64,000 nt of DNA, taken from positions 30,363-94,362 of the forward strand of contig VKHL01000076.1 in the NCBI GenBank assembly GCA_015146655.1, read 5' to 3'. Source of the stretch: Ochromonas danica (Eukaryota; Sar; Chrysophyceae; Chromulinales; Chromulinaceae). The position numbers and the translations under genes are program-made. This document shows, in pieces, positions 1 through 64,000 of the stretch. Each line of letters opens with the position of its first letter. The stretch's first letter is position 1. Below the pieces are notes generated by a model. It saw only the letters and a list, made by a program, of their open reading frames with translations. It made no database searches and was not told where the DNA came from.

Positions 1-1027
1 TTCTTACAAAGTGCTGGTACAGCAATAGGTGAAATACCGCCTTATTGGATGACAAGAGCAGCACGTTTAGCTGCTTTAGAAACAAGTCATAATAGTCCAT
101 CATCACCATCATCGTCTTCTTCTTCTTCTTTAGATGAAATTCCTGATGAGTTGGAAAGTAATTCTCAATATAGTTTTATTAATTATGCTAAAGAAACCAT
201 GGTTGTCTTTTTACGTAAACATGGATTTTGGGGTGTATTGTTAATGGCTTCTTATCCAAATGTTGCCTTTGATCTATGTGGTATCTGTTGTGGACATTTT
301 TTGATGCCCTTTTGGTCATTTTTCTTAGCAACATTTATTGGTAAAGCAATTATTCGTAATTCTTATCAGTCATTTGTATATGTTATGTTATGCAGGTAAG
401 TACCCTATCGTAGTACAGTATTATCCTAATATTGGTGTACTCATTTTCTTCTCGATGTCATTCCTTTTGCGTGTATGTGTATATGTGTTTGATTCTTGTT
501 GTAGTGAGGAGCATTTGGAGATGTTAATATCATTATTACAATATCTCGTACCAGATAAATTGGAACTTGATCATACAATTCGAGAGATCCTGGAAGACAG
601 TCGACAAAGTTTCCAATCTAAAATACTAGCGAAGAATTCAACGGAAATCAACACAACCGAACTGGATGCTCGTAACTCAGCACAAACATTTGCATTTTGG
701 TGGCAATTATTTACTGGTTGTCTTTTGACTTTTTTCCTTTTGTCTTGTCTATCTCATTTTGCGCAGTATTATCAATTAATGATTGATCGTGATGATAGTC
801 ACAAGCTGAGGAAACGATTACCTCCTGCAACAGCATTGAAATTAATGTCACCAACATCGGGCAAGCTGCATCTCCCACCACCAACACCAAAGTCAAAGGT
901 GCTTCAATCAATACCAAAGGAGATTGAATCGTCACTAAAGGTATTTCAATCATCAACATCAACAACAGAGATTGAATCTATATCTACGTTACGATCAAGA
1001 AGGAAAAATGAGGAAAAATCTCTGTAA
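1..1027 (+). CDS. VMP1: VMP1-like ER membrane protein, 5' end outside window
   Basis: This is the C-terminal part (about 305 residues) of a vacuole membrane protein 1 homologue. VMP1 is an ER multispanning protein of the DedA/VTT superfamily, known as a lipid scramblase needed for autophagosome formation. The frame is open from base 1 and begins with the hallmark GTAIGEIPPYWMTRAARL. This is followed by a Ser-rich loop, a segment like VMP1 'PN..FDL.GI.CGHFL.PFW' and the FIGKAII motif. Exon 1 ends at 395, the intron is 396-504 (GTAAGT...TTGTAG), and exon 2 is 505-1027, giving the join VMLC-SEEHLEML. Another hydrophobic segment (FAFWWQLFTGCLLTFFLL) lies near the C-terminus, followed by a basic, Ser-rich tail. 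Family identity is strong; the true start is not visible. Confidence 0.92.
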
Positions 1028-1724
1028 ACCAACCCATCCATGATAACTATTTCCTACTTCCCCTGCCTGCCCACAAGATCGTATTCATGTTTTGCTAATG
1101 GCATGACTAATAATAAAATTAATATGTTGTATATTGTAGTTATTATTTTATCTTCGGGGATTCTTTTGATGTTAAAAATGACTACCATTGCTGAAATAGA
1201 ATGACTGCTTTCTCTGAAAGATTTTGAGTCTTCTTCCAATATATACCCTATTGTTACTGTAGTATCGTGTTTTAGACTATAATATAGGTAGATAACGTCG
1301 AAGCGATGAGATGTTAAATAAAAGCAAAACAAAAGTGTTTATTTTACATGATCATCATTATCATTAGTATTACTACTACACAACCAAACAAAAGCAAAAC
1401 ATGGAACATGAACAAGAAAACAACATAGACATCACCACTATTACTACCAACATTTAGCCATCCTACATTACAACTATTAACAAGATGAGAGGTAGAACAC
1501 CCTTCAAGAGTTGGAGTTCTCAAAAGTTGTGACTCGGAGACACAACAAGCAGGGAGAAGACAGTGTACATAGACTAAAGGGTGTAGTAACTGACTGACTA
1601 CTGGCAGACTACCACAGTCTAGACTACTACCACTGCTAGACCAATGCTGTCTGATGGCTGACTTGTTCGTTAGCTATAGAACGTCTGTCATTCACTCTCC
1701 ACTAACAACGATTCTTCCTCTTTC

Positions 1725-1812
<88 letters not shown>

Positions 1813-1880
1813 CTATACTAGTCCTTCTCCCTATCCATGATAAATACTAAACTGTAAAGTACTACCATTGTGTCCTGCTA
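1028..1880. other. Intergenic, low-complexity
   Basis: This lies between the converging VMP1 and protease-like genes. It holds a long CAA microsatellite (1724-1812) and a stretch rich in TAGTCTAGAC-like words around 1600-1650. No convincing coding sequence or RNA gene was seen. Confidence 0.6.
1724..1812. repeat. (CAA)n microsatellite, about 29 units
   Basis: An uninterrupted CAA trinucleotide tract. The same repeat recurs as polyQ codons in several genes of the window and as GTT in an intron, so it appears to be a genome-wide expansion class. Confidence 0.95.
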
Positions 1881-3155
1881 TTAAGTTAGAATATCTCGTA
1901 GAATGCTTTCATTCAGATAACCAAGAAAATCTTCTAAGAACATATATCCTTTTTCATCATAATGATCTTCATAAGAATAATAGATTGTATTACTCTCATG
2001 AACTAATGATTCTAATGTAGAGAAATAACGATTATAATATCTTTCACCATTTTCATGATGTGTTTGACGATAGATATTATAATAGATTGCTTCACGTATG
2101 AAAACAAGATCACTTACTATAAATCTCCAAAAAGTAACAATAGCTTGATATCCATGTTTTGGAAGTAATCGATAGAGAAATGTTTGATCATATCTTGAAA
2201 CAATACCATGACGAATTGTCTTGAAATGACCTTGTTGTTGTTGTTCTAGTAGCAGTTGTTGTTGTTGTTGTTGTTGTTGTTGTTGACAGTCAAGAAGATA
2301 ATGTGATAGATATTCTATTAGCATTAACATAGACCATGTTTGACAAAAATGATCATGTTCTATAGGTTCTTGTATATCAAAGAAATTCATATCCACCCAT
2401 TGATATTTCATTTCTTTAGCTAATAATTGTATGGTATCTAAACAATATTTCCATGTTGGATGACAATTTGAAGCAAAGTCTATACCACGAGAATCAAAAG
2501 AAGCAATATATCTTTCATAAGGATGAATAAAGAAGACCGTATAATGTGAAACTTCTTCAATACCATCTTCATGTATTGGTGGATATTTCCATGTTACAAT
2601 TGTTGGACTTTTACGTTGCTGACTATATTGGAAGATAGATTTAATATGTTGTAAATGATCATTTACAGTATTCTTACAAGAATCACAATCAGCAAAACAA
2701 AGTGATAATTGTGGAAATAAGGATTGTAAAATACGTTTACGATAAAATCCATTAGCTAAGATAACTTTAAATACTTCAATAAAATGCCAATGATCAAAAT
2801 TCTTATCAGCTAAGAATGTTGGCCAAAAGTGTGGATCTTTCCAATAGTATGATTCTCTTGTTGTTGTTATTGTTGTAGCACTAGTAGTGGCAGTGGTAAT
2901 AGAGGTAGTGGTAGTGGTGGTAGTGGTAGTCATAGTGGGTGTTGGCGGTGGTGGAGTGAGGGAGGTAGAGGGTTCCTGTTTGAGGGTGAGGTGACAAGGT
3001 AGAGGAAGACTCTCTAGTGGTGGTGGTAGTGGTTCTGGTTTTGTTGTTGTTAGTGTAGTTGTGGACAATGAGTCGGATGACGAATTAATCATCATTACTT
3101 TCACTTCTCTCTCCTCCACCATGATATTTGATGATGATATTTCCATGACAGACAT
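1881..3155 (-). CDS. Putative Ulp1/adenain-fold cysteine protease-like protein
   Basis: Single-exon protein of 424 residues. The first 100 residues are Thr/Pro-rich low complexity; a compact domain follows at about 103-290, then a polyQ tract (291-300) and a C-terminal alpha-helical region. The domain carries a plausible C48/C5-type catalytic set: His204 in SHYTVFFIHP, Asp221 in ASFDSRG, Gln262 in FFDIQEP and Cys271 in DHFCQTWSML. The His-Asp spacing of 17 matches Ulp1 and adenain, and Gln-Cys is 9 residues. From memory, HFCQTWS-like motifs also occur in uncharacterised proteins of large DNA viruses, so viral ancestry is possible but unproven. Protease activity is inference; no substrate is evident. 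The ATG is the first in frame. It could also be an inactive scaffold of the same fold. Confidence 0.55.
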   Translation of the reverse strand: MSVMEISSSNIMVEEREVKVMMINSSSDSLSTTTLTTTKPEPLPPPLESLPLPCHLTLKQEPSTSLTPPPPTPTMTTTTTTTTTSITTATTSATTITTTRESYYWKDPHFWPTFLADKNFDHWHFIEVFKVILANGFYRKRILQSLFPQLSLCFADCDSCKNTVNDHLQHIKSIFQYSQQRKSPTIVTWKYPPIHEDGIEEVSHYTVFFIHPYERYIASFDSRGIDFASNCHPTWKYCLDTIQLLAKEMKYQWVDMNFFDIQEPIEHDHFCQTWSMLMLIEYLSHYLLDCQQQQQQQQQQLLLEQQQQGHFKTIRHGIVSRYDQTFLYRLLPKHGYQAIVTFWRFIVSDLVFIREAIYYNIYRQTHHENGERYYNRYFSTLESLVHESNTIYYSYEDHYDEKGYMFLEDFLGYLNESILRDILT

Positions 3156-3589
3156 TTATGCGCTCTTGTTGTACGTTTGTTCTTGCACTGAAAGACTAAT
3201 TTGTTGTACTTGTTGTGATTGATTCTCTTTGTCTGCGGGAGTTGGCGTGGAGGAACGTGGAATGGAATATTCAAATTTGAATTCCATGGAACAGATCTAC
3301 CCAAGTCCGTGGAAACCAAGACTACAGGACTGTACAATGCTATTGTTTCAAGGGAAACATAGATTCATTGAGGAAAATCAAAGCATCCCGTTGCGTTCAT
3401 CGACCCCTTGCACCCACCACTATAACCATCTCTTCATGTCCACATGACCTACTACAGTACCACGACCGCTGCTTTTCCAGTCATTTCTTTCTTACTATTC
3501 CTTCCACAGCTATGTCACGTGTTGGATAGGATTCATATGCTCTAAGTACACAATGTAAATAACGAACATAATCAAGTCATATTTCTTAT
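3156..3589. other. Intergenic
   Basis: Upstream of the protease-like gene and downstream of SLD5. It contains a perfect ATTCCATGGAA-type palindrome near 3281-3291. Short open frames here lack coding character. Nothing else recognised. Confidence 0.5.
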
Positions 3590-4420
3590 TTACAATAATT
3601 GCATCTGTCCTTCTAATACTTGAGATCGTATTGTTTGATAACGCATAACAGCAATCTCTCCACGACGAAAACTTTGATATCGATCACCACCTAAAGGGAG
3701 ATCAAAGATATCTTCTAATGCTTGTCCAAAAACAAATTGCTATTGAAGATAATAAAGCAAACAACTAGGTTATACTATATACTAATATTCATCACATAGA
3801 ATGTGTGAGGTAAAGACTAACCTGTAGCTTGGGTACTGCATGCTTGTAACGATCATTATTCTCCAGGAAGTAGTCAGCACAGTTTTGTGGTAGACGACTG
3901 ATAATCGTATCTTCCATAAATTGATTTGTTAAATTGTTTAACTTAGTGGCGAAAATACGTTCAGTTGAAGAGAGTCGCTCTAGTAGTTGTAAATCTCCTA
4001 GAATATGTTCCAGTTGGTTTTCAATTTTCACAATACGAGTTCGAAGATATTTCATAAGAGAGAAACGTACTCGTTCAATATCAGACTGATAGAGAACAAT
4101 CGTAAAAGCTTCTTCTTCATTGGGATCATCTAATTTGTCATCAATGAAAGCCTAACAAAGCCAACAAGAAAGACAGTGAGTGAGTGAGTGAGTGAGTTAT
4201 CAAGACAGGGCTGCCTATCCCGGTGGATCACAGCAAGGGTCTGCTTTGTACGTACCTGCTGCTGTTCGATAAGATGCTTCACTGTACTGACTATTTCTTT
4301 CTCATATGGAAGAATTTCAGGAGCTTGTAATTCATTACGCCATGTTGTATGTAATTTGATCACATAATCATTGAGTTCATAATATTTCTCATCATTTTCA
4401 CTCTGGTCAAGGAAGAGCAT
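3590..4420 (-). CDS. SLD5: GINS complex subunit SLD5 (GINS4)
   Basis: Subunit of the GINS tetramer, which with CDC45 and MCM2-7 forms the CMG replicative helicase in the nucleus. Three exons on the minus strand, 4256-4420, 3822-4151 and 3590-3739, all join in phase 0 (donors GTACGT and GTTAGT) and give 214 residues, close to the family length of about 220. The N-terminal region has the SLD5 signature WRNELQAPEILPYEKEIV. The middle is the helical domain with RVRFSLMKYLRTRIVKIE. The last exon is the small beta domain (FVFGQALEDIFDLPLGGDRY ... RRGEIAVMRYQTI). Intron 1 contains a GTGA tetranucleotide repeat (about 4178-4197), which makes a pyrimidine-rich stretch before the acceptor. The gene is divergent from the cyclin gene. 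Confidence 0.9.
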
Positions 4421-5249
4421 TCTTCTTACTTTTCTTGATTTCTATCAATCAGTCAAAATGTCAATATGAATTTCAAACCTGGTCTACGTTAATCGCGTTT
4501 TTGGAACATTTTCGAGTTTATCGCACAGTGGAAGTTGTTCTCACCAAAACCTCCATAAGACTATCTAGACTATCTAAACACCGTCAGAAGCTGAGAATGG
4601 ACTATCTGCTTTCCTACTAGATCTATACACTGTCTAACGGGTTCCGCAGAATAGTATCACTGATTAGTATAGTGATGGACTACCAATACTATTTGGATTT
4701 CCTATACTAATCAGCGGAATCCATTACCTTAACGGCAGGCCACAGAGAACTACTGATAATATTACTATTCTGTTAAAATCGTCTGGAATGGACGAATAGA
4801 ATACGAACATAGAAAATGGCGTTTCACATGATTATGAGCGGGAAATGATCAATAATGACGTTTTACAATACAGTAGAAGAGTTCCGCTGTGCGCAGCAGG
4901 GCGCAAGATGAGGGGAGATTGTGACTGTGTGTGTCACACTGTCACTGTCTCACACACTCTCACAGTCACACAACTCACTTGCTCCTGTTCACTTGCTCCT
5001 GTTCATCATCTCTGCTGCTGATAATCAATAGTACTACTACGATCACAACTTACTTCTACCTGTCTTGTTATCCATAGTTGTGATTGATCTTCCTTCTTCC
5101 TTCTAAACCTATTCTATAGTTTTAACAGACAGAGATATCAAATAATCAATCCTTCCTAAGTTTATTTCCTGATTTGCTTTTTTCTTTCTCTTTCTCTTTC
5201 TTTCTCGAGCTGTTCGTAATTATTATCCGTGAAGAAAATTGGAGAGAAA
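4421..5249. other. Divergent intergenic region between SLD5 and cyclin
   Basis: Probable promoter region for both neighbours. It holds a 13-bp inverted repeat (4660-4672 / 4702-4714), a 10-bp inverted repeat (4920-4929 / 4961-4970) and a 14-bp tandem duplication of CACTTGCTCCTGTT near 4976-5003. No gene recognised. Confidence 0.55.
4660..4714. repeat. Perfect 13-bp inverted repeat, 29-nt loop
   Basis: CTGATTAGTATAG at 4660-4672 is matched by its exact reverse complement at 4702-4714. The flanks (TTCCGC ... GCGGAA) extend the symmetry imperfectly. It could be a hairpin or the remnant of a small inverted-repeat element. Confidence 0.7.
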
Positions 5250-6430
5250 ATGGAATCAAAAACACCAGATGATATTGGAGATCGAAAACTCTCCAGTCCA
5301 GCACCTGAAATTCCTGATGACAAGTCGGGAAATGTACTTCCTAACAATGAGGAAGAAGAAGTTGGTGTTGCCCTGTTAACTAAGTCGAGACACAAGTTCT
5401 GTACTACCAGTTCTGTGTATACAGAGAATACCTTATCAAATCCGAACAATGACCATGTTAGCTATTGGTAAGTTTTATGTTTTCGTACATTTTGCTTTTT
5501 CGCTGATTCCTCGTCTGTGTCGTACAGCATTGGTGCGGTGATGCAAGCACAAATTTTTGATGATCATGAGGCCTTAGCACAACGCAATTCTACTCCGCCA
5601 GCTTTCCATCTTGAAATTCCCTTGGACCCACAATATGGTGGACCTACTACCAACATTCTTGAATCTGTGCTCATGCAAGAATCAATGCATGACTTGGAGC
5701 TTCGCCAGAAGCTGTTAGCAGGAGTTGTTCCCACTGTTGATACAATGTTCAGGTGAGTTGTTATTATTGATTTATTCATTCTTTGCTGACGAGAACATTT
5801 CTTCTCAGATTCATTGCCTATTTAACGATGGCAGCAAGATACAGTCCTCAATGTAACATTATTGCATTGGTCTATCTGAATCGCATCACAGGAAGGAATG
5901 GGTTTGCCTTGACGATGGAGAACTGGCGTGGCTTGTGGACAAGCTGCATCATTCTCGCTCAGAAGGTGTGGGATGATAAGCCTTTGCGTACGTCTAGCTT
6001 CACTCAGATCTTACCAAATGTGAGCAAGGATCAGCTTCGTGAATTGGAGATGAAAGCTTTCCAATTGATGGACTATACTGCAACAGTGAAACCTTCCATC
6101 TATGCGAAGTACTATTTCGAGTTGCGAGCCTTATTTGGAGAGATAACAAAGAATGACCCACGTTATCAATGGAACTTGAAGCCCTTAACATTAGTGCAAG
6201 GGATGCGTTTAGAAGATCGTTCGTGTCGCACTGGACGCGGTATGCGCGGTAATTTGACTGACTCAAAAGCTGCTGCCAAAGATTCCCCTGCGTCTACCTC
6301 TAACATGCCGTCTTTATCTGCCCGTGTTGGCAGTGCTTCCCAGATGAAGAAGTACGTCGACAGTGGCGCAAAGACACTGGAAGACCTTACTTATACCCCT
6401 ACCACTTCGCGTTATGTCTTGCGCCTGTGA
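5250..6430 (+). CDS. Cyclin-Y-like protein, copy A
   Basis: Three exons, 5250-5467, 5528-5752 and 5809-6430, join cleanly (GTAAGT/CAG, GTGAGT/CAG) to give 354 residues. The cyclin box resembles cyclin Y/PHO80-type cyclins: a VPTVDTMFRFIAYLT helix, CNIIALVYLNRI, MENWRGLWTSCIILAQKVWD, LRELEMKAFQLMDYTATV and YAKYYFELRAL. Cyclin Y partners PCTAIRE/PFTAIRE CDKs in animals; the partner here is unknown. The start is the ATG at 5250; the earlier in-frame GTG codon is not a credible eukaryotic start. The gene is convergent with a paralogue. Exons 1 and 2 have exactly the same lengths in both copies, but only a 374-bp core of exon 3 is identical. The C-terminal tail TLEDLTYTPTTSRYVLRL is conserved in protein but differs at synonymous sites. 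Confidence 0.85.
5849..6222 (+). repeat. 374-bp block identical (inverted) to 8004-8377
   Basis: Reading both strands, I find no mismatch between this block and the reverse complement of 8004-8377. Antisense frames through both blocks also translate identically. Identity stops abruptly on both sides (CCT|CAATG versus ACA|CAATG; CGTTC|GTG versus CGTTC|ATA). It spans most of the cyclin box. Confidence 0.9.
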
Positions 6431-7804
6431 TCCTGTATTGTGGATCGAGTTACTTTGCCTCTTCCCAGATCGAGCAAATTTCCAGGAAATCGGCACTGTC
6501 TGGGTGAATCAGCTAGGAAGTTAACTTTTTTTGCTATGTCGATTCCCTGCATCAGTAGCATCAATCTTGTTTTAAAAAGTGTGCTTTGTGTTCCTGTTGT
6601 GTCAATACGGGCAAGAAGATAGTGTGATGAAAGTACATACTTGGTTTCTTTTGTGCTTCTGGTAGCTTTAGAAAATACGTTCTTGCTTGGACCCATTGTC
6701 TGGTATCATCCTGTTGTTGTCTTGTTGTCTTTGTCATGTGCGTTGCCTTCTCTAACAACGTTGGCATCGACAACTGATATGTTAGGTTAGAACTTTGCAA
6801 TAGTTCACATTACTGTTTTCATTTTCTTTCAATTCTTAACTTCGTGTGTGACCTTTCTTTTCGCTCCCCTATTCAATAACTCCACATGCATGCGGAATGA
6901 ACTAAAGGAAGAGCTTAGTCTACAGGCCAGTTAATTACATAGATCTAAATAGATTTTCAGCACTGACAATCTTTCTAAGTCTCTACCACATTCTTCGACC
7001 CACTCGAAGGAAAATCACTCACACGATGATATGGAGAGTTTGGTAAAGCCGAGAAAGAAGTACAAGCTGAAGAAAAGCTCTCTCATTAATCTGATGAAAC
7101 TCTTTGAGGAAGCACCAATTTTTACAGAAGATTGATAGGTTACTCCCACAAGACAAGAAATCAAACACACAATCAGTCTACTCCCAATGCATTGCTCGAG
7201 AAATGACCAAAGCATAAGAATGACTCATATCGTCGCTCTGCAAATATGAAGGCATAGCACAGTAGACGACAAACAAGATATAAAACAAAACGAAGGGACC
7301 CATGTTTTCGCGGCCGAACAAAGAAGTACAATATCACAAGGAAAAATCATCGGCGAATTCAATGATCCGCCAGTCCGACACAGATGGACTCGAGACGATG
7401 TTTACATTGTATTGACGTTATAGCTTCAAAGGTTACCACGCTTTTCAACTATTTATTTCGAAAATGTTCTTTTGTTCAAAGCATCAAGAAGTCAAAGAGG
7501 AGAGTTATGGAAACACTTTCTGTCCCAGGGAAATAAAGAAAGCTCAACAAGAATAGAAGTAGAAACAGAGAGCCCCATGGTAAAGCTCATTGCGATCACG
7601 GAGAAGGGTGCAGCGAACAGGCTCATAATCTACCCCACCGAACACAGGAACTAGAACAACTATCTAACACAGGATTGGGCAACAAACATGAGCCATAGAG
7701 AAGCAGAGAGTACTATTGATGACAACAAACTAAGACAGTCTGAGAACAGAACTATGCAAAAAGCTAATGTTGGATAAAACAGCTATGAAAAAAAAGACCA
7801 CCCT
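6431..7804. other. Intergenic between convergent cyclin genes
   Basis: The 3' flanks of the two cyclin genes. No similarity between the two flanks was noticed, and no gene, RNA or mobile element is recognisable. Short open frames on both strands lack coding character. Confidence 0.5.
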
Positions 7805-9002
7805 TTATAGGCGCAAGACATAGCGCGAAGTAGTGGGGGTATAAGTTAAATCCTCCAAAGTCTTCGCGCAAACATCCTTTGCCTGTCCATAAGATGATCC
7901 AGGGGAACCAGAAGAAGACGGGGACACATGTTTCGCTCCCTTAGTTTCGCTGGAATTACTGCTACTCTTGGAAGCAGAACGAAAACCATTTCCTGCACGA
8001 TATGAACGATCTTCTAAACGCATCCCTTGCACTAATGTTAAGGGCTTCAAGTTCCATTGATAACGTGGGTCATTCTTTGTTATCTCTCCAAATAAGGCTC
8101 GCAACTCGAAATAGTACTTCGCATAGATGGAAGGTTTCACTGTTGCAGTATAGTCCATCAATTGGAAAGCTTTCATCTCCAATTCACGAAGCTGATCCTT
8201 GCTCACATTTGGTAAGATCTGAGTGAAGCTAGACGTACGCAAAGGCTTATCATCCCACACCTTCTGAGCGAGAATGATGCAGCTTGTCCACAAGCCACGC
8301 CAGTTCTCCATCGTCAAGGCAAACCCATTCCTTCCTGTGATGCGATTCAGATAGACCAATGCAATAATGTTACATTGTGTGCTAAAATTAGCACGGAAAC
8401 TAATTAACGAAATAAATCTAGTGTGCACATCGAAAGTATTTCGTTGTAAGCAATGCAGAGATTCTAAAAAACGTGGTTTAGTTCACTGACCTGTAAACTG
8501 AATCAACGGTGGGAACTACACCCATAAGCAGCTTATTTCTCAACTCATCATCATGAAGAGTTTCATGGTTAAGAATATGATCAGGAATACGCTCAAGGGG
8601 ACCACCATATTCAGGGGATAGAGGTATTTGAAGATTAAATTCTGGAAAGACATTTTTTAGCGCATTAGGCGATTCAAAGTCATCGAAAATCTGGGCTTGC
8701 ATAACTGCTCCAATGCTAATTAAATAGATTTCATCCGTCAGATTTGAAAAAAACATTTCATAGTAAAAAAAGTAGCACACTTACCAATAGATCACTTGAT
8801 CATTGTTGGGATTGGATAAGTTATGCTCGGCATAGACAGAACTGGTAGTACTATATTTTAATCTGTTAATTGCAATAGGTTCATCTGATGGTGTGACAAC
8901 ACGATTATCTGTTGAGGCAGCAGGAACAGCTGAATCATCATGATCAAGAAGTTCATCTAAATGATCAGCAGAAAAAGGACTAGAATCTTTAGTATCATCC
9001 AT
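7805..9002 (-). CDS. Cyclin-Y-like protein, copy B
   Basis: Minus-strand paralogue of copy A. Exons 8785-9002 (218 nt), 8491-8715 (225 nt) and 7805-8417 (613 nt) give 351 residues. The donors are GTAAGT and GTCAGT; the exon 3 acceptor is ACACTAG. Exons 1 and 2 are the same lengths as in copy A but strongly diverged in DNA and protein; only short islands such as TTSSVY and LSNPNND are shared. The cyclin box core is identical to copy A over 374 bp. After the block the Ser-rich linker diverges completely, then the last 19 residues (KTLEDLTYTP...) are the same protein with different codons. Both copies appear intact and presumably functional. Confidence 0.85.
8004..8377 (-). repeat. 374-bp block identical (inverted) to 5849-6222
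   Basis: Counterpart of the block in copy A, with the same abrupt ends. It lies wholly inside exon 3 and does not reach an intron. Confidence 0.9.
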
Positions 9003-10339
9003 ATTTTTTGAATTGTAAAAAAATAACAGTAATTAAAAGGCAAGGAAGAGATAGGAAATCAATAAAAAGTACAGTAGGGGAATGTGGAAGGGGCAAGAAC
9101 AAAGAGAGGTACAGTGATGATTGTAAGATGATGATGAAGAGATGAAGAGTCTGTCCCACTGCCACTGCCACTGCCACTGCCACTGCCACTGCCGCTGCTG
9201 TTCTGTCTGTGTGGGCCGCACACCCCCGAGTGTACACTGTGGCACTTCTTCAATGCCACACACGCACACCAGCAGCGCACAGGTGCACACACACATACAG
9301 CAGAGAGTGGCGGCATTCCGGCGTTTCTGTTGTTTCTTGGCGAAATTTTGAAAATTTCGATGGAGAAATCTAATTGCTGGGAGCTGAGAGGTTGAAGATA
9401 ATCAGAACGCTTTCCTTTGCATCCGTTTTGATTTGATTTGGCTTTATTTGGCGCAGGCTTTGATGGGTTTTCTCTTCTCGTGAGCCCTTGGTGCTGCCTT
9501 GAACCTCACCAGAGGCAACCTATTCAGAGCGCGAGATGATATTTTGTTGACTCTCAGAGCAGAAATCCACCTCTCCTGCTCTTGGCCGAAGGGTTAAATA
9601 ACAACCCTATTGGATTTCATCACACTGTTCAATTTTCAATGTCGTGACCGTTTCTTCAAAGTATGCTGTGAGCTATAGACGGCATAAACTGGTATTGAAG
9701 AAAGTTCCAATCAATCATTTCATTCTTAGTATCATTGTGGAACACTCACTCTGAGGTTGGAGTGGCACTGAGGCTGATGCAGAAAACAAGTACATTTACA
9801 AATGTCAATGACGGCAAAAGCTGTAGAATAAGGGTAAAAGCTGTAATACAGTTGTAATAAGAGTAAAGAAATCGTGTCTTTTAAGATCTACGGTCGTGTC
9901 AATGATGTAAGAAGAATAGTTGAAAGGAATAGTTAAATTCGTTCGCTATTTAGGTGGCCATTTATAAAATGAGGTACTTTGCGGTTGCGGTAGGTACCTT
10001 CACTAGGGTACCTTAATTCAGCGCCAAAATGTTGATCTTATTTATATAATTAACACCAGAACATAATTAACACCAGAACCTTAACTTAAAGAGAATTAGG
10101 GGCTGTGGGAGGATTGAGAATCGCGTTGTTTCTAGGTGAAGGAGGTGTTTTTCCCAACAATCCCCATCATCACCTGTGCTGCAAAATCAAAACAATTAGT
10201 CAAGACTACTATAGGAACTAGTAGTAAATAGATTGACTTGTTTTGTGTGGTACTACTTCTATAGTCTATCAGTCATAGTCTATAGTAGCTATCTCATTCT
10301 ACTATTCTTCTTGATAATTTCTCAAGTCATCTCAAGAAG
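9003..10339. other. Divergent intergenic region, cyclin B / RNF10-like
   Basis: Holds an imperfect CCACTG hexamer repeat at 9155-9196, probably in the 5' UTR or promoter of cyclin copy B. The remainder has no recognisable gene or RNA. TAGTCTAT-like words cluster at about 10240-10290, just upstream of the RNF10-like start. Confidence 0.5.
9155..9196. repeat. (CCACTG)n hexanucleotide repeat
   Basis: About seven tandem hexamer units, ending in a variant CCGCTGCTG. Confidence 0.9.
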
Positions 10340-10524
10340 ATGTTCCATCTCAACAAGGATGATGAAAGAACAGCAACTTCTTCTTTCCCTGACAATGAAA
10401 TAACAACAAAGAATAAGAAAGAGCAACAACAACAACCAGTAGGAACAGGACATCAAGTTATCTTGACAAAGCAAGACAAAGAGAAGAAGAACAACAAGAA
10501 GAGATTCAATCAACCACTACCATC

Positions 10525-10558
<34 letters not shown>

Positions 10559-11221
10559 GTACTACCACTACCATCATCCTCCTTACAAGTGTCAGATCAG
10601 CATATTGAGGATGATCGTGGTGGTAGTGGTAGTGGTAGTGGTGGTGGTAATCGACGTCATCATAATTCATCTCGTAAGAATCCCAATCCAACCACTAACA
10701 CTAACACAAGAACTACTGCCACTACTACTACTACAATGAATCATCACCACCATAGTAATAGTAATAGAAATAGAAAGTCTAGTTCTAATACCAACAAGAT
10801 CACTAAAGCAGAATATGTTCTTGCCAAGTAAGTTTCCCCATTAGACTACATCATTTACATTATGGATGAGTTGATTAGCTAACAGGTTATCTATCTGTGG
10901 TGATGGCGATGATGATGATGGTGGTGACGTCAATAGTTTTCGCTTTGTAATTAGTCCATTATCGAACCCTTTTGAAACAGCTTGGTTTAATGCTGATGTT
11001 GCCATACCATGGGAATTAGTTCATGCTATCTCACCACCACCAGGTAGTAGAAATTATCATCTTAATGAAACTATTTGTCCAATTTGTCTAGAGGAAGAAT
11101 TGAAATTACCACGAATGAGTCGATGTGGTCATATTTATTGGTATGTCATTACTCATTAGATTAGTAGATGATCCCCCCATTTTATTAATAACTAATGGAC
11201 TGATTGCTTGTGTTGACTGCT

Positions 11222-11264
<43 letters not shown>

Positions 11265-13616
11265 CGTCGTCGTCGTTGTTGTTGTTGTTGTTGTTGTTGT
11301 TGATTGTGTACAATAGCTTCCCTTGCATATTACGTCATCTTCATAGTGATCGCAGTAATGCAAATCGTTGTCCTGTCTGTATGGAGAAGATTTGCATCTC
11401 TGATTTCAAGTTAGCTTTGTTAGAAGGAAGTCCATCTCTAACAATGACGACATCATGTCATCATCATTCTGTTGCAGTCAATGAGATACATTCCTTCTCT
11501 CATCTTACATTCTCTAAAGATGGAAGTATCACTCCTAAGCTCTTGGACAATGACAATGAGGAGAATAAGATGAGGTTAAGAGATGAAGAGTCTGTTGGTA
11601 TGAACAAGAAGAATGCTATAGTAATAGGGAAGAAAGAGAAGAAGAAGTCATTAGCAGAACAGATTTACCATCTGACAGAAACTTTACCTCAAGCATCACC
11701 TGATGTTGATAGTCGTGCTATCTATAGTCGTGTTATGTTTTATTCTTTAGATGATATGATGAATAGCTTTCAATATCAACTTGATGAAGTGAAACGATGG
11801 GAAGAAATATTAAATCATCCTTTCTTACTTAAACCTACACAATCTCCTATACTATTACAATCATCTACTACTACCACTACCACTACTACTGCTACTACTG
11901 GTGCTTCTTCAACGGTCACTTCCTATCGTAATGCTATAAGCCGTGCAGCAGTAGCAGGTAGTAGTGATAGTCTATACTACAATCCTCCTCCAGCAGTCAC
12001 TATCCCTGGTCTACCACCTCGTAGTGGAGGAGGACATCATAGTGTGTGTGATAATGAAGATGATGATGAATGGTTAGTATTGGTTTACTTGGAAGAAGCA
12101 CGTCAGATTATTCAAGAAGAGAAGGCAAAATATCAAACTATCTTAGATGAGCAGTTCGTCAATGATCTCATACGATTAGAAGTAGAACGACAACCACAAC
12201 CACAAGCACAAGCACAACAACAAGCAGTCAAAGCTGTGGAAAGCACTTCTATGGATGATATGATAACTACTGTAGGTGATGAGACTAATGTTAGTGCTAC
12301 AGGATTAGTAACACTACCACCAACCACTACAACAGGTGCTACAACAACAACAGGTGCTGCTACTACTAGTAGCACTAGTGAAGAAGGAGGAGGAAGATTG
12401 ACAGTAGAAACTCCTGGTATTTATCATTTCTATCAATCAAAATCAGGTGCTTATATATTCACACAACCTTTCTTACTTCGCTATTTACTTCAAGAAGCTC
12501 AAGCAAGTCATCATATCCATCACCATCGTCATCTACTACCTACTACATTAGAAGGACGTGTTTTAGAAGTAGAAAGTGCAAAAGTTACAATGGAATTGAA
12601 AAAACGTTATCGTTTCTTCTCTCATATTCCATTACATAGTGAAGTCATTTTAGTTGATATGGATATTACATCTTATTTACATCATCGTAATGTATTACAT
12701 GAATATCGTAAAGAATGTAAAAAACGTCATGAATATCGTTTAATAAAGAAAAGAAAAGAAGATGAAGAAATACGTTTAGAAGCTGATCGTCAATTAGCTG
12801 AAGCAATAGCATTAGAAGAACGATTAATGCGATTAGAATTATCAAAAGAAGAACATGAGAAGAAAGTGCAAGAGATCTTAGCACAGGCACCTCCTCTACC
12901 ATCATCAACATCATCATCAACAACAACCAAACTACAGGGAGATAGTTATGACATCAACAGGGATGAGACAAGTAATAATAGTAGTAATAATAATAGCAAT
13001 GGTAATAATGCTAAAGTAGAAGAAAAGTTTGCTTCTTTTGCTGCTATTACACAGGTTAGACTAGTACTAGTTGACATTATGTCATTTGTAATAACTTCTC
13101 TATGATGTTGATGATGTTATTATTAATGATCAATATGACGATATGATTTATGAACAGAAAGGAGGTCATTTCCCATTGTTAGGAGAGCAAACCAAGGCAA
13201 AGCAAACACTTTCTTCCAATGGTCAACAGGGTGGTAGTGGTAGTGGCTTGGGTGCTTGGGGTGAGTCTCTTCCTTGTAACAATATACTGTTGGGCTGTGC
13301 ATAGTCCTTATTGAATGCTTTCATGATGTGACTCATTGTGATAGGCAAAGCTACACCATCTTCTTCATCTGCATCATCTAAAGGTCATTCTAATGTTGTT
13401 GAAGAAGGTTCAAATGCTTCAGCATGGAAACGAGGAACAGCAATACCTCCTCCAGCTATCATGTCGTCAACTAGTTCGAAGGAGAAGAAAGGCAAGGTCT
13501 CTTTGTTTTCAACTGCCAGGTAAGCACACTTTTTCATGATGATAACTATGACTATGATAATAACTAATGGTGTTCTTATTTGATATTGTTCTGATAGCTC
13601 TAGAAGTTATCGATAG
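10340..13616 (+). CDS. RNF10-like RING-finger protein
   Basis: Six exons, 10340-10827, 10886-11140, 11317-13054, 13158-13260, 13345-13519 and 13598-13616, keep frame to a TAG and give 925 residues. Order: a low-complexity basic N-terminus with polyQ; the RNF10-type region FRFVISPLSNPFETAWFNAD; a C3HC4 RING split by intron 2 (CPICLEEE ... SRCGHIYC-FPCILRHL ... RCPVC); a helical region (LVYLEEARQIIQEEKAKYQ); then GIYHFYQSKSGAYIFTQPF, the VTMELKKRYRFFSHIPLHSE block and a charged coiled coil, all in the order seen in animal RNF10. The C-terminus has FPLLG...GAWG. RNF10 is an E3 ligase for small ribosomal subunit proteins in animals; the same role here is inferred. Intron 2 is largely GTT repeat. 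Confidence 0.85.
11222..11302. repeat. (GTT)n/(GTC)n microsatellite in RNF10-like intron 2
   Basis: The GTT tract has a short GTC interruption and ends 14 nt before the CAATAG acceptor, so it forms most of the 3' part of the intron. Confidence 0.95.
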
Positions 13617-15257
13617 AATCAGACTAATGTCAACTGACCTGTCTAGTCTACATACAGTCAGTCAGTCTATAGAAGGGAATGGAATAGTCTAGTAATATTA
13701 ATAACCTATTACTACTAGTCTACTATCACTGCCATCACCCATCCTAGACGCAATGAGAAAGTCCACTTTATTCTGCCAAAGTAAAGGCACTTTGGATTGC
13801 GGGATGGAAACGTACAAAAGTGTTAGCAAAACGTTGTTGGAGATAATGGACGAACACAACCCTCCCCAGAAGACCCTTCCCCTCCTCCTCGACTAAATCC
13901 TTATCTGGCGGTCTTTTCGGCATCACTCTAACCACTTTTAATGATGCCGAAACAAAGGCCTTCTAAAGTAAAGTAGAAAAGTGATTATCGTCGTGTCTTC
14001 TGCACTTACAGTCTTTTGAGTTTTGCACTTTTTCTTCGTGTAGAACGGCTCTGTATGCTATGCTATGCAATGCTATGATATGATAGAATAGAATAGGATA
14101 TCAAATTCTGGTTAATTTACACTATACTAGTTTAGTATTCATTCATATTGCAAAAGCTAGCATTCATAAGAATATACAACAAAACCTTGTTTTAGTAACT
14201 TTTGTCTAGTTTCCATCCATGTGGGGTTGATTGAATACAAAAGGAAGAAAGAGGAAGACAACAACAACAACAACAACAACAACATACTTGTAGTTGATAG
14301 ATATTGTAGTTATCTAGTACAAGTAGTCTCTGTAGTCAACCATAGAGTACTAGTCTAGTATTCAGTAGTTAATAGATAGTGAGGAAGAGAAATAGAAGAA
14401 AATGTTAATGATAATGATGAGGATGATAATGATGATGATGATGATGCTATTGGATCAAACAAATCAATCTCATTCTATCCTATGTATCCTATCCTATTCT
14501 TATCCATCACTATATTAAACAAACTACTGTAGAGTACATGTAGACTACTTCATCTTATCACCATTACTTAAGTACAAACAACATTGTTTGGCGATATTAT
14601 ACAGTCATTGTCATTGTTACCATTGTAGTTGTTGTTGTTGTCATGAAGTTTCTCTCCTCGTCCAATAAAAGAAAACAATAAAAAGAAGAAATCGAATCTT
14701 CTTCTTGAAATGCACAAAGAAACTAAAAGACTAAACCTACTGTACCAATCCATCCACCCATTGATCTCAACACAATGGAATAGAACACAACAGTTGTTAG
14801 AACAATCTACACTATTATCACAATCTCCACTACTCCACAATACCATCACATGATCATCTGCTTTTTTGTTATGAAATCATGAAGATTGGATAACCTTCAT
14901 CATCACGATTAGAACCATGACTACAGTATAACAATGACAACAGGTGAAGAAGACAAGAGGTCTTGTTACCATGCCATGCCATCATAATCATCATCGTCGT
15001 CTTATTTACTTTCTTGTCTGTGTCAGTCCATCTATTGCAGAAGTACTAACAATAGTATAGTATACTTCTTCTTCCACAAGCAGCACTTTCTCTCTCTCCC
15101 GCTTTTATCAATTCAATCATAGAACAAACTGCAATCACCATAACCATAATAATAGTGCAAACCAACAACAACAATAGCAACAGCAGCATAATAATAACAA
15201 TCACTATCATCATGTAATATCATGTCGAAAGTAGTTAACTCATCATCATCATGATGA
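13617..15257. other. Intergenic, simple repeats and one hairpin
   Basis: Holds an 11-bp perfect inverted repeat (13915-13925 / 13942-13952, TTTCGGCATCA), a CAA tract (14259-14284), ATG/GAT-rich low complexity near 14400-14455 and several TAGTCTAG words. Both neighbouring genes end here. Short open frames have no coding character. Confidence 0.5.
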
Positions 15258-15620
15258 TCATCCGAGAATGACATCATGGAAATAAGCTTCTGATGCAAAT
15301 CTAATCAAGACAACAACAAATCCCAGTCAGTCAGTCAGTCAGTTAGTCGTATTAGTTGTATGACTTGACAGCAGCACTAGTTGTTTATTACCTGGAAGTG
15401 ACGAAATGGAAAGCTTGATCAAAAGTGCCTATTGTACGATAGTTTAATGATTCTGCCGGCATGGAAGGCGGAGCCATCAAACTACCACTGCTACCACTAC
15501 CGCCTGGAAGAAGATTGCTACCACTTATCAGACCTCCTGGATTATTACCATCACCTGCTTGTTGAGTGTGAGCATAGTAACCAACGGTAATGACTGGCAT
15601 CAGCTCTCCTTCTACCATCC

Positions 15621-15713
<93 letters not shown>

Positions 15714-18700
15714 ACACGCGCGCAGTATACACACATGATAAGTGCTAACAGTTGTTATGTCATAGTCTATGATGAAGTCTTACCATTGTTAAGTGAGTTC
15801 TGTTGTCCTTGCCCCCATTGTTGTGATGAGTCCGATGGACGAACAAGATAGCGCATTAAAGGACGTAATTGAGGAAGTAATAAAAAGAGAAAAGCTGCAA
15901 AGCTACTATTCAAATCACCATTTCTACCAAATGTTGGCCCACGTGCTTGATGCATAGCCATGGGTTGACAAGCAAAATACTGCAAGACATCATCTGGATA
16001 ATACGAACACCAGACATCTTGTGTAATACCAATCGCGGGATTAGCACGTACAATGAGTCCCACTTCTAATGATCGTTCATAGATTAGAATTCCTCGACTA
16101 CGGCCTAGACCATTCGCAGGCTGTACACCTCGTAAAGACAGCCAATAATGTAACAATGAGTTCTCATGTATTTCACTATTACCACTACTCCCTACACCAC
16201 CTGCATTACTATTACCACTACTACCACCACCTGCACTACCTCCTGAGGTTGACGCAACTAAAGGAGGTGCGGGTGGTAAAGGATTATTACCATCTGACAT
16301 AGCATTTGTAGAAGTAGTAGAAGTAGCATTAGATAGATGCAGATCATGAATACTGTTATTATTCATCTCTTGCCATTGTTGTAGTTTAGCTAAATCTCGT
16401 TTAATCTCTTGTGTTGCTGTTGTACGTCTTCTAATTGATCGACGACCCATACCTTCTGTACTATTTGCACCAATAGAAGAGATAGGAGCTAATGTTTCAC
16501 CTTGTGGACCAGTAAATGTTGGTCGATAGATAATAGGAATTAGACTAGCAGATGGGACAATAGATGGATTATTTTGAGATAATGTAGCAGCTATGGTAGC
16601 AGTTCCAGCAGACGGTGTACTAGCACCATAAGAAGTTGTAGCAGTAGATGGAACAGAAAACATACTTCCATTACCATTTACTACATCTTCTGATTGAGAT
16701 GATTTAACAGTAGCAGTAGTACCAGCATAAGATGATTCTTGTCGACTAGCTGCACTTAATCGTTTACGAGAACATTTGGATCTCCAACCATCAATAAAAG
16801 CACGTAATTGACTGAAGTCATTACTAGACCATGTCGTTTGTAAAGCATTAGATCTCATCAGAACTTTCTCTAAAGAAACTAAACCACTTGCTATTTGCAT
16901 AGGATTTAATGATAAACTAAGAATGGTTGGTGAGTTATTCTCATTATTATTTCCATCACTTTCATCCATACCCATACCATTTCCTCCATTATTGGGAAAC
17001 ATGTTGTTGTTGTTATTACCCATGTTACCCATGTTATTACCATTGTTATTAAATGCCATGGTATTCATATTCATCCCCATGTTCATCCCCATGTTCATAT
17101 TCATCCCCATATTCATGTTCATGTTGGTAGGCATTCCCATGCCTTGTAAGTCTTTCAATGCCATTTGTAATCGTTCTTCATCAACTAGATAGAAAGTTGA
17201 TCGTTGTAAGGCATCCATATCAAAGATATAACTTTGCATGGCTGTCCATTGATAAGCACCACAACGATCAAACCGTAAGACTGGCACAGGAATGGCTGAA
17301 TAGGATTGAAAGTCATGGAGAGCAGGTCGTGCACTTAATGCCATTGACTGCATCAAACGCTTACCCAATGCATCATAAAGTGATGGATGAGGTGAACGAC
17401 TTGATGTACTCATCGTATCTTTATCAGAAATAACACTTTCCTTGTCCGAATCATTGTTGTTATCATCACAAGGAAGTAACAATCCTCCTCCTCCAACATG
17501 ATTCTAATACAACATGGACACAGACACACATACACAGCATACATCAGATGATGGTGAGCCCATATACACTGAGAGATCAAATAGAAGTAAATCATTACCT
17601 CACTATTACGACGAGAAGAACTACCCGTGTCAAGAGTATATCCACCACCAGCTGTAGTCCCACTAGATCGATGATCACGAGTTGATGCAGGAGGTGCTGA
17701 TGGAGGAGGTAATTGAAATACTGAAGAAAAGCGTTCATTACGAATAGACTATCATTAACATCAACATGCACAATAATGATCAGTCACATGGAGATAGAGT
17801 ACACTAGATAGATACTGTATGCTAACCTTTCCCTTTGCCTGCCAGAATTGCATAATCTGATGTATACGTTCTCTAGCCATAGAAAGCATATCCTTTGATT
17901 GAAACATTGCTACAAGAGAACTTTTAATATACTCCCAAGCTTCCACTTCATCTAATAACCATAGAGAAGAACTATTAGTTGCGTTCACTTTACAACACAA
18001 TACAGAAAATAAGAATGAATGATTATCTTGTCATTACCTCGATTACGAGATCCTCGGCGAGACTTCTTTGTAATCTAATAGATCACACACACATACGCAC
18101 ACACACGCACACAAACGAACACACATATACCACAAGTCATTCCTGACGATCATTGATAATAATGAAAATGATAATGATGATAACGAAACCTGTGAATTCA
18201 TTCTTTCATTCTCTGGAATTGCTTGAGCATCGATTAGACCTGATAGACAAGTCTATATACATACAACAAGATACAGCAGTATTAGTGTATTAGTTTGAGA
18301 TAGCATGGACAAGAGATAAGATACAAGGTTACCTTTAAGAAATTGAAGAAACCACATGGATCACTATAGATTTTCAATGAAGTTTTATTGACAATCCCTA
18401 ATCCTGTATCATGTTTCATTAATACAGCAAACATATCTACATATTGTGTTGGTGGAGAAGAAATTCCAGCTGCTCCCCCTCCACCACCAGCAGTAGTAGT
18501 AGCAGCAGTAGAACCTCCCATTGATGTTGTCATTGTTTGACCACCACTCACTGCTTGAGAAGCTGATAGTCCAACATTACTACCACTACTGCCACTAGCA
18601 CCACTACTACCACCACCATTTCGTAGTTGTTCTTCTCGAATATCAGCTGCTCTAGCAGATGAAAAAGTATAGACAAGGATTAATGCTAATCCATTTCTGA

Positions 18701-19526
18701 CTTCAGGACGCATATCAGGATTATCAAATAAAGTAGATCGAATCCATTGTGTTGTAGTTGAACTTTCTCTTGCCCATAAAGCAAAAGGTAATAAATTATT
18801 TAAACATAATGTCATTAAATGTTGTTGACCAGCTTGATTATTATTCACATCCGTATAATGATAATGTTGTTGATCAAGATATTGTTGATAATGACAATAA
18901 ATCTCATAAAATTTTGGTTCATAAATTGTAGCAATGGTAGGTATAATATGTTTTCTCAAAGGTAAAGATGAGTTAGTAGTATTATTCATGATACTACCAT
19001 TACCACTACCACGACCACCTGCAACAGATGGATCAGAGAAGATTGTATCATTATCATAACTAGTAGTATTCATATTGTTGTTATTATTATTATAATGACC
19101 AGGTGAAGAAGAGGATAATAAGGCATTCGTGACTTCTACAGATGGATAATGTTGTTGTTGGGGATAATATCCTGATGATTTCGATGCTGTTAGATGAAGA
19201 CTATTAGAAGATGATTCCACGATGGAATCAGTTGTCATCATTTGATCTTGTGATAGACTATGTGGTGGTGTCCATCCAGATAAATCAAATAAATCCAAAG
19301 GATCACCATGAGATTGATCAGACGTTGTACTATTATTGTTATTGTTATTGTTGTTGTTGTTCTGCATCATCATCATTTGTGTCGTTGTGGTATGATTGAT
19401 CAGCTGTGGCTGCTGCTGTTGTTGTTGTCCATGTAGAAGGTTGACATGTGGTAATAGATGATGTGATTCATTACCATTCGAATCCATCATAGAAGTGTTA
19501 AGATTTAGATCGTCTTCTTCAATCAT
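15258..19526 (-). CDS. Large low-complexity protein, unrecognised
   Basis: An eight-exon minus-strand model: 18333-19526, 18190-18252, 18038-18074, 17827-17987, 17599-17748, 15784-17503, 15392-15611 and 15258-15300. All phases agree, giving 1195 residues. I do not recognise the family. Asn, Gln, Met and Ser homopolymers separate ordered patches: LRKHIIPTIATIYEPKFYEI, FALWARESSTTTQWI, WLLDEVEAWEYIKSSL, PVLRFDRCGAYQWTAMQSY, SRGILIYERSLEVGLIVRA and ELMPVITVGYYAHTQ. There are no membrane spans or catalytic motifs. The composition suggests a nuclear regulatory scaffold such as a transcription co-regulator subunit, which is speculation. Without the last intron the protein would end after VTSR near 15392. 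A long CA tract lies in the intron before exon 7. Confidence 0.6.
15622..15706. repeat. (CA)n dinucleotide repeat in an intron
   Basis: About 42 CA units; on the gene's strand this is (TG)n ending about 10 nt before the GGTAG acceptor of exon 7. UG tracts next to acceptors are known binding sites for some splicing regulators in animals; the effect here is unknown. Confidence 0.95.
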
Positions 19527-20263
19527 TATTGTTGGGTTAATATACTGTAGAAAGAAAGACAATAAAGACAGACAAATCAATAAAAAAACAAACGAAAACA
19601 GAAAAAATGACAGTCACCACCAACAGAGCAGTAGTGACTGAACAATAACAAGAAATAACAAGAACGCGCGGAGGACTGTTGTAAAATTGATAGACTGTTC
19701 TCAGCAGAGGCAGAGGACAGACACGGAGGGTCAATGGGGATGGGATGCGATAGGATCAATGTGATGTCTTTCTTTGGTCCTCTCTCCAACTCTGTCCTCT
19801 TGTTTGTCTTCTTGTTGTTGTTCTGGTCAGTTTGATATCAAAAATAGGAAGAGCCAGCGAGACTGTGTCACGTGGGGGGTACATGGGCTTTATAAGTCAG
19901 ATTATACGACTTTGGTGAGTCAGAGAATAGGAGTTTTCGAAGCCGCAAAAGATGAGTTTGATGACTGAGAGCAGAGAGTTTGGTGAGTTGGCCTACCAAA
20001 ACTTGGTGGCAAAACACAGGGTATGGAAGGTCTATTTAAGTGATGATTTAGATTGTTAAGGAGCCAAGAACTGTATTAAGACGCAGAGAATGACTACGAC
20101 TTCTACTGGCTCTATAAAACTCTTCAATTATATCAAAATACAATCCATGAAATACTATGGGGGTTAAGTAAGACGATATATGGACTTTGAAAGGCAGTTT
20201 TCTGACTTTTGAAGTCCAAGTCCACTAAAGACAAACACAATTAACCCCGTTGGTCTGTCAATA
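19527..20263. promoter_or_regulatory. Divergent intergenic/promoter region
   Basis: Separates two divergently transcribed genes, so it presumably holds both promoters. I see no TATA-like or other defined element that I would assign. Confidence 0.35.
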
Positions 20264-21202
20264 ATGGACATGGATCGTGCTCAAACTTTGCGACTGTTGA
20301 TGAAACAACAGCAAATACAAAAAGGCTCTTCCAGTAACAGAAGTACTGTATCAGCCAAGGATATGGTGAAAGAGCTTAAGAAACAAAAGCAACATACCCC
20401 AGCCACTACCACCACTCCTCACACCGCCAAATACACTTCTACCCAATCAAAAGAGAAAGAGAAACATCCTAATAAGCCTACTATACCACCTTCTTCCTCT
20501 GGTGGTATCCCTGTTGATTTCTTTGACTCAAAGCCTCCTCCCTCTGCCCCACCGGCAGAGACCAAAAGTAACAATAATCTCCCTGCTGGATTTTTTGATG
20601 ATCCTCTAGCTGATCTAACAGCAAGAGGAGTGGATTTAAATGAGTTAGCTAAAAAGCAGGATGTTCAGGCACGAGTTGAAGTGGAGCAGTTCTTACAAAG
20701 TGTAGAGGCAGAAGCTGACAGCGCAGCCATTGGAGCATTTTATGATGACGACAACGTGAATGAAGAAGAAGTAAATATCTTCAATCCTTCTACTAAAGAT
20801 GTAGTTGATGATGATCAGGCTGTACAATATGCTTATCTTGCTCAATTGGCGACTCTCTTACGACAATCTGAAACCCAACAACAACAGCAGAAGGAAGAAG
20901 GAGAAGAGATGAAACAACTTGTTGAAGAAAGCAGAGCTTTACAATCATCTCTCATGGTTACTTCAACTTCGACTAGTGAACAATCATTAGGTGTGAGTTC
21001 AGGAAGATCTTTGAAGGACTCGTTGTTGTTATCCATGGGAAGAAAGAGAAAACATTTACACAAACGACTGGTAGACAACAAGTCATTCACTGCTGAGGAA
21101 AGTGTAGAAGATGATTCTAATGCATCTGCAAAGAGAGTTAGAAAGGAGTCTGTGCATGAAGAAGATGTAGAGCCTTCCTACTCTCCATTGGACTTCTTCT
21201 AG
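20264..21202 (+). CDS. ZNF830-like nuclear protein lacking the zinc finger
   Basis: Intronless, 312 residues. The N-terminal AQTLRLLMKQQQ resembles the start of ZNF830/CCDC16, and the central NLPAGFFDDPLADLTARGVD matches that family's characteristic 'LPAGFFDDP' segment, followed by an acidic helical coiled region (VEQFLQSVEAEADS ... VQYAYLAQLATLLRQ). A second related repeat, GIPVDFFDSKP, lies before it, and the protein ends SPLDFF. ZNF830 relatives are linked to pre-mRNA splicing and genome maintenance. The expected C2H2 finger between the N-terminal helix and the FFDDP motif is absent: the protein has no Cys pair at all there. A basic KRKHLHKR cluster may be a nuclear signal. The family call is moderate. 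Confidence 0.6.
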   Translation: MDMDRAQTLRLLMKQQQIQKGSSSNRSTVSAKDMVKELKKQKQHTPATTTTPHTAKYTSTQSKEKEKHPNKPTIPPSSSGGIPVDFFDSKPPPSAPPAETKSNNNLPAGFFDDPLADLTARGVDLNELAKKQDVQARVEVEQFLQSVEAEADSAAIGAFYDDDNVNEEEVNIFNPSTKDVVDDDQAVQYAYLAQLATLLRQSETQQQQQKEEGEEMKQLVEESRALQSSLMVTSTSTSEQSLGVSSGRSLKDSLLLSMGRKRKHLHKRLVDNKSFTAEESVEDDSNASAKRVRKESVHEEDVEPSYSPLDFF

Positions 21203-21579
21203 ACTAAACTAGCATTGTTTCATTCTCTCATGTAAATAATAAACAAGCAGCTATTATCTTAGGACACATTTATATACTACGTAGTATTGATTAATTGATT
21301 ACACACTCAAAGAATTTTCATCCATAGAAATGTTATCATTTCAATGAATAAGTCTCTATCATTTACTCAATCTGCTAGAGTGAGTTTAGTTGTTCAGAGA
21401 TAGACAAAGCAAGACAAGAAGAAGAAATCTCCATGTCAGCAATATTGACTAGAGTAATGCTACAAAGATCTCAGTTGCCATAGATTAACACCTCACAAGA
21501 AGAGCTTCGGAAGTGTTTAATAACCTGCTAATAACATGAGACAATATATTTGATCTGATCATCAAAAATTAAAATTGGT
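21203..21579. other. Intergenic between converging genes
   Basis: The 3' flanks of the ZNF830-like and MLO-like genes. Nothing recognised. Confidence 0.5.
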
Positions 21580-24500
21580 TTAGACATCAACAAAACGTGA
21601 TTTCACTCCTTGTTTTCCCGAGGTGTTCACATTGCTGTGAATGCTTTCTTGGTTATGATGCTTGGTAGTAGGCAGGCTCTTATCAAAAACTACTACTCCT
21701 CCTCCATCTTGTCGTTCCTCCTCTTCCAATGACATCATTACTGCTGATTGAGTATCAGTGACAACGTGGTCACCAGCAGAGCTCAGTGTTGTATCAATAC
21801 GACTCTGATGCATTATTGTGACATCGTTAGACTTCGTCAAGTCTTTTGTTTTATTGATGGAAACACCTCTTCTGATAGTTTGAGAGGGAGATTTAGAAAT
21901 AGGACTAACTGGCGGGCGAAGGGAATATACTTTGGACCGATCACTATCTTGCATACACTGATCTTCAACATAAATATCATGATAGCGTATATCCTGAGAG
22001 GTATGACTAAAATCACTTTCATCAGATGCAATAGATCGATCATCAGTGAACTGAGAAAGTTCTGAGCTACTTGCTTCAGAATAATGTGAATGATGTCCAT
22101 CCGAATGATTGGAGTCGCAATCCTCATTCTCTCTTCCATCCTCTGCAACTAATTCGATGTCACCATCACCTTGGCTCTTCATATGCTTTGAGGCATGCTT
22201 GGAAGCGATAAGGTCAATGAGCTGATTGTGTTCAACTGAATGACTATAGTGTTGAGAATGACGACGTGCACGTGCAAGAGCACGAGAGTCGCTTTGATCT
22301 CTATGCCCATCATTGTCACTGCTGGTATCACTATGATGGTGCTGACCACTATGATAGTGATGATGGGGGTCCGCTCTCTCTGTTCCAATGTCTCTTAATT
22401 CTTCCCGACCCCCCGTGATACTGTAGCGGGCGCTATTATTAGCACTGTTGCTATTAGAAGATATCACATCTTCCACACCAAACAGTTTCGCCGCAGCAGT
22501 AACATGAGGAAGAGAAGCTCGATTATTATGTGGAGTCGTCGTAGAAGTGGAAGCACTTGCTTTCATGTTGCCACCACTACCACGAATAGCCGCTAATCCT
22601 GCTCCAATAGTAGATTTGGAGAAGACATTAAAACTATGTTGTCGAGGAGCGGAAATAGACTCTTGGTCATTCTGGCCTTTTCCATCATGATCATCAGTTG
22701 ACTTTGTCTGGCGTTTGGTATTTCCAGCCGTGCCTTCTGATGAAGCATGAGTAAGACCATGTGCGGGAACAATGTTAAAGCTGTGTCTTCTTGTCGCAGA
22801 TATTCCATTACCATGACTATCCGCACCATTTTTCTCACTCACACTATTATTCTCATGACCTTTCCCACCAGATATGACTGTATGATGTGAATTGAAAGGA
22901 TTCAAATTAGTGACAGCCTTGAGCACAGATGACTTTCTACCCACTACTTCATCATTTTTAGATTCTTGTGATTCTGTAATATGATATTCATAAGTAATAC
23001 TTGCACGCTTGACAGGTTTATTCTTTTTCTTCTTAGATGTACCACCATCAACACCTTCCTCATGATCTTCCTCCACATGTTTTGATTTCTTGGAAGAAGT
23101 GACAATCTTCTTCTTAAGTAAACGAATCTTTCTCTTATAATATTCTGGTAATAAAATCTGAGATAATCTTTCCCAATGAACACTGTGATCTTTATCTGTA
23201 TCTAAGACTTGGAAAATTCTTCGAATGGAATCATCTGTCAGATAGATTTGTAAAGCATGAAGAAAACGTTTTAATTGACTCACATCTAACCCTCTTTGAC
23301 CTTCTGCCAGGACAGTCTGATACTCCCCATAGCAATGATTATACCACTCTTTGCGATCAATAGCCATGGTTTTCAAGTTAGTACGAAGTAAATGTTTCAA
23401 TCTCTGGGTTACTACTCGTTCATCAGTTGCACGTTCACAAATCTCATTAGCAATGCGTTGATCCAACTTCACAATACTTTTTAACATGACAGAAGTAAAG
23501 ATAATTTGTTTAAGGAAGAAGAAGTTAATAACCATGGGAACAACAAGAGCAAACTCCCAAAGAACACGATGATATGATAAATCAGCCAAGAAGATAAAAT
23601 TGGTGGCCCATAGGGCAACATAGACATATTGAACAAGAAGACCGAATTCAATTGCAAAATAGTAAAGCTCAGGATTATGAAATAGAAAGATCTCTTGGAA
23701 CTCTGTTTCAAGTTCTTTGATGTCATCATCTTGACGAACAGCACCAGATGAAATTCCTAAATGATGACCAACAATTGTTTTCCAAACTTGATGAAGGAAA
23801 GAAAAGGTAACATTGGCTAAATACTTGAGCATTTCACGGAACTTTTTGATTCTATCGATCTTCTCGACAGAGCCGACACTGCCTTCACCAACAGGTTTCT
23901 CTATGGAGAAATATTGTACGGAATATCCCCGATTACGAATAGGAATAGGCGAATTAGGATGTCCATGCCCATGTCCATGTCCTGTGGAAGTATGGGCAGG
24001 ACCAGTAGACGTAGAAGACTCACTATGTCGTCTGCTTCTCGTTTTGAACAAATGCCACCGACCAGATCCTGGTCTCCCATACTCAATATCATCAGGTGCA
24101 TGATAACAATTATCACCGGTATGAGAAGTTACAATAGAATGATTGTTGGAAGAAGAGGCAAAGCTGGCGCCAAAGGCTTTCAGAGTTTCACGAGCATATG
24201 CAGTCAGACCACGTTGACGAGTCTGCACTTCATCGCCAGGCAATTCTTGAGACTCCCCAGCAGCAGGTATATTTTGTTGTGTTGTTAGGGAACCCTGTCT
24301 CCTGAGTCTATATTCATGACGTAAATTACGATAGGCACGGAAATCGATACGATCAACGTCACCAGTAGTGGTTGACGCCGGGCGGGACGGAGAGACAACA
24401 GGGGCGGGACTTTCCTCATCAATGACAGGAGCATCACCCATTTCTGCCGATTCTTCTTGCAAGGGATTCTTTCGAGAGCTCGTTGCTCGCGTAAGGCTAA

Positions 24501-26696
24501 CTCCCACAGCGGCACCAATTTGGCCTTCACCACCACTCTTGCTTTTCATGGTAGTTGAAGTTTGACGAGATAGAGATGAGGTTAACCGATAATCATGACG
24601 TACAGATGGCTCACGATGAAGTTCTCCCTCACGTTGTCTCATTTTGAAGTCTTTCTGCATAATTCTTTCCAAGCAATGCAAATAAAGATAACGCCTATTT
24701 TCTCCAAAGATGAGGCCTCTCAAGCCTACCCCGCCTTCCATTGATCCAAAAGAGGCTCTTGAAGATGCCACAGAGTTTTGTCGAGTTAAAGAAAATCTTC
24801 TCTTTTCGGATGGCGGCATTGCTTCATTACTCCCTAAACGAGGCAACAAACTGACAGCAGGACTAGGTCCTTTCTCTTGCAGAGATGCTGAATATGATTG
24901 AGCTCGAAACTTTGCAGAGAGCATGCCTCTACGAGGGACAACAGAAGGTGTTGCATCACCACCAGGGCCATCAAAAGAAACAGCAGACAATGCATTGATT
25001 GCATTTACAGTGTTGAGACTGGAAATAGAAGAGAGATCCAAAGTCTGTCCAGATGTATAAGATCCACTTTTACGAATTGCTCCTCTTTTGGGAACTACAC
25101 GAGGAGAAACGGGAGCAGCTGCCAATGTCACGCTCACAGCAGCAGAGACAGTACCAATCATGCCATTAGGCGGAGTGTTGTGAGGAGTGGATGGAGGATT
25201 ATTAGGAGGTGTCGCAACAACACTATTGTTGAGTGTATTCTGCTTTGTCAGATCATCCACAACTGAATCAGCCTCACTATCATCGTCGTCATCTTCCTCA
25301 GCACCCTTTTCCTCTTTTTCATTCTTATCTTCATTGATTGCAGGTAAAGCTCCATGAGCTCCATGGTCTGCATCACGATTTAATTCCTGCTCTTCTTCTT
25401 TTAGTTGGATGGCAAGTTCAGTATCAAGAACCTTGTCCACCAATCTCTGCATATAGACTTCTGAGGCAAAGGTTAATCCCACTATATAACACATCAGCAT
25501 AGCGCTACAGACAAAGACATAGCGAAGCGTGTATTCTTCACAGACATGATATCGGGATGGTCCATGATGTTCCTCAGAACTGCTACTACCACCAGCTAAG
25601 CGACGAGTGTATTCTTCGTCATTTCGCGCTGGTCGAAGGAAATGATTCAAGAACGCATGTGCTACATGCGAAGTCACATTACCCTGACTGCCATTCTCCT
25701 CTTCTTTTGGATCACTTAGATGATGATTCTTTGAAGGATATCTTTCACACACTTCTGATTGATAGACAGGATCAACAAAAGCTATACGAATGTAGTTTAA
25801 GGCTACAAATGTTGCCAATGTTAACCAAGCAATCGGTCGAATTTCAACCAGAGCTAAGATATGATCTTTCAATACACCACACATATAATTAGCAAATTTA
25901 AATTCCACTGGTAAATTATAAGATTGAATAAAGAAATCTTGAATAATTTTGTATTCAATCTTTGGCCTTAATTGTGGGAAATTCATGGAGATTAAGCCAT
26001 GATCGAAGAAAAACCTTCTGAATCCACTTCCCTTATGCATTTGAACATATTCCATGATTAGACTCTCTGCCGAGAAATTATCATAATAAAGTAGCTGTTG
26101 ATTACGGAAAGTAATCAAATAGACCAGAACCACTGCTTGTACAATGAATGTGATGCCAACAAACATGAGAACAATATGAGCAAAATGAAATGCTTCATAC
26201 CTAGAGATGAATTAAACAACAAACAACATCAGAGATGACGAACAAAGGTCCCAAGCCAAAACATAAAAAGATAGTAATACCATTTATTTTGAGAATAATC
26301 CGAATATTCGGAAGCAAATAAGATAGCGAAGGAAATAAATCCCATGATCATGAATTCACGATAAAGTCGTTTGATTAAAGCCTACAAGTGGAATAAGGAA
26401 AGAAAGAAACAAAACAAGAATTAACAATTAATAAAAGAAGAAGCAAAAAAACAAAAACACAAAAGCCGGGAGTGGAAGGCATAATATTACCTTGATACCA
26501 ATCTTACGACATTCCACTTCCAGTACATGAAGAACTAGAAAGTAAAAAGACATTAGATATAAGCAGGTTTGAAAAGGTATTCAATGCCAAACAGATACTT
26601 ACATCCTTCAAAAAGCATAAGACATATTAAAAGTCCAACAAAGACAATAGCAGCAGTATCGCTGTATAAATAGAGAATCTGTCCAAATACTGCCAT
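21580..26696 (-). CDS. MLO-like multispanning membrane protein, very long
   Basis: Four exons on the minus strand, 26603-26696, 26491-26534, 26281-26381 and 21580-26200, join in frame to 1619 residues; plant MLO proteins are about 500-600. The N-terminus fits MLO: a first span (AAIVFVGLLICLMLFEG), a short amphipathic stretch and REFMIMGFISFAILFA. Two later spans and RRFFFDHGLI follow, then, after a very long disordered insert (about residues 300-880), FHNPELYYFAIEFGLLVQYV and FALVVPMVINFFFLKQIIF, as in the last MLO spans. The cytosolic tail has an EF-hand-like loop (VLDTDKDHSVHWERL, a helix and loop with D1, D3 and D5 but an imperfect end) and basic and His-rich low complexity. MLO proteins are plasma-membrane calcium-linked channels or regulators in plants. 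Family call by pattern only. Confidence 0.65.
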
Positions 26697-27323
26697 ACTA
26701 CTAAGAAATGAGTGAAGATAGAGAGACCTTGACAATCAATAAAGAATGAAAGAGTCTATATGTAGATAGTCAGTCTACTTACTCTACAGTATCATCCAAT
26801 GATTACAGAACTGGAAGGTCTTCTCATCGACCAGATGGGCGAATGGGAAGAAATTCCGTCACTTGGCCAACCCACACCAACCCAACACACACTGTGCAAT
26901 CATCCCACGCAATAATAATACACCAAAACTGAAACAGCGCGAGTGGCAGCAGCCAATGGGCCAAACAATTAGACCACTACAGTAGACTAGACCACGTTTA
27001 ATACTATGTTGCTAAATAGTGAAAGTGGTAGTCTAATAACGATTTATCTTCTTTCTATGATGAAAGAAGCTTAGTCTTTGTAGAAAGGTGAAAGCAAGAA
27101 GAAAGACTTTGTTTTTTTATTTACTCATTGATATTTATTGAACTAAAAAGCAATTGGGATTTTAAACTCCTAATAGTGGGGTTTCTTGATCGTAAGAGTG
27201 GCTTTGGCCTTGTTGCACTGCGGATCTTCTTCACTCACTTCCTCGAGACAACCAAGTTCGTCATAATCAAACCATTCATACTCTTCAATCAAACGCCATC
27301 AAATTGAAAGAAAGAAAAGGGTC
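26697..27323. promoter_or_regulatory. Divergent intergenic region, MLO-like / small membrane protein
   Basis: Probable promoters of both neighbours. It also carries a 41-codon minus-strand open stretch without a start (27158-27290), discussed as a finding. TAGACTAG words occur near 26985. Confidence 0.35.
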
Positions 27324-27611
27324 ATGTCAAGGTCAACAAAAATGAATTTCCCCTTGACAGAACGCCAAAGAAAGATTATTAGCAATGTTCATATGCATGC
27401 TCAAATTTCTTCCCCTGATGGTACACCACAAATAAAGAGTTTACGTGATGGTTGGAAGAAATTACAACGTATTGATAATGAAGCAGATAGTGTCAAAGAA
27501 GAAGAGTTTGCTACAAGAGTAGTGAAAGTCTTGATGATTATCACGGGATTAATCATCCTCTTCGTTGCCTATCGCATTATCGTCTATCCTTCCAAGACGT
27601 CGTCTTCTTAA
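27324..27611 (+). CDS. Small tail-anchored membrane protein, unrecognised
   Basis: 95 residues, intronless. Soluble charged N-terminal part (LTERQRKIISNVHMHAQ, then a helix DGWKKLQRIDNEADSVKEEE), and one hydrophobic segment near the C-terminus (VLMIITGLIILFVAYRIIV) followed by a ten-residue tail. The layout suits a tail-anchored ER or mitochondrial outer-membrane protein. I do not recognise a family. Codon use and the clear hydrophilic/hydrophobic division support a real gene. Confidence 0.6.
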   Translation: MSRSTKMNFPLTERQRKIISNVHMHAQISSPDGTPQIKSLRDGWKKLQRIDNEADSVKEEEFATRVVKVLMIITGLIILFVAYRIIVYPSKTSSS

Positions 27612-28453
27612 TCTCTAGCATAATTATGATATAGACGGAAACGTCGACTTTATTGATGTTTTCATGTTTTTGATTTTTCTTTGCTTTTGTTTTTTTGCAT
27701 CGTTTGTGTAATGCTATATACTCTCCCCGCTGTCATGCTTTCTGTTGATTGAATATGTGAATGTATGCATTGTTTTCTTCGTTGTCTTTTTTACGCGCGA
27801 GACTTCTTGACATTTTGTGCGTACTATTTCCTACCCCCTCTGATTTTATAGCGACCTACCTCTTCTCCTCTGCCTCCCAATTGTTTTGCTTTTTGAGTTG
27901 CTTGCTTTTGCTTTCCTTCTTAAGTGTACCATTCCGAGGTTTGACCTCTCAGCGAAACGTGTTCAATCAATGTTTACTTGTGTTGCGACAACAATAATGT
28001 CACCATACTAATCTACCGTATCTACCTTGGTGACTTGTCACTGAGTGGTATCGTGGATGTCATGTGGCATACTGTAGCAGAGAATGTAACACGATGATTG
28101 AAGACTAGTTTAAGTGTGTGATGTTGACATATAAGATGAAATGATATGATCAAATGATATGTTGATCTATAGATAGAGGAAAGTCTTGAAGCTATGATTA
28201 GAGTTATGTAAGTTCCTGAATATGATTCTCAGGATAACTGTGTTCCAAAACAAAATCTTTTAGCGACGTGTTTGCCTTTCATTTATTACATTGTATGCTC
28301 TACATAAAAATCACACAGGATGGGATGATCAAAGTCAGCCTAGCCTGTACTTGGCATAGAAGAATATCAAAAACACTGAGAAGAAAGATGATGACCTCCA
28401 CATCGAAGTCTTCAAACCTTCTTCCCTATCTAAATGACTATTTGGACTACCTT
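27612..28453. other. Intergenic
   Basis: The 3' flanks of two converging genes. T-rich stretches near 27660-27700 may be the 3' UTR of the small gene. No gene recognised. Confidence 0.5.
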
Positions 28454-29345
28454 TCATTGCAATAAAATCATCCATGCAAGGAAGGTATAGAAGAAGAGTA
28501 CAGGATAGACTGCTAATGACCGCCTTTCTTCCTTGATCACCTCTGTCATAAATACCACAGAAGCACGGGTACTCCATATAAAGCCTATTGTCACAAAGAT
28601 CAGCTTCACAATGATCTATAGCACAAGTATTGTCATTCAGATGCGTCACTACATTAAGAAGGAGAAAGTATGAGATAGAGAATAAGTCACTCACACTTCG
28701 AACTAATAGTCTTGCTATCAAGCATGCTAATGCTGATAAAGTCAAAGGAAAGACACAATAGCCTAAGATACAAACAGATTGAAAAAAGGAGATTGTTCCT
28801 CCTAGCAGTTGTGCATTGACTGTGACAGCTGCAGCTCCAAACCAGACAATGACGAAAACGGCTGCAAAGACCAAGGAACCACTATTTCCTGGTGCTGTAA
28901 AGCTTAAGATCACGGAGAGTAGTAAGCAGACTAATAAAGGTCCCCATAAATCCCCTATTTAGATCATTCATTTCATTGGTTAGAAGGTCATTTTCTGATG
29001 GGTTAGAAAATGGAAAAAAAATAGATAAAAACAAGAACAAAATCGAAAAATAGGAAAAAAATGGGATTTATGATGATGATAGCTTACAATCACGTAATTT
29101 TTGAAGAACATTTTGTTGATGATCTTGTCCTAATGGTAATAATACAACCTTTAGTTTATCTTTGACTTGATTTAAATCTCGCATCTATTCATATCATCAA
29201 CAATTATCATCGTCATCATAAAGGAGGAAATAGTGAAGGAATCAATAATTGAGAGTGATATAGATTGATCACTTACGATCGTCTCCATAACTGGCTCATC
29301 TAGAGTCGTTATTGTACCCATTTTTAACTGCTCTTGATGCCTCAT
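28454..29345 (-). CDS. YIPF6: YIPF6-like Golgi membrane protein
   Basis: Yip1-domain protein acting in ER-Golgi traffic with Rab GTPases. Four minus-strand exons, 29277-29345, 29088-29184, 28695-28954 and 28454-28615, give 195 residues. The N-terminus TTLDEPVMETIMRDLNQV matches the YIPF6 'TLDE.V..TI.RDL' start. DWDLWGPLL precedes the membrane domain, and FFQSVCILGYCVFPLTL is the family's best-known motif. The third exon stops at VRS (GTGAGT donor); the fourth resumes IIVKLIFVTIGFIWST through the CTATAG acceptor, restoring the expected spans and the RRSLAVYPVLFFYTFLAWM end. An alternative in-frame start lies at 29321. It is divergent from the gamma-glutamyltransferase gene, 224 bp away. Confidence 0.88.
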
Positions 29346-29569
29346 AATGTCTTTATTTTATTTAACTAACTCTCTTTCTTTTATTATGACCACCTGGGAA
29401 TTGGGATTCATTCCTCTTCTCACCTAGAAGCTGTTTTTGAAATTGGAAACGCGATTGTTCACAGTTCCTTCATTCCATGGAATAAGTGGAATCCATTTTG
29501 GAGTTGCACCAGCATCGATGTTCCACATTCCATTACAACCCAAAAGAACAGCAGCTAGTCCATCATTAA
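29346..29569. promoter_or_regulatory. Short shared promoter, YIPF6 / gamma-glutamyltransferase
   Basis: Only 224 bp separates two divergent start codons. It contains the perfect 12-bp palindrome ATTCCATGGAAT at 29472-29483. Both promoters must lie here or overlap transcribed sequence. Confidence 0.5.
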
Positions 29570-31529
29570 ATGGAGCGTTGGGTAGGTCGTCGTTCTCCTA
29601 TCTTTGGATTGAAAGGTATTTGTGCTTCATCTCAACCTTTAGCAACAGCTATTGGCGTGAAGATCTTACAACAAGGTGGAAATGCTGCTGATGCTGCCGT
29701 AGCAATGGCAGCTGCTCTGAATGTAACAGAACCTTGTTCAACTGGATTAGGTGGAGATGCCTTTGCATTATATTATCAAGCAAGTTCAAAAGAAGTCTTT
29801 TGCTTACAAGGTAATGGAGCTTCTGCTTCAAGTCTAAGTTTGGATATTTTACATCAACAAGGTATCACACATCAACTACCACCACGTAGTGGACTTTGTG
29901 TTACCGTCCCTGGTGCAGCTGCCTTATGGGATGATCTTGTTCATGTACATGGTCAACTAACCTTAGATCAAGTACTTCAACCAGCTATTGAACTAGCTGA
30001 GCGAGGCTTCCCTGTCTCACCTGTCACAGCTCATGCTTGGTCTGATAGTTTCCTACAAGGAGAAGAAGCTAAACGTGTCTTTAAGTCAACCATTAAACCT
30101 GGTGAAATCTTTACTAATCCTGATCTAGCCAATACTTTTCGTCGTCTAGGTAGTTTAGGTGCTCATAAAGGTTTCTATCAAGGTCCTATTGCTGAAGCAA
30201 TAGTTAATGCTGTCAAACAATATGATGGATTATTGTCTTTAGATGATCTTGCTCAACATAAGACAACCTTTAATAAAGCTATTTCAACTATTTATAAAGG
30301 ATTACATATCTATCAAACACCTCCTCCATCTCATGGTTTAAGTGTTTTATTAGCATTGAATATCATATCAAACTATGAAGAAGAACATGGAAAAGTTGAT
30401 ATCAGTAAAGGTAGATATCATAGTTCAAATAGTCATCTCTCGATTGAAGCTATGAGAAGAGGATTTGCTGATGCTTTACATTATCTTGGTGATCCAAGTC
30501 ATAGCAGTGTTCCATTGGATTATCTATTATCTACTGAATATGCAAAGAAACGTGCTAATGAGATTAACTCTTCTTTAGCAACACCAGTCCATCCAATTAC
30601 CATTGATAATAATACAATTGAATCATCATCTTATTCATCTACATTAGAAGCTTATCAAACTGGAGAGACAGTCTATTTCTCTGTGATTGATGAAGCTGGT
30701 AATGCATGTTCTATGATTAATTCTAATTATCAAGGATTTGGAAGTGGTATTGTTCCTATAGGAACAGGATTTTCTTTACAAAATCGTGGTGCTAATTTTA
30801 ATCTTTTAATTAATCATCCTAATTGTGTTGCTGGAAATAAAAAACCTTATCATACAATTATACCAGGATTAGCAACCTATGTTAAAGATAATAGTTTATA
30901 TGCTGTTTTTGGAAATATGGTTAGTTTATATTAATCTTTATGCTTGGGGATATAGAACCCTAACCCCTAACCCTCTAACTCTAATGATGTTTAATAATAA
31001 TAGGGTGGATTTATGCAACCTATGGGACATTTACAACTAATTCGTGGATTAGTTGATTTTAAAGAAGATCCTCAAGAAGCTGTTGATGCATCACGGTATC
31101 ATCAAATCATATATCATTGTCTACTTACTCTATGTTTCTCATTGTTCGTCTATCTATCTATCTATGGTGTTATATACTGTTGTGTAGTTGGTATCTCAGT
31201 ACAGCAGGTCATTCACAGAGTAGTGCTGATGTCTTCTCTTCTGAGATCTTATTAGAAGATGGATATCATGCACAAGATGGTAATGGTGGTCTTTTCTTGT
31301 TTTTATTACTATTTTCATACATTTACGACATTGTTTGTGTTATACTATGCTAGAAAATACCCAGAGAATTCTCAGTGAGATGGGTCATAAAGTTGGAGAA
31401 GACTTCATCAAAGGAAATGATCGCTTATTATTTGGTAAAGCTCAAGTCATTCTTCATGATCATATCAGTGGCATCAGTTGTGCAGGTTCTGATCCTCGTA
31501 GTGATGGTTGTGCCATGCCTGTCGTCTAA
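29570..31529 (+). CDS. Gamma-glutamyltranspeptidase family hydrolase
   Basis: Ntn-hydrolase of the GGT family, resembling the bacterial YwrD-type branch. Four exons, 29570-30919, 31004-31095, 31200-31279 and 31354-31529, give 565 residues. Family blocks in order: RRSPIFGLKGICASSQPLA, GGNAADAAVAMAAALNVTEP, STGLGGDAFALYY, PPPSHGLSVLLALNI, the self-processing site GETVYFSVID with candidate nucleophile Thr367, NSNYQGFGSGIVP, GFMQPMGHLQLIRGL and EILLEDGY. There is no obvious N-terminal signal peptide, unlike secreted GGTs, so a cytosolic or alternative location is likely. The first intron carries a telomere-like CCCTAA cluster. The frame is closed immediately upstream of the chosen ATG. Confidence 0.88.
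30956..30979 (+). repeat. Short telomere-like (CCCTAA) cluster in an intron
   Basis: Degenerate AACCCTAACCCCTAACCCTCTAAC inside GGT intron 1, split here as AACCCTAACCCC then TAACCCTCTAAC. A second short one lies at 32819-32833. Confidence 0.7.
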
Positions 31530-31749
31530 CAATCATGAACATGTTTGACTTTACAAAACAGTCAGTTCTACAGTAGTTAGCCATGATAGTAACTTGTCTT
31601 AGCTTAACTTATAACAATCCTAACCTCTACAAAACTATTTCGCCTCAGTAGCATATGGTAATGAATCGATGATATTCTCTAAAAGCTACGCCCTCAGCAA
31701 AATGAATGATCTTTCATCGGCAATCAACAACCGTCATATCAATCTTCTC

Positions 31750-32550
31750 TTAGATGGCTCTAATAACTCCACCTTCAACTCTCATAGCAGATCCATTAAT
31801 ACCTGAAGAACGATCAGAGGCTAAGAAGACAGCCGTATCAGCAATCTCATTGGTTGTAAGGAAACGTTGTAACAAAGAGTTTGGTTCACGTGTTGCAAAG
31901 TATTCTTTCATTACTTCTTCTCTTGATTTCCCACCAGATTGTTCAACAAGTTTATCCACCATGGCATTAATACCTTCTGTCATAGTAGGACCTGGAAGAA
32001 GAGAATTAACTGTAACATTACTACCTTTTGTTAATTCTGCTAATCCACGTGAAATACTAATTTGTGCTGCTTTGGTCATAGAATAATGAATCATATCAGG
32101 AATAGGACGCATACCACATTCACTAGAGATGGTAATAATACGACCTTTATTCTCTGTTAACATCGCTTTCAAATATTGACGTGAAAAGCGAATAGTACTT
32201 AACACATTGACTTGAAAATATTGTTCATAATCATCATCAGTAAGATCAAAGAAATCTTTAACAGAGAAGATACCCATATTATTAACTAAAACATCAACAA
32301 AACGACCTGTTGTTTGAACAATATCGAAAAATGTTTGTGAACCATCTTTAGTACTAATATCAGCAACAATACCATGGATATGATCACGTGGTAGACCTTG
32401 TTCTTCAAAGCTACGAATAGCTTCATTAACGGTTGCTTCAGAACGACCATTAATGAAGACAAAAGCACCTTCTTTTAAGAATGCTCCAGCAATTGCTTTA
32501 CCAATACCAGCAGTAGAGCCGGTAACAATACAAGTTTTATTTGCTAACAT
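31750..32550 (-). CDS. Bacterial-type SDR oxidoreductase
   Basis: Intronless, 266 residues, a typical full-length classical short-chain dehydrogenase/reductase. NAD(P)-binding TGSTAGIG at residues 10-17, NNMG at 90-93, catalytic Ser143 (ISSE), Tyr156 and Lys160 (YSMTK). The C-terminal segment GPTMTEGINAMVDKL and the VFLASDRSSGINGSAMRVEGG end are typical of the bacterial FabG-like group. The substrate cannot be read from sequence. Lack of introns and the bacterial look suggest acquisition by transfer, though many SDRs are patchily distributed. It converges with the GGT gene. Confidence 0.88.
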   Translation of the reverse strand: MLANKTCIVTGSTAGIGKAIAGAFLKEGAFVFINGRSEATVNEAIRSFEEQGLPRDHIHGIVADISTKDGSQTFFDIVQTTGRFVDVLVNNMGIFSVKDFFDLTDDDYEQYFQVNVLSTIRFSRQYLKAMLTENKGRIITISSECGMRPIPDMIHYSMTKAAQISISRGLAELTKGSNVTVNSLLPGPTMTEGINAMVDKLVEQSGGKSREEVMKEYFATREPNSLLQRFLTTNEIADTAVFLASDRSSGINGSAMRVEGGVIRAI

Positions 32551-33214
32551 GAGAAAGTTGTAGTGGTGGTATGGTAGTAGTAAGTATGATGAAATAGGCT
32601 TGGATTATGAGAATGACTTGGTCTCAAGGAAGGAAGAAAGGATTGGAAGGAAGTCTGGAAGCAGAAGATTCAAAGAAGGGGTGAACAACCAACAAGATGG
32701 GCAATCCACTCTTCTCTTAAGTTAACTGTTAGGAACCCGCATAGCATGTGAAAAGCGGCTTTTCGGCCAAAAACATTTGGAAAAGTAGTTTTTTCTTGTT
32801 TTTCCTCAAAATACTCCACTAACCCTAACCCTGACTATCTATCGTCGCTTCTTTGTTTACGTACTTCTTTGTTTTGTGGATGGATGGATGGATGGATGGC
32901 TTGTAGCACAATCTGTGGTTGCTTCAACATGCCTCCATTATGTCATCTTCTTGCAATGTGAATGAATGACAGCACGTGAAACAAATTGTTGATGATGGTG
33001 ACATTGGTGAATATTGTGTAGATCATCTCTTTAATCTGTAGGCTTTACAAAACTGCATACTATAACATGGTATAATAATATGCGTTGCCTCTTTTCTCTT
33101 TTTTGAAAGAGATCCAACACAACAATAGCAGAACACTCTGCAAATAGACTAGACTACTATTATTAACGATAAATATTAACCTTGAAACTAACATTATCTA
33201 TCGGTGTCGTTTAA
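32551..33214. other. Intergenic with telomere-like and tetranucleotide repeats
   Basis: Upstream of the SDR gene and downstream of the LRR-PAQR gene. Holds CTAACCCTAACCCTG (about 32819-32833) and a (TGGA)n tract at 32877-32899. No gene recognised. Confidence 0.5.
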
Positions 33215-34840
33215 TTATTGGAAGGCTGTGGTAGTCATGTTGGATGCAACTGTCATCATACTATCTACCACACGAGCAGCATTGCTCACGCTATCCACAA
33301 AATCTTCCACCATGGCCTTGGTTGGAGAATTGGGATAGAGATCCACTTGGACGACATAAAAATAAATATCGAACCAATGGATAGTCGCAGCAATGACCAC
33401 GAAGACATGCCAAATTACATGATAAATTGGTTTATACTCTCCTAGAATGAAGAAGATGATTCCCACGAGATAGAAAGCACCTCCTAATAGAGCTAGAAGA
33501 AGCGCTTCCTTGGACATTTCTGCAGCCAAGAGTGGCCACACCATGATGATACCCATGCCCATACAAAGGAAGAACATCAATTCTACCATTGTTGTACTGG
33601 GTGCATTGAGATCGGAACAAGCTAATAAACAATACACACAAACCAGGTTAGATAAACTACAACACTCGATATTACAACTCAACAAAGAATGTTGATCTTA
33701 CTTGCAAAGGTACTTCCCAACAATGCTGCGATCCATTCTGCAGCAAGTAGGACACGTGCGGAAGTATGGTAATGTAATCCAATGAGCAAGAAAGGAGTAT
33801 ATGAACCAGCAATGACCATATAGATGCCAACATGATCTAAAACCTGTAGAATTCTTGATGTTGTTGGGAGCATAAAGAAAGAATGGAATAAACAACTGGA
33901 TAAGAAGAGAAACATAAGAGCAAAAGAGTACAACACTGCAGCCCAGAAATGATAATCTGTTTTATAGACTTCCATGGTATCTGAAATCAACACATTAGCA
34001 CCAACTACAGCACCTAAGAAGGCTAAACCGTGAGAGATACTATTGAGAATCTCTTCAAAGACATAGTTTCCATTAGTTTCAATTTCAATATTCTTCGGCT
34101 CACAAACACAACGTAACATACTAATTGATCGAAATCCTAAAGCATTACGAGACAGATCAATCTTCTTGATGGTATTATTAAACTGTAATGCTTGTGAAAG
34201 ATAGGTAGCACCAATCTCTCCAAAATGATTTCTGGCTAAACTAACTTGTTTAATGGAGTCATTCTTAGCTAATCCTGCGGAAATCTCTCGTATCCCATCA
34301 TCATTTAAACCATTATTAGATAGATCTAGTTCTTCAATCCATTTATTGCGTTCTAGAACATGACTTAGGACACGTGCATTGGAATTGCCATTACCACTTA
34401 AGGCATACCTAGAAGGAGTTTAGTGAGTGGTTTGAACAATTGCTGATGTGATTTGATATATTGCAAGATGTGTATACTAACCTTGAATCATGCATACTCG
34501 CATTAGCAAGATTGACTTTTCGTATGGTCTGATTCTCTTCTAGAATACCTCGTAAGGCTATCATAGAACCATCATCAAAATGACGAGTTGGTTGAAGGAT
34601 ATCCCATCCTGTACGTAAAGCAATGACAACACTAGGATCTACACGTAATTGGAAATGATGACAATTACGAATATACTTTTCTGCAGCTGAATGCCATTGT
34701 TTTTCTTCTTCTGTCATGGGAATAGTATGGTCATGCTCATGTTCTTCTTCATTAGGATAATCTTCTTTCGCTTTCTCTGAAGAAACTTCAATTAATGGAA
34801 GGATATCATCATTCTCATGATCATTTACCAATCCTGGCAT
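33215..34840 (-). CDS. LRR-PAQR (hemolysin III/adiponectin-receptor type) fusion protein
   Basis: Three exons, 34482-34840, 33702-34408 and 33215-33621, all in phase, give 490 residues. Residues about 1-100 are acidic. About 100-240 carry ribonuclease-inhibitor-type leucine-rich repeats (WIEELDLSNNGLNDDGI, IKQVSLARNHFGEIGA, IKKIDLSRNALGFRSI). From about 255 a seven-span PAQR/HlyIII domain follows: LNSISHGLAFLG, FLSSCLFHSFFML, QVLDHVGIYMVIAGSYTPF and HVIWHVFVVIAATIHW. The His residues of the SSxxxH and HxxxxxxxxxH elements are the family's metal-site ligands. PAQR proteins are membrane receptors or ceramidase-like hydrolases. Because exon 2 runs continuously from LRR into the first span, the fusion is not a prediction artefact. 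The activity is unknown. Confidence 0.82.
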
Positions 34841-35327
34841 GACTTTCTCTCAGCAGCAGTAGCAGTAGCAGTAGCAGTAGCAGTAGCAGCAACAGCAGTC
34901 AATGATGTGATGTGCCTTGTTCTTCTTCTTGTTGTTGAGATGATTTTGTTGTGTGGGGTGTGGCATGTCATCATCTCACATGAGCTGCCGGCGGTGTGGG
35001 GGTGGTGGTGGTGCACCGCAGGGGTGGAAACACCCCATAGCACTGGGAAATCTCACAAATCATGCTTTTCAACCCCAACACACCCTTCCCAAACAAACGC
35101 AAATCGCCTGCTCTGTAACTGCTCGTAATGCAAATATAAACAGAACTGCAACTCGAACCGTTTGTACTTTCTCAACCGCTTTGCAATATGTATGCGATGT
35201 ATGCTATCCAATTTAGATAGAGTTGGACATCTATCATGAAAGGATACATCATTACCAAGTAAATCAATTAAAATTAAGGTCAACACCCAGCTCAAGAATC
35301 AAGCAGAAAAATCATCACTTAGCAATC
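34841..35327. other. Intergenic with CAG/CAGTAG repeat
   Basis: A (CAG)/(TAG) trinucleotide tract at 34851-34898 sits immediately upstream of the LRR-PAQR start, probably in its 5' UTR. The rest has no recognised gene. Confidence 0.5.
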
Positions 35328-36443
35328 CTACTTTGCAATTATGTCCTTCAAGAGCATTCCAACTAACATTGCAGGTATGAAGAGAGCAAAACCAGCCCCT
35401 CCAATGCTGGCACCTAAGGAAACCCAGGCAGGACCAGGGCAGATGCCACACAGGCCCCACCCAATTCCAAACAATGCAGCACCAACAACCAACCTCGCAT
35501 CAATCTTCAAATTAGCAGGTGTCAAGCCAATTTGCAGATTGTCTCCAACAATTTTATTACCACACACAGAGACCACATGATTGCGCTTGATAAACTGCCA
35601 AGCAACCGCAAGTATAACCACACCAGAACCCATAACAGCCATCAGAGAAGGGTCCCATCCTTCAGAACGAAAAGGGGCTAAGAAGCCACTTACTCGATTA
35701 GGATTCGTCATTCCCGACACACCCAATCCTAAACCAAACACCAGAGCACTCACAAAAGAAATAAAATTCAGGCAAGGAGTCGATCCTTGACGAAACCACC
35801 CATCTCGAACAGCTGCAACCAGCTTTCCCGACACACCAGAGGAAGCTTTCATGGAGATGGAGGTATCGGCTATGCCTTTCTCCAATCGATTGCTTCGATG
35901 GATAATGATGGTGGATGCCACCACAACAATGGTGGGAATAAGTTGAAGAGGATAAGGTAACGTTGTTTCTAATGCCTTCAACAGATGGTTTGCATCAGTC
36001 AGATAAGGAAATACAGATGGAGAAGCCACAATAGAGGCTGTCAGACCACCAAAGCCCATGAAGGTCATCACCGCGACTAAAGAGCGTGGAGAAAATCGCG
36101 ATAATCCCATCAACCCATGCCCAGAGGTACATCCACTTGAAAGTCTTGTTCCAAATCCTACTAAGATACCACCAAGGATAATGACAGGGAAGCTATATGG
36201 TAAAGTCTCTCCAAAAGCTCCGGGGTAGAAATTCCCCAGAATAAAGCCAGCAAGTAACAAACCCGCAATATAAGAGAAATTCCAATCTTCACCTTCCTCT
36301 TGAACTAAGCCAGCACTAATACCGGAAATACCAGTGACTTTGGCAGACAGGTACATGAGAGAAATACAGGCAATAGCAAGAATACTCCCTCCAAGTGCGC
36401 CATTCCCTAGAGCAATGTCACTGGCAAGATGGAAAGTAGACAT
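35328..36443 (-). CDS. YeeE/YedE-type sulfur (thiosulfate) transporter
   Basis: Intronless, 371 residues, highly hydrophobic. It has the two-half architecture of YeeE/YedE proteins: the first half has GTRLSSGCTSGHGLMGLSR and the second GWGLCGICPGPAWVS, the paired Cys-containing loops that form the thiosulfate path in the bacterial family. About nine or more membrane spans are apparent. It may import sulfur compounds at the plasma membrane or another membrane; no clear targeting sequence precedes the first span. The gene type is bacterial in origin but occurs in scattered eukaryotes; the absence of introns fits transfer. Confidence 0.85.
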   Translation of the reverse strand: MSTFHLASDIALGNGALGGSILAIACISLMYLSAKVTGISGISAGLVQEEGEDWNFSYIAGLLLAGFILGNFYPGAFGETLPYSFPVIILGGILVGFGTRLSSGCTSGHGLMGLSRFSPRSLVAVMTFMGFGGLTASIVASPSVFPYLTDANHLLKALETTLPYPLQLIPTIVVVASTIIIHRSNRLEKGIADTSISMKASSGVSGKLVAAVRDGWFRQGSTPCLNFISFVSALVFGLGLGVSGMTNPNRVSGFLAPFRSEGWDPSLMAVMGSGVVILAVAWQFIKRNHVVSVCGNKIVGDNLQIGLTPANLKIDARLVVGAALFGIGWGLCGICPGPAWVSLGASIGGAGFALFIPAMLVGMLLKDIIAK

Positions 36444-36868
36444 ATTGACGAGATGATGTGAACAAAGATTAGATTATTATGGAATAAGATATGATAATGA
36501 CAGTAGGACAAGAACTAAACTAGATGGTAGGATCTGTGGTAGTGGTCGAAGTAGTTCAGCAGGAAAAAGAGGCAAATTCTCTCAAACTCACTCTACTTCG
36601 CATGAAGAGGAGCTCTGCCCCGAAGAAGAAGCTCGTTGTGTGGTCAAAAGAACTGACTTTTCTCATATGTGCGTTGAAAAGCTGTTTTTGAATCTTTGTC
36701 CGTTGGAGAAGAAACGCATTGTTTCCTTCTTAAGTTGACACTCACCCATCCTCTCGCCTGCTCTCTTGTTGTTCTCTCTCTCTCTGTCAATATATCAGAT
36801 AGAGTCTATACCCATCCATCATCCTCTTTTACAAACTAAATCAAAGATAATAAAAAAACACAATAGAG
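36444..36868. promoter_or_regulatory. Divergent promoter region, YeeE-like / ArfGAP
   Basis: 425 bp between divergent start codons. A CT-rich run (about 36760-36790) precedes the ArfGAP start. No defined element identified. Confidence 0.4.
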
Positions 36869-38458
36869 ATGAGTACTCCCAAAGTCTATATTGATACTAC
36901 GACAAAGAATTCAATTCTTAAGAAATTACGATCTTATCCAGAAAACAAACAATGTTTTGATTGTCCAGCACGAAATCCTTCCTGGGCATCAGTTACTTAT
37001 GGCATTTTCATTTGTTTGGATTGTAGTGCTGTTCATCGTAGACTAGGTGTACATATTACCTTTGTCAGGTAACTTTCTCTTCTATCTCTTGTGTGTTATT
37101 GTTATTGTTTTGATGTTTGAATTATCTATCCATCTATTATGTCATGTTGTTTGTAGATCCTGTGATTTAGATGAATGGACTGCAGAACAGTTAGAGATTA
37201 TGCGATTATCAGGGAATGGTAATGCAGCTTCTTATTTCAAGAAACATGGAATTACAGAATCTCAGATGCAGGTACAGTACAACAACAACCAACACTGCAT
37301 GCTCAAACATCATCATCACCCTCTTCTCTTTCTTGCTTTACTCACTGACGACTGTGTTTTTTCTTCTGATTATCATCATAGTCTGAAAAGAAGTATAATA
37401 CCAAGGCAGCACAAGAATATCGTAAGCATTTGTTGAAGCTAGTACAAGAAGAAGCACATCCTCATGGACATAGTCATAATCATGCTACAGAAGAAGACAG
37501 TAGTGTGAATGAACAAGATCAGTTCTTTAATGACATTGGTACAACTAAGGCAGAGGTTCCTGTTACTAGAGTATCCATTCCTCCTCAAGCGGCACCTGTT
37601 GCTACTCAGCAGGCAAGCAATGCTGCTGTTCCTACTTCTGTCTTTACAAGGGCTGTAGGGAAGCTGGATGTTTCCTCTGCATCAGGCAGCACGACTGAAG
37701 GTGGTGTATCTGCATCATCTACTATGGCTCTACCAACCCTTGGCCCCTCTGCTGGTACCAACTCGTCATCAGTGGATACTTTGAAATTGATTGGAAAGCC
37801 TGGTGTGAAGAAAGCAGGACCTGTTAAGAAAGGTTTAGGTGCTAAGAAGCTGGATTCCTCAGACAATGACAGTAAACTTGTTTCCTTTGAAGTGGTGGAA
37901 CAAAGAAAGCAAAAAGTAGCACAAGAAGAGGAAGATCGTAAGTTAGCTGTCAAGTTGAATGAAATGGAGATTAATAATGCTCTTAGTGAAGGTAATTCTT
38001 CTCGTATTGCAGCTGCTTTACGTGATACTGAAGCAGAGAATACAACTTCCAAGTATCGTTCTGCTCCATCGACACAACCATCAACTACTTCCAACTATTC
38101 ATCAATATATCGATCTGCACCAACTGGTGGATCTGCTACTTCAAACTATTCCAATAATGGTGGAATTGGTAGTGGAGCGGAAACTTATGCTGCTAGACAG
38201 AAATATGGTAATGCTAAGAGTATTTCATCAGATCAATATTTTGGTTTAGATGATGCTGATAAAGAACGTCTTCGTACCAAGATTGAGAAGTTCTCAGGAT
38301 CTACAGCTATTTCTTCTTCTATGCTCTATGGTGAAGAAGAGGATGATCATCATCATAGCAGTCAATATTCAAACAATCATGATGATGGATTGTCTTTGGA
38401 TAAACTCAAGGACTCTGTGGCGGGTTTCTTTGATGATCTCTCTAGAAGGATGACGTAG
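36869..38458 (+). CDS. ArfGAP2/3 (Glo3-type) GTPase-activating protein
   Basis: Stimulates GTP hydrolysis on Arf1 in COPI transport at the Golgi. Exons 36869-37068, 37157-37271 and 37382-38458 give 463 residues. The ArfGAP zinc finger is at the N-terminus: [19 protein letters not shown], then CLDC, followed by the arginine-finger region HRRLGVH; then [16 protein letters not shown] and [12 protein letters not shown]. The C-terminal half carries [14 protein letters not shown] and [13 protein letters not shown], matching the GRM/ISSxxxFG motifs that separate ArfGAP2/3 from ArfGAP1. The join VRSCDLDEW across intron 1 matches the family. Confidence 0.9.
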
Positions 38459-38707
38459 AGTTCTTGTTTTGTGGTCAGAGTCTCGTTGTTGGATCAGTAC
38501 TGTAGATTCTAGTCAAGTAGTGCCAATGAGTATTCCTAGTCAATACCTCCTGTTGTGTTGTTGTTAACTTCTAGTTGTTAACCCATGCAAAGCAAATAAC
38601 AAACCAATATGGCAACAACAGAATCCTCTTTTGCATTAAAAGTCCTTAACTATCATCTAACACCCATATTAATCCTTTCATTCTATTCGTTAGACAATTT
38701 GGTTTCA

Positions 38708-40090
38708 TTAATATGGTTTAGGAAACAAGGTAAATGTGGAAAGACGCAATCCACCATTCAATCGAGGCAGACTATCAAATGCTTTCTTGGCTTCTTCAAG
38801 CATCTCCTTGCCTTTCAGCTCTCTCTTATCCCATTTCATTAAGAGTTGACCATAACATGCACGTGTTACAGCCGCTTCATAGTTATATCTTGCATCAAAT
38901 TTCACTAAAGGTATAGCAAATTTACCAAGACTTGCATTAAACAATCCTTCAGCAGTCACAGCTTGTGTTGTCTTCATATGTAACAACCCTATCTTACGTA
39001 AAGCAACACCTAAAGTTGGTTGAATGGTAAGAGATTCATCAAATGGTTTCAATGCTTGAACTGCTTTCGCTAGATAGTCATTACTTTCTTGTGTCTTGCC
39101 TAACAATCCCATTAGAGAGCCATAGTTAATATATAAGGTTGCCAATGCAATGGCTAACTCTTCATCTTTAGTAATATCTAGTTTCTCCTTTTCAACTAAT
39201 TGTAGTGCTTCATTCCAACAACCTGTAGCTGATAGAATCAGATTATGACCATCTGCTTCATTCTTTCCTGTGGTTGCTAAGAAGGTTAAAGGTGATTTAT
39301 GAACTTCATCAGGATGTAGTTGTCGATGATCTCTTTGACAATCTTCTTCTTCCTTTTGCCAATAATGATAAGATTGAGAACAATCAATACCATTGGCTAA
39401 TTTGAAAAAGATTAAAGCCCCATTATTCACAAATGCTTTCACTTCTTCTAATGGTGTTGTTGCCCAACGCGATGCTAATAGTAGATATGTTTCTGCATCT
39501 TGTAGATTATTCCCATATAACGCAGCTAATCCCAAACTACTATAAGCTGCTGAGAAAAGTGTATTGTCAGGATTAGCATGATTTTGATTTTCCACTAATT
39601 CGACTGCCTTTTCTGCCATTTCTTGAGATTTCATTACATTATGATAAGAACATAGATAGGTATTAGCTAAGAAGATTTGTCGTGAGAGTTGATCTGGTAG
39701 ATGTTGGAAAGACTGTGTTTCCATCATTTCCACAGCTTTTTCACGCTGTCCTTGATAACAACGTAAAGCAGCTAATCGAAAGAAGATCTCATTTGCTAAA
39801 GGATGATCATCTCCAAATGCATGATTCAATACTTCATAAACACGTTCAAAAGAAGTAAATGCTTGTTGGAATTGTCCCTTTTGTTGGAATAACAGACCTT
39901 GTTGATATTCGGGTAAGGAATTCAGCATCGAGGAGTGACTATTTGCTGCTGTTGTTGCTTGCAGACATGGGCTGGATTGAAAATATCGTCTAGCAGTAAC
40001 GATAGAGTGATGAGATGGAAATCTCATTCTGGCAGTAGAAGAAGAGGGAAGAAGAAGAGCAAGTTGTGTCCAATTCGTCTTCTTCAACAT
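38708..40090 (-). CDS. TPR-repeat protein, probably mitochondrial
   Basis: Intronless, 460 residues from the ATG at 40090; an in-frame TTG two codons earlier is not a likely start. The N-terminus (MLKKTNWTQLALLLPSSS ... RMRFPSHHSIVTARRYF) is basic, Ser-rich and free of acidic residues, as in mitochondrial presequences. Helical TPR units follow (EYQQGLLFQQKGQFQQAFTS, ANEIFFRLAALRCYQGQ, YSSLGLAALYGNNLQDAET, ATLYINYGSLMGLLGKTQE). A TTC19-like role in respiratory complex assembly is possible but not established by the sequence. The gene is divergent from the MYB gene, with 208 bp between starts. Its first 270 or so bases are duplicated at 62.5 kb. Confidence 0.7.
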   Translation of the reverse strand: MLKKTNWTQLALLLPSSSTARMRFPSHHSIVTARRYFQSSPCLQATTAANSHSSMLNSLPEYQQGLLFQQKGQFQQAFTSFERVYEVLNHAFGDDHPLANEIFFRLAALRCYQGQREKAVEMMETQSFQHLPDQLSRQIFLANTYLCSYHNVMKSQEMAEKAVELVENQNHANPDNTLFSAAYSSLGLAALYGNNLQDAETYLLLASRWATTPLEEVKAFVNNGALIFFKLANGIDCSQSYHYWQKEEEDCQRDHRQLHPDEVHKSPLTFLATTGKNEADGHNLILSATGCWNEALQLVEKEKLDITKDEELAIALATLYINYGSLMGLLGKTQESNDYLAKAVQALKPFDESLTIQPTLGVALRKIGLLHMKTTQAVTAEGLFNASLGKFAIPLVKFDARYNYEAAVTRACYGQLLMKWDKRELKGKEMLEEAKKAFDSLPRLNGGLRLSTFTLFPKPY

Positions 40091-40298
40091 GTTCAATGAA
40101 AGAGAGAGATAGAGTAAACAAGAGACAGGTCAAGAGAGTGAGAGAAGGTCACTCACTGCTGACAAAGAATTAGTTCTTCTTACACACCATCAACCCCGCT
40201 CAGCTCATCTGTTGAGCGGCTGAGTGGCTGAGTGGCAGTGCGTTTGAGCTGATCGCTCAGCATGCTGCACTCATGTCAAACACTTGGAAAACAAAAAG
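40091..40298. promoter_or_regulatory. Shared divergent promoter, TPR / MYB copy A
   Basis: 208 bp between start codons. It holds the inverted repeat CCGCTCA (40196-40202) / TGAGCGG (40213-40219) and several GCTGAG direct repeats. The whole segment is duplicated upstream of MYB copy B. Confidence 0.5.
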
Positions 40299-42068
40299 AT
40301 GCTGCAAAAGACTTCCTTCTCCTTCTTATCGCGAGCCTTGCCATTGATGCGATGTGTGAATAGGAGTTATAAGCATCATTTTCCTCCTCTTCATTATGGT
40401 TATCATGTGAATGGACCCAGGAGGGTGTTGGCAGGAGGATGGTCTGGTGGGACTGTTCGTCTGCTGTCATCCTCCAGAGAGATGAGCATGAAGGAAATGG
40501 AAACAAATCCTCTCTCTTCATCTTCAAGTTATGGGTTGTTAAAGAAGGAGCAGAATGAAGGTGGAGCTAGAGAAGGTAAAAGAAGGTGGACAGCAGAAGA
40601 AGACATGTTACTGAGGAAAGGGGTAGAAGAGTTGGGAGGGAAATGGGTTGAGATTTCCAGAAGATATCTTCCGCATAGATCTGATAAGGATGTGCTTATT
40701 CGATGGAATGAAGTTCTTCGACCAGATATCAAGTCAGGTGCCTGGAGTGCAGAGGTAGAGTAGTTGGACTATTGTATGATGAGGATGAGAGCTGTTTGAG
40801 CAGTGTCTAGTGCAGCAGTCTATTGTGTGATGTGTGTCTGGTGTAGACTAGTAAGTGACATGTGTTTGTTGTTGTTTGTGTAGGAGGATGCGAAGTTGTT
40901 GGAGTTGGTGAAGCAGTATGGCGAATCTTCTTGGTCCAAGATAGCTCCTCACATGGATGGTCGACCAGGTTCTAGATGCTCTGTAAGGTATGAGATAGAC
41001 CTCCTCTTCTGTATGTAGACTTCTCCATGTCATGTGTAGATGTGTCTATGATGTGAGGTAGATGGAGACTTGCATTGGATCCTTCCGTTGATCGATCAGA
41101 GTGGAAGGCAGAAGAAGATGAGATCATCAAGAAGGTCATCATGGAGGATATGGATCAAAAGCATGTTCGATCAGAATGGCAATCTCTTCTTGCTTTATTT
41201 CCTACAAAGCGATCACATGATGCTTTACAACTTCGCTACCGATCTTTGAAGAATCAATTATTTCCAGTAAAGAAGGCACAATGGACGAAGGAAGATGATG
41301 CCAAGTTGTTGGAGTTAGTAAAGCAACATGGGGCAAGGGATTGGTATTTGATTGCCAGCTATCTCCCACAGTATAATAGAGACCAATGTTATAATAGATA
41401 TTATTATATTAATAAATCTCGCAGTGAAGTAGCAGTAGCCGATAATCTATGGACAGAAGAGGAAGATGCAGAGTTGTTGAAAGCAGTGAGACAGTTTGGG
41501 GATAGTGGGAAATGGAGTGCTGTAGCATCTTCTCTGTCTTCTTCTCACACAGCGATGGAGTGCAAAGTGAGGTGAGTTTATTGTTAATGAGAGTCATGCA
41601 ATAAAGTGGATATTGATTGTTGTTGTTCTGTTTGTGTATGTATGTGTGTGATATGATTTTAGATGGGAGAGAGAGTTGAGTCGACTATTGAATATTTCTC
41701 CTTGGACAAAGGAAGAAGATGATCTTCTTATCTCCTTGCGCAGTAAAGGGCTTTATTATGACGACTTATTTCATCACTTGAAGACCAGAACTTATGCTGC
41801 TATAGCTAAGCGATGTGAAGAGCTTGGAGTGGGAGCAAAGCCAAACAAGCGATGGACAAAGGAAGAGACAGCATTGTTGGTGAAGCTGGTAAAGGAGAGT
41901 AAAGAAGGTGGTGGTCGAGTTAATTGGAAGTGGATTGCGAAACAAATGTCATCGGAGAGAACAGCAAATGCTTGTCTTATGTATTATAAGAAGTATTATG
42001 TAGATAAGGAGAGCAAAGAAGAGAAAGCAGAAGAAGAGCAAGAGATAGAGAAGTCTGAGAAGAGGTAA
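40299..42068 (+). CDS. Seven-repeat MYB/SANT protein, copy A
   Basis: Exons 40299-40754, 40884-40987, 41062-41571 and 41663-42068 give 491 residues; intron donors are GTAGAG, GTATGA and GTGAGT. After a basic, presequence-like N-terminus (MLQKTSFSFLSRALPLMRC) and a Ser-rich linker, seven tandem MYB/SANT-like repeats run from about residue 92 to 480. Each opens with W-T/S-x-E-E/D-D (RRWTAEEDMLL, AWSAEEDAKLL, EWKAEEDEII, QWTKEDDAKLL, LWTEEEDAELL, PWTKEEDDLL, RWTKEETALL). The tail is Lys/Glu-rich. This resembles SNAPC4-type or other multi-repeat MYB DNA-binding proteins; location (nucleus or mitochondrion) is unclear. Copy B differs mainly at third helices. The in-frame TTG upstream of the ATG is not used as the start. 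Confidence 0.85.
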
Positions 42069-43008
42069 AGCACTGTATGTGCTCTGAGAGAGAAGACGAC
42101 CAGTTGGTTAGACAGTGTGTGGAGTGAAGAGTAGATGAAGCAGAGGAAGTGAGTGCTTTCGTTGTTGTTAGTTGTAATAGCAAACAAACTATTTACTGAT
42201 ATCTCTTTGTCCTGCTCCAATCGTTCCTATTTGTTGAGCTGCTAGGAGAGCTGAGAAAAGGTGTACTATTAAGAAGCAGTCTGCTTGGTAGATGAAAGTG
42301 TAGAGTGTGCAAGTCTCCTCCTCACACAATACAATTGGTACTAATCACGGATTACAAGAACGGATGGTTGCAAACACTATCCTATGTGTGGATAAAAGAC
42401 AACGCAGCAAGAAACCAAACACAAGAAGACCGCACGCAAACTGAAGAGAGATTGTTTGATGGAGAACAAGGGATCTTGACTGCATTGGGGCTATGCTGCT
42501 TCGTGCAACAAAGGCTCATTCGTGGAAGACCTCAGCCTCAGCGATAGAATTAATGAATCGTCACAAGACGAAGCACACTACCGGTAGGACGGATACTACT
42601 TAGTGAGAACTTGATCTTGTAGCCCACTACCACGAAGACGACATAACGTCTATTGTTGAGGTGCTCTCCGTTACTTGGAGAATATTGAATGTCGATTCAG
42701 ACATCTCAACGACGATGCCCTTTTCCAATCCCAGACATGAGCTGATTCGAATGGTGAATAGTACTCGCAGTGGATCAAACCAAAGACCAATGACGTGCTC
42801 AATAGATCCAATGCAAGCATCTTCTCCTAATCAATGATGTCTCCCTACTACCCTTTGTAGTAATCAGTCTGCAGTAAATAACAGCAAAAGCTCAATATCA
42901 AGAAATGATCCATTTATTGCACATTAAATCACATAATCACATTGTAAGATCACCATTACTATTATTACCACGAGAGAAGAATGACAAAAGGAAGAAGAAT
43001 TGAATTGG
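42069..43008. other. Intergenic, no recognised gene
   Basis: The first 130 bp (to 42199) are inside the duplicated block. Beyond it, 42200-43008 has unduplicated sequence within this window. I find no gene, RNA or transposon in it. If the circular-permutation model is right, this stretch should reappear beyond base 64000. Confidence 0.5.
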
Positions 43009-46000
43009 TTAGGGAGTGATAATATTGATGATAAGAGGAAGTCGTCTAGATGATGTTTCAGCATCAGGTAAGAAGGGAAGAGAACAGCTGAATTCTACCT
43101 TTCCCCGTCCTCCACCACCTGGTGTGAGTATGGCAGCAGAGGAATTACCTCCATCCAGCATAGCAGCAGGTGATGTGAAAGGACGATGATTCGAGCCAGG
43201 TCGTCCATTACCCTCTTCTCCTTCTTTGCGATCTTTTCTTTTCCTGTTACGACCATGATGATGATTACTACTATTGGAAGCTTTCCCACTTCCAACACGT
43301 TGTTTTGGATACTTCGCAGATGAACTAGGAGTAGCATTTCCTCCAGCAGGACTATTAACAATAGGTGGCAAAGAGGTTCGACCTCGATCACGATCATAAT
43401 CACCAGAATCTTCTTGTTCTTGTTGTGGCTGTGGCTGTGATTGTTCATGATGGTAAAGACCATGCTCAGCCGCGTACAAAGCACGCTGTTGAGCCATGAG
43501 AATATCAAATGGATCGGGTGTACGTGGTCTACTCCATGGACGATAAGCATTAATCATCACCCCAGCACATAACGAACGCCTTGTCAAACCCATTCCAAGA
43601 TGTGGTGGAGAATGAGAACGAGCACAACGACGTGTCGTGGTCGAACTTGAAACAGACATGGATGATCTTAGTGAAGGGCTATTCACTTCTTTCCATGATT
43701 GTGAACTACTTGGATCACGATAGATCATTCCTGAATAATGAGAATAGATGGAATCTGATCCACCTAACTTTGGTCCATCATCATCAAATCCAGGAATAAA
43801 ATGAACATCACCACCACTATTTGCAATAGCATCTTGGGCATCAAACGATGATTGATGTCTTAATAATTCACGTAATTTATCCCCTTGTATAGAATTACGA
43901 ATACTACTTTGTCTTCCTACTTTTCGTGATGGTTGACTTTGTGGTGGAGGTCCTGCAGAAGATTTACGACTAGCTTGAATAAGTTGAGATAAGGAATCCA
44001 AGCTTGTTGTTAATACTACTCGACCATGAGGACTACTTGCAGAGTTATTACCAGCTGTCATAACTGCTTGATTAGCACGTAAAATACTTGCTAAACTCTT
44101 TTGACCTGCAACACTATTCCTTCCTCCCAATAGGGTAGAATCACGTGCTAATGAAGTAGAATGAAGACTATTACTACTATTCTTTACATGACTATTATGA
44201 TCTTTGCCTTGTAACTTTCTTTGCCATCCAAAACGTCGATCAATTAAATCATCGGATTGTAATTCTGACAATAATTCTACCATTTCTTTTTCAAAGATCT
44301 TTATACGATCATCAACACGTTTGCTTCCCATACTATCTAATAGATTACTATTATTATTAGTGTTACTGTTGTTGGTGGTGTTATTGTTAGTGTTATTAGT
44401 GGAGGAACGTGAATCTTCACTAGGATTATTATCCAAGGATTTCCTTCTCATGGTACGAGCAATTGATAATCGTTTACTTGTCTTCCCCGAGGCAAGGGGT
44501 GTATTAGCTGATGAAGAAGTTGCAGAAACTGGAAGTAGTTGAATAGCACCTGGCTTCAATACGGATGGTAATTGTCCCATCATAGTATAGGATGAAGAAG
44601 AAACAATTGATTCTTGTCCATCAACACTGTGGTTACCACCATCATCTAGACTTCGTTGATCTTCTTCAGCCACAGATCCTTGATGGCTATTTTGCTGCTG
44701 TTGTTGCTGTTGTTGTTGCTGCTGTTGTTGTTGTTGTTGTGGCAGTTGCTGGTGATGATTCTGTTTCCTGGAATGTCCCATACCCAATGGTGTCTTTGTG
44801 GGAGAATTCATGGAATGATGAAGACCTTCAGCAGATGATAAGGATGGTGATGGTTGACGATGTTCAATATGTAATCCTCCACTATGAGAATGATGAACAT
44901 TCCCAACATCTCCAACAAGCTCCAGACTCATTGGATGACTCGCATCGTTAGAATGAGATGGTATTAGCGAATGTAGAACTGTATGAAGTGGTTTGACAGG
45001 ACTTCTCTCTACGAAGTCCCGATATTCTTTCTTCTTCAATCCAGCCTTAATAGAACTAAATCCTAACGATCTAGCTTTTCCAAATCGAGCTGCTAATTCA
45101 GCTTCACGACGTGCATCTTCTTCTTGTTTCTTCTTCTTGGCTTCTTCCTTCTCTCGTAATTGCCGTTGTTGTTCAGCTTTCATTTGTTGTAAACGATCAG
45201 CAACTTCTTGGGCTTGTTTACGTGCTGCTTCAAAATCATCGATCGATCCACCCAGTTCATCCTCAATGCGTGATCCCAAGACCAACGAACGCAGTTTAGC
45301 CACTCCTATTCGTCCCTTTCCACGCATCGTACTAGTAGGACTGGAATTAGTATTCGTTGGAGCAGCATTACCTGTGCTGGTTGTCGATCCTTCCTTTCCA
45401 TTAGCTTTCACTCCAACATCCAGGACAACAGGAGTTACTGGACTGGCAGCAGATCCATTTAATACTGAGTTAGTAGCTGACGAGGTTGCATTCACTCCAT
45501 TTTGACTTTCCTTGTCAACAGAATGCTCAGCTTGGAGTAGTGTTTCAATATCAGTCTTGGGTTCAATGAAGGACTTTAATACTGTGCGGCGTTGAAGTCG
45601 TTGCATAATTTTGCTATACTCAACATCTGAAACTGGCGGATGATTCTGCAAATGATCGGAAAGTTTCTTGGAGATATCTTCTACATCTCGTCTTGTAATG
45701 GGTCCACCAAAATTACAACCTGTTTTACTACTACCCTCATCCATAGAAGAGCTTAGAAGAGTTTCATTGATACTCTCTGGTATCATCTGTTCCTTTGGTG
45801 TAAGAGGATGAAATAATACTGGAGATGGCTTCTCTTCCGCTAATAGATCACTCAAACTGTGCGAATGAGATGAACCAAGTTTGGAAGAAGCACGACTCAG
45901 TTTAGGTGCTGGACTATCCATTCCTGAACGTGCAGAATTTGGCTCAGCAGGTTTTCGAAACAAACCTCTGGCACTCCCTGGTGGAGTTGGTCGATTAGAA

Positions 46001-48200
46001 GAAGAACGCATCAAAGCAAACTTCTCCACTGTAACCGGTGATGAGATAACACCATCTGCAACTAACTTATGAATATGCAGATCATGGCTATGTTCCATCA
46101 GATCGCCTTCTGAAACCTTTTCAACGACTGTATTATCTTTCTCCACAGGTATTGAATGTGATATTGTTGCTGTTTCTTTCGAATCCACTGTTTCCATGGA
46201 AGGAAGACTAGTAACAGCTATGGGGGAAGCAGGACGCAATGCATTAGTAGTATTTTGCTCATGCTTTGCCCAATCTCCTACACTATGACTTTGGTCTAGA
46301 AGAGATTCCTCCAAATTGTTTGTTGGATCAGTTGCCTCGTGTTCAACAGATTTCAACACTTCCAGCTCATCATTTTCAAGCATGGATGTGGTCAAAGTAC
46401 TTGCGTTATGGCCCTCGTCTTCAAGCACATTCACAACCACAGCGGGTTCTTCAGATTCGGAACATTTGTTCTCTTCCATTCTATTACGTTGACCTTCTTC
46501 CTGCTCTACATCAGGAATGCTTTCACTTTCGTTATTAGAGATAGTTGTTACTTCTCTTATTGTTTGATCATGGTTGATTTTCTCTTCATTGCATCTTTCC
46601 ATATTCTCACTATCTTGGGAAGTTTGTTTGACTTCTTCCGAAGATATCAGATTATCCTGCTCTGTTGTGGATTGATTCTCTTCCACAGGCATGACTTCTG
46701 GCAGTGAATCATTTTTCATCTTCTCTTCTGTGGGGACTAGAACTTCTGCATCCGATGCAGAGTGATTGTCTTGTCGATCATTATCCTTTATAGCCACATC
46801 AATTCTATTATCTTCCACAAGTGTTGAAAACAAATCAACGACGCCTGTTGAATTATCATTAATTGAATTTGAATTCTCTTCATTTAAATTGGTGCTAATA
46901 CCTCCTGTCATTACGTCTTGTGGGGTGATTTCCAGGGAAGCTTCTTCTTGGTTGTCTATATCCTTTTGAGCATTATCATGATTCTTTTCCTCCTCTAGAT
47001 TTTCTCCATTCTTCTCACTTTCATGTAAAGTCGTCATTTCCTCCATTGGCGAAGTATTGGATTCTACTGTCTCACATAGACCCTCTCCCATATTATTCGT
47101 TACTGACTGTTGCAAATCCTCTACCATCTTCTCATCTGCTGGAATGCATACTTCCATGCCATTTGCAGAGAGATTGTCCTGGTAATTGCTGGTTGAGGTG
47201 AATTGCTCTTCCTTTGAGCTTATATCCGCTGCTACTGCCACATCTAATGGTTCGTTGTTGATCTGGCCAATATTGGTATTGTTGTCTGGCAAGATGGCTG
47301 GTGGTTGTTGTTCTACAGATACAATTAGATCTTCTTTAAGAACACCAGGAAGAGATTCGTTAACACTACTTTCATTGGCTAGTACAAGAAGAGAAACAGT
47401 AGGTTCACTATGACAATCTTCATTAGATTGTGCCTCGCTTTCTATTTGAGGAATTGATCCATTCCATGTATCTTCTATATTATCTTCTTTCATCAAAGAA
47501 GAATCTTTTCCACGACTTAAAATACTTTGAGCTGCCATAACAACAAAGGTATTAACCAAATAACAAGCCCATCCACGAAATATAAATTGTGGACCAAGAT
47601 TATCATAATCCATCATATAGTCAACTTCATCCATGGGTTCAGCAATTGATGCTAATGTTGTCGAAGGACTACTATAAACACCTCCAAATCCACTATCCTC
47701 ACTGACTCCACGAGGTCGTAGTATAGGCATATTAGTACCAGCATTATCTTGGAAAATCCCAATGGTTTTCGCACTTTCAAATGTTGTTGTTCCTTTCAGC
47801 TCTTCTAAAGATTGAATCGAGTCTTGACGATCCATAGGATAAGATACAATACTATCATCATTGACAATACTATCAAGTCGACTACTTAACTGTTCTAATG
47901 TATCTTCATCACCACCATTTGTCAATCCTTCTAAGGAAAATGAATTCCCATCATCAATAGAAGTGAACGAAGCTCGATCAACTTCGACTTCAGCAGATTT
48001 AGACACTTTATTGCTTGCAGCAACATGTTCAGAGTCTAAACTGTTTGATGCATTATTATTGCCTTCATTACCTGTCACAACACATGACACAATATAGAAG
48101 TTATATCGAATCTAAAGATATCAAAAATGAGACAAAAGAATATCTTACTTTGACTATCCAAGTCAGGCCCAGACAAGGAATCCTCTTCCTCTTGTTTCAT
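43009..48200 (-). CDS. Large disordered protein with coiled coil, unrecognised
   Basis: Two exons, 48149-48200 and 43009-48071 (donor GTAAGA, acceptor GACAG), give 1704 residues; the upstream exon supplies the only good start (MKQEEEDSLSGPDLDSQ). The first half is acidic and Ser/Asn/Glu-rich, with one hydrophobic patch near residue 180 (FRGWACYLVNTFVVMAAQS). A charged coiled coil lies around 985-1040 (AEQQRQLREKEEAKKKKQEE), then LGFSSIKAGLKKKEYRDFVE, a polyQ tract, Ser/Asn runs and a conserved-looking end (INAYRPWSRPRTPDPFDIL). I recognise no family; a cytoskeletal or scaffold role is only a guess. The 3' half is copied, 5'-truncated, at 62.75-64 kb. Confidence 0.7.
43527..44892 (+). repeat. 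Source block 2 of the permuted duplication (part seen)
   Basis: Matches the reverse complement of 62750-64000. From 43527 to 44639 I see no mismatch on sampled stretches, and antisense frames of 112 and 72 residues are the same. From 44640 to 44892, which includes the polyQ codons, the copy is diverged and about 115 bp shorter. The match runs off the window edge. Confidence 0.9.
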
Positions 48201-48571
48201 ATCAAAATACTGGAGATGGTCTAGTCTAATCTAGTCTAATCTAGTCTGTATATTTTCACTTGATGACTGATCAACTTCCGCGCAACCGTTTCCTCCCTCA
48301 AGAAGTGGACTTTTAACTCTTCTTTTCCATGTTTTACGACACTCTCACTTTGTTGCAACAATTAGCAAATCTGTTCAGCAATCTTGGAAAGGTTACTAAA
48401 TGACAGGCTTTGCTTTGTCAAAGATTCAATTATGTTTATATCTCCCCCATCAAGGCGGAAAAGAATAGAAATCGACAAGGTAATAATAATGGGAGGAAAA
48501 ACAGCCGAAGAAAAAGTGAGCAAATTTAAAAATATTTAAGTGAAGATACAATATTTACATCCATGGTATTC
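48201..48571. other. Intergenic with CTAGTCTAAT tandem repeat
   Basis: Upstream of the large disordered-protein gene. A tandem CTAGTCTAAT repeat (48221-48247) lies 20 bp upstream of its start codon. The rest is AT-rich without a gene. Confidence 0.55.
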
Positions 48572-49371
48572 TTATTTCCGGTTAGAAAGGTGCTTGTGAA
48601 AAGCAGAATATGATGACTCAAGATCAAAGAGCAGTTGTCGCACATCACTTTCTTCAATCTCATCTGCTGCTCGCATAGCATGAAGTGATTCAAGCCATTT
48701 TCTCATTTTCACCAGTCCTTCAAAGTCAGCTGGTAAGGTATGAAGACGAGCTAAGCAGGCATTCAGATCTGAGATCAGCGGCTGCACCTCATCCACCGCT
48801 CTCTGGCCAAGCTTCAAAGCATCCATGGCGGTGATGAACGCTTGCACTAAATAAAAACAAAAAACACACAGCAAATAGAGTCAATTGCGAATCAGTAAAA
48901 TGATCGTGTGCAGGCGCAGGAAGAACTAACCAGACTCAGCCACCAACACGCTTTCAGCTCGAACATCCGCAGTGGGGTGAATCACAGTGGCAGGAACGCC
49001 TACAAGATAAAACACCAGTTATTCAGTGAGAAAGTATAACATAGAGATACGTTTCCCCCACCTGAGACGATCAAACGCTCATAGGCACGTGGGCAATCCA
49101 GCTGATAGTCCCGGAAGAACATATCCGCATTAACTATAACTCCCGAGCGAATCAAACTTCGTTCAGTATTCTTAAATTGAGTGATTAAACGACTACAAGC
49201 TTCAGCATATTCTGAGTCTTTGATAGCATCACGACTATACGCACCTTCTAACAAATCCGTGGCTTTGATAATAGAATAAAAATCAGATAAACTCTCTACA
49301 AGATCTCTTTCTTTTGCATTATCAAATAACTTAATTTCAGGAACTTTAGGACAAGTTTTATCAGATAACAT
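48572..49371 (-). CDS. VPS28: ESCRT-I subunit VPS28
   Basis: Part of ESCRT-I in endosomal sorting of ubiquitinated cargo. Three exons, 49062-49371, 48931-48999 and 48572-48846, give 217 residues, the family size (human about 221). The N-terminal half has LSDFYSIIKATDLLEGAYSR, SEYAEACSRLITQFK and FFRDYQLDCPRAYERL, followed by SGVPATVIHP after the first intron. The C-terminal four-helix domain, which contacts ESCRT-II and III partners, has FITAMDALKLGQRAVDEVQP and LPADFEG...KWLESLHAMRA. The exon 1 donor is GTGGGG, less usual but required by phase and homology. Confidence 0.93.
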
Positions 49372-49594
49372 GATAGTGCTTATCGTCCGTCAATCTGTTG
49401 AAAACAATGTTATTGTGATCTGATTTGATGTGGATGTTGTTGTGGGAAACTTGTCGAAAACTTATTGTTTGGCGTGGGAATACCAAATTTCCTAGTTATA
49501 ACTCCTTTTCTACAAGATTTGATGAGCAAGCCAACAGAAATAACTGCCACGATTCATCAACAAAATCATCAAATTTCATCTATTATCATTTATC
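49372..49594. promoter_or_regulatory. Shared divergent promoter, VPS28 / RSPH10B-like
   Basis: 223 bp between divergent start codons. No specific element identified. Confidence 0.4.
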
Positions 49595-52446
49595 ATGACA
49601 GAGAAGACTGAAGTAAAATCTCTTGAACCAAATTTAACTGAGGTAATTATTTCCTCTTATGAAGGTGAATATGATGAAGAAAATGGAGAATATTGTGGAG
49701 AAGGAATTGCCAAACTTGACAATGAATGTCAATATGAAGGGAACTTTCAAAAAGGTTTCTTTCAAGGAAAAGGCAAGTTTACTTGGCCTGATGGTGTCAT
49801 CTTTGAAGGTGACTTTGATCACAATACACTCATTGGTAAAGGTACTTACACCTATCCAGATGGTTCTGTTTATTTTGGTGATATTTACAATGGTAAACGA
49901 CATGGACAAGGAAAATTAACAACTTCTATGGGTCAGATTTATGAAGGTGAATGGCAAGATGGTGTTAGACATGGTCAAGGTAAGATGATCTATAATCAAG
50001 AACAAAGTCTTATATATCAAGGTTCTTGGGTTAAAAATCAACGACAAGGATATGGTATTATGGAATATCCATCCATGAATCGTTATGAAGGTGAATGGTA
50101 TGAAAATCAAAAATCAGGATATGGTACAATGATATGGCGTGAATTAGATGAAGTCTATACAGGTCATTGGTTAGCAGATTTACCACATGGTTTTGGTGAA
50201 CATATTTGGGGTGAATCAACTATACAAACTGTTAAACGACAACATTGTAATTTCTATCGTGGTAATTTTTATCAAGGTAAAAGACATGGACATGGTTGTT
50301 TTTATTATGCTAATGGTAGTCAATATAGTGGTGAATGGATTCAAAATAAAAAAGATGGTTTAGGTATCTTTCTATATCCTGATAATCGTATTAGTCTTGG
50401 AATATATCAAGAAAATAAATTAATGAAAGGAATTGATACAGAGAATTTATTACAAGCTAAAGATAGTGGAGATATTTCTCCACAATTCTTTTTGAATATT
50501 ATGGATATTTTAACAACATATCCCACTATTCCATCGTTAACAACTACTTCTGTTTCCTCACTACTGTCTTTACCACTTCCTCCACAGAATACTACTACCA
50601 CTACCACTCCTTCTCCTCCTCTTGCTGTCGTTACTGATATCAGTGGTGGTGGTGATGGTGATAATCAGGATAAGACTAAACCAGAATCTGCTCCTAATGG
50701 TAACAGTAATAACAGTGACAATGACAACTCTGCTGCTAATAATACGATCCCTTCTCATCTTCTACGTAATAACGAAGAAGAAATAACTATTCTAACACAA
50801 CGAAGACAATATATTAAAGAATTAGAACGTCTTCTTTTAAAGTATAATTCCTATTTAAAGAATATCTATAAACATTATGTAGACTATGCCAATCGTCAAC
50901 GACAACGTACTGTTCTACTTCTTCCTTCATCAACATTTTATACAACAAATGAAAAATATAAAATTGCTATTGCTGCCATTAAAAATCGTAAAATACAAAG
51001 AAGATTCTTTTGTTTATCATTAGAAGGATTATTATGTTTTTTAAGAGATCTTGGATTAATTGATGGAAAACTCTTTTCAGTTGATGATGTTTATACTATC
51101 ATAAAGAAAATGAGAAAAAATCGTATGAATATTATCCATCAATTATATATTCAATTAAATGCATTTCAAAAGCAAAATAATGAGAAAATCATCAATAGTG
51201 GTCATACAGAAGAGAAAGAAGGTAATAATACTACGGGTACTACTGCTACTAATAGTACTGATACCACTGCTATGAATCAACAAGAGGAAGAGGTGAAGAC
51301 AGCTCCAAGTTTTGTCGTTGGTGATCTATTAGATGCTTATCTTGATCCTATGGGACATGATCCCTATTACCAATATCAAGGATGTCAACCTATTTTAGAA
51401 CATGAATTTATGGAAATATTAGTTCGTGTTGTAGCGGAAAGTTCTTGTCGTCATGGACAAATTAATGTTGATCTCTTTCAAGTATTATCAAAATTACTTC
51501 ATCAAAAAGTAATTACTATCTTATCACATGGTAATCAAACTATTCGTTCTAGTCATTATCAAAACTTCTATGAAGATGAAATACAAGATTTACTTAAAAA
51601 TCGTATGATTATTCATGTTTCTTCTAATCCTACGGCTGCTGCTGCTGCTCTTGTACGTTCTCCATTAGCAAGTGGTAGGAAATCACCTCTCAATGGAACA
51701 ACACGATCTTTTAGTAATAATAGTAATAGTCCACTTCGTCGTAGTATGGGTCATTTACCAGGTGGGAAGAAAGATCATGATAGTAGTATGATTGATCTGT
51801 ATCATATTGTTGAAGAATTTCGTGAATATAGTCAAATGAAGTTAAATAAGATAGAAGAAATTTGGTCCTATTTACGTGATGAAATCTCATTGAAAAGAGA
51901 TAAGAAAGGTTCAAATCTTCCACAAGGTAAGTTAGTAGTTATGTGATCAATAGTATTAAGGTCGTATATAATCATCTATGATTTATGTTAATAGGTGGTG
52001 CTGTAAGAGGAGAAGTCATTCATCAATTTTTACTTTCTCAATCCAATATTCTATTAGATTCTTCTTCACAAAGTAATACTATTCGATTAAATGAGATCAT
52101 CTTTGGTAAAGAATTGATGAAAGGAAAAAGACATTCTGAGAATAATCCATGGTCACGTTTCTTTTCTTATGAAGATTTCATTGATCTTCTATGTCGTGTA
52201 GTTGCTAATGAGATTTGGATCTATGGCGGTCCATCATCGAGTTCCACCACCACCAACAATAACAACAACAATAATAATGAGAATAATATTGATGAAAGTA
52301 TGAAAGAATTGAAGACATCTGAAGTCTTGGAAACTAGTGGTAGTGAATTAGAACATGTTGAAACTTCTAATTCCAGTGTTGCTATTTCTGCTCTTGAGGA
52401 ACGATTGGCAAGATTTTTGAAAAACTATGAACTCGTCAAGAAGTAG
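49595..52446 (+). CDS. MORN-repeat protein like radial-spoke head RSPH10B
   Basis: Two exons, 49595-51926 and 51995-52446, give 927 residues (phase-1 join QG-GAVRGEV). Residues about 23-275 contain ten MORN repeats of YxGxW/F-x7-GxG type, for example YEGNFQKGFFQGKG, YEGEWQDGVRHGQG and YSGEWIQNKKDGLG. A low-complexity Thr/Ser/Asn linker follows, then helical regions (RRQYIKELERLLLKYNSYLK) and blocks such as FFCLSLEGLLCFLRDLGLI and HEFMEILVRVVAESS, as in the C-terminal part of RSPH10B. Radial spokes control axonemal dynein, so this supports a motile flagellated stage. Assignment rests on architecture and length; other long MORN proteins exist. Confidence 0.75.
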
Positions 52447-53307
52447 TCTAGTCCATGATCTCTTGTAAACTGTGTGATCACTTCGAATCATTTAAAGAGT
52501 GGAAACAAAATGAGTTGATTAGCAAAAGGGGGTATTATTTAAATGTTAAACATTCATATTTGACTAGTAAACACCCTTTGCATATTGATTGATCTATCAT
52601 ATAGTCCTACATAATCAAAACAAACAACAACATTCATTGTACATCGAGTCGCATCTTTTCCTTCAACAATAGCTGTAACAAAATGTTCAATATTCACTTG
52701 CTAATTCCTTAGGCAACAGCTGTAAGTCAAAAAGACGTCGTCATTCACTGTATATTCACGAGAGGAGCCGGAAAAGCTGTCAGAAAACGCTATCCCACAC
52801 TTGTATTTCATTAGAACTGACCATTACATTTCTTCTTCTTGACAACAATGGTTTCATTCAGGAAGATTATTATCATGAATGATTGATTTGGAGCGATTTG
52901 ATGCAAAATAGAAATTTATTCTAAACCACCTAAATCAAACATGATAATATCACGGAAGAGACGAAAAAGTCTTTATTGATTCATGTTATAAATATAAAAA
53001 AGAACAGAAAGCACGACGAAAAAGATGACAGTGCTGAAACACACTGAACTTTCATCTAATCAAACCGTAATAGAATTCCATTATTATCTTCCACCTTCAT
53101 ATTCTCCCCTCTCTTCTTCTTCTACCTCTCAACTCCTATTACATGCCAGAGGAGAAGAAGAACAAGAACAACGACGAGGGGGAAAAGTTGGATAGAAAAA
53201 AGCTACCACACCACCACACTAGACTACTACATTACCACGACTCTTTCCATCACCACAACCATTGTCATCATCATTCATCACTCACCACAACTATCTACTA
53301 CTAAACA
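52447..53307. other. Intergenic
   Basis: The 3' flanks of two converging genes. TAGTCTAG occurs just after the RSPH10B-like stop (52445-52452). No gene or RNA recognised. Confidence 0.5.
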
Positions 53308-53829
53308 CTAATAGTCAATGGTAGTGATAAAATGTAAAATCATCACAAAATGAAATAATAGAAATAATACAAGCATAATCCCCATAACTAAACGATGAAG
53401 CCATAATTCAATTTCTTCTTCAAGACATTGTCGATTTGTTTTCTTTGGGGCACCTGCACTTGCTGTCTGTTGCCAATCTTCACGAATACGTTGTCGTTCA
53501 GAAGAGGAAAGGTTTCCATGACCTGCTTTTATAGCAGATGCTTTCTTACATATTGTTTTGATTCGTATTCTCTCTTCTTCTGTGATAGGAACTAAGAACA
53601 GAGGATTAACCTCATGGTTTTCATTATCCAGATATAATGTTTCTCCTAATGCAGGATTGAGAACAAGTTTTCGTGATGATGATGGTAGAGGAGAAGGAGA
53701 AGGAGAAGGAGAAGAAGAAGAAGAGGAAGAAGAAGCTGAGGAAGAAGCTGAGGAAGAAGTAGAAGAAGAGGACTGCTCGGGAGGATGACTTGATGAAGAA
53801 TGACTTTTAAAATAGTGTATGATCTTCAT
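53308..53829 (-). CDS. Small tail-anchored protein with Ser/Pro tract, unrecognised
   Basis: 173 residues from the only ATG in frame (53829); a longer frame upstream begins with a non-ATG codon. A basic start is followed by a Ser and Ser-Pro run, a charged central region (ITEEERIRIKTICKKA; SSSERQRIREDWQQTASAG) and a C-terminal hydrophobic segment (LVMGIMLVLFLLFHFVMILH) with almost no tail. It is likely a tail-anchored membrane protein. Family unknown. Confidence 0.55.
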   Translation of the reverse strand: MKIIHYFKSHSSSSHPPEQSSSSTSSSASSSASSSSSSSSPSPSPSPLPSSSRKLVLNPALGETLYLDNENHEVNPLFLVPITEEERIRIKTICKKASAIKAGHGNLSSSERQRIREDWQQTASAGAPKKTNRQCLEEEIELWLHRLVMGIMLVLFLLFHFVMILHFITTIDY

Positions 53830-54306
53830 TATTGTATATATTATTGTTTTATGTTTTTTCTCTCTGACAATATTATACTGTATATATTTATGTTCTTTTG
53901 TCTTCTTTGGTGACAAAATAAAAAGAACTCTAACTCTCGGGACTTGCTTGACTTGTAAATTGTATGTGATAGAGGCAATGACGGTTCACTCACTTCTACT
54001 TCCACTGGACCTTGTCCTTCACCTTCAAGTCAACAACAGCAGAGGACTTTCGCCAATTTACCTACTATTACCACATCGGGAAAATACGGTAAAATACTAT
54101 TACCACTCTGTGTGTGGTGTGATGGGTGGGTTGGTAAGTTAACCACCATGATCTTCAGTTCAACATCATCCCCTCTCTGTTGCCTCAAGCCAACAACAAG
54201 GCCAAAGCAAACTATCCAAGTTTTGATTGCCTTGCCAAATAAATCTACTAGCAATTACTACTTGAATCTTTCTTTTTTTTAATAAACCAGAATATTTACA
54301 ACAACA
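53830..54306. promoter_or_regulatory. Divergent promoter region upstream of the antenna gene
   Basis: 477 bp between divergent start codons; presumably it contains the light-harvesting gene promoter. No defined light-response element was identified. Confidence 0.35.
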
Positions 54307-55078
54307 ATGATGTACTCCTTTATTGCCTTCCTTGTCACTCTCTTAGTTTGTGGTTAGTTTGTTGTGTGATGTGGATTTGATGATTTGTTGTTGTTTTCTG
54401 ATTTTCTATTATCTTGTTCTCTAGCTCATGCCTTCCATATCCAACCAAACTCTATGAAGATGGCGTCTTCTTTGAAGATGGCTGATGAGTGGCCTGGTGC
54501 TTCAGTTGAGGCTGGTGGAAAGATCTGGGATCCTCTTGGAATCCTTCGTATTCATGATATCAACCCTCATGTTCTTCCTCATGCAAAGTGGTGGGTTGAG
54601 TCTGAGATCAAGCATAGCCGTATTGCTATGTTGGCATCGATTGGCTACTTCGCCTCTCAGTATCACCTGACTATCCCAGGCTATACCGCTGTGGCCGATC
54701 CATTCGAAAACTTCCAACAGTACGATTGCCATCTCTTTTGTCTCTTTCCTTGAATATCACTTTAATTCTCTTGTATGATGATGCGTCTTTAGATACTTCG
54801 CCAACTATCCTTATGGCTTTGCACAGATTGCCATTTTGGTTGGTGTGATTGAAGGACAGAGATTTCCTTATGGCTTCTGGTTCGGAGAAGGTGACAGAAA
54901 GCCAGGAGAATGGGGATATGATCCTCTTGGTCTTAGCAAGAACAAGTCTCCTATTCATAAGGAGAACATGCAGTTGGCTGAGTTAAAGAATGGTCGTCTT
55001 GCCATGTTGGCTATGGCTGCTTATGTCTCGGAACATTTCCTTCCAGGCTCTGTGCCCTTTCTTCCTGGTACTGCCTAA
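54307..55078 (+). CDS. Light-harvesting chlorophyll a/c-type antenna protein
   Basis: Three exons, 54307-54352, 54425-54719 and 54793-55078, give 208 residues, the usual size of FCP/LHC proteins. A hydrophobic signal (MYSFIAFLVTLLVCAHA) is followed at once by Phe (AHA|FHIQPNS), fitting the AxAF-type presequence of plastids of secondary red origin. Helix 1 has ESEIKHSRIAMLASIGYFA and helix 3 ELKNGRLAMLAMAAYVSEH, the paired chlorophyll-binding E/N...R motifs; helix 2 is FAQIAILVGVIEG. GEWGYDPLGL is the stroma-side motif before helix 3. Placement in the FCP rather than the red-algal Lhcr subgroup is not resolved. Confidence 0.93.
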
Positions 55079-56080
55079 ATAACCGAGGAAAGTCTTCTCA
55101 CTGGCTATCCTCTCTAAACTAATGTATAATATACAATAGCCTTTCAAACCTAAACCTTAAAGCTCCAGCGCTAACGGGCTTAAAGAAAAAATCTGATTAG
55201 ACGATCTTTTCGTTTACCATTTTGTAAGATCGTCGCACTAACTACCAGTCCTTCACCTGGTGAAGTTTTCCATTAGCAGCTAATATAATGTGCCATTGTT
55301 ATCTTCCTTCGATGCTAACAACTGACATGTTATCATCACTTCAAACGCTTCTTTCTTTCTCACCAGGAAAATATTCTAACGCTACCATCATACGCATGCG
55401 TACATACATATGCGCGCACACCAATTCCTCCTGCTAAGCTAATTGCACACCATCTGATTGTAAGTATGCTTTAGGTTAACAACAAAAGGAGCAACTCTTT
55501 TCAACAGCAATTTTTGGACACAATACAAATCTACCTAATAAACGGTTAATTATAGAATTTGGTGACCCCTACACCCCTTAAAACCTTTGCAAGTTCACCC
55601 CATATCCGGATATGAGAGGTCTGGGAGAATGTAAAACCACCACAGTTAACTTAAGAGAAAGAAAGTGGGAGCAGCAGGGAGTGCAGAGGAGTGTTTCGCT
55701 CAAGTGGAACTGCTGGTTTGCAATGCAAAAGAATATTGGACAGGTCAGAGGTCTACCAAAGGAATATTCACCTTGCTTATTGATATTGAAGAATTTCCCT
55801 TTCGAATTATTCGTATTTGACTTGACTTAGTCATTCTCTCCAATTCATTCATTCTATATTCGGTAGTTGATATTGTTCACTTTTATTCCGATTTTTTCCC
55901 TTTTCGTATTTGAAGAGAATAGTTGAAGATTTACGTTGAGTGGAAGAATATTAATAAAAATTCTAGGCAAACTAACAAGATAAGCTGTCAAAGAAATAGG
56001 AAGTATTGGGTCATTATTCCTTCCTTCATAATTAACAAGACAATAAAGAAAACAAGTGAAAGACAAAAACGACAAAACAA
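55079..56080. other. Intergenic with two hairpins
   Basis: Downstream of the antenna gene. A 9-bp perfect inverted repeat (55200-55208 / 55226-55234, GACGATCTT) and, shortly after, CTTCACC/GGTGAAG near 55246-55260 could fold as adjacent stem-loops. I could not match them to a known RNA. A 72-codon open frame at 55612-55830 has no coding support. Confidence 0.5.
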
Positions 56081-58250
56081 ATGTCACGAACAGAATATCT
56101 CCCGACAAGTGCCATGACGGCAACGTCCTGGTCATTAGCCTTAGCATCTAAAATATTAGGTTTTGATATTATGGAAGTGTGGTCAGGTGATGAAAAAGGG
56201 AAGTTATTCTGTAGTTATGTTCATGCAGAAGAACGTGTCAAAGAATTATATCCCAACATCATTACAGGGCATTATCCTCAACATAAGCAAGAACATAAAC
56301 TATCACCCAAAGTGAGCATTTTCTTCTTATATAGTCTCATTATCGATTGCTTTGCTTCATGTTCTTAATACTATTTTTTGGTTTGTTTTCCTCTAACACT
56401 AGTTATGTGAGCTGGCGAAGAAATGTCCAAAGCGTTGTCATTGGTCTACTGTTGAACGAACAATTGATAGTCATTCTGACCTTGCCTCAATTTATGATAA
56501 GCTTTCCTTTCCAGTCAAGACAGAAATGGCTTATGAACTGCAAGTTGATCCCGAGTATGGTTATGGTAATGCTGGTCCTTGCTTTGTGGTCGCGTTCTCA
56601 ATTGACAATGTTCCTTTTAAAGCCGCGAAGTTGAATTTCCTTCGTGGTATTGCAATCGCTATCTTCGTCGCAGCGTTTGATTTAGATGAAGAGTCTGATC
56701 GATCGAGTAAAATCTGTGAAGAGCTGGATGTGAAGGCTTTTGCACCAAAGCGTCCACATGCTTCGTCTGCGAACTTGGCTTCTATGGACAACAATCTATC
56801 CTCCAGCTACACTGAAAGCCCTTCACTTTCGTTGAGGAAAGCACGAATGAGTTCAAAGGATGAGTTAATTAATGTTGTTCGGTCTACTTCAAAGCCTATC
56901 TTGAATACATCCCTTGGTGGTTTTATTCAAGAAGAAATAACGCCTTCTCCATCCAACGGATTGTCTTCTGATAATGATGGTTATTTTATCGATTTAGTGG
57001 GCTCTTTAGAAGATCATCATATCAATGATGCTATTGCATCAACACCAGATGAAGTTTATCAACACGGTGATAAAACGACCGACACCGTGAATCCAGTCGA
57101 CCAGCAAGTAGTTGCTGTCTCCAATTCACAGCTCTCTTGTCCTTCACCAATTGTTGTTCCGACGTGGGATCCGGCTTCATCTTTCTGTTTTCCCATTGCT
57201 CAGGTGCCAGTGAAGTATCCTATACAAGACAACTTGACCTTTTCCTCTTTCACTCAAATGAAGCATATTGCGGATGGAAGCAATGCTAATATTTACACTG
57301 CTAGACTTAAAGGGGAACGAGTGATCATCAAGATAATAAAGGAAAAAGCCGAGAAAAATCCAATTGCCTTGCAAGAATTTGATTTGGAATTTGGTACTTT
57401 GGCTCGTGTGGATCATCCAAATATTATTAAAGTGCTTGGTTCTGGTCATGTACCAAGAAGGTTTATTGTATTGGAGCATCTTGCCGGTGGCTCTTTGAAT
57501 TCCATGCTTCAGCAGCATCAGCAGACAACTAATTCACGTCTTGCTCATCGTCTCTTTCACAAACCAACTTTCACTTATGAGCAGTTATTGCGCAATGCCA
57601 AGTCAATGGCAGAAGCGTTAGAGTATTTGCATAGCAAATGTCACCCAGGTGCTACCATTATTCATCGAGGTGAGTCTTCGTTTTTCGTGCATGACCTGTC
57701 ATGTTGTTGTCTGATTTTGTTGTTGGTAACAGATTTGAAGCCTGACAATGTGGGATTTACAGTTGATGGGAAACTGAAGTTATTCGATTTTGGTTTGGTA
57801 ACCACGGTAAAAGCTCGATCTAATCCGAATGATGCCTATGAGATGACTGGGCAGACAGGATCATTACGATATATGGCACCGGAAGTGGTCTTACGTAGAC
57901 CTTACTCTGAGAAGGTTGATGTGTACAGCTTTGCTATTATGCTTTGGCAAATGGCTAGAGATCGCGTACCATTTAAATCCTACGACAAAGAAGAGTTCCT
58001 CAAATCTGTGGTCATGGCGAATGAGCGACCAAAGCTGCATAAGTCTTGGCCACCTGGATTTAGTGAACTTCTTGCCCAGTGTTGGGAAGCTGATCCTGCA
58101 TTACGTCCTTGTTTTGGCATGATTGTGAAAGAATTGAACAAGCTACTCCTTGCAGAGATCGCCCCTGCAACACCTGTAGGGAGAGATAGGTCCAGTAAGA
58201 GCAAGGCAGCTGCTATAGGAGATGCTCGTTTATCTGGCTCATGGTTCTAA
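56081..58250 (+). CDS. TKL-type protein kinase with N-terminal sensor-like domain
   Basis: Exons 56081-56311, 56403-57669 and 57733-58250 give 671 residues. The first 190 or so residues form a compact domain (LGFDIMEVWSGDEKGKLFCS ... VKTEMAYELQVDPEYGYG ... FLRGIAIAIFVAAF) resembling a GAF or bHLH-MYC-N-like sensor fold; this is tentative. A disordered Ser-rich linker follows. The kinase domain (about 358-630) has a glycine-poor loop (IADGSNANIYTARL), Lys in VIIKIIK, HRDLKPDNVGF, DFGLV, an APEV motif and RPCFGMIV, as in tyrosine-kinase-like Ser/Thr kinases. The 63-bp intron 2 falls inside the HRD codon series and is in frame without a stop, so retention would insert 21 residues into the catalytic loop. 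Confidence 0.83.
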
Positions 58251-59456
58251 GCCAAGCAAATACTTCAATCCTGTTTCTTTTCGTAGTCTAGTCCTGGTTG
58301 CTGTGTCTATTTGCAGTATTGCGTTAATGCTTGTGTTTGTATTTTAATGTGGTATAAGAGGATCTGCTTATGTGTGACCTCTATAGAATTGTGGTCGTGT
58401 CGTAGTTGATGTGGTATTTTGATGTTAATTCGTCAAACGTCCTTCTCCCTCCACCTTCACCACTCTTCTAGAAGTTCTTCCGCGCTAATGACGCGCAAAG
58501 CCATTTAGTTACATGTTTCGTCTGCTACCAACATAAAAGCACTAAATTCAATCCATTTTCGACTTTTCAAAAGCTTTTCGTAAAAGTTCTGGCGGATAAA
58601 AGAACTAAAGAGATGGAATTACAATCCGCGCCAAAAGAAAACGCACACCCCGTTGGTTTTTTATTTTTATTTTTATTTTTTTGCAGTTTTGCAACAATAA
58701 CATTCATCGATTTTAAAAAAGGAATTTTAAATTCTTTTACTGAACCTGTGCTCGAATCACAAAAAACCCACTTGAATCACAAAATTCGAAAAGATACTAC
58801 GTACAGTATCTCGCTTGCCTAAATAGGCTCTTGACCGATCTTCGAAAAACGCCGACCAAATTTCAAAGCACCCGCGGAAACTGCTGTTGCGGCATTTTTC
58901 ATTTTCGCCATTTCCGAAGAATTCTCAATGACTACTTCATTAAATTCACTGAAAGTTTGATCATATATTTGAATGGTTATAGAAAACAGAGAAACGGCAT
59001 TTGCCGTGCAATATCTGCAATTGAAGCCTCAAAAATGAAATCTGAAAACGTCTTTTGAAATTCATCAAAAACTGAGATATAGCAAGACACAGTCAACAAT
59101 GAATCGTCAAACTGCGTCTATTCGTAGCACTGGTCATGCTTTATCTCTGGTTAAAAAGGATTGCAGCCATGCCTCATAGAATATCGAGCAATTGTCTGAA
59201 GAAGATCGATCGACGAGGAAATGTCAGTTCCGCTGAGTGAATTACATAACTTTTAGTGTATTACATACATTTCCCACGCACTAATACTACTTTAAAGGTT
59301 AGAAGCAAATTTCAAAGTCTGCGTTGTTTTTTGCTGTGGCTCTGGTACGGATTCCACGCAATTCCAAATTCCATCACATGTCCAGAGGCGTGTTGACAGC
59401 AATGGATCTGGGTGACGACAATTGATTTCAGAGTTGCAATTCCTATTGGCAGTTTG
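58251..59456. other. Intergenic
   Basis: TAGTCTAG lies just after the kinase stop (about 58284-58292). A T-rich TTTTTA repeat occurs at about 58660-58685. Short open frames are unsupported; no gene recognised. Confidence 0.5.
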
Positions 59457-60167
59457 ATGATCGTTGTTTGTGATAAGATGGAGTTCATCCTTTTATTTTT
59501 TATTGTGATTATTCTTCAAGTCTCTTCTCGATGGATGCATTCAACCGTGTCTTATACCCTCACTGCACCACGTCTCACAGCATTTAATCTCTTTTCCTCT
59601 TTAGACCAACACCCAAGATGGTCACCCTGGCTTGAAGATGTTCAATATGATCGTAGCACGGGGTTGAGTGTGTGGACTCTTTCGAGCATGGGTCTACGTT
59701 ATTCATGGCATGCCAACAACACCCACATGGACCCTCCTTACACCATCCAGTGGGAGTCCCTTGATGGCTTACCTAATAAGGGAAAGGTCGAGTTTCTAGC
59801 GTCTGAGTTATTATCCTCTTCACCTTTGCCTTCACCTTCTCTCACTCCTCACTCCAACACTCATACAGGACATCACGAGCCTCCAGGCCAACCAACAATC
59901 TCCTTATCGCATTCCTTGATTTCTCATCAGCCTGAAGTCATTACCATTCGTTTGACTATCAGTTATGATTTACCGGAAGCTGCTGCATTGGTACTGCGAG
60001 CATTGGGTCCGGTGGCAAAGCACTATATCCACAACACCTTGCTTGCCGATCTCAAGAGATTCCACAAAGTATTGAATGAAGAGCTACAAATTGTTAAAAG
60101 AAACAAAGAAACACCTTTTAATGAAGCAGACAAGAAAGTGGATCATACTTTGAGAGAAGAGGTGTAG
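59457..60167 (+). CDS. SRPBCC (polyketide cyclase/START-like) protein, probably plastid or secreted
   Basis: Intronless, 236 residues from the ATG at 59457 (an alternative ATG is at 59478; the upstream frame starts at GTG). A strongly hydrophobic leader (MEFILLFFIVIILQVSS) suggests entry to the ER and possibly a complex plastid. The domain follows the plant and cyanobacterial SRPBCC pattern: LTAPRLTAFNLFSSLDQHPRW, WTLSSMGLRYSWHAN, IQWESLDGLPNKGKVEF, ITIRLTISYDLP and LLADLKRFHKVL. Such proteins bind lipids or other hydrophobic ligands; no enzymatic role is known for this branch. A Ser/Pro/His-rich insert sits within the domain. An undetected upstream exon cannot be excluded. Confidence 0.72.
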   Translation: MIVVCDKMEFILLFFIVIILQVSSRWMHSTVSYTLTAPRLTAFNLFSSLDQHPRWSPWLEDVQYDRSTGLSVWTLSSMGLRYSWHANNTHMDPPYTIQWESLDGLPNKGKVEFLASELLSSSPLPSPSLTPHSNTHTGHHEPPGQPTISLSHSLISHQPEVITIRLTISYDLPEAAALVLRALGPVAKHYIHNTLLADLKRFHKVLNEELQIVKRNKETPFNEADKKVDHTLREEV

Positions 60168-60504
60168 TAGTACATATTAATGCTCTTATGTGAGAGTCGA
60201 TGTGTAAAAAGGCACAAGAAGCAGCCGCATCGATCAATGTAGTCTACAAGAAACTCCATCAAGCAAGCATACAAAGTTCCCCATTGTTGTTTAATCCATT
60301 TCAGCCTCATTGAGAGTTCAAGTTTTTTATCACAATAACTGCATTGATCCACAGAAGAAGAAGCAATGCAATGTCAGTAAATAGTTTGTTTGCTATTACA
60401 ACTAACAACAACGAAAGCACTCACTTCCTCTGCTTCATCTACTCTTCACTCCACACACTGTCTAACCAACTGGTCGTCTTCTCTCTCAGAGCACATACAG
60501 TGCT
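60168..60504. other. Intergenic containing the left breakpoint of the duplicated block
   Basis: Similarity to the 42-kb region begins at 60374 (pairing with 42199). To the left the sequence is unrelated. No target-site duplication or terminal repeat was seen at the breakpoint. Confidence 0.6.
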
Positions 60505-62270
60505 TTACCTCTTCTCAGACTTCTCTACCTCTTGCTCTTCTTCTGCTTTCTCTTCTTTGCTATCCTTCTCTACATAATACTTATTATAACACAAACAACA
60601 AGCATTTGCGATTCTCTCCGATGGCATTTGCTTTGCAATCCACTTCCAATTAACTCGACCACCACCTTCTTTACTCTCCTTTACCAGCTTCACCAACAAT
60701 GCAATCTCTTCCTTTGTCCATCGCTTGTTTGGCTTTGCTCCCACTCCAAGCTCTTCACATCGCTGGACTATAGCAGCATAAGTTCTGTTCTTCAAGTGAT
60801 GAAATAATTTGTCACAATAAAGCCCTTTACTGCGCAAGGAGATAAGAAGATCATCTTCTTCCTTTGTCCAAGGAGAAGTATTCAATAGTCGACTCAACTC
60901 TCTCTCCCATCTAAAATCATATCACACACATACATACACAAACAGAACAACAACAATCAATATCCACATTATTGCATGACTCTCATTAACAATAAACTCA
61001 CCTCACTTTGCACTCCCTCGCTGTGTGAGAAGAAGACAGACAAGATGCTACAGCATTCCATTTCCCACTATCCCCAAACTGTCTCACTGCTTTCAACAAC
61101 TCTGCATCTTCCTCTTCTGTCCATAGACTCTCAGCTACTGACTTTCCACTACGATACTTTCTAATACGAGTATATTTGTGAAGACATTGTAATCCATTAT
61201 ACTGTGGAAGATAGCTAGCAATCAATTTCCAATCCCTTGTCCCATGTTGCTTTACTAACTCCAACAACTTGGCATCCTCTTCCTTCGTCCATTGTGCCCA
61301 CTTTACTGGGAAAACTTTCTTCTTCAAAGATTGGTAGCGACTTCGTAAAGCATGATCAGTTCGCTTTGTAGGCAACAAAGCAAGAAGAGATTGCCATTCT
61401 GATCGAACATGCTTTTGATCCATATCCTCCATGATGACCTTCTTGATGATCTCATCTTCTTCTGCCTTCCACTCTGATCGATCAATTAAAGGATTCAAAA
61501 CCTTCCTCCATCTACCTCACATCATAGACACATCTAAACATGACATGGAGATACTTGGAGATGATGAGGTCTATCACATACCTTTTGGCACAACTAAGAG
61601 CTGTTCGACCATCCATGTGAGGAGCTATCTTGGCCCAAGAAGGTTCACCATACTGCTTCACCATCTCCAACAACTTCGCATCCTCCTACAGAAACAACAA
61701 CAAACACAGATCACTTACTAGTCTACACCAGACACACATCACACAATAGACTGCTGCACTAGACACTGCTCAAACAGCTCTCATCCTCATCATACAATAG
61801 TCCAACTACTCTACCTCTGCACTCCAGGCACCTGACTTGATATCTGGTCGAAGAACTTCATTCCATCGAATAAGCACATCCTTATCAGATCTATGCGGAA
61901 GATATCTTCTGGAAATCTCAACCCATTTCCCTCCCAACTCTTCTACCCCTTTCCTCAGTAACATGTCTTCTTCTGCTGTCCACCTTCTTTTACCTTCTCT
62001 AGCTCCACCTTCATTCTGCTCCTTCTTTAACAACCCATAACTTGAAGATGAAGAGAGAGGATTTGTTTCCATTTCCTTCATGCTCATCTCTCTGGAGGAT
62101 GACAGCAGACGAACAGTCCCACCAGACCATCCTCCTGCCAACACCCTCCTGGGTCCATTCACATGATAACCATAATGAAGAGGAGGAAAATGATGCTTAT
62201 AACTCCTATTCACACATCGCATCAATGGCAAGGCTCGCGATAAGAAGGAGAAGGAAGTCTTTTGCAGCAT
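60505..62270 (-). CDS. Seven-repeat MYB/SANT protein, copy B
   Basis: Exons 61815-62270, 61582-61685, 61002-61511 and 60505-60910 have exactly the same lengths as copy A (456, 104, 510, 406) and give 491 residues. Exon 1 is the same protein as copy A over all 152 residues. Exons 2-4 differ at about 60 residues, many within the third helices: GRPGSRCSVRW becomes GRTALSCAKRW, KRSHDALQLRYRSL becomes KRTDHALRSRYQSL, and NRDQCYNRYYYINKSRS becomes NGLQCLHKYTRIRKYRS. The structural Trp and acidic first-helix residues are kept. Introns 1 and 3 are almost identical to copy A. The frame is intact, so this is a functional-looking paralogue with altered predicted specificity. Confidence 0.85.
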
Positions 62271-62478
62271 CTTTTTGTTTTCCAAGTGTTTGACATGAGT
62301 GCAGCATGCTGAGCGATCAGCTCAAACGCACTGCCACTCAGCCACTCAGCCGCTCAACAGATGAGCTGAGCGGGGTTGATGGTGTGTAAGAAGAACTAAT
62401 TCTTTGTCAGCAGTGAGTGACCTTCTCTCACTCTCTTGACCTGTCTCTTGTTTACTCTATCTCTCTCTTTCATTGAAC
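62271..62478. promoter_or_regulatory. Duplicated divergent promoter (copy of 40091-40298)
   Basis: Same 208-bp length as its source, with the inverted repeat and GCTGAG repeats preserved. It could drive MYB copy B to the left and the truncated TPR reading frame to the right. Confidence 0.55.
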
Positions 62479-62760
62479 ATGTTGAAGAAGACGAATTGGA
62501 CACAACTTGCTCTTCTTCTTCCCTCTTCTTCTACTGCCAGAATGAGATTTCCATCTCATCACTCTATCGTTACTGCTAGACGATATTTTCAATCCAGCCC
62601 ATGTCTGCAAGCAACAACAGCAGCAAATAGTCACTCCTCGATGCTGAATTCCTTACCCGAATATCAACAAGGTCTGTTATTCCAACAAAAGGGACAATTC
62701 CAACTAGCATTTACTTCTTTTGAACGTGTTTATGAAGTATTGAATCATGCATTCTCATAG
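62479..62760 (+). pseudogene. 5' fragment of the TPR gene, truncated
   Basis: Copy of the first 91 or so codons of the gene at 38708-40090, including the presequence-like N-terminus, with one seen substitution (KGQFQQAF to KGQFQLAF). At 62750-62753 the sequence switches to the large disordered-protein copy and the frame closes at 62760, predicting a 93-residue peptide ending NHAFS. It has lost nearly all TPR units, so it is probably non-functional unless the short mitochondrial-type peptide is used. Confidence 0.85.
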
Positions 62761-64000
62761 TGGAGGATTACCTATTCAACATCGTCAAATCATCACCATT
62801 CTTATCATCTGCTGATGGTCTTCGTCATTCCATGGATTCTTCCACAAAGACACCAAGTACTACAACAAAAATCCAGCAATAACAGCAGTGGTAACCACAG
62901 TGTTGATGGACAAGAATCAATTGTTTCTTCTTCATCCTATACTATGATGGGACAATTACCATCCGTATTGAAGCCAGGTGCTATTCAACTACTTCCAGTT
63001 TCTGCAACTTCTTCATCAGCTAATACACCCCTTGCCTCGGGGAAGACAAGTAAACGATTATCAATTGCTCGTACCATGAGAAGGAAATCCTTGGATAATA
63101 ATCCTAGTGAAGATTCACGTTCCTCCACTAATAACACTAACAATAACACCACCAACAACAGTAACACTAATAATAATAGTAATCTATTAGATAGTATGGG
63201 AAGCAAACGTGTTGATGATCGTATAAAGATCTTTGAAAAAGAAATGGTAGAATTATTGTCAGAATTACAATCCGATGATTTAATTGATCGACGTTTTGGA
63301 TGGCAAAGAAAGTTACAAGGCAAAGATCATAATAGTCATGTAAAGAATAGTAGTAATAGTCTTCATTCTACTTCATTAGCACGTGATTCTACCCTATTGG
63401 GAGGAAGGAATAGTGTTGCAGGTCAAAAGAGTTTAGCAAGTATTTTACGTGCTAATCAAGCAGTTATGACAGCTGGTAATAACTCTGCAAGTAGTCCTCA
63501 TGGTCGAGTAGTATTAACAACAAGCTTGGATTCCTTATCTCAACTTATTCAAGCTAGTCGTAAATCTTCTGCAGGACCTCCACCACAAAGTCAACCATCA
63601 CGAAAAGTAGGAAGACAAAGTAGTATTCGTAATTCTATACAAGGGGATAAATTACGTGAATTATTAAGACATCAATCATCGTTTGATGCCCAAGATGCTA
63701 TTGCAAATAGTGGTGGTGATGTTCATTTTATTCCTGGATTTGATGATGATGGACCAAAGTTAGGTGGATCAGATTCCATCTATTCTCATTATTCAGGAAT
63801 GATCTATCGTGATCCAAGTAGTTCACAATCATGGAAAGAAGTGAATAGCCCTTCACTAAGATCATCCATGTCTGTTTCAAGTTCGACCACGACACGTCGT
63901 TGTGCTCGTTCTCATTCTCCACCACATCTTGGAATGGGTTTGACAAGGCGTTCGTTATGTGCTGGGGTGATGATTAATGCTTATCGTCCATGGAGTAGAC
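62750..64000 (+). pseudogene. 5'-truncated copy of the large disordered-protein gene, runs off window
   Basis: Inverted copy of 43527-44892. The first 140 or so bases (62754-62887) are diverged: an extra base after CATCGTCAA shifts the frame, and the polyQ codons are replaced by a short CAA/AGC-containing stretch, net loss about 115 bp. From 62888 (GTGGTAACC) the match is essentially exact and the gene's frame stays open to base 64000. It lacks the promoter, the first exon and about the first 1075 codons of its source. An internal ATG (62944) could start a protein, but nothing shows it is expressed. Confidence 0.85.

What the first reader, a model, noticed from the sequence alone, without database searches (positions are those of the whole stretch)
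60505..62270. MYB paralogues with a fixed scaffold and re-written recognition helices
Copies at 40299-42068 and 60505-62270 have identical exon lengths, the same exon 1 protein (152 residues), and introns 1 and 3 differing at only a few bases. Yet exons 2-4 differ at about 60 of 339 residues, many clustered at the third, DNA-reading helix of successive repeats, while the Trp scaffold and first helices are kept. In exon 2 I count 9 amino-acid-changing against 2 silent codon differences. Neutral drift after a recent duplication should not spare introns and hit recognition helices. Explanations are strong diversifying selection, patchy conversion from other family members, or a targeted diversification process. 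It suggests a family that evolves new DNA-binding specificities, comparable in logic to fast-evolving zinc-finger arrays. The helix placement is inferred from known MYB structure.
Basis: partly seen in the sequence, partly recalled or inferred. Interest (0 to 1): 0.92.

Follow-up and report, generated by a model that had tools for sequence, protein, structure and literature searches.

The report
MYB gene family diversifying DNA-reading helices
What is most likely a golden alga carries a dozen closely related seven-repeat MYB genes whose differences pile up on the amino acids expected to read DNA, as if each copy had been given a different address; the sharpest contrast, between the two copies in the window, may however be partly an assembly error.

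Summary
Genes A (40299-42068 +) and B (62270-60505 -) have equal exon lengths and an identical exon 1; they differ at 61 of 339 residues in exons 2-4, 30 of them in helix 3. The genome (Ochromonas danica by labels of matching proteins) holds 12 near-full-length copies plus fragments. Across them, replacement changes concentrate on four positions per repeat (third Trp -6, -3, -2, +2), the presumed base-reading positions: N:S steps 98.5:13.5, against 130:71 in helices 1-2. This holds in 7 genes with a counterpart in a second assembly and in that assembly's own proteins. Within the repeat region, silent divergence is about four times higher near these codons, which explains the two spared introns. 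The A/B contrast itself is doubtful: both are largely blocks exactly identical to other copies, the assembly breaks at MYB copies, and the second assembly shows nearly unique helix codes in repeats 1-4. Best reading: diversifying selection on DNA-reading residues plus exchange between copies; function unproven, possibly organelle-targeted.

The parts
40299..42068 (+). Gene A, seven-repeat MYB protein, 491 aa
   Evidence: spliced frame open, GT..AG introns; PF00249 E 1.5e-65
40299..40754 (+). A exon 1 (N-terminal region + MYB repeat 1)
40755..40883 (+). A intron 1; 98-100% identical in the 15 places that one search found (the more distant C231 copy, 63%, is not among them)
40884..40987 (+). A exon 2 (MYB repeat 2, most of helix 3)
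40988..41061 (+). A intron 2 (divergent among copies)
41062..41571 (+). A exon 3 (end of repeat 2, repeats 3, 4, 5)
41572..41662 (+). A intron 3 (low divergence in most copies; divergent in K and M)
41663..42068 (+). A exon 4 (repeats 6, 7, charged tail)
60505..62270 (-). Gene B, paralogue, 491 aa
61815..62270 (-). B exon 1, identical to A exon 1
61582..61685 (-). B exon 2; identical to the copy at C23:203983-205746 (D), 14/104 different from A
61002..61511 (-). B exon 3; no mismatch from gene position 814 on to the copy at C23:42570-44339 (C)
60505..60910 (-). B exon 4
39816..40298 (+). 5' flank of A, shared with B (62271-62753)
62888..64000 (-). 1,113 bp, 100% inverted copy of 43527-44639, ending exactly at a 2,877-N run; marks an uncertain piece of assembly

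Best explanation
This is a family of seven-repeat MYB proteins, found so far in one species, whose base-reading residues are under diversifying selection, while the rest of the repeat fold is held by purifying selection and the stretches away from helix 3 (introns 1 and 3, first helices, repeat 5) are kept alike by exchange between copies. Shown here: replacement changes sit on helix-3 positions -6, -3, -2 and +2 from the third Trp; the core positions -4 and 0 are kept; within the repeat region silent divergence is raised near those codons. Inferred: each copy binds a different sequence, new copies gain new specificities, and conversion tracts that overwrite a helix are selected against while those in the scaffold are neutral. 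Inferred and weaker: the Arg-rich, acid-free or acid-poor N-termini of most copies send the proteins to an organelle (mitochondrion), which would make the family work like the restorer-of-fertility-like PPR proteins of plants, as guards against changing organelle sequences; silencing of nuclear transposons or viruses in the manner of KRAB zinc-finger proteins is the alternative target. The confidence given is for diversifying selection on the DNA-reading face; for the organelle part alone I would say about 0.4.
For: Codon steps over 12 copies: contact codons 98.5 N: 13.5 S (omega-like 1.89), helix-3 flank positions 44:8 (1.73), helix-3 core 24.5:15.5 (0.43), helix 1 79.5:40.5 (0.52), helix 2 50.5:30.5 (0.49); 3.89 amino-acid types per contact codon against 1.61 elsewhere in the repeats, permutation p 1e-5; sliding the mask by one codon either way gives 2.64, by four (about one helix turn) 3.0-3.1. 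N excess over neutrality at contact codons p 0.019 with transition weight 1, 0.002 with 2. In 7 genes with a counterpart in the other assembly: 82.5:11.5, omega 2.04-2.43, p 0.015-0.002; in 10 proteins of that assembly: 3.79 against 1.60 types, p 5e-5. Alignment to c-Myb 1h88; K128, K182 and N183 named as key recognition residues in a passage of PMC3240579. Silent and intron sites (codons 95 onward) within 60 bp of contact codons differ at 0.067, farther ones at 0.017, circular-shift p 0.018. Intron 1: 98-100% identical in the 15 places found, among them a 308-bp relic and a copy whose exons are 70-85% alike; in the C231 relative (exons 75-78%) it is 63%, so it is not under general constraint. 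N-terminus of A: no acidic residue in the first 60, against 74 in the other 431 (Fisher p 6e-5).
Against: The N excess over strict neutrality is moderate (p 0.002-0.02), so relaxed constraint on the contact codons is disfavoured but not excluded. S steps are also somewhat higher at contact codons (0.48 per codon, against 0.26 in helix 1 and 0.40 in helix 2). Silent divergence is high in the N-terminal 94 codons too (four-fold 0.119), far from any reading helix; those codons were left out of the distance test. With four-fold sites alone the distance correlation is not significant (Spearman -0.19, p 0.11). Arg-over-Lys bias of the N-terminus p 0.07 and amphipathicity p 0.02-0.34 by copy are weak; the first acidic residue comes at 61 in A, B and F, 58-60 in D and M, but at 25-52 in C, E, G and H; I and J start with a hydrophobic stretch. 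Of 12 copies K has a stop codon before repeat 7 and J, K and M lose the normal C-terminus.
Confidence: 0.72

Rival explanations
1. The A/B contrast and the exact cassette sharing in this assembly are chimeras: collapsed or gap-filled MYB copies in which pieces of other paralogues were inserted. The family is still diverse, but A and B as written may not exist.
For: A = B over gene positions 1-514, then equals C and I, then M at 842-1219; B equals D at 460-864, then C at 814-1362, with overlaps of 42-55 bp. 150-bp exon windows are bimodal: 38 with 0 mismatches, 8 with 1-4, the rest 5 or more. The scaffold has N runs that end inside MYB copies (C76:94363-97239, C224 up to 5491), contig C76 begins inside a MYB copy and C23 sixty bases from one. 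In the second assembly the four-residue codes of repeats 1-4 are nearly all unique (R1 11/11, R2 11/11, R3 10/11, R4 7/8, counting the diverged P0011); gene I has a different repeat 2 and gene E a different repeat 3-4 block there.
Against: Shared codes also occur among second-assembly proteins (P0001/P0004 repeats 5 and 7). Reading frames and splice sites stay intact across the joints, though homologous joints would keep them anyway. The region upstream of B differs from its A-side counterpart by 8 of 111 bases at one repeat, which a pure copy error would not give. Whether the N runs are assembly gaps or stretches withheld by the tool's operators was not settled; that they end in MYB copies favours gaps.
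Confidence: 0.55
2. Real and very recent cassette conversion between paralogues re-sorts whole recognition helices, so that the repertoire differs even between cultures of one species.
For: 31 of 66 pairs have identity runs that none of 1,000 shuffles reached (some involve K and M, see Tried and rejected). By exact 12-residue matching against the loci fetched here, 4 of 4 control proteins of the other assembly are covered in full (P0011, P0012, P0013, P0121), but only 1 of 10 family members is (P0010), and much of what is uncovered lies in recognition helices. Exon-3 cassettes of P0001 and P0006 have no match above 88% in the whole genome as assembled.
Against: The exact sharing is at 100%, with few tracts of intermediate age, and the two assemblies disagree just where sharing is seen, which is what chimerism predicts. 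Missing cassettes may lie in the N runs.
Confidence: 0.3
3. Relaxed constraint: the proteins no longer need to read DNA, so contact residues drift while the fold is kept for another purpose, for example protein contacts of SANT type.
For: SANT-like uses of the MYB fold exist (recalled); N excess over neutrality is only moderate.
Against: Omega at contact codons is above 1 in both gene sets; 16 replacement and 0 silent changes between A and B on 28 contact codons; the presumed base-reading face, not the core of the helix, varies.
Confidence: 0.15
4. A targeted mutagenesis process (retroelement-type or deaminase-type) rewrites the helices.
For: Variation is tightly localised.
Against: The four bases take part about equally at biallelic sites (17-20 each), transversions outnumber transitions at contact codons (21:16), and changes favour codon positions 1 and 2 (25 and 26 of 28) over 3 (17), as selection would. 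A template repeat or a reverse transcriptase nearby was not searched for.
Confidence: 0.03

Closest known systems
[quoted passage not shown]
   Same: multi-repeat nucleic-acid binders; expanding copies, several of them close together; diversifying selection on the residues that contact the target (positions 5 and 35 in barley, PMC7380019 section 13); possible mitochondrial targeting here
   Different: MYB three-helix repeats rather than PPR; DNA is the expected ligand; organelle targeting, phenotype and target not shown here
KRAB zinc-finger proteins and PRDM9
   Same: arrays of DNA-reading modules in which the base-contact residues diversify on a fixed scaffold, with duplication and conversion (PMC5363842 passages; PRDM9 recalled)
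   Different: no zinc finger, KRAB or SET domain among the Pfam matches; seven repeats in the copies read here; module change inside a constant array rather than change of repeat number
c-Myb / R2R3-MYB / SNAPC4 multi-repeat MYB proteins
   Same: same repeat fold by sequence (1h88 E 4.7e-29; SNAPC4 chain 7xur_A E 8.8e-26) and same reading positions
   Different: in the classical families the reading residues are conserved (recalled; my own control caught only 3 of 57 proteins and is uninformative); here they are the most variable
MHC and snake-venom phospholipase genes (conserved introns, diverse exons; recalled, no paper seen)
   Same: homogenised introns beside diversified coding stretches
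   Different: no relation in protein or function

Membership tests
MYB DNA-binding repeat proteins (PF00249) | repeats with three regularly spaced Trp or aromatic residues, over the Pfam cut-off | tested here: met
   217.5 and 228.3 bits against 24.4, 5 and 6 stretches; seven repeats placed by eye, R6 with Phe and Cys in place of the second and third Trp
MYB DNA-binding repeat proteins (PF00249) | sequence-specific DNA binding | not testable with these tools
   no binding assay; structure prediction switched off
Contact-residue-diversifying DNA-binder family (KZFP/PRDM9 kind) | replacement excess concentrated on base-contact residues | tested here: met
   moderate excess over neutrality (p 0.002-0.02)
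Contact-residue-diversifying DNA-binder family (KZFP/PRDM9 kind) | C2H2 zinc fingers | tested here: not met
   no zinc-finger model among the Pfam matches up to E 0.01
Restorer-like organelle guard (RFL-PPR kind) | organelle targeting peptide | tested here: inconclusive
   acid-free Arg-rich first 60 residues in A, B and F, acid-poor in others; weak amphipathicity; hydrophobic N-terminus in I and J; no targeting predictor at hand
Restorer-like organelle guard (RFL-PPR kind) | PPR repeats | tested here: not met
Restorer-like organelle guard (RFL-PPR kind) | suppresses a selfish organelle gene | not testable with these tools
   no organelle or phenotype data
Diversity-generating retroelement or deaminase-driven diversification | single-base-biased substitutions | tested here: not met

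The most novel reading that the evidence does not exclude
A chrysophyte has evolved a MYB-based counterpart of restorer-like PPR or KRAB zinc-finger repertoires: an organelle- or genome-guarding set of seven-repeat readers whose recognition helices are swapped as cassettes so fast that two cultures of one species with identical control genes already carry different helix codes.
Probability: 0.12. Interest if true: 0.92.

Novelty: new variant of a known kind. Interest (0 to 1): 0.68.

Why it matters
MYB factors usually keep their reading helices nearly fixed (recalled). A family that keeps the scaffold and changes the reading residues at most of seven repeats would be a natural library for the MYB recognition code, and would extend the arms-race logic of zinc fingers and PPR proteins to another fold and to a distant branch of eukaryotes. 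It also gives a concrete, testable prediction: different copies bind different sequences. No paper on it showed in the listings (0 papers; 12 of 106 listed; 3 papers); only openly licensed papers were searched.

Tried and rejected
Rejected or led nowhere: Rfam and tRNA scans of the window found nothing. A control on plant AS1-type and other MYB proteins caught only 3 of 57 and says nothing. Literature: searches gave 0 papers, one search gave 3 that look unrelated by title and abstract start; some searches were seen as listings only, apart from the three papers cited (PMC3240579 and PMC5363842 passages, PMC7380019 abstract and section 13). Telomere repeats: none in the loci held, which included most, not all, of the contig ends concerned. 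Linked gene families: none found beyond the local duplication among ORFs of 180 codons or more in the 16 loci compared. Mobile introner for intron 1: all 15 matches lie in this family. My early reading of the exact blocks as proof of conversion was withdrawn. The shuffle test was run on all 12 copies including K and M, whose divergent intron 3 makes short intron-3 runs look notable; those rows carry no weight here. My first reading of copy K as frame-shifted was an artefact of where I started its exon 1; it is in frame from its own ATG to a stop before repeat 7. In checking I also redid the control comparison: one search had shown only parts of P0013 and P0011.

Full report
What is there. Gene A lies at 40299-42068 (+) and gene B at 62270-60505 (-). 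Each has four exons of 456, 104, 510 and 406 bases, GT..AG introns and a 491-residue product. The top Pfam matches are MYB models, PF00249 at 1.5e-65 and 6.5e-69; seven repeats can be placed by eye, the sixth with Phe and Cys in place of its second and third Trp. Intron 2, not mentioned, differs at 7/70. Of the 61 differences 30 lie in helix 3, and 16 on 24 contact codons (p 5e-8).

Organism and family. The best matches are proteins labelled Ochromonas danica (P0001-P0013 and P0015). A neighbour kinase matches that proteome at 100% over 86% of its first 290 residues. By exact 12-residue matching, 4 of 4 control proteins (P0011, P0012, P0013, P0121) are covered residue for residue by the loci fetched here. 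The genome holds 12 near-full-length copies on contigs C76 (3), C23 (6), C169 (1) and C182 (2), out of 35 DNA matches that include fragments and distant relatives. A search with the unusual third repeat found 10 proteins among 65 candidates, all labelled with the same species.

Where the variation sits. Aligned on the third Trp or its equivalent, mean pairwise amino-acid difference over the seven repeats peaks at -6 (0.66), -3 (0.65), -2 (0.70) and +2 (0.49), with -7 (0.46) and +1 (0.40) next; within helix 3 it is lowest at -4 (0.06) and 0 (0.07), the core positions. The query aligns with c-Myb (1h88), in which Lys at -6 of repeat 2 and Lys-Asn at -3/-2 of repeat 3 stand in these columns. A passage of PMC3240579 names K128, K182 and N183 as the key recognition residues; the match of those numbers to the columns, and +2 as a contact, are my own from memory. 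Minimum-spanning codon steps over the 12 copies give 98.5 replacement to 13.5 silent at 28 contact codons, against 24.5:15.5 at helix-3 core, 79.5:40.5 in helix 1 and 50.5:30.5 in helix 2. The excess over neutrality has p 0.019 to 0.0004 for transition weights 1 to 3. Repeat 5 is an exception: its codes are few (6 of 12).

Independent check. Seven genes (C, D, E, G, H, I, J) have a counterpart in the other O. danica assembly, though that of G (P0005) differs in the N-terminus. Using these, with E exon 3, I exon 2 and the repeat-5 helix of C, D, H and I masked, contact codons give 82.5:11.5, omega 2.04-2.43, p 0.015-0.002. Ten proteins of the other assembly, taken alone, give 3.79 amino-acid types per contact column against 1.60 elsewhere in the repeats (p 5e-5). 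The hypervariable reading face does not depend on which assembly is right.

Why two introns are spared. Among the seven genes, four-fold sites differ at 0.097, intron 1 at 0.019, intron 2 at 0.095 and intron 3 at 0.040. In the repeat region divergence runs in waves along the gene, with crests at the third helices of repeats 1, 2, 3, 4, 6 and 7 and troughs at introns 1 and 3, first helices and much of repeat 5. Silent and intron sites within 60 bp of a contact codon differ at 0.067 (236 sites), farther ones at 0.017 (128 sites), circular-shift p 0.018; leaving out repeat 5, 0.090 and 0.025, p 0.042. Against this: four-fold sites alone are not significant (p 0.11), and the first 94 codons, left out of the test, also have high silent divergence (0.119), so nearness to a reading helix is not the only cause. 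Intron 1 is 98-100% identical in the 15 places found, including an isolated 308-bp relic and a copy whose exons are 70-85% alike; yet in the C231 relative (exons 75-78%) it is 63% alike. So intron 1 is homogenised within the family and not conserved for its own sake. Exchange between copies, with selection keeping exchange away from the reading helices, explains both.

No sign of a mutator. At contact codons 68 of 84 bases vary, 31 of them with three or four alleles; the four bases take part about equally at biallelic sites and codon positions 1, 2, 3 vary at 25, 26 and 17 of 28 codons. That is the mark of selection for amino-acid change.

The doubtful part. The headline pair may be an assembly product. 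A equals B over gene positions 1-514, then equals C and I, then M to 1219; B equals D at 460-864, then C at 814-1362. Exon windows are bimodal: 38 with no mismatch, 8 with one to four, the rest five or more. The scaffold has a 2,877-N run starting just after the window's last base and ending at a MYB exon, a second N run on C224 ending in a MYB copy; C76 begins inside a MYB copy and C23 sixty bases from one. In the other assembly the codes of repeats 1-4 are nearly all unique (11/11, 11/11, 10/11, 7/8, counting the diverged P0011), and two genes, E and I, carry different cassettes there. Of 10 family proteins of that assembly only P0010 is covered in full by exact matches to the loci fetched here; much of what is uncovered is in recognition helices. 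The exon-3 cassettes of P0001 and P0006 have no match above 88% in the whole genome as assembled and may lie in its N runs. I put 0.55 on chimerism and 0.3 on very recent real conversion for these exact blocks; the rest is a mixture or a duplication history that I cannot read.

How it may work. Shown: a fixed MYB scaffold with a selected, variable reading face. Inferred: each protein binds its own site. The N-terminus of A has 7 Arg, 2 Lys and no acidic residue in 60, against 74 acidic residues in the other 431; of the ten N-termini examined, first acidic residues come at 58-61 in A/B, D, F and M but at 25-52 in C, E, G and H. This suggests a mitochondrial presequence, but amphipathicity is weak. 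I and J begin instead with a long hydrophobic stretch followed by Val-Ser-Ser-Phe, which could be a plastid-type signal in this group (recalled). Homology between copies starts near the ATG and upstream flanks are mostly unrelated: the related ones are A/B, I/J, E/H and, in short stretches, C/G. An organelle-guarding role like that of RFL-PPR proteins is my preferred guess, nuclear element silencing the next.

Closest known. In barley RFL genes, diversifying selection is strongest at PPR positions 5 and 35 and in clusters (PMC7380019, abstract and section 13). In mouse KRAB zinc-finger genes, the zinc-finger array is where positive selection is seen and the base-contact triplets are re-sorted (PMC5363842 passages). 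This family works like those but belongs to neither.

Verdict. A real, unusual MYB family with a diversified DNA-reading face; the A/B story needs long reads before it is repeated.

Noticed in passing
window 62888-64000 and 43527-44639: 1,113-bp inverted repeat at 100% identity; the right copy ends exactly at a 2,877-N run (C76:94363-97239). It cuts short a copy of the 1,700-residue ORF at 43012-48111 (-), which has no Pfam match.
   Followed up: partly
window 5849-6246 and 7980-8377: 398-bp inverted repeat, 97% alike, with an ORF of about 220 codons on each arm.
   Followed up: no
L014 (C23:93688-98148), copies I and J: Two tandem copies have a different N-terminus: hydrophobic stretch then Val-Ser-Ser-Phe, possibly a plastid or ER signal, while most other copies have an Arg-rich acid-poor start.
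   Followed up: partly
upstream of copies C, D, G, K, M (L013, L016, L012, L018): GTGGAAT motifs, in four of the five with CATGGAAT, within 420 bp (most within about 120 bp) of the start. Shared ancestry or a regulatory site.
   Followed up: no
window 1723-1812, 11215-11309, about 44668-44761: Long CAA/TTG arrays, and a CTG/TTG array that codes a poly-Gln run in the 1,700-residue ORF.
   Followed up: no
L023 end (C231:32788) and L024 (C127:72231): A diverged relative (protein P0011) is split over two contigs in this assembly: residues 1-319 on C231, 319-447 on C127.
   Followed up: partly
L021 (C76:110148-111791): A diverged, probably decayed copy with exons 70-85% alike but intron 1 at 127/129, a sign of homogenising exchange.
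   Followed up: yes
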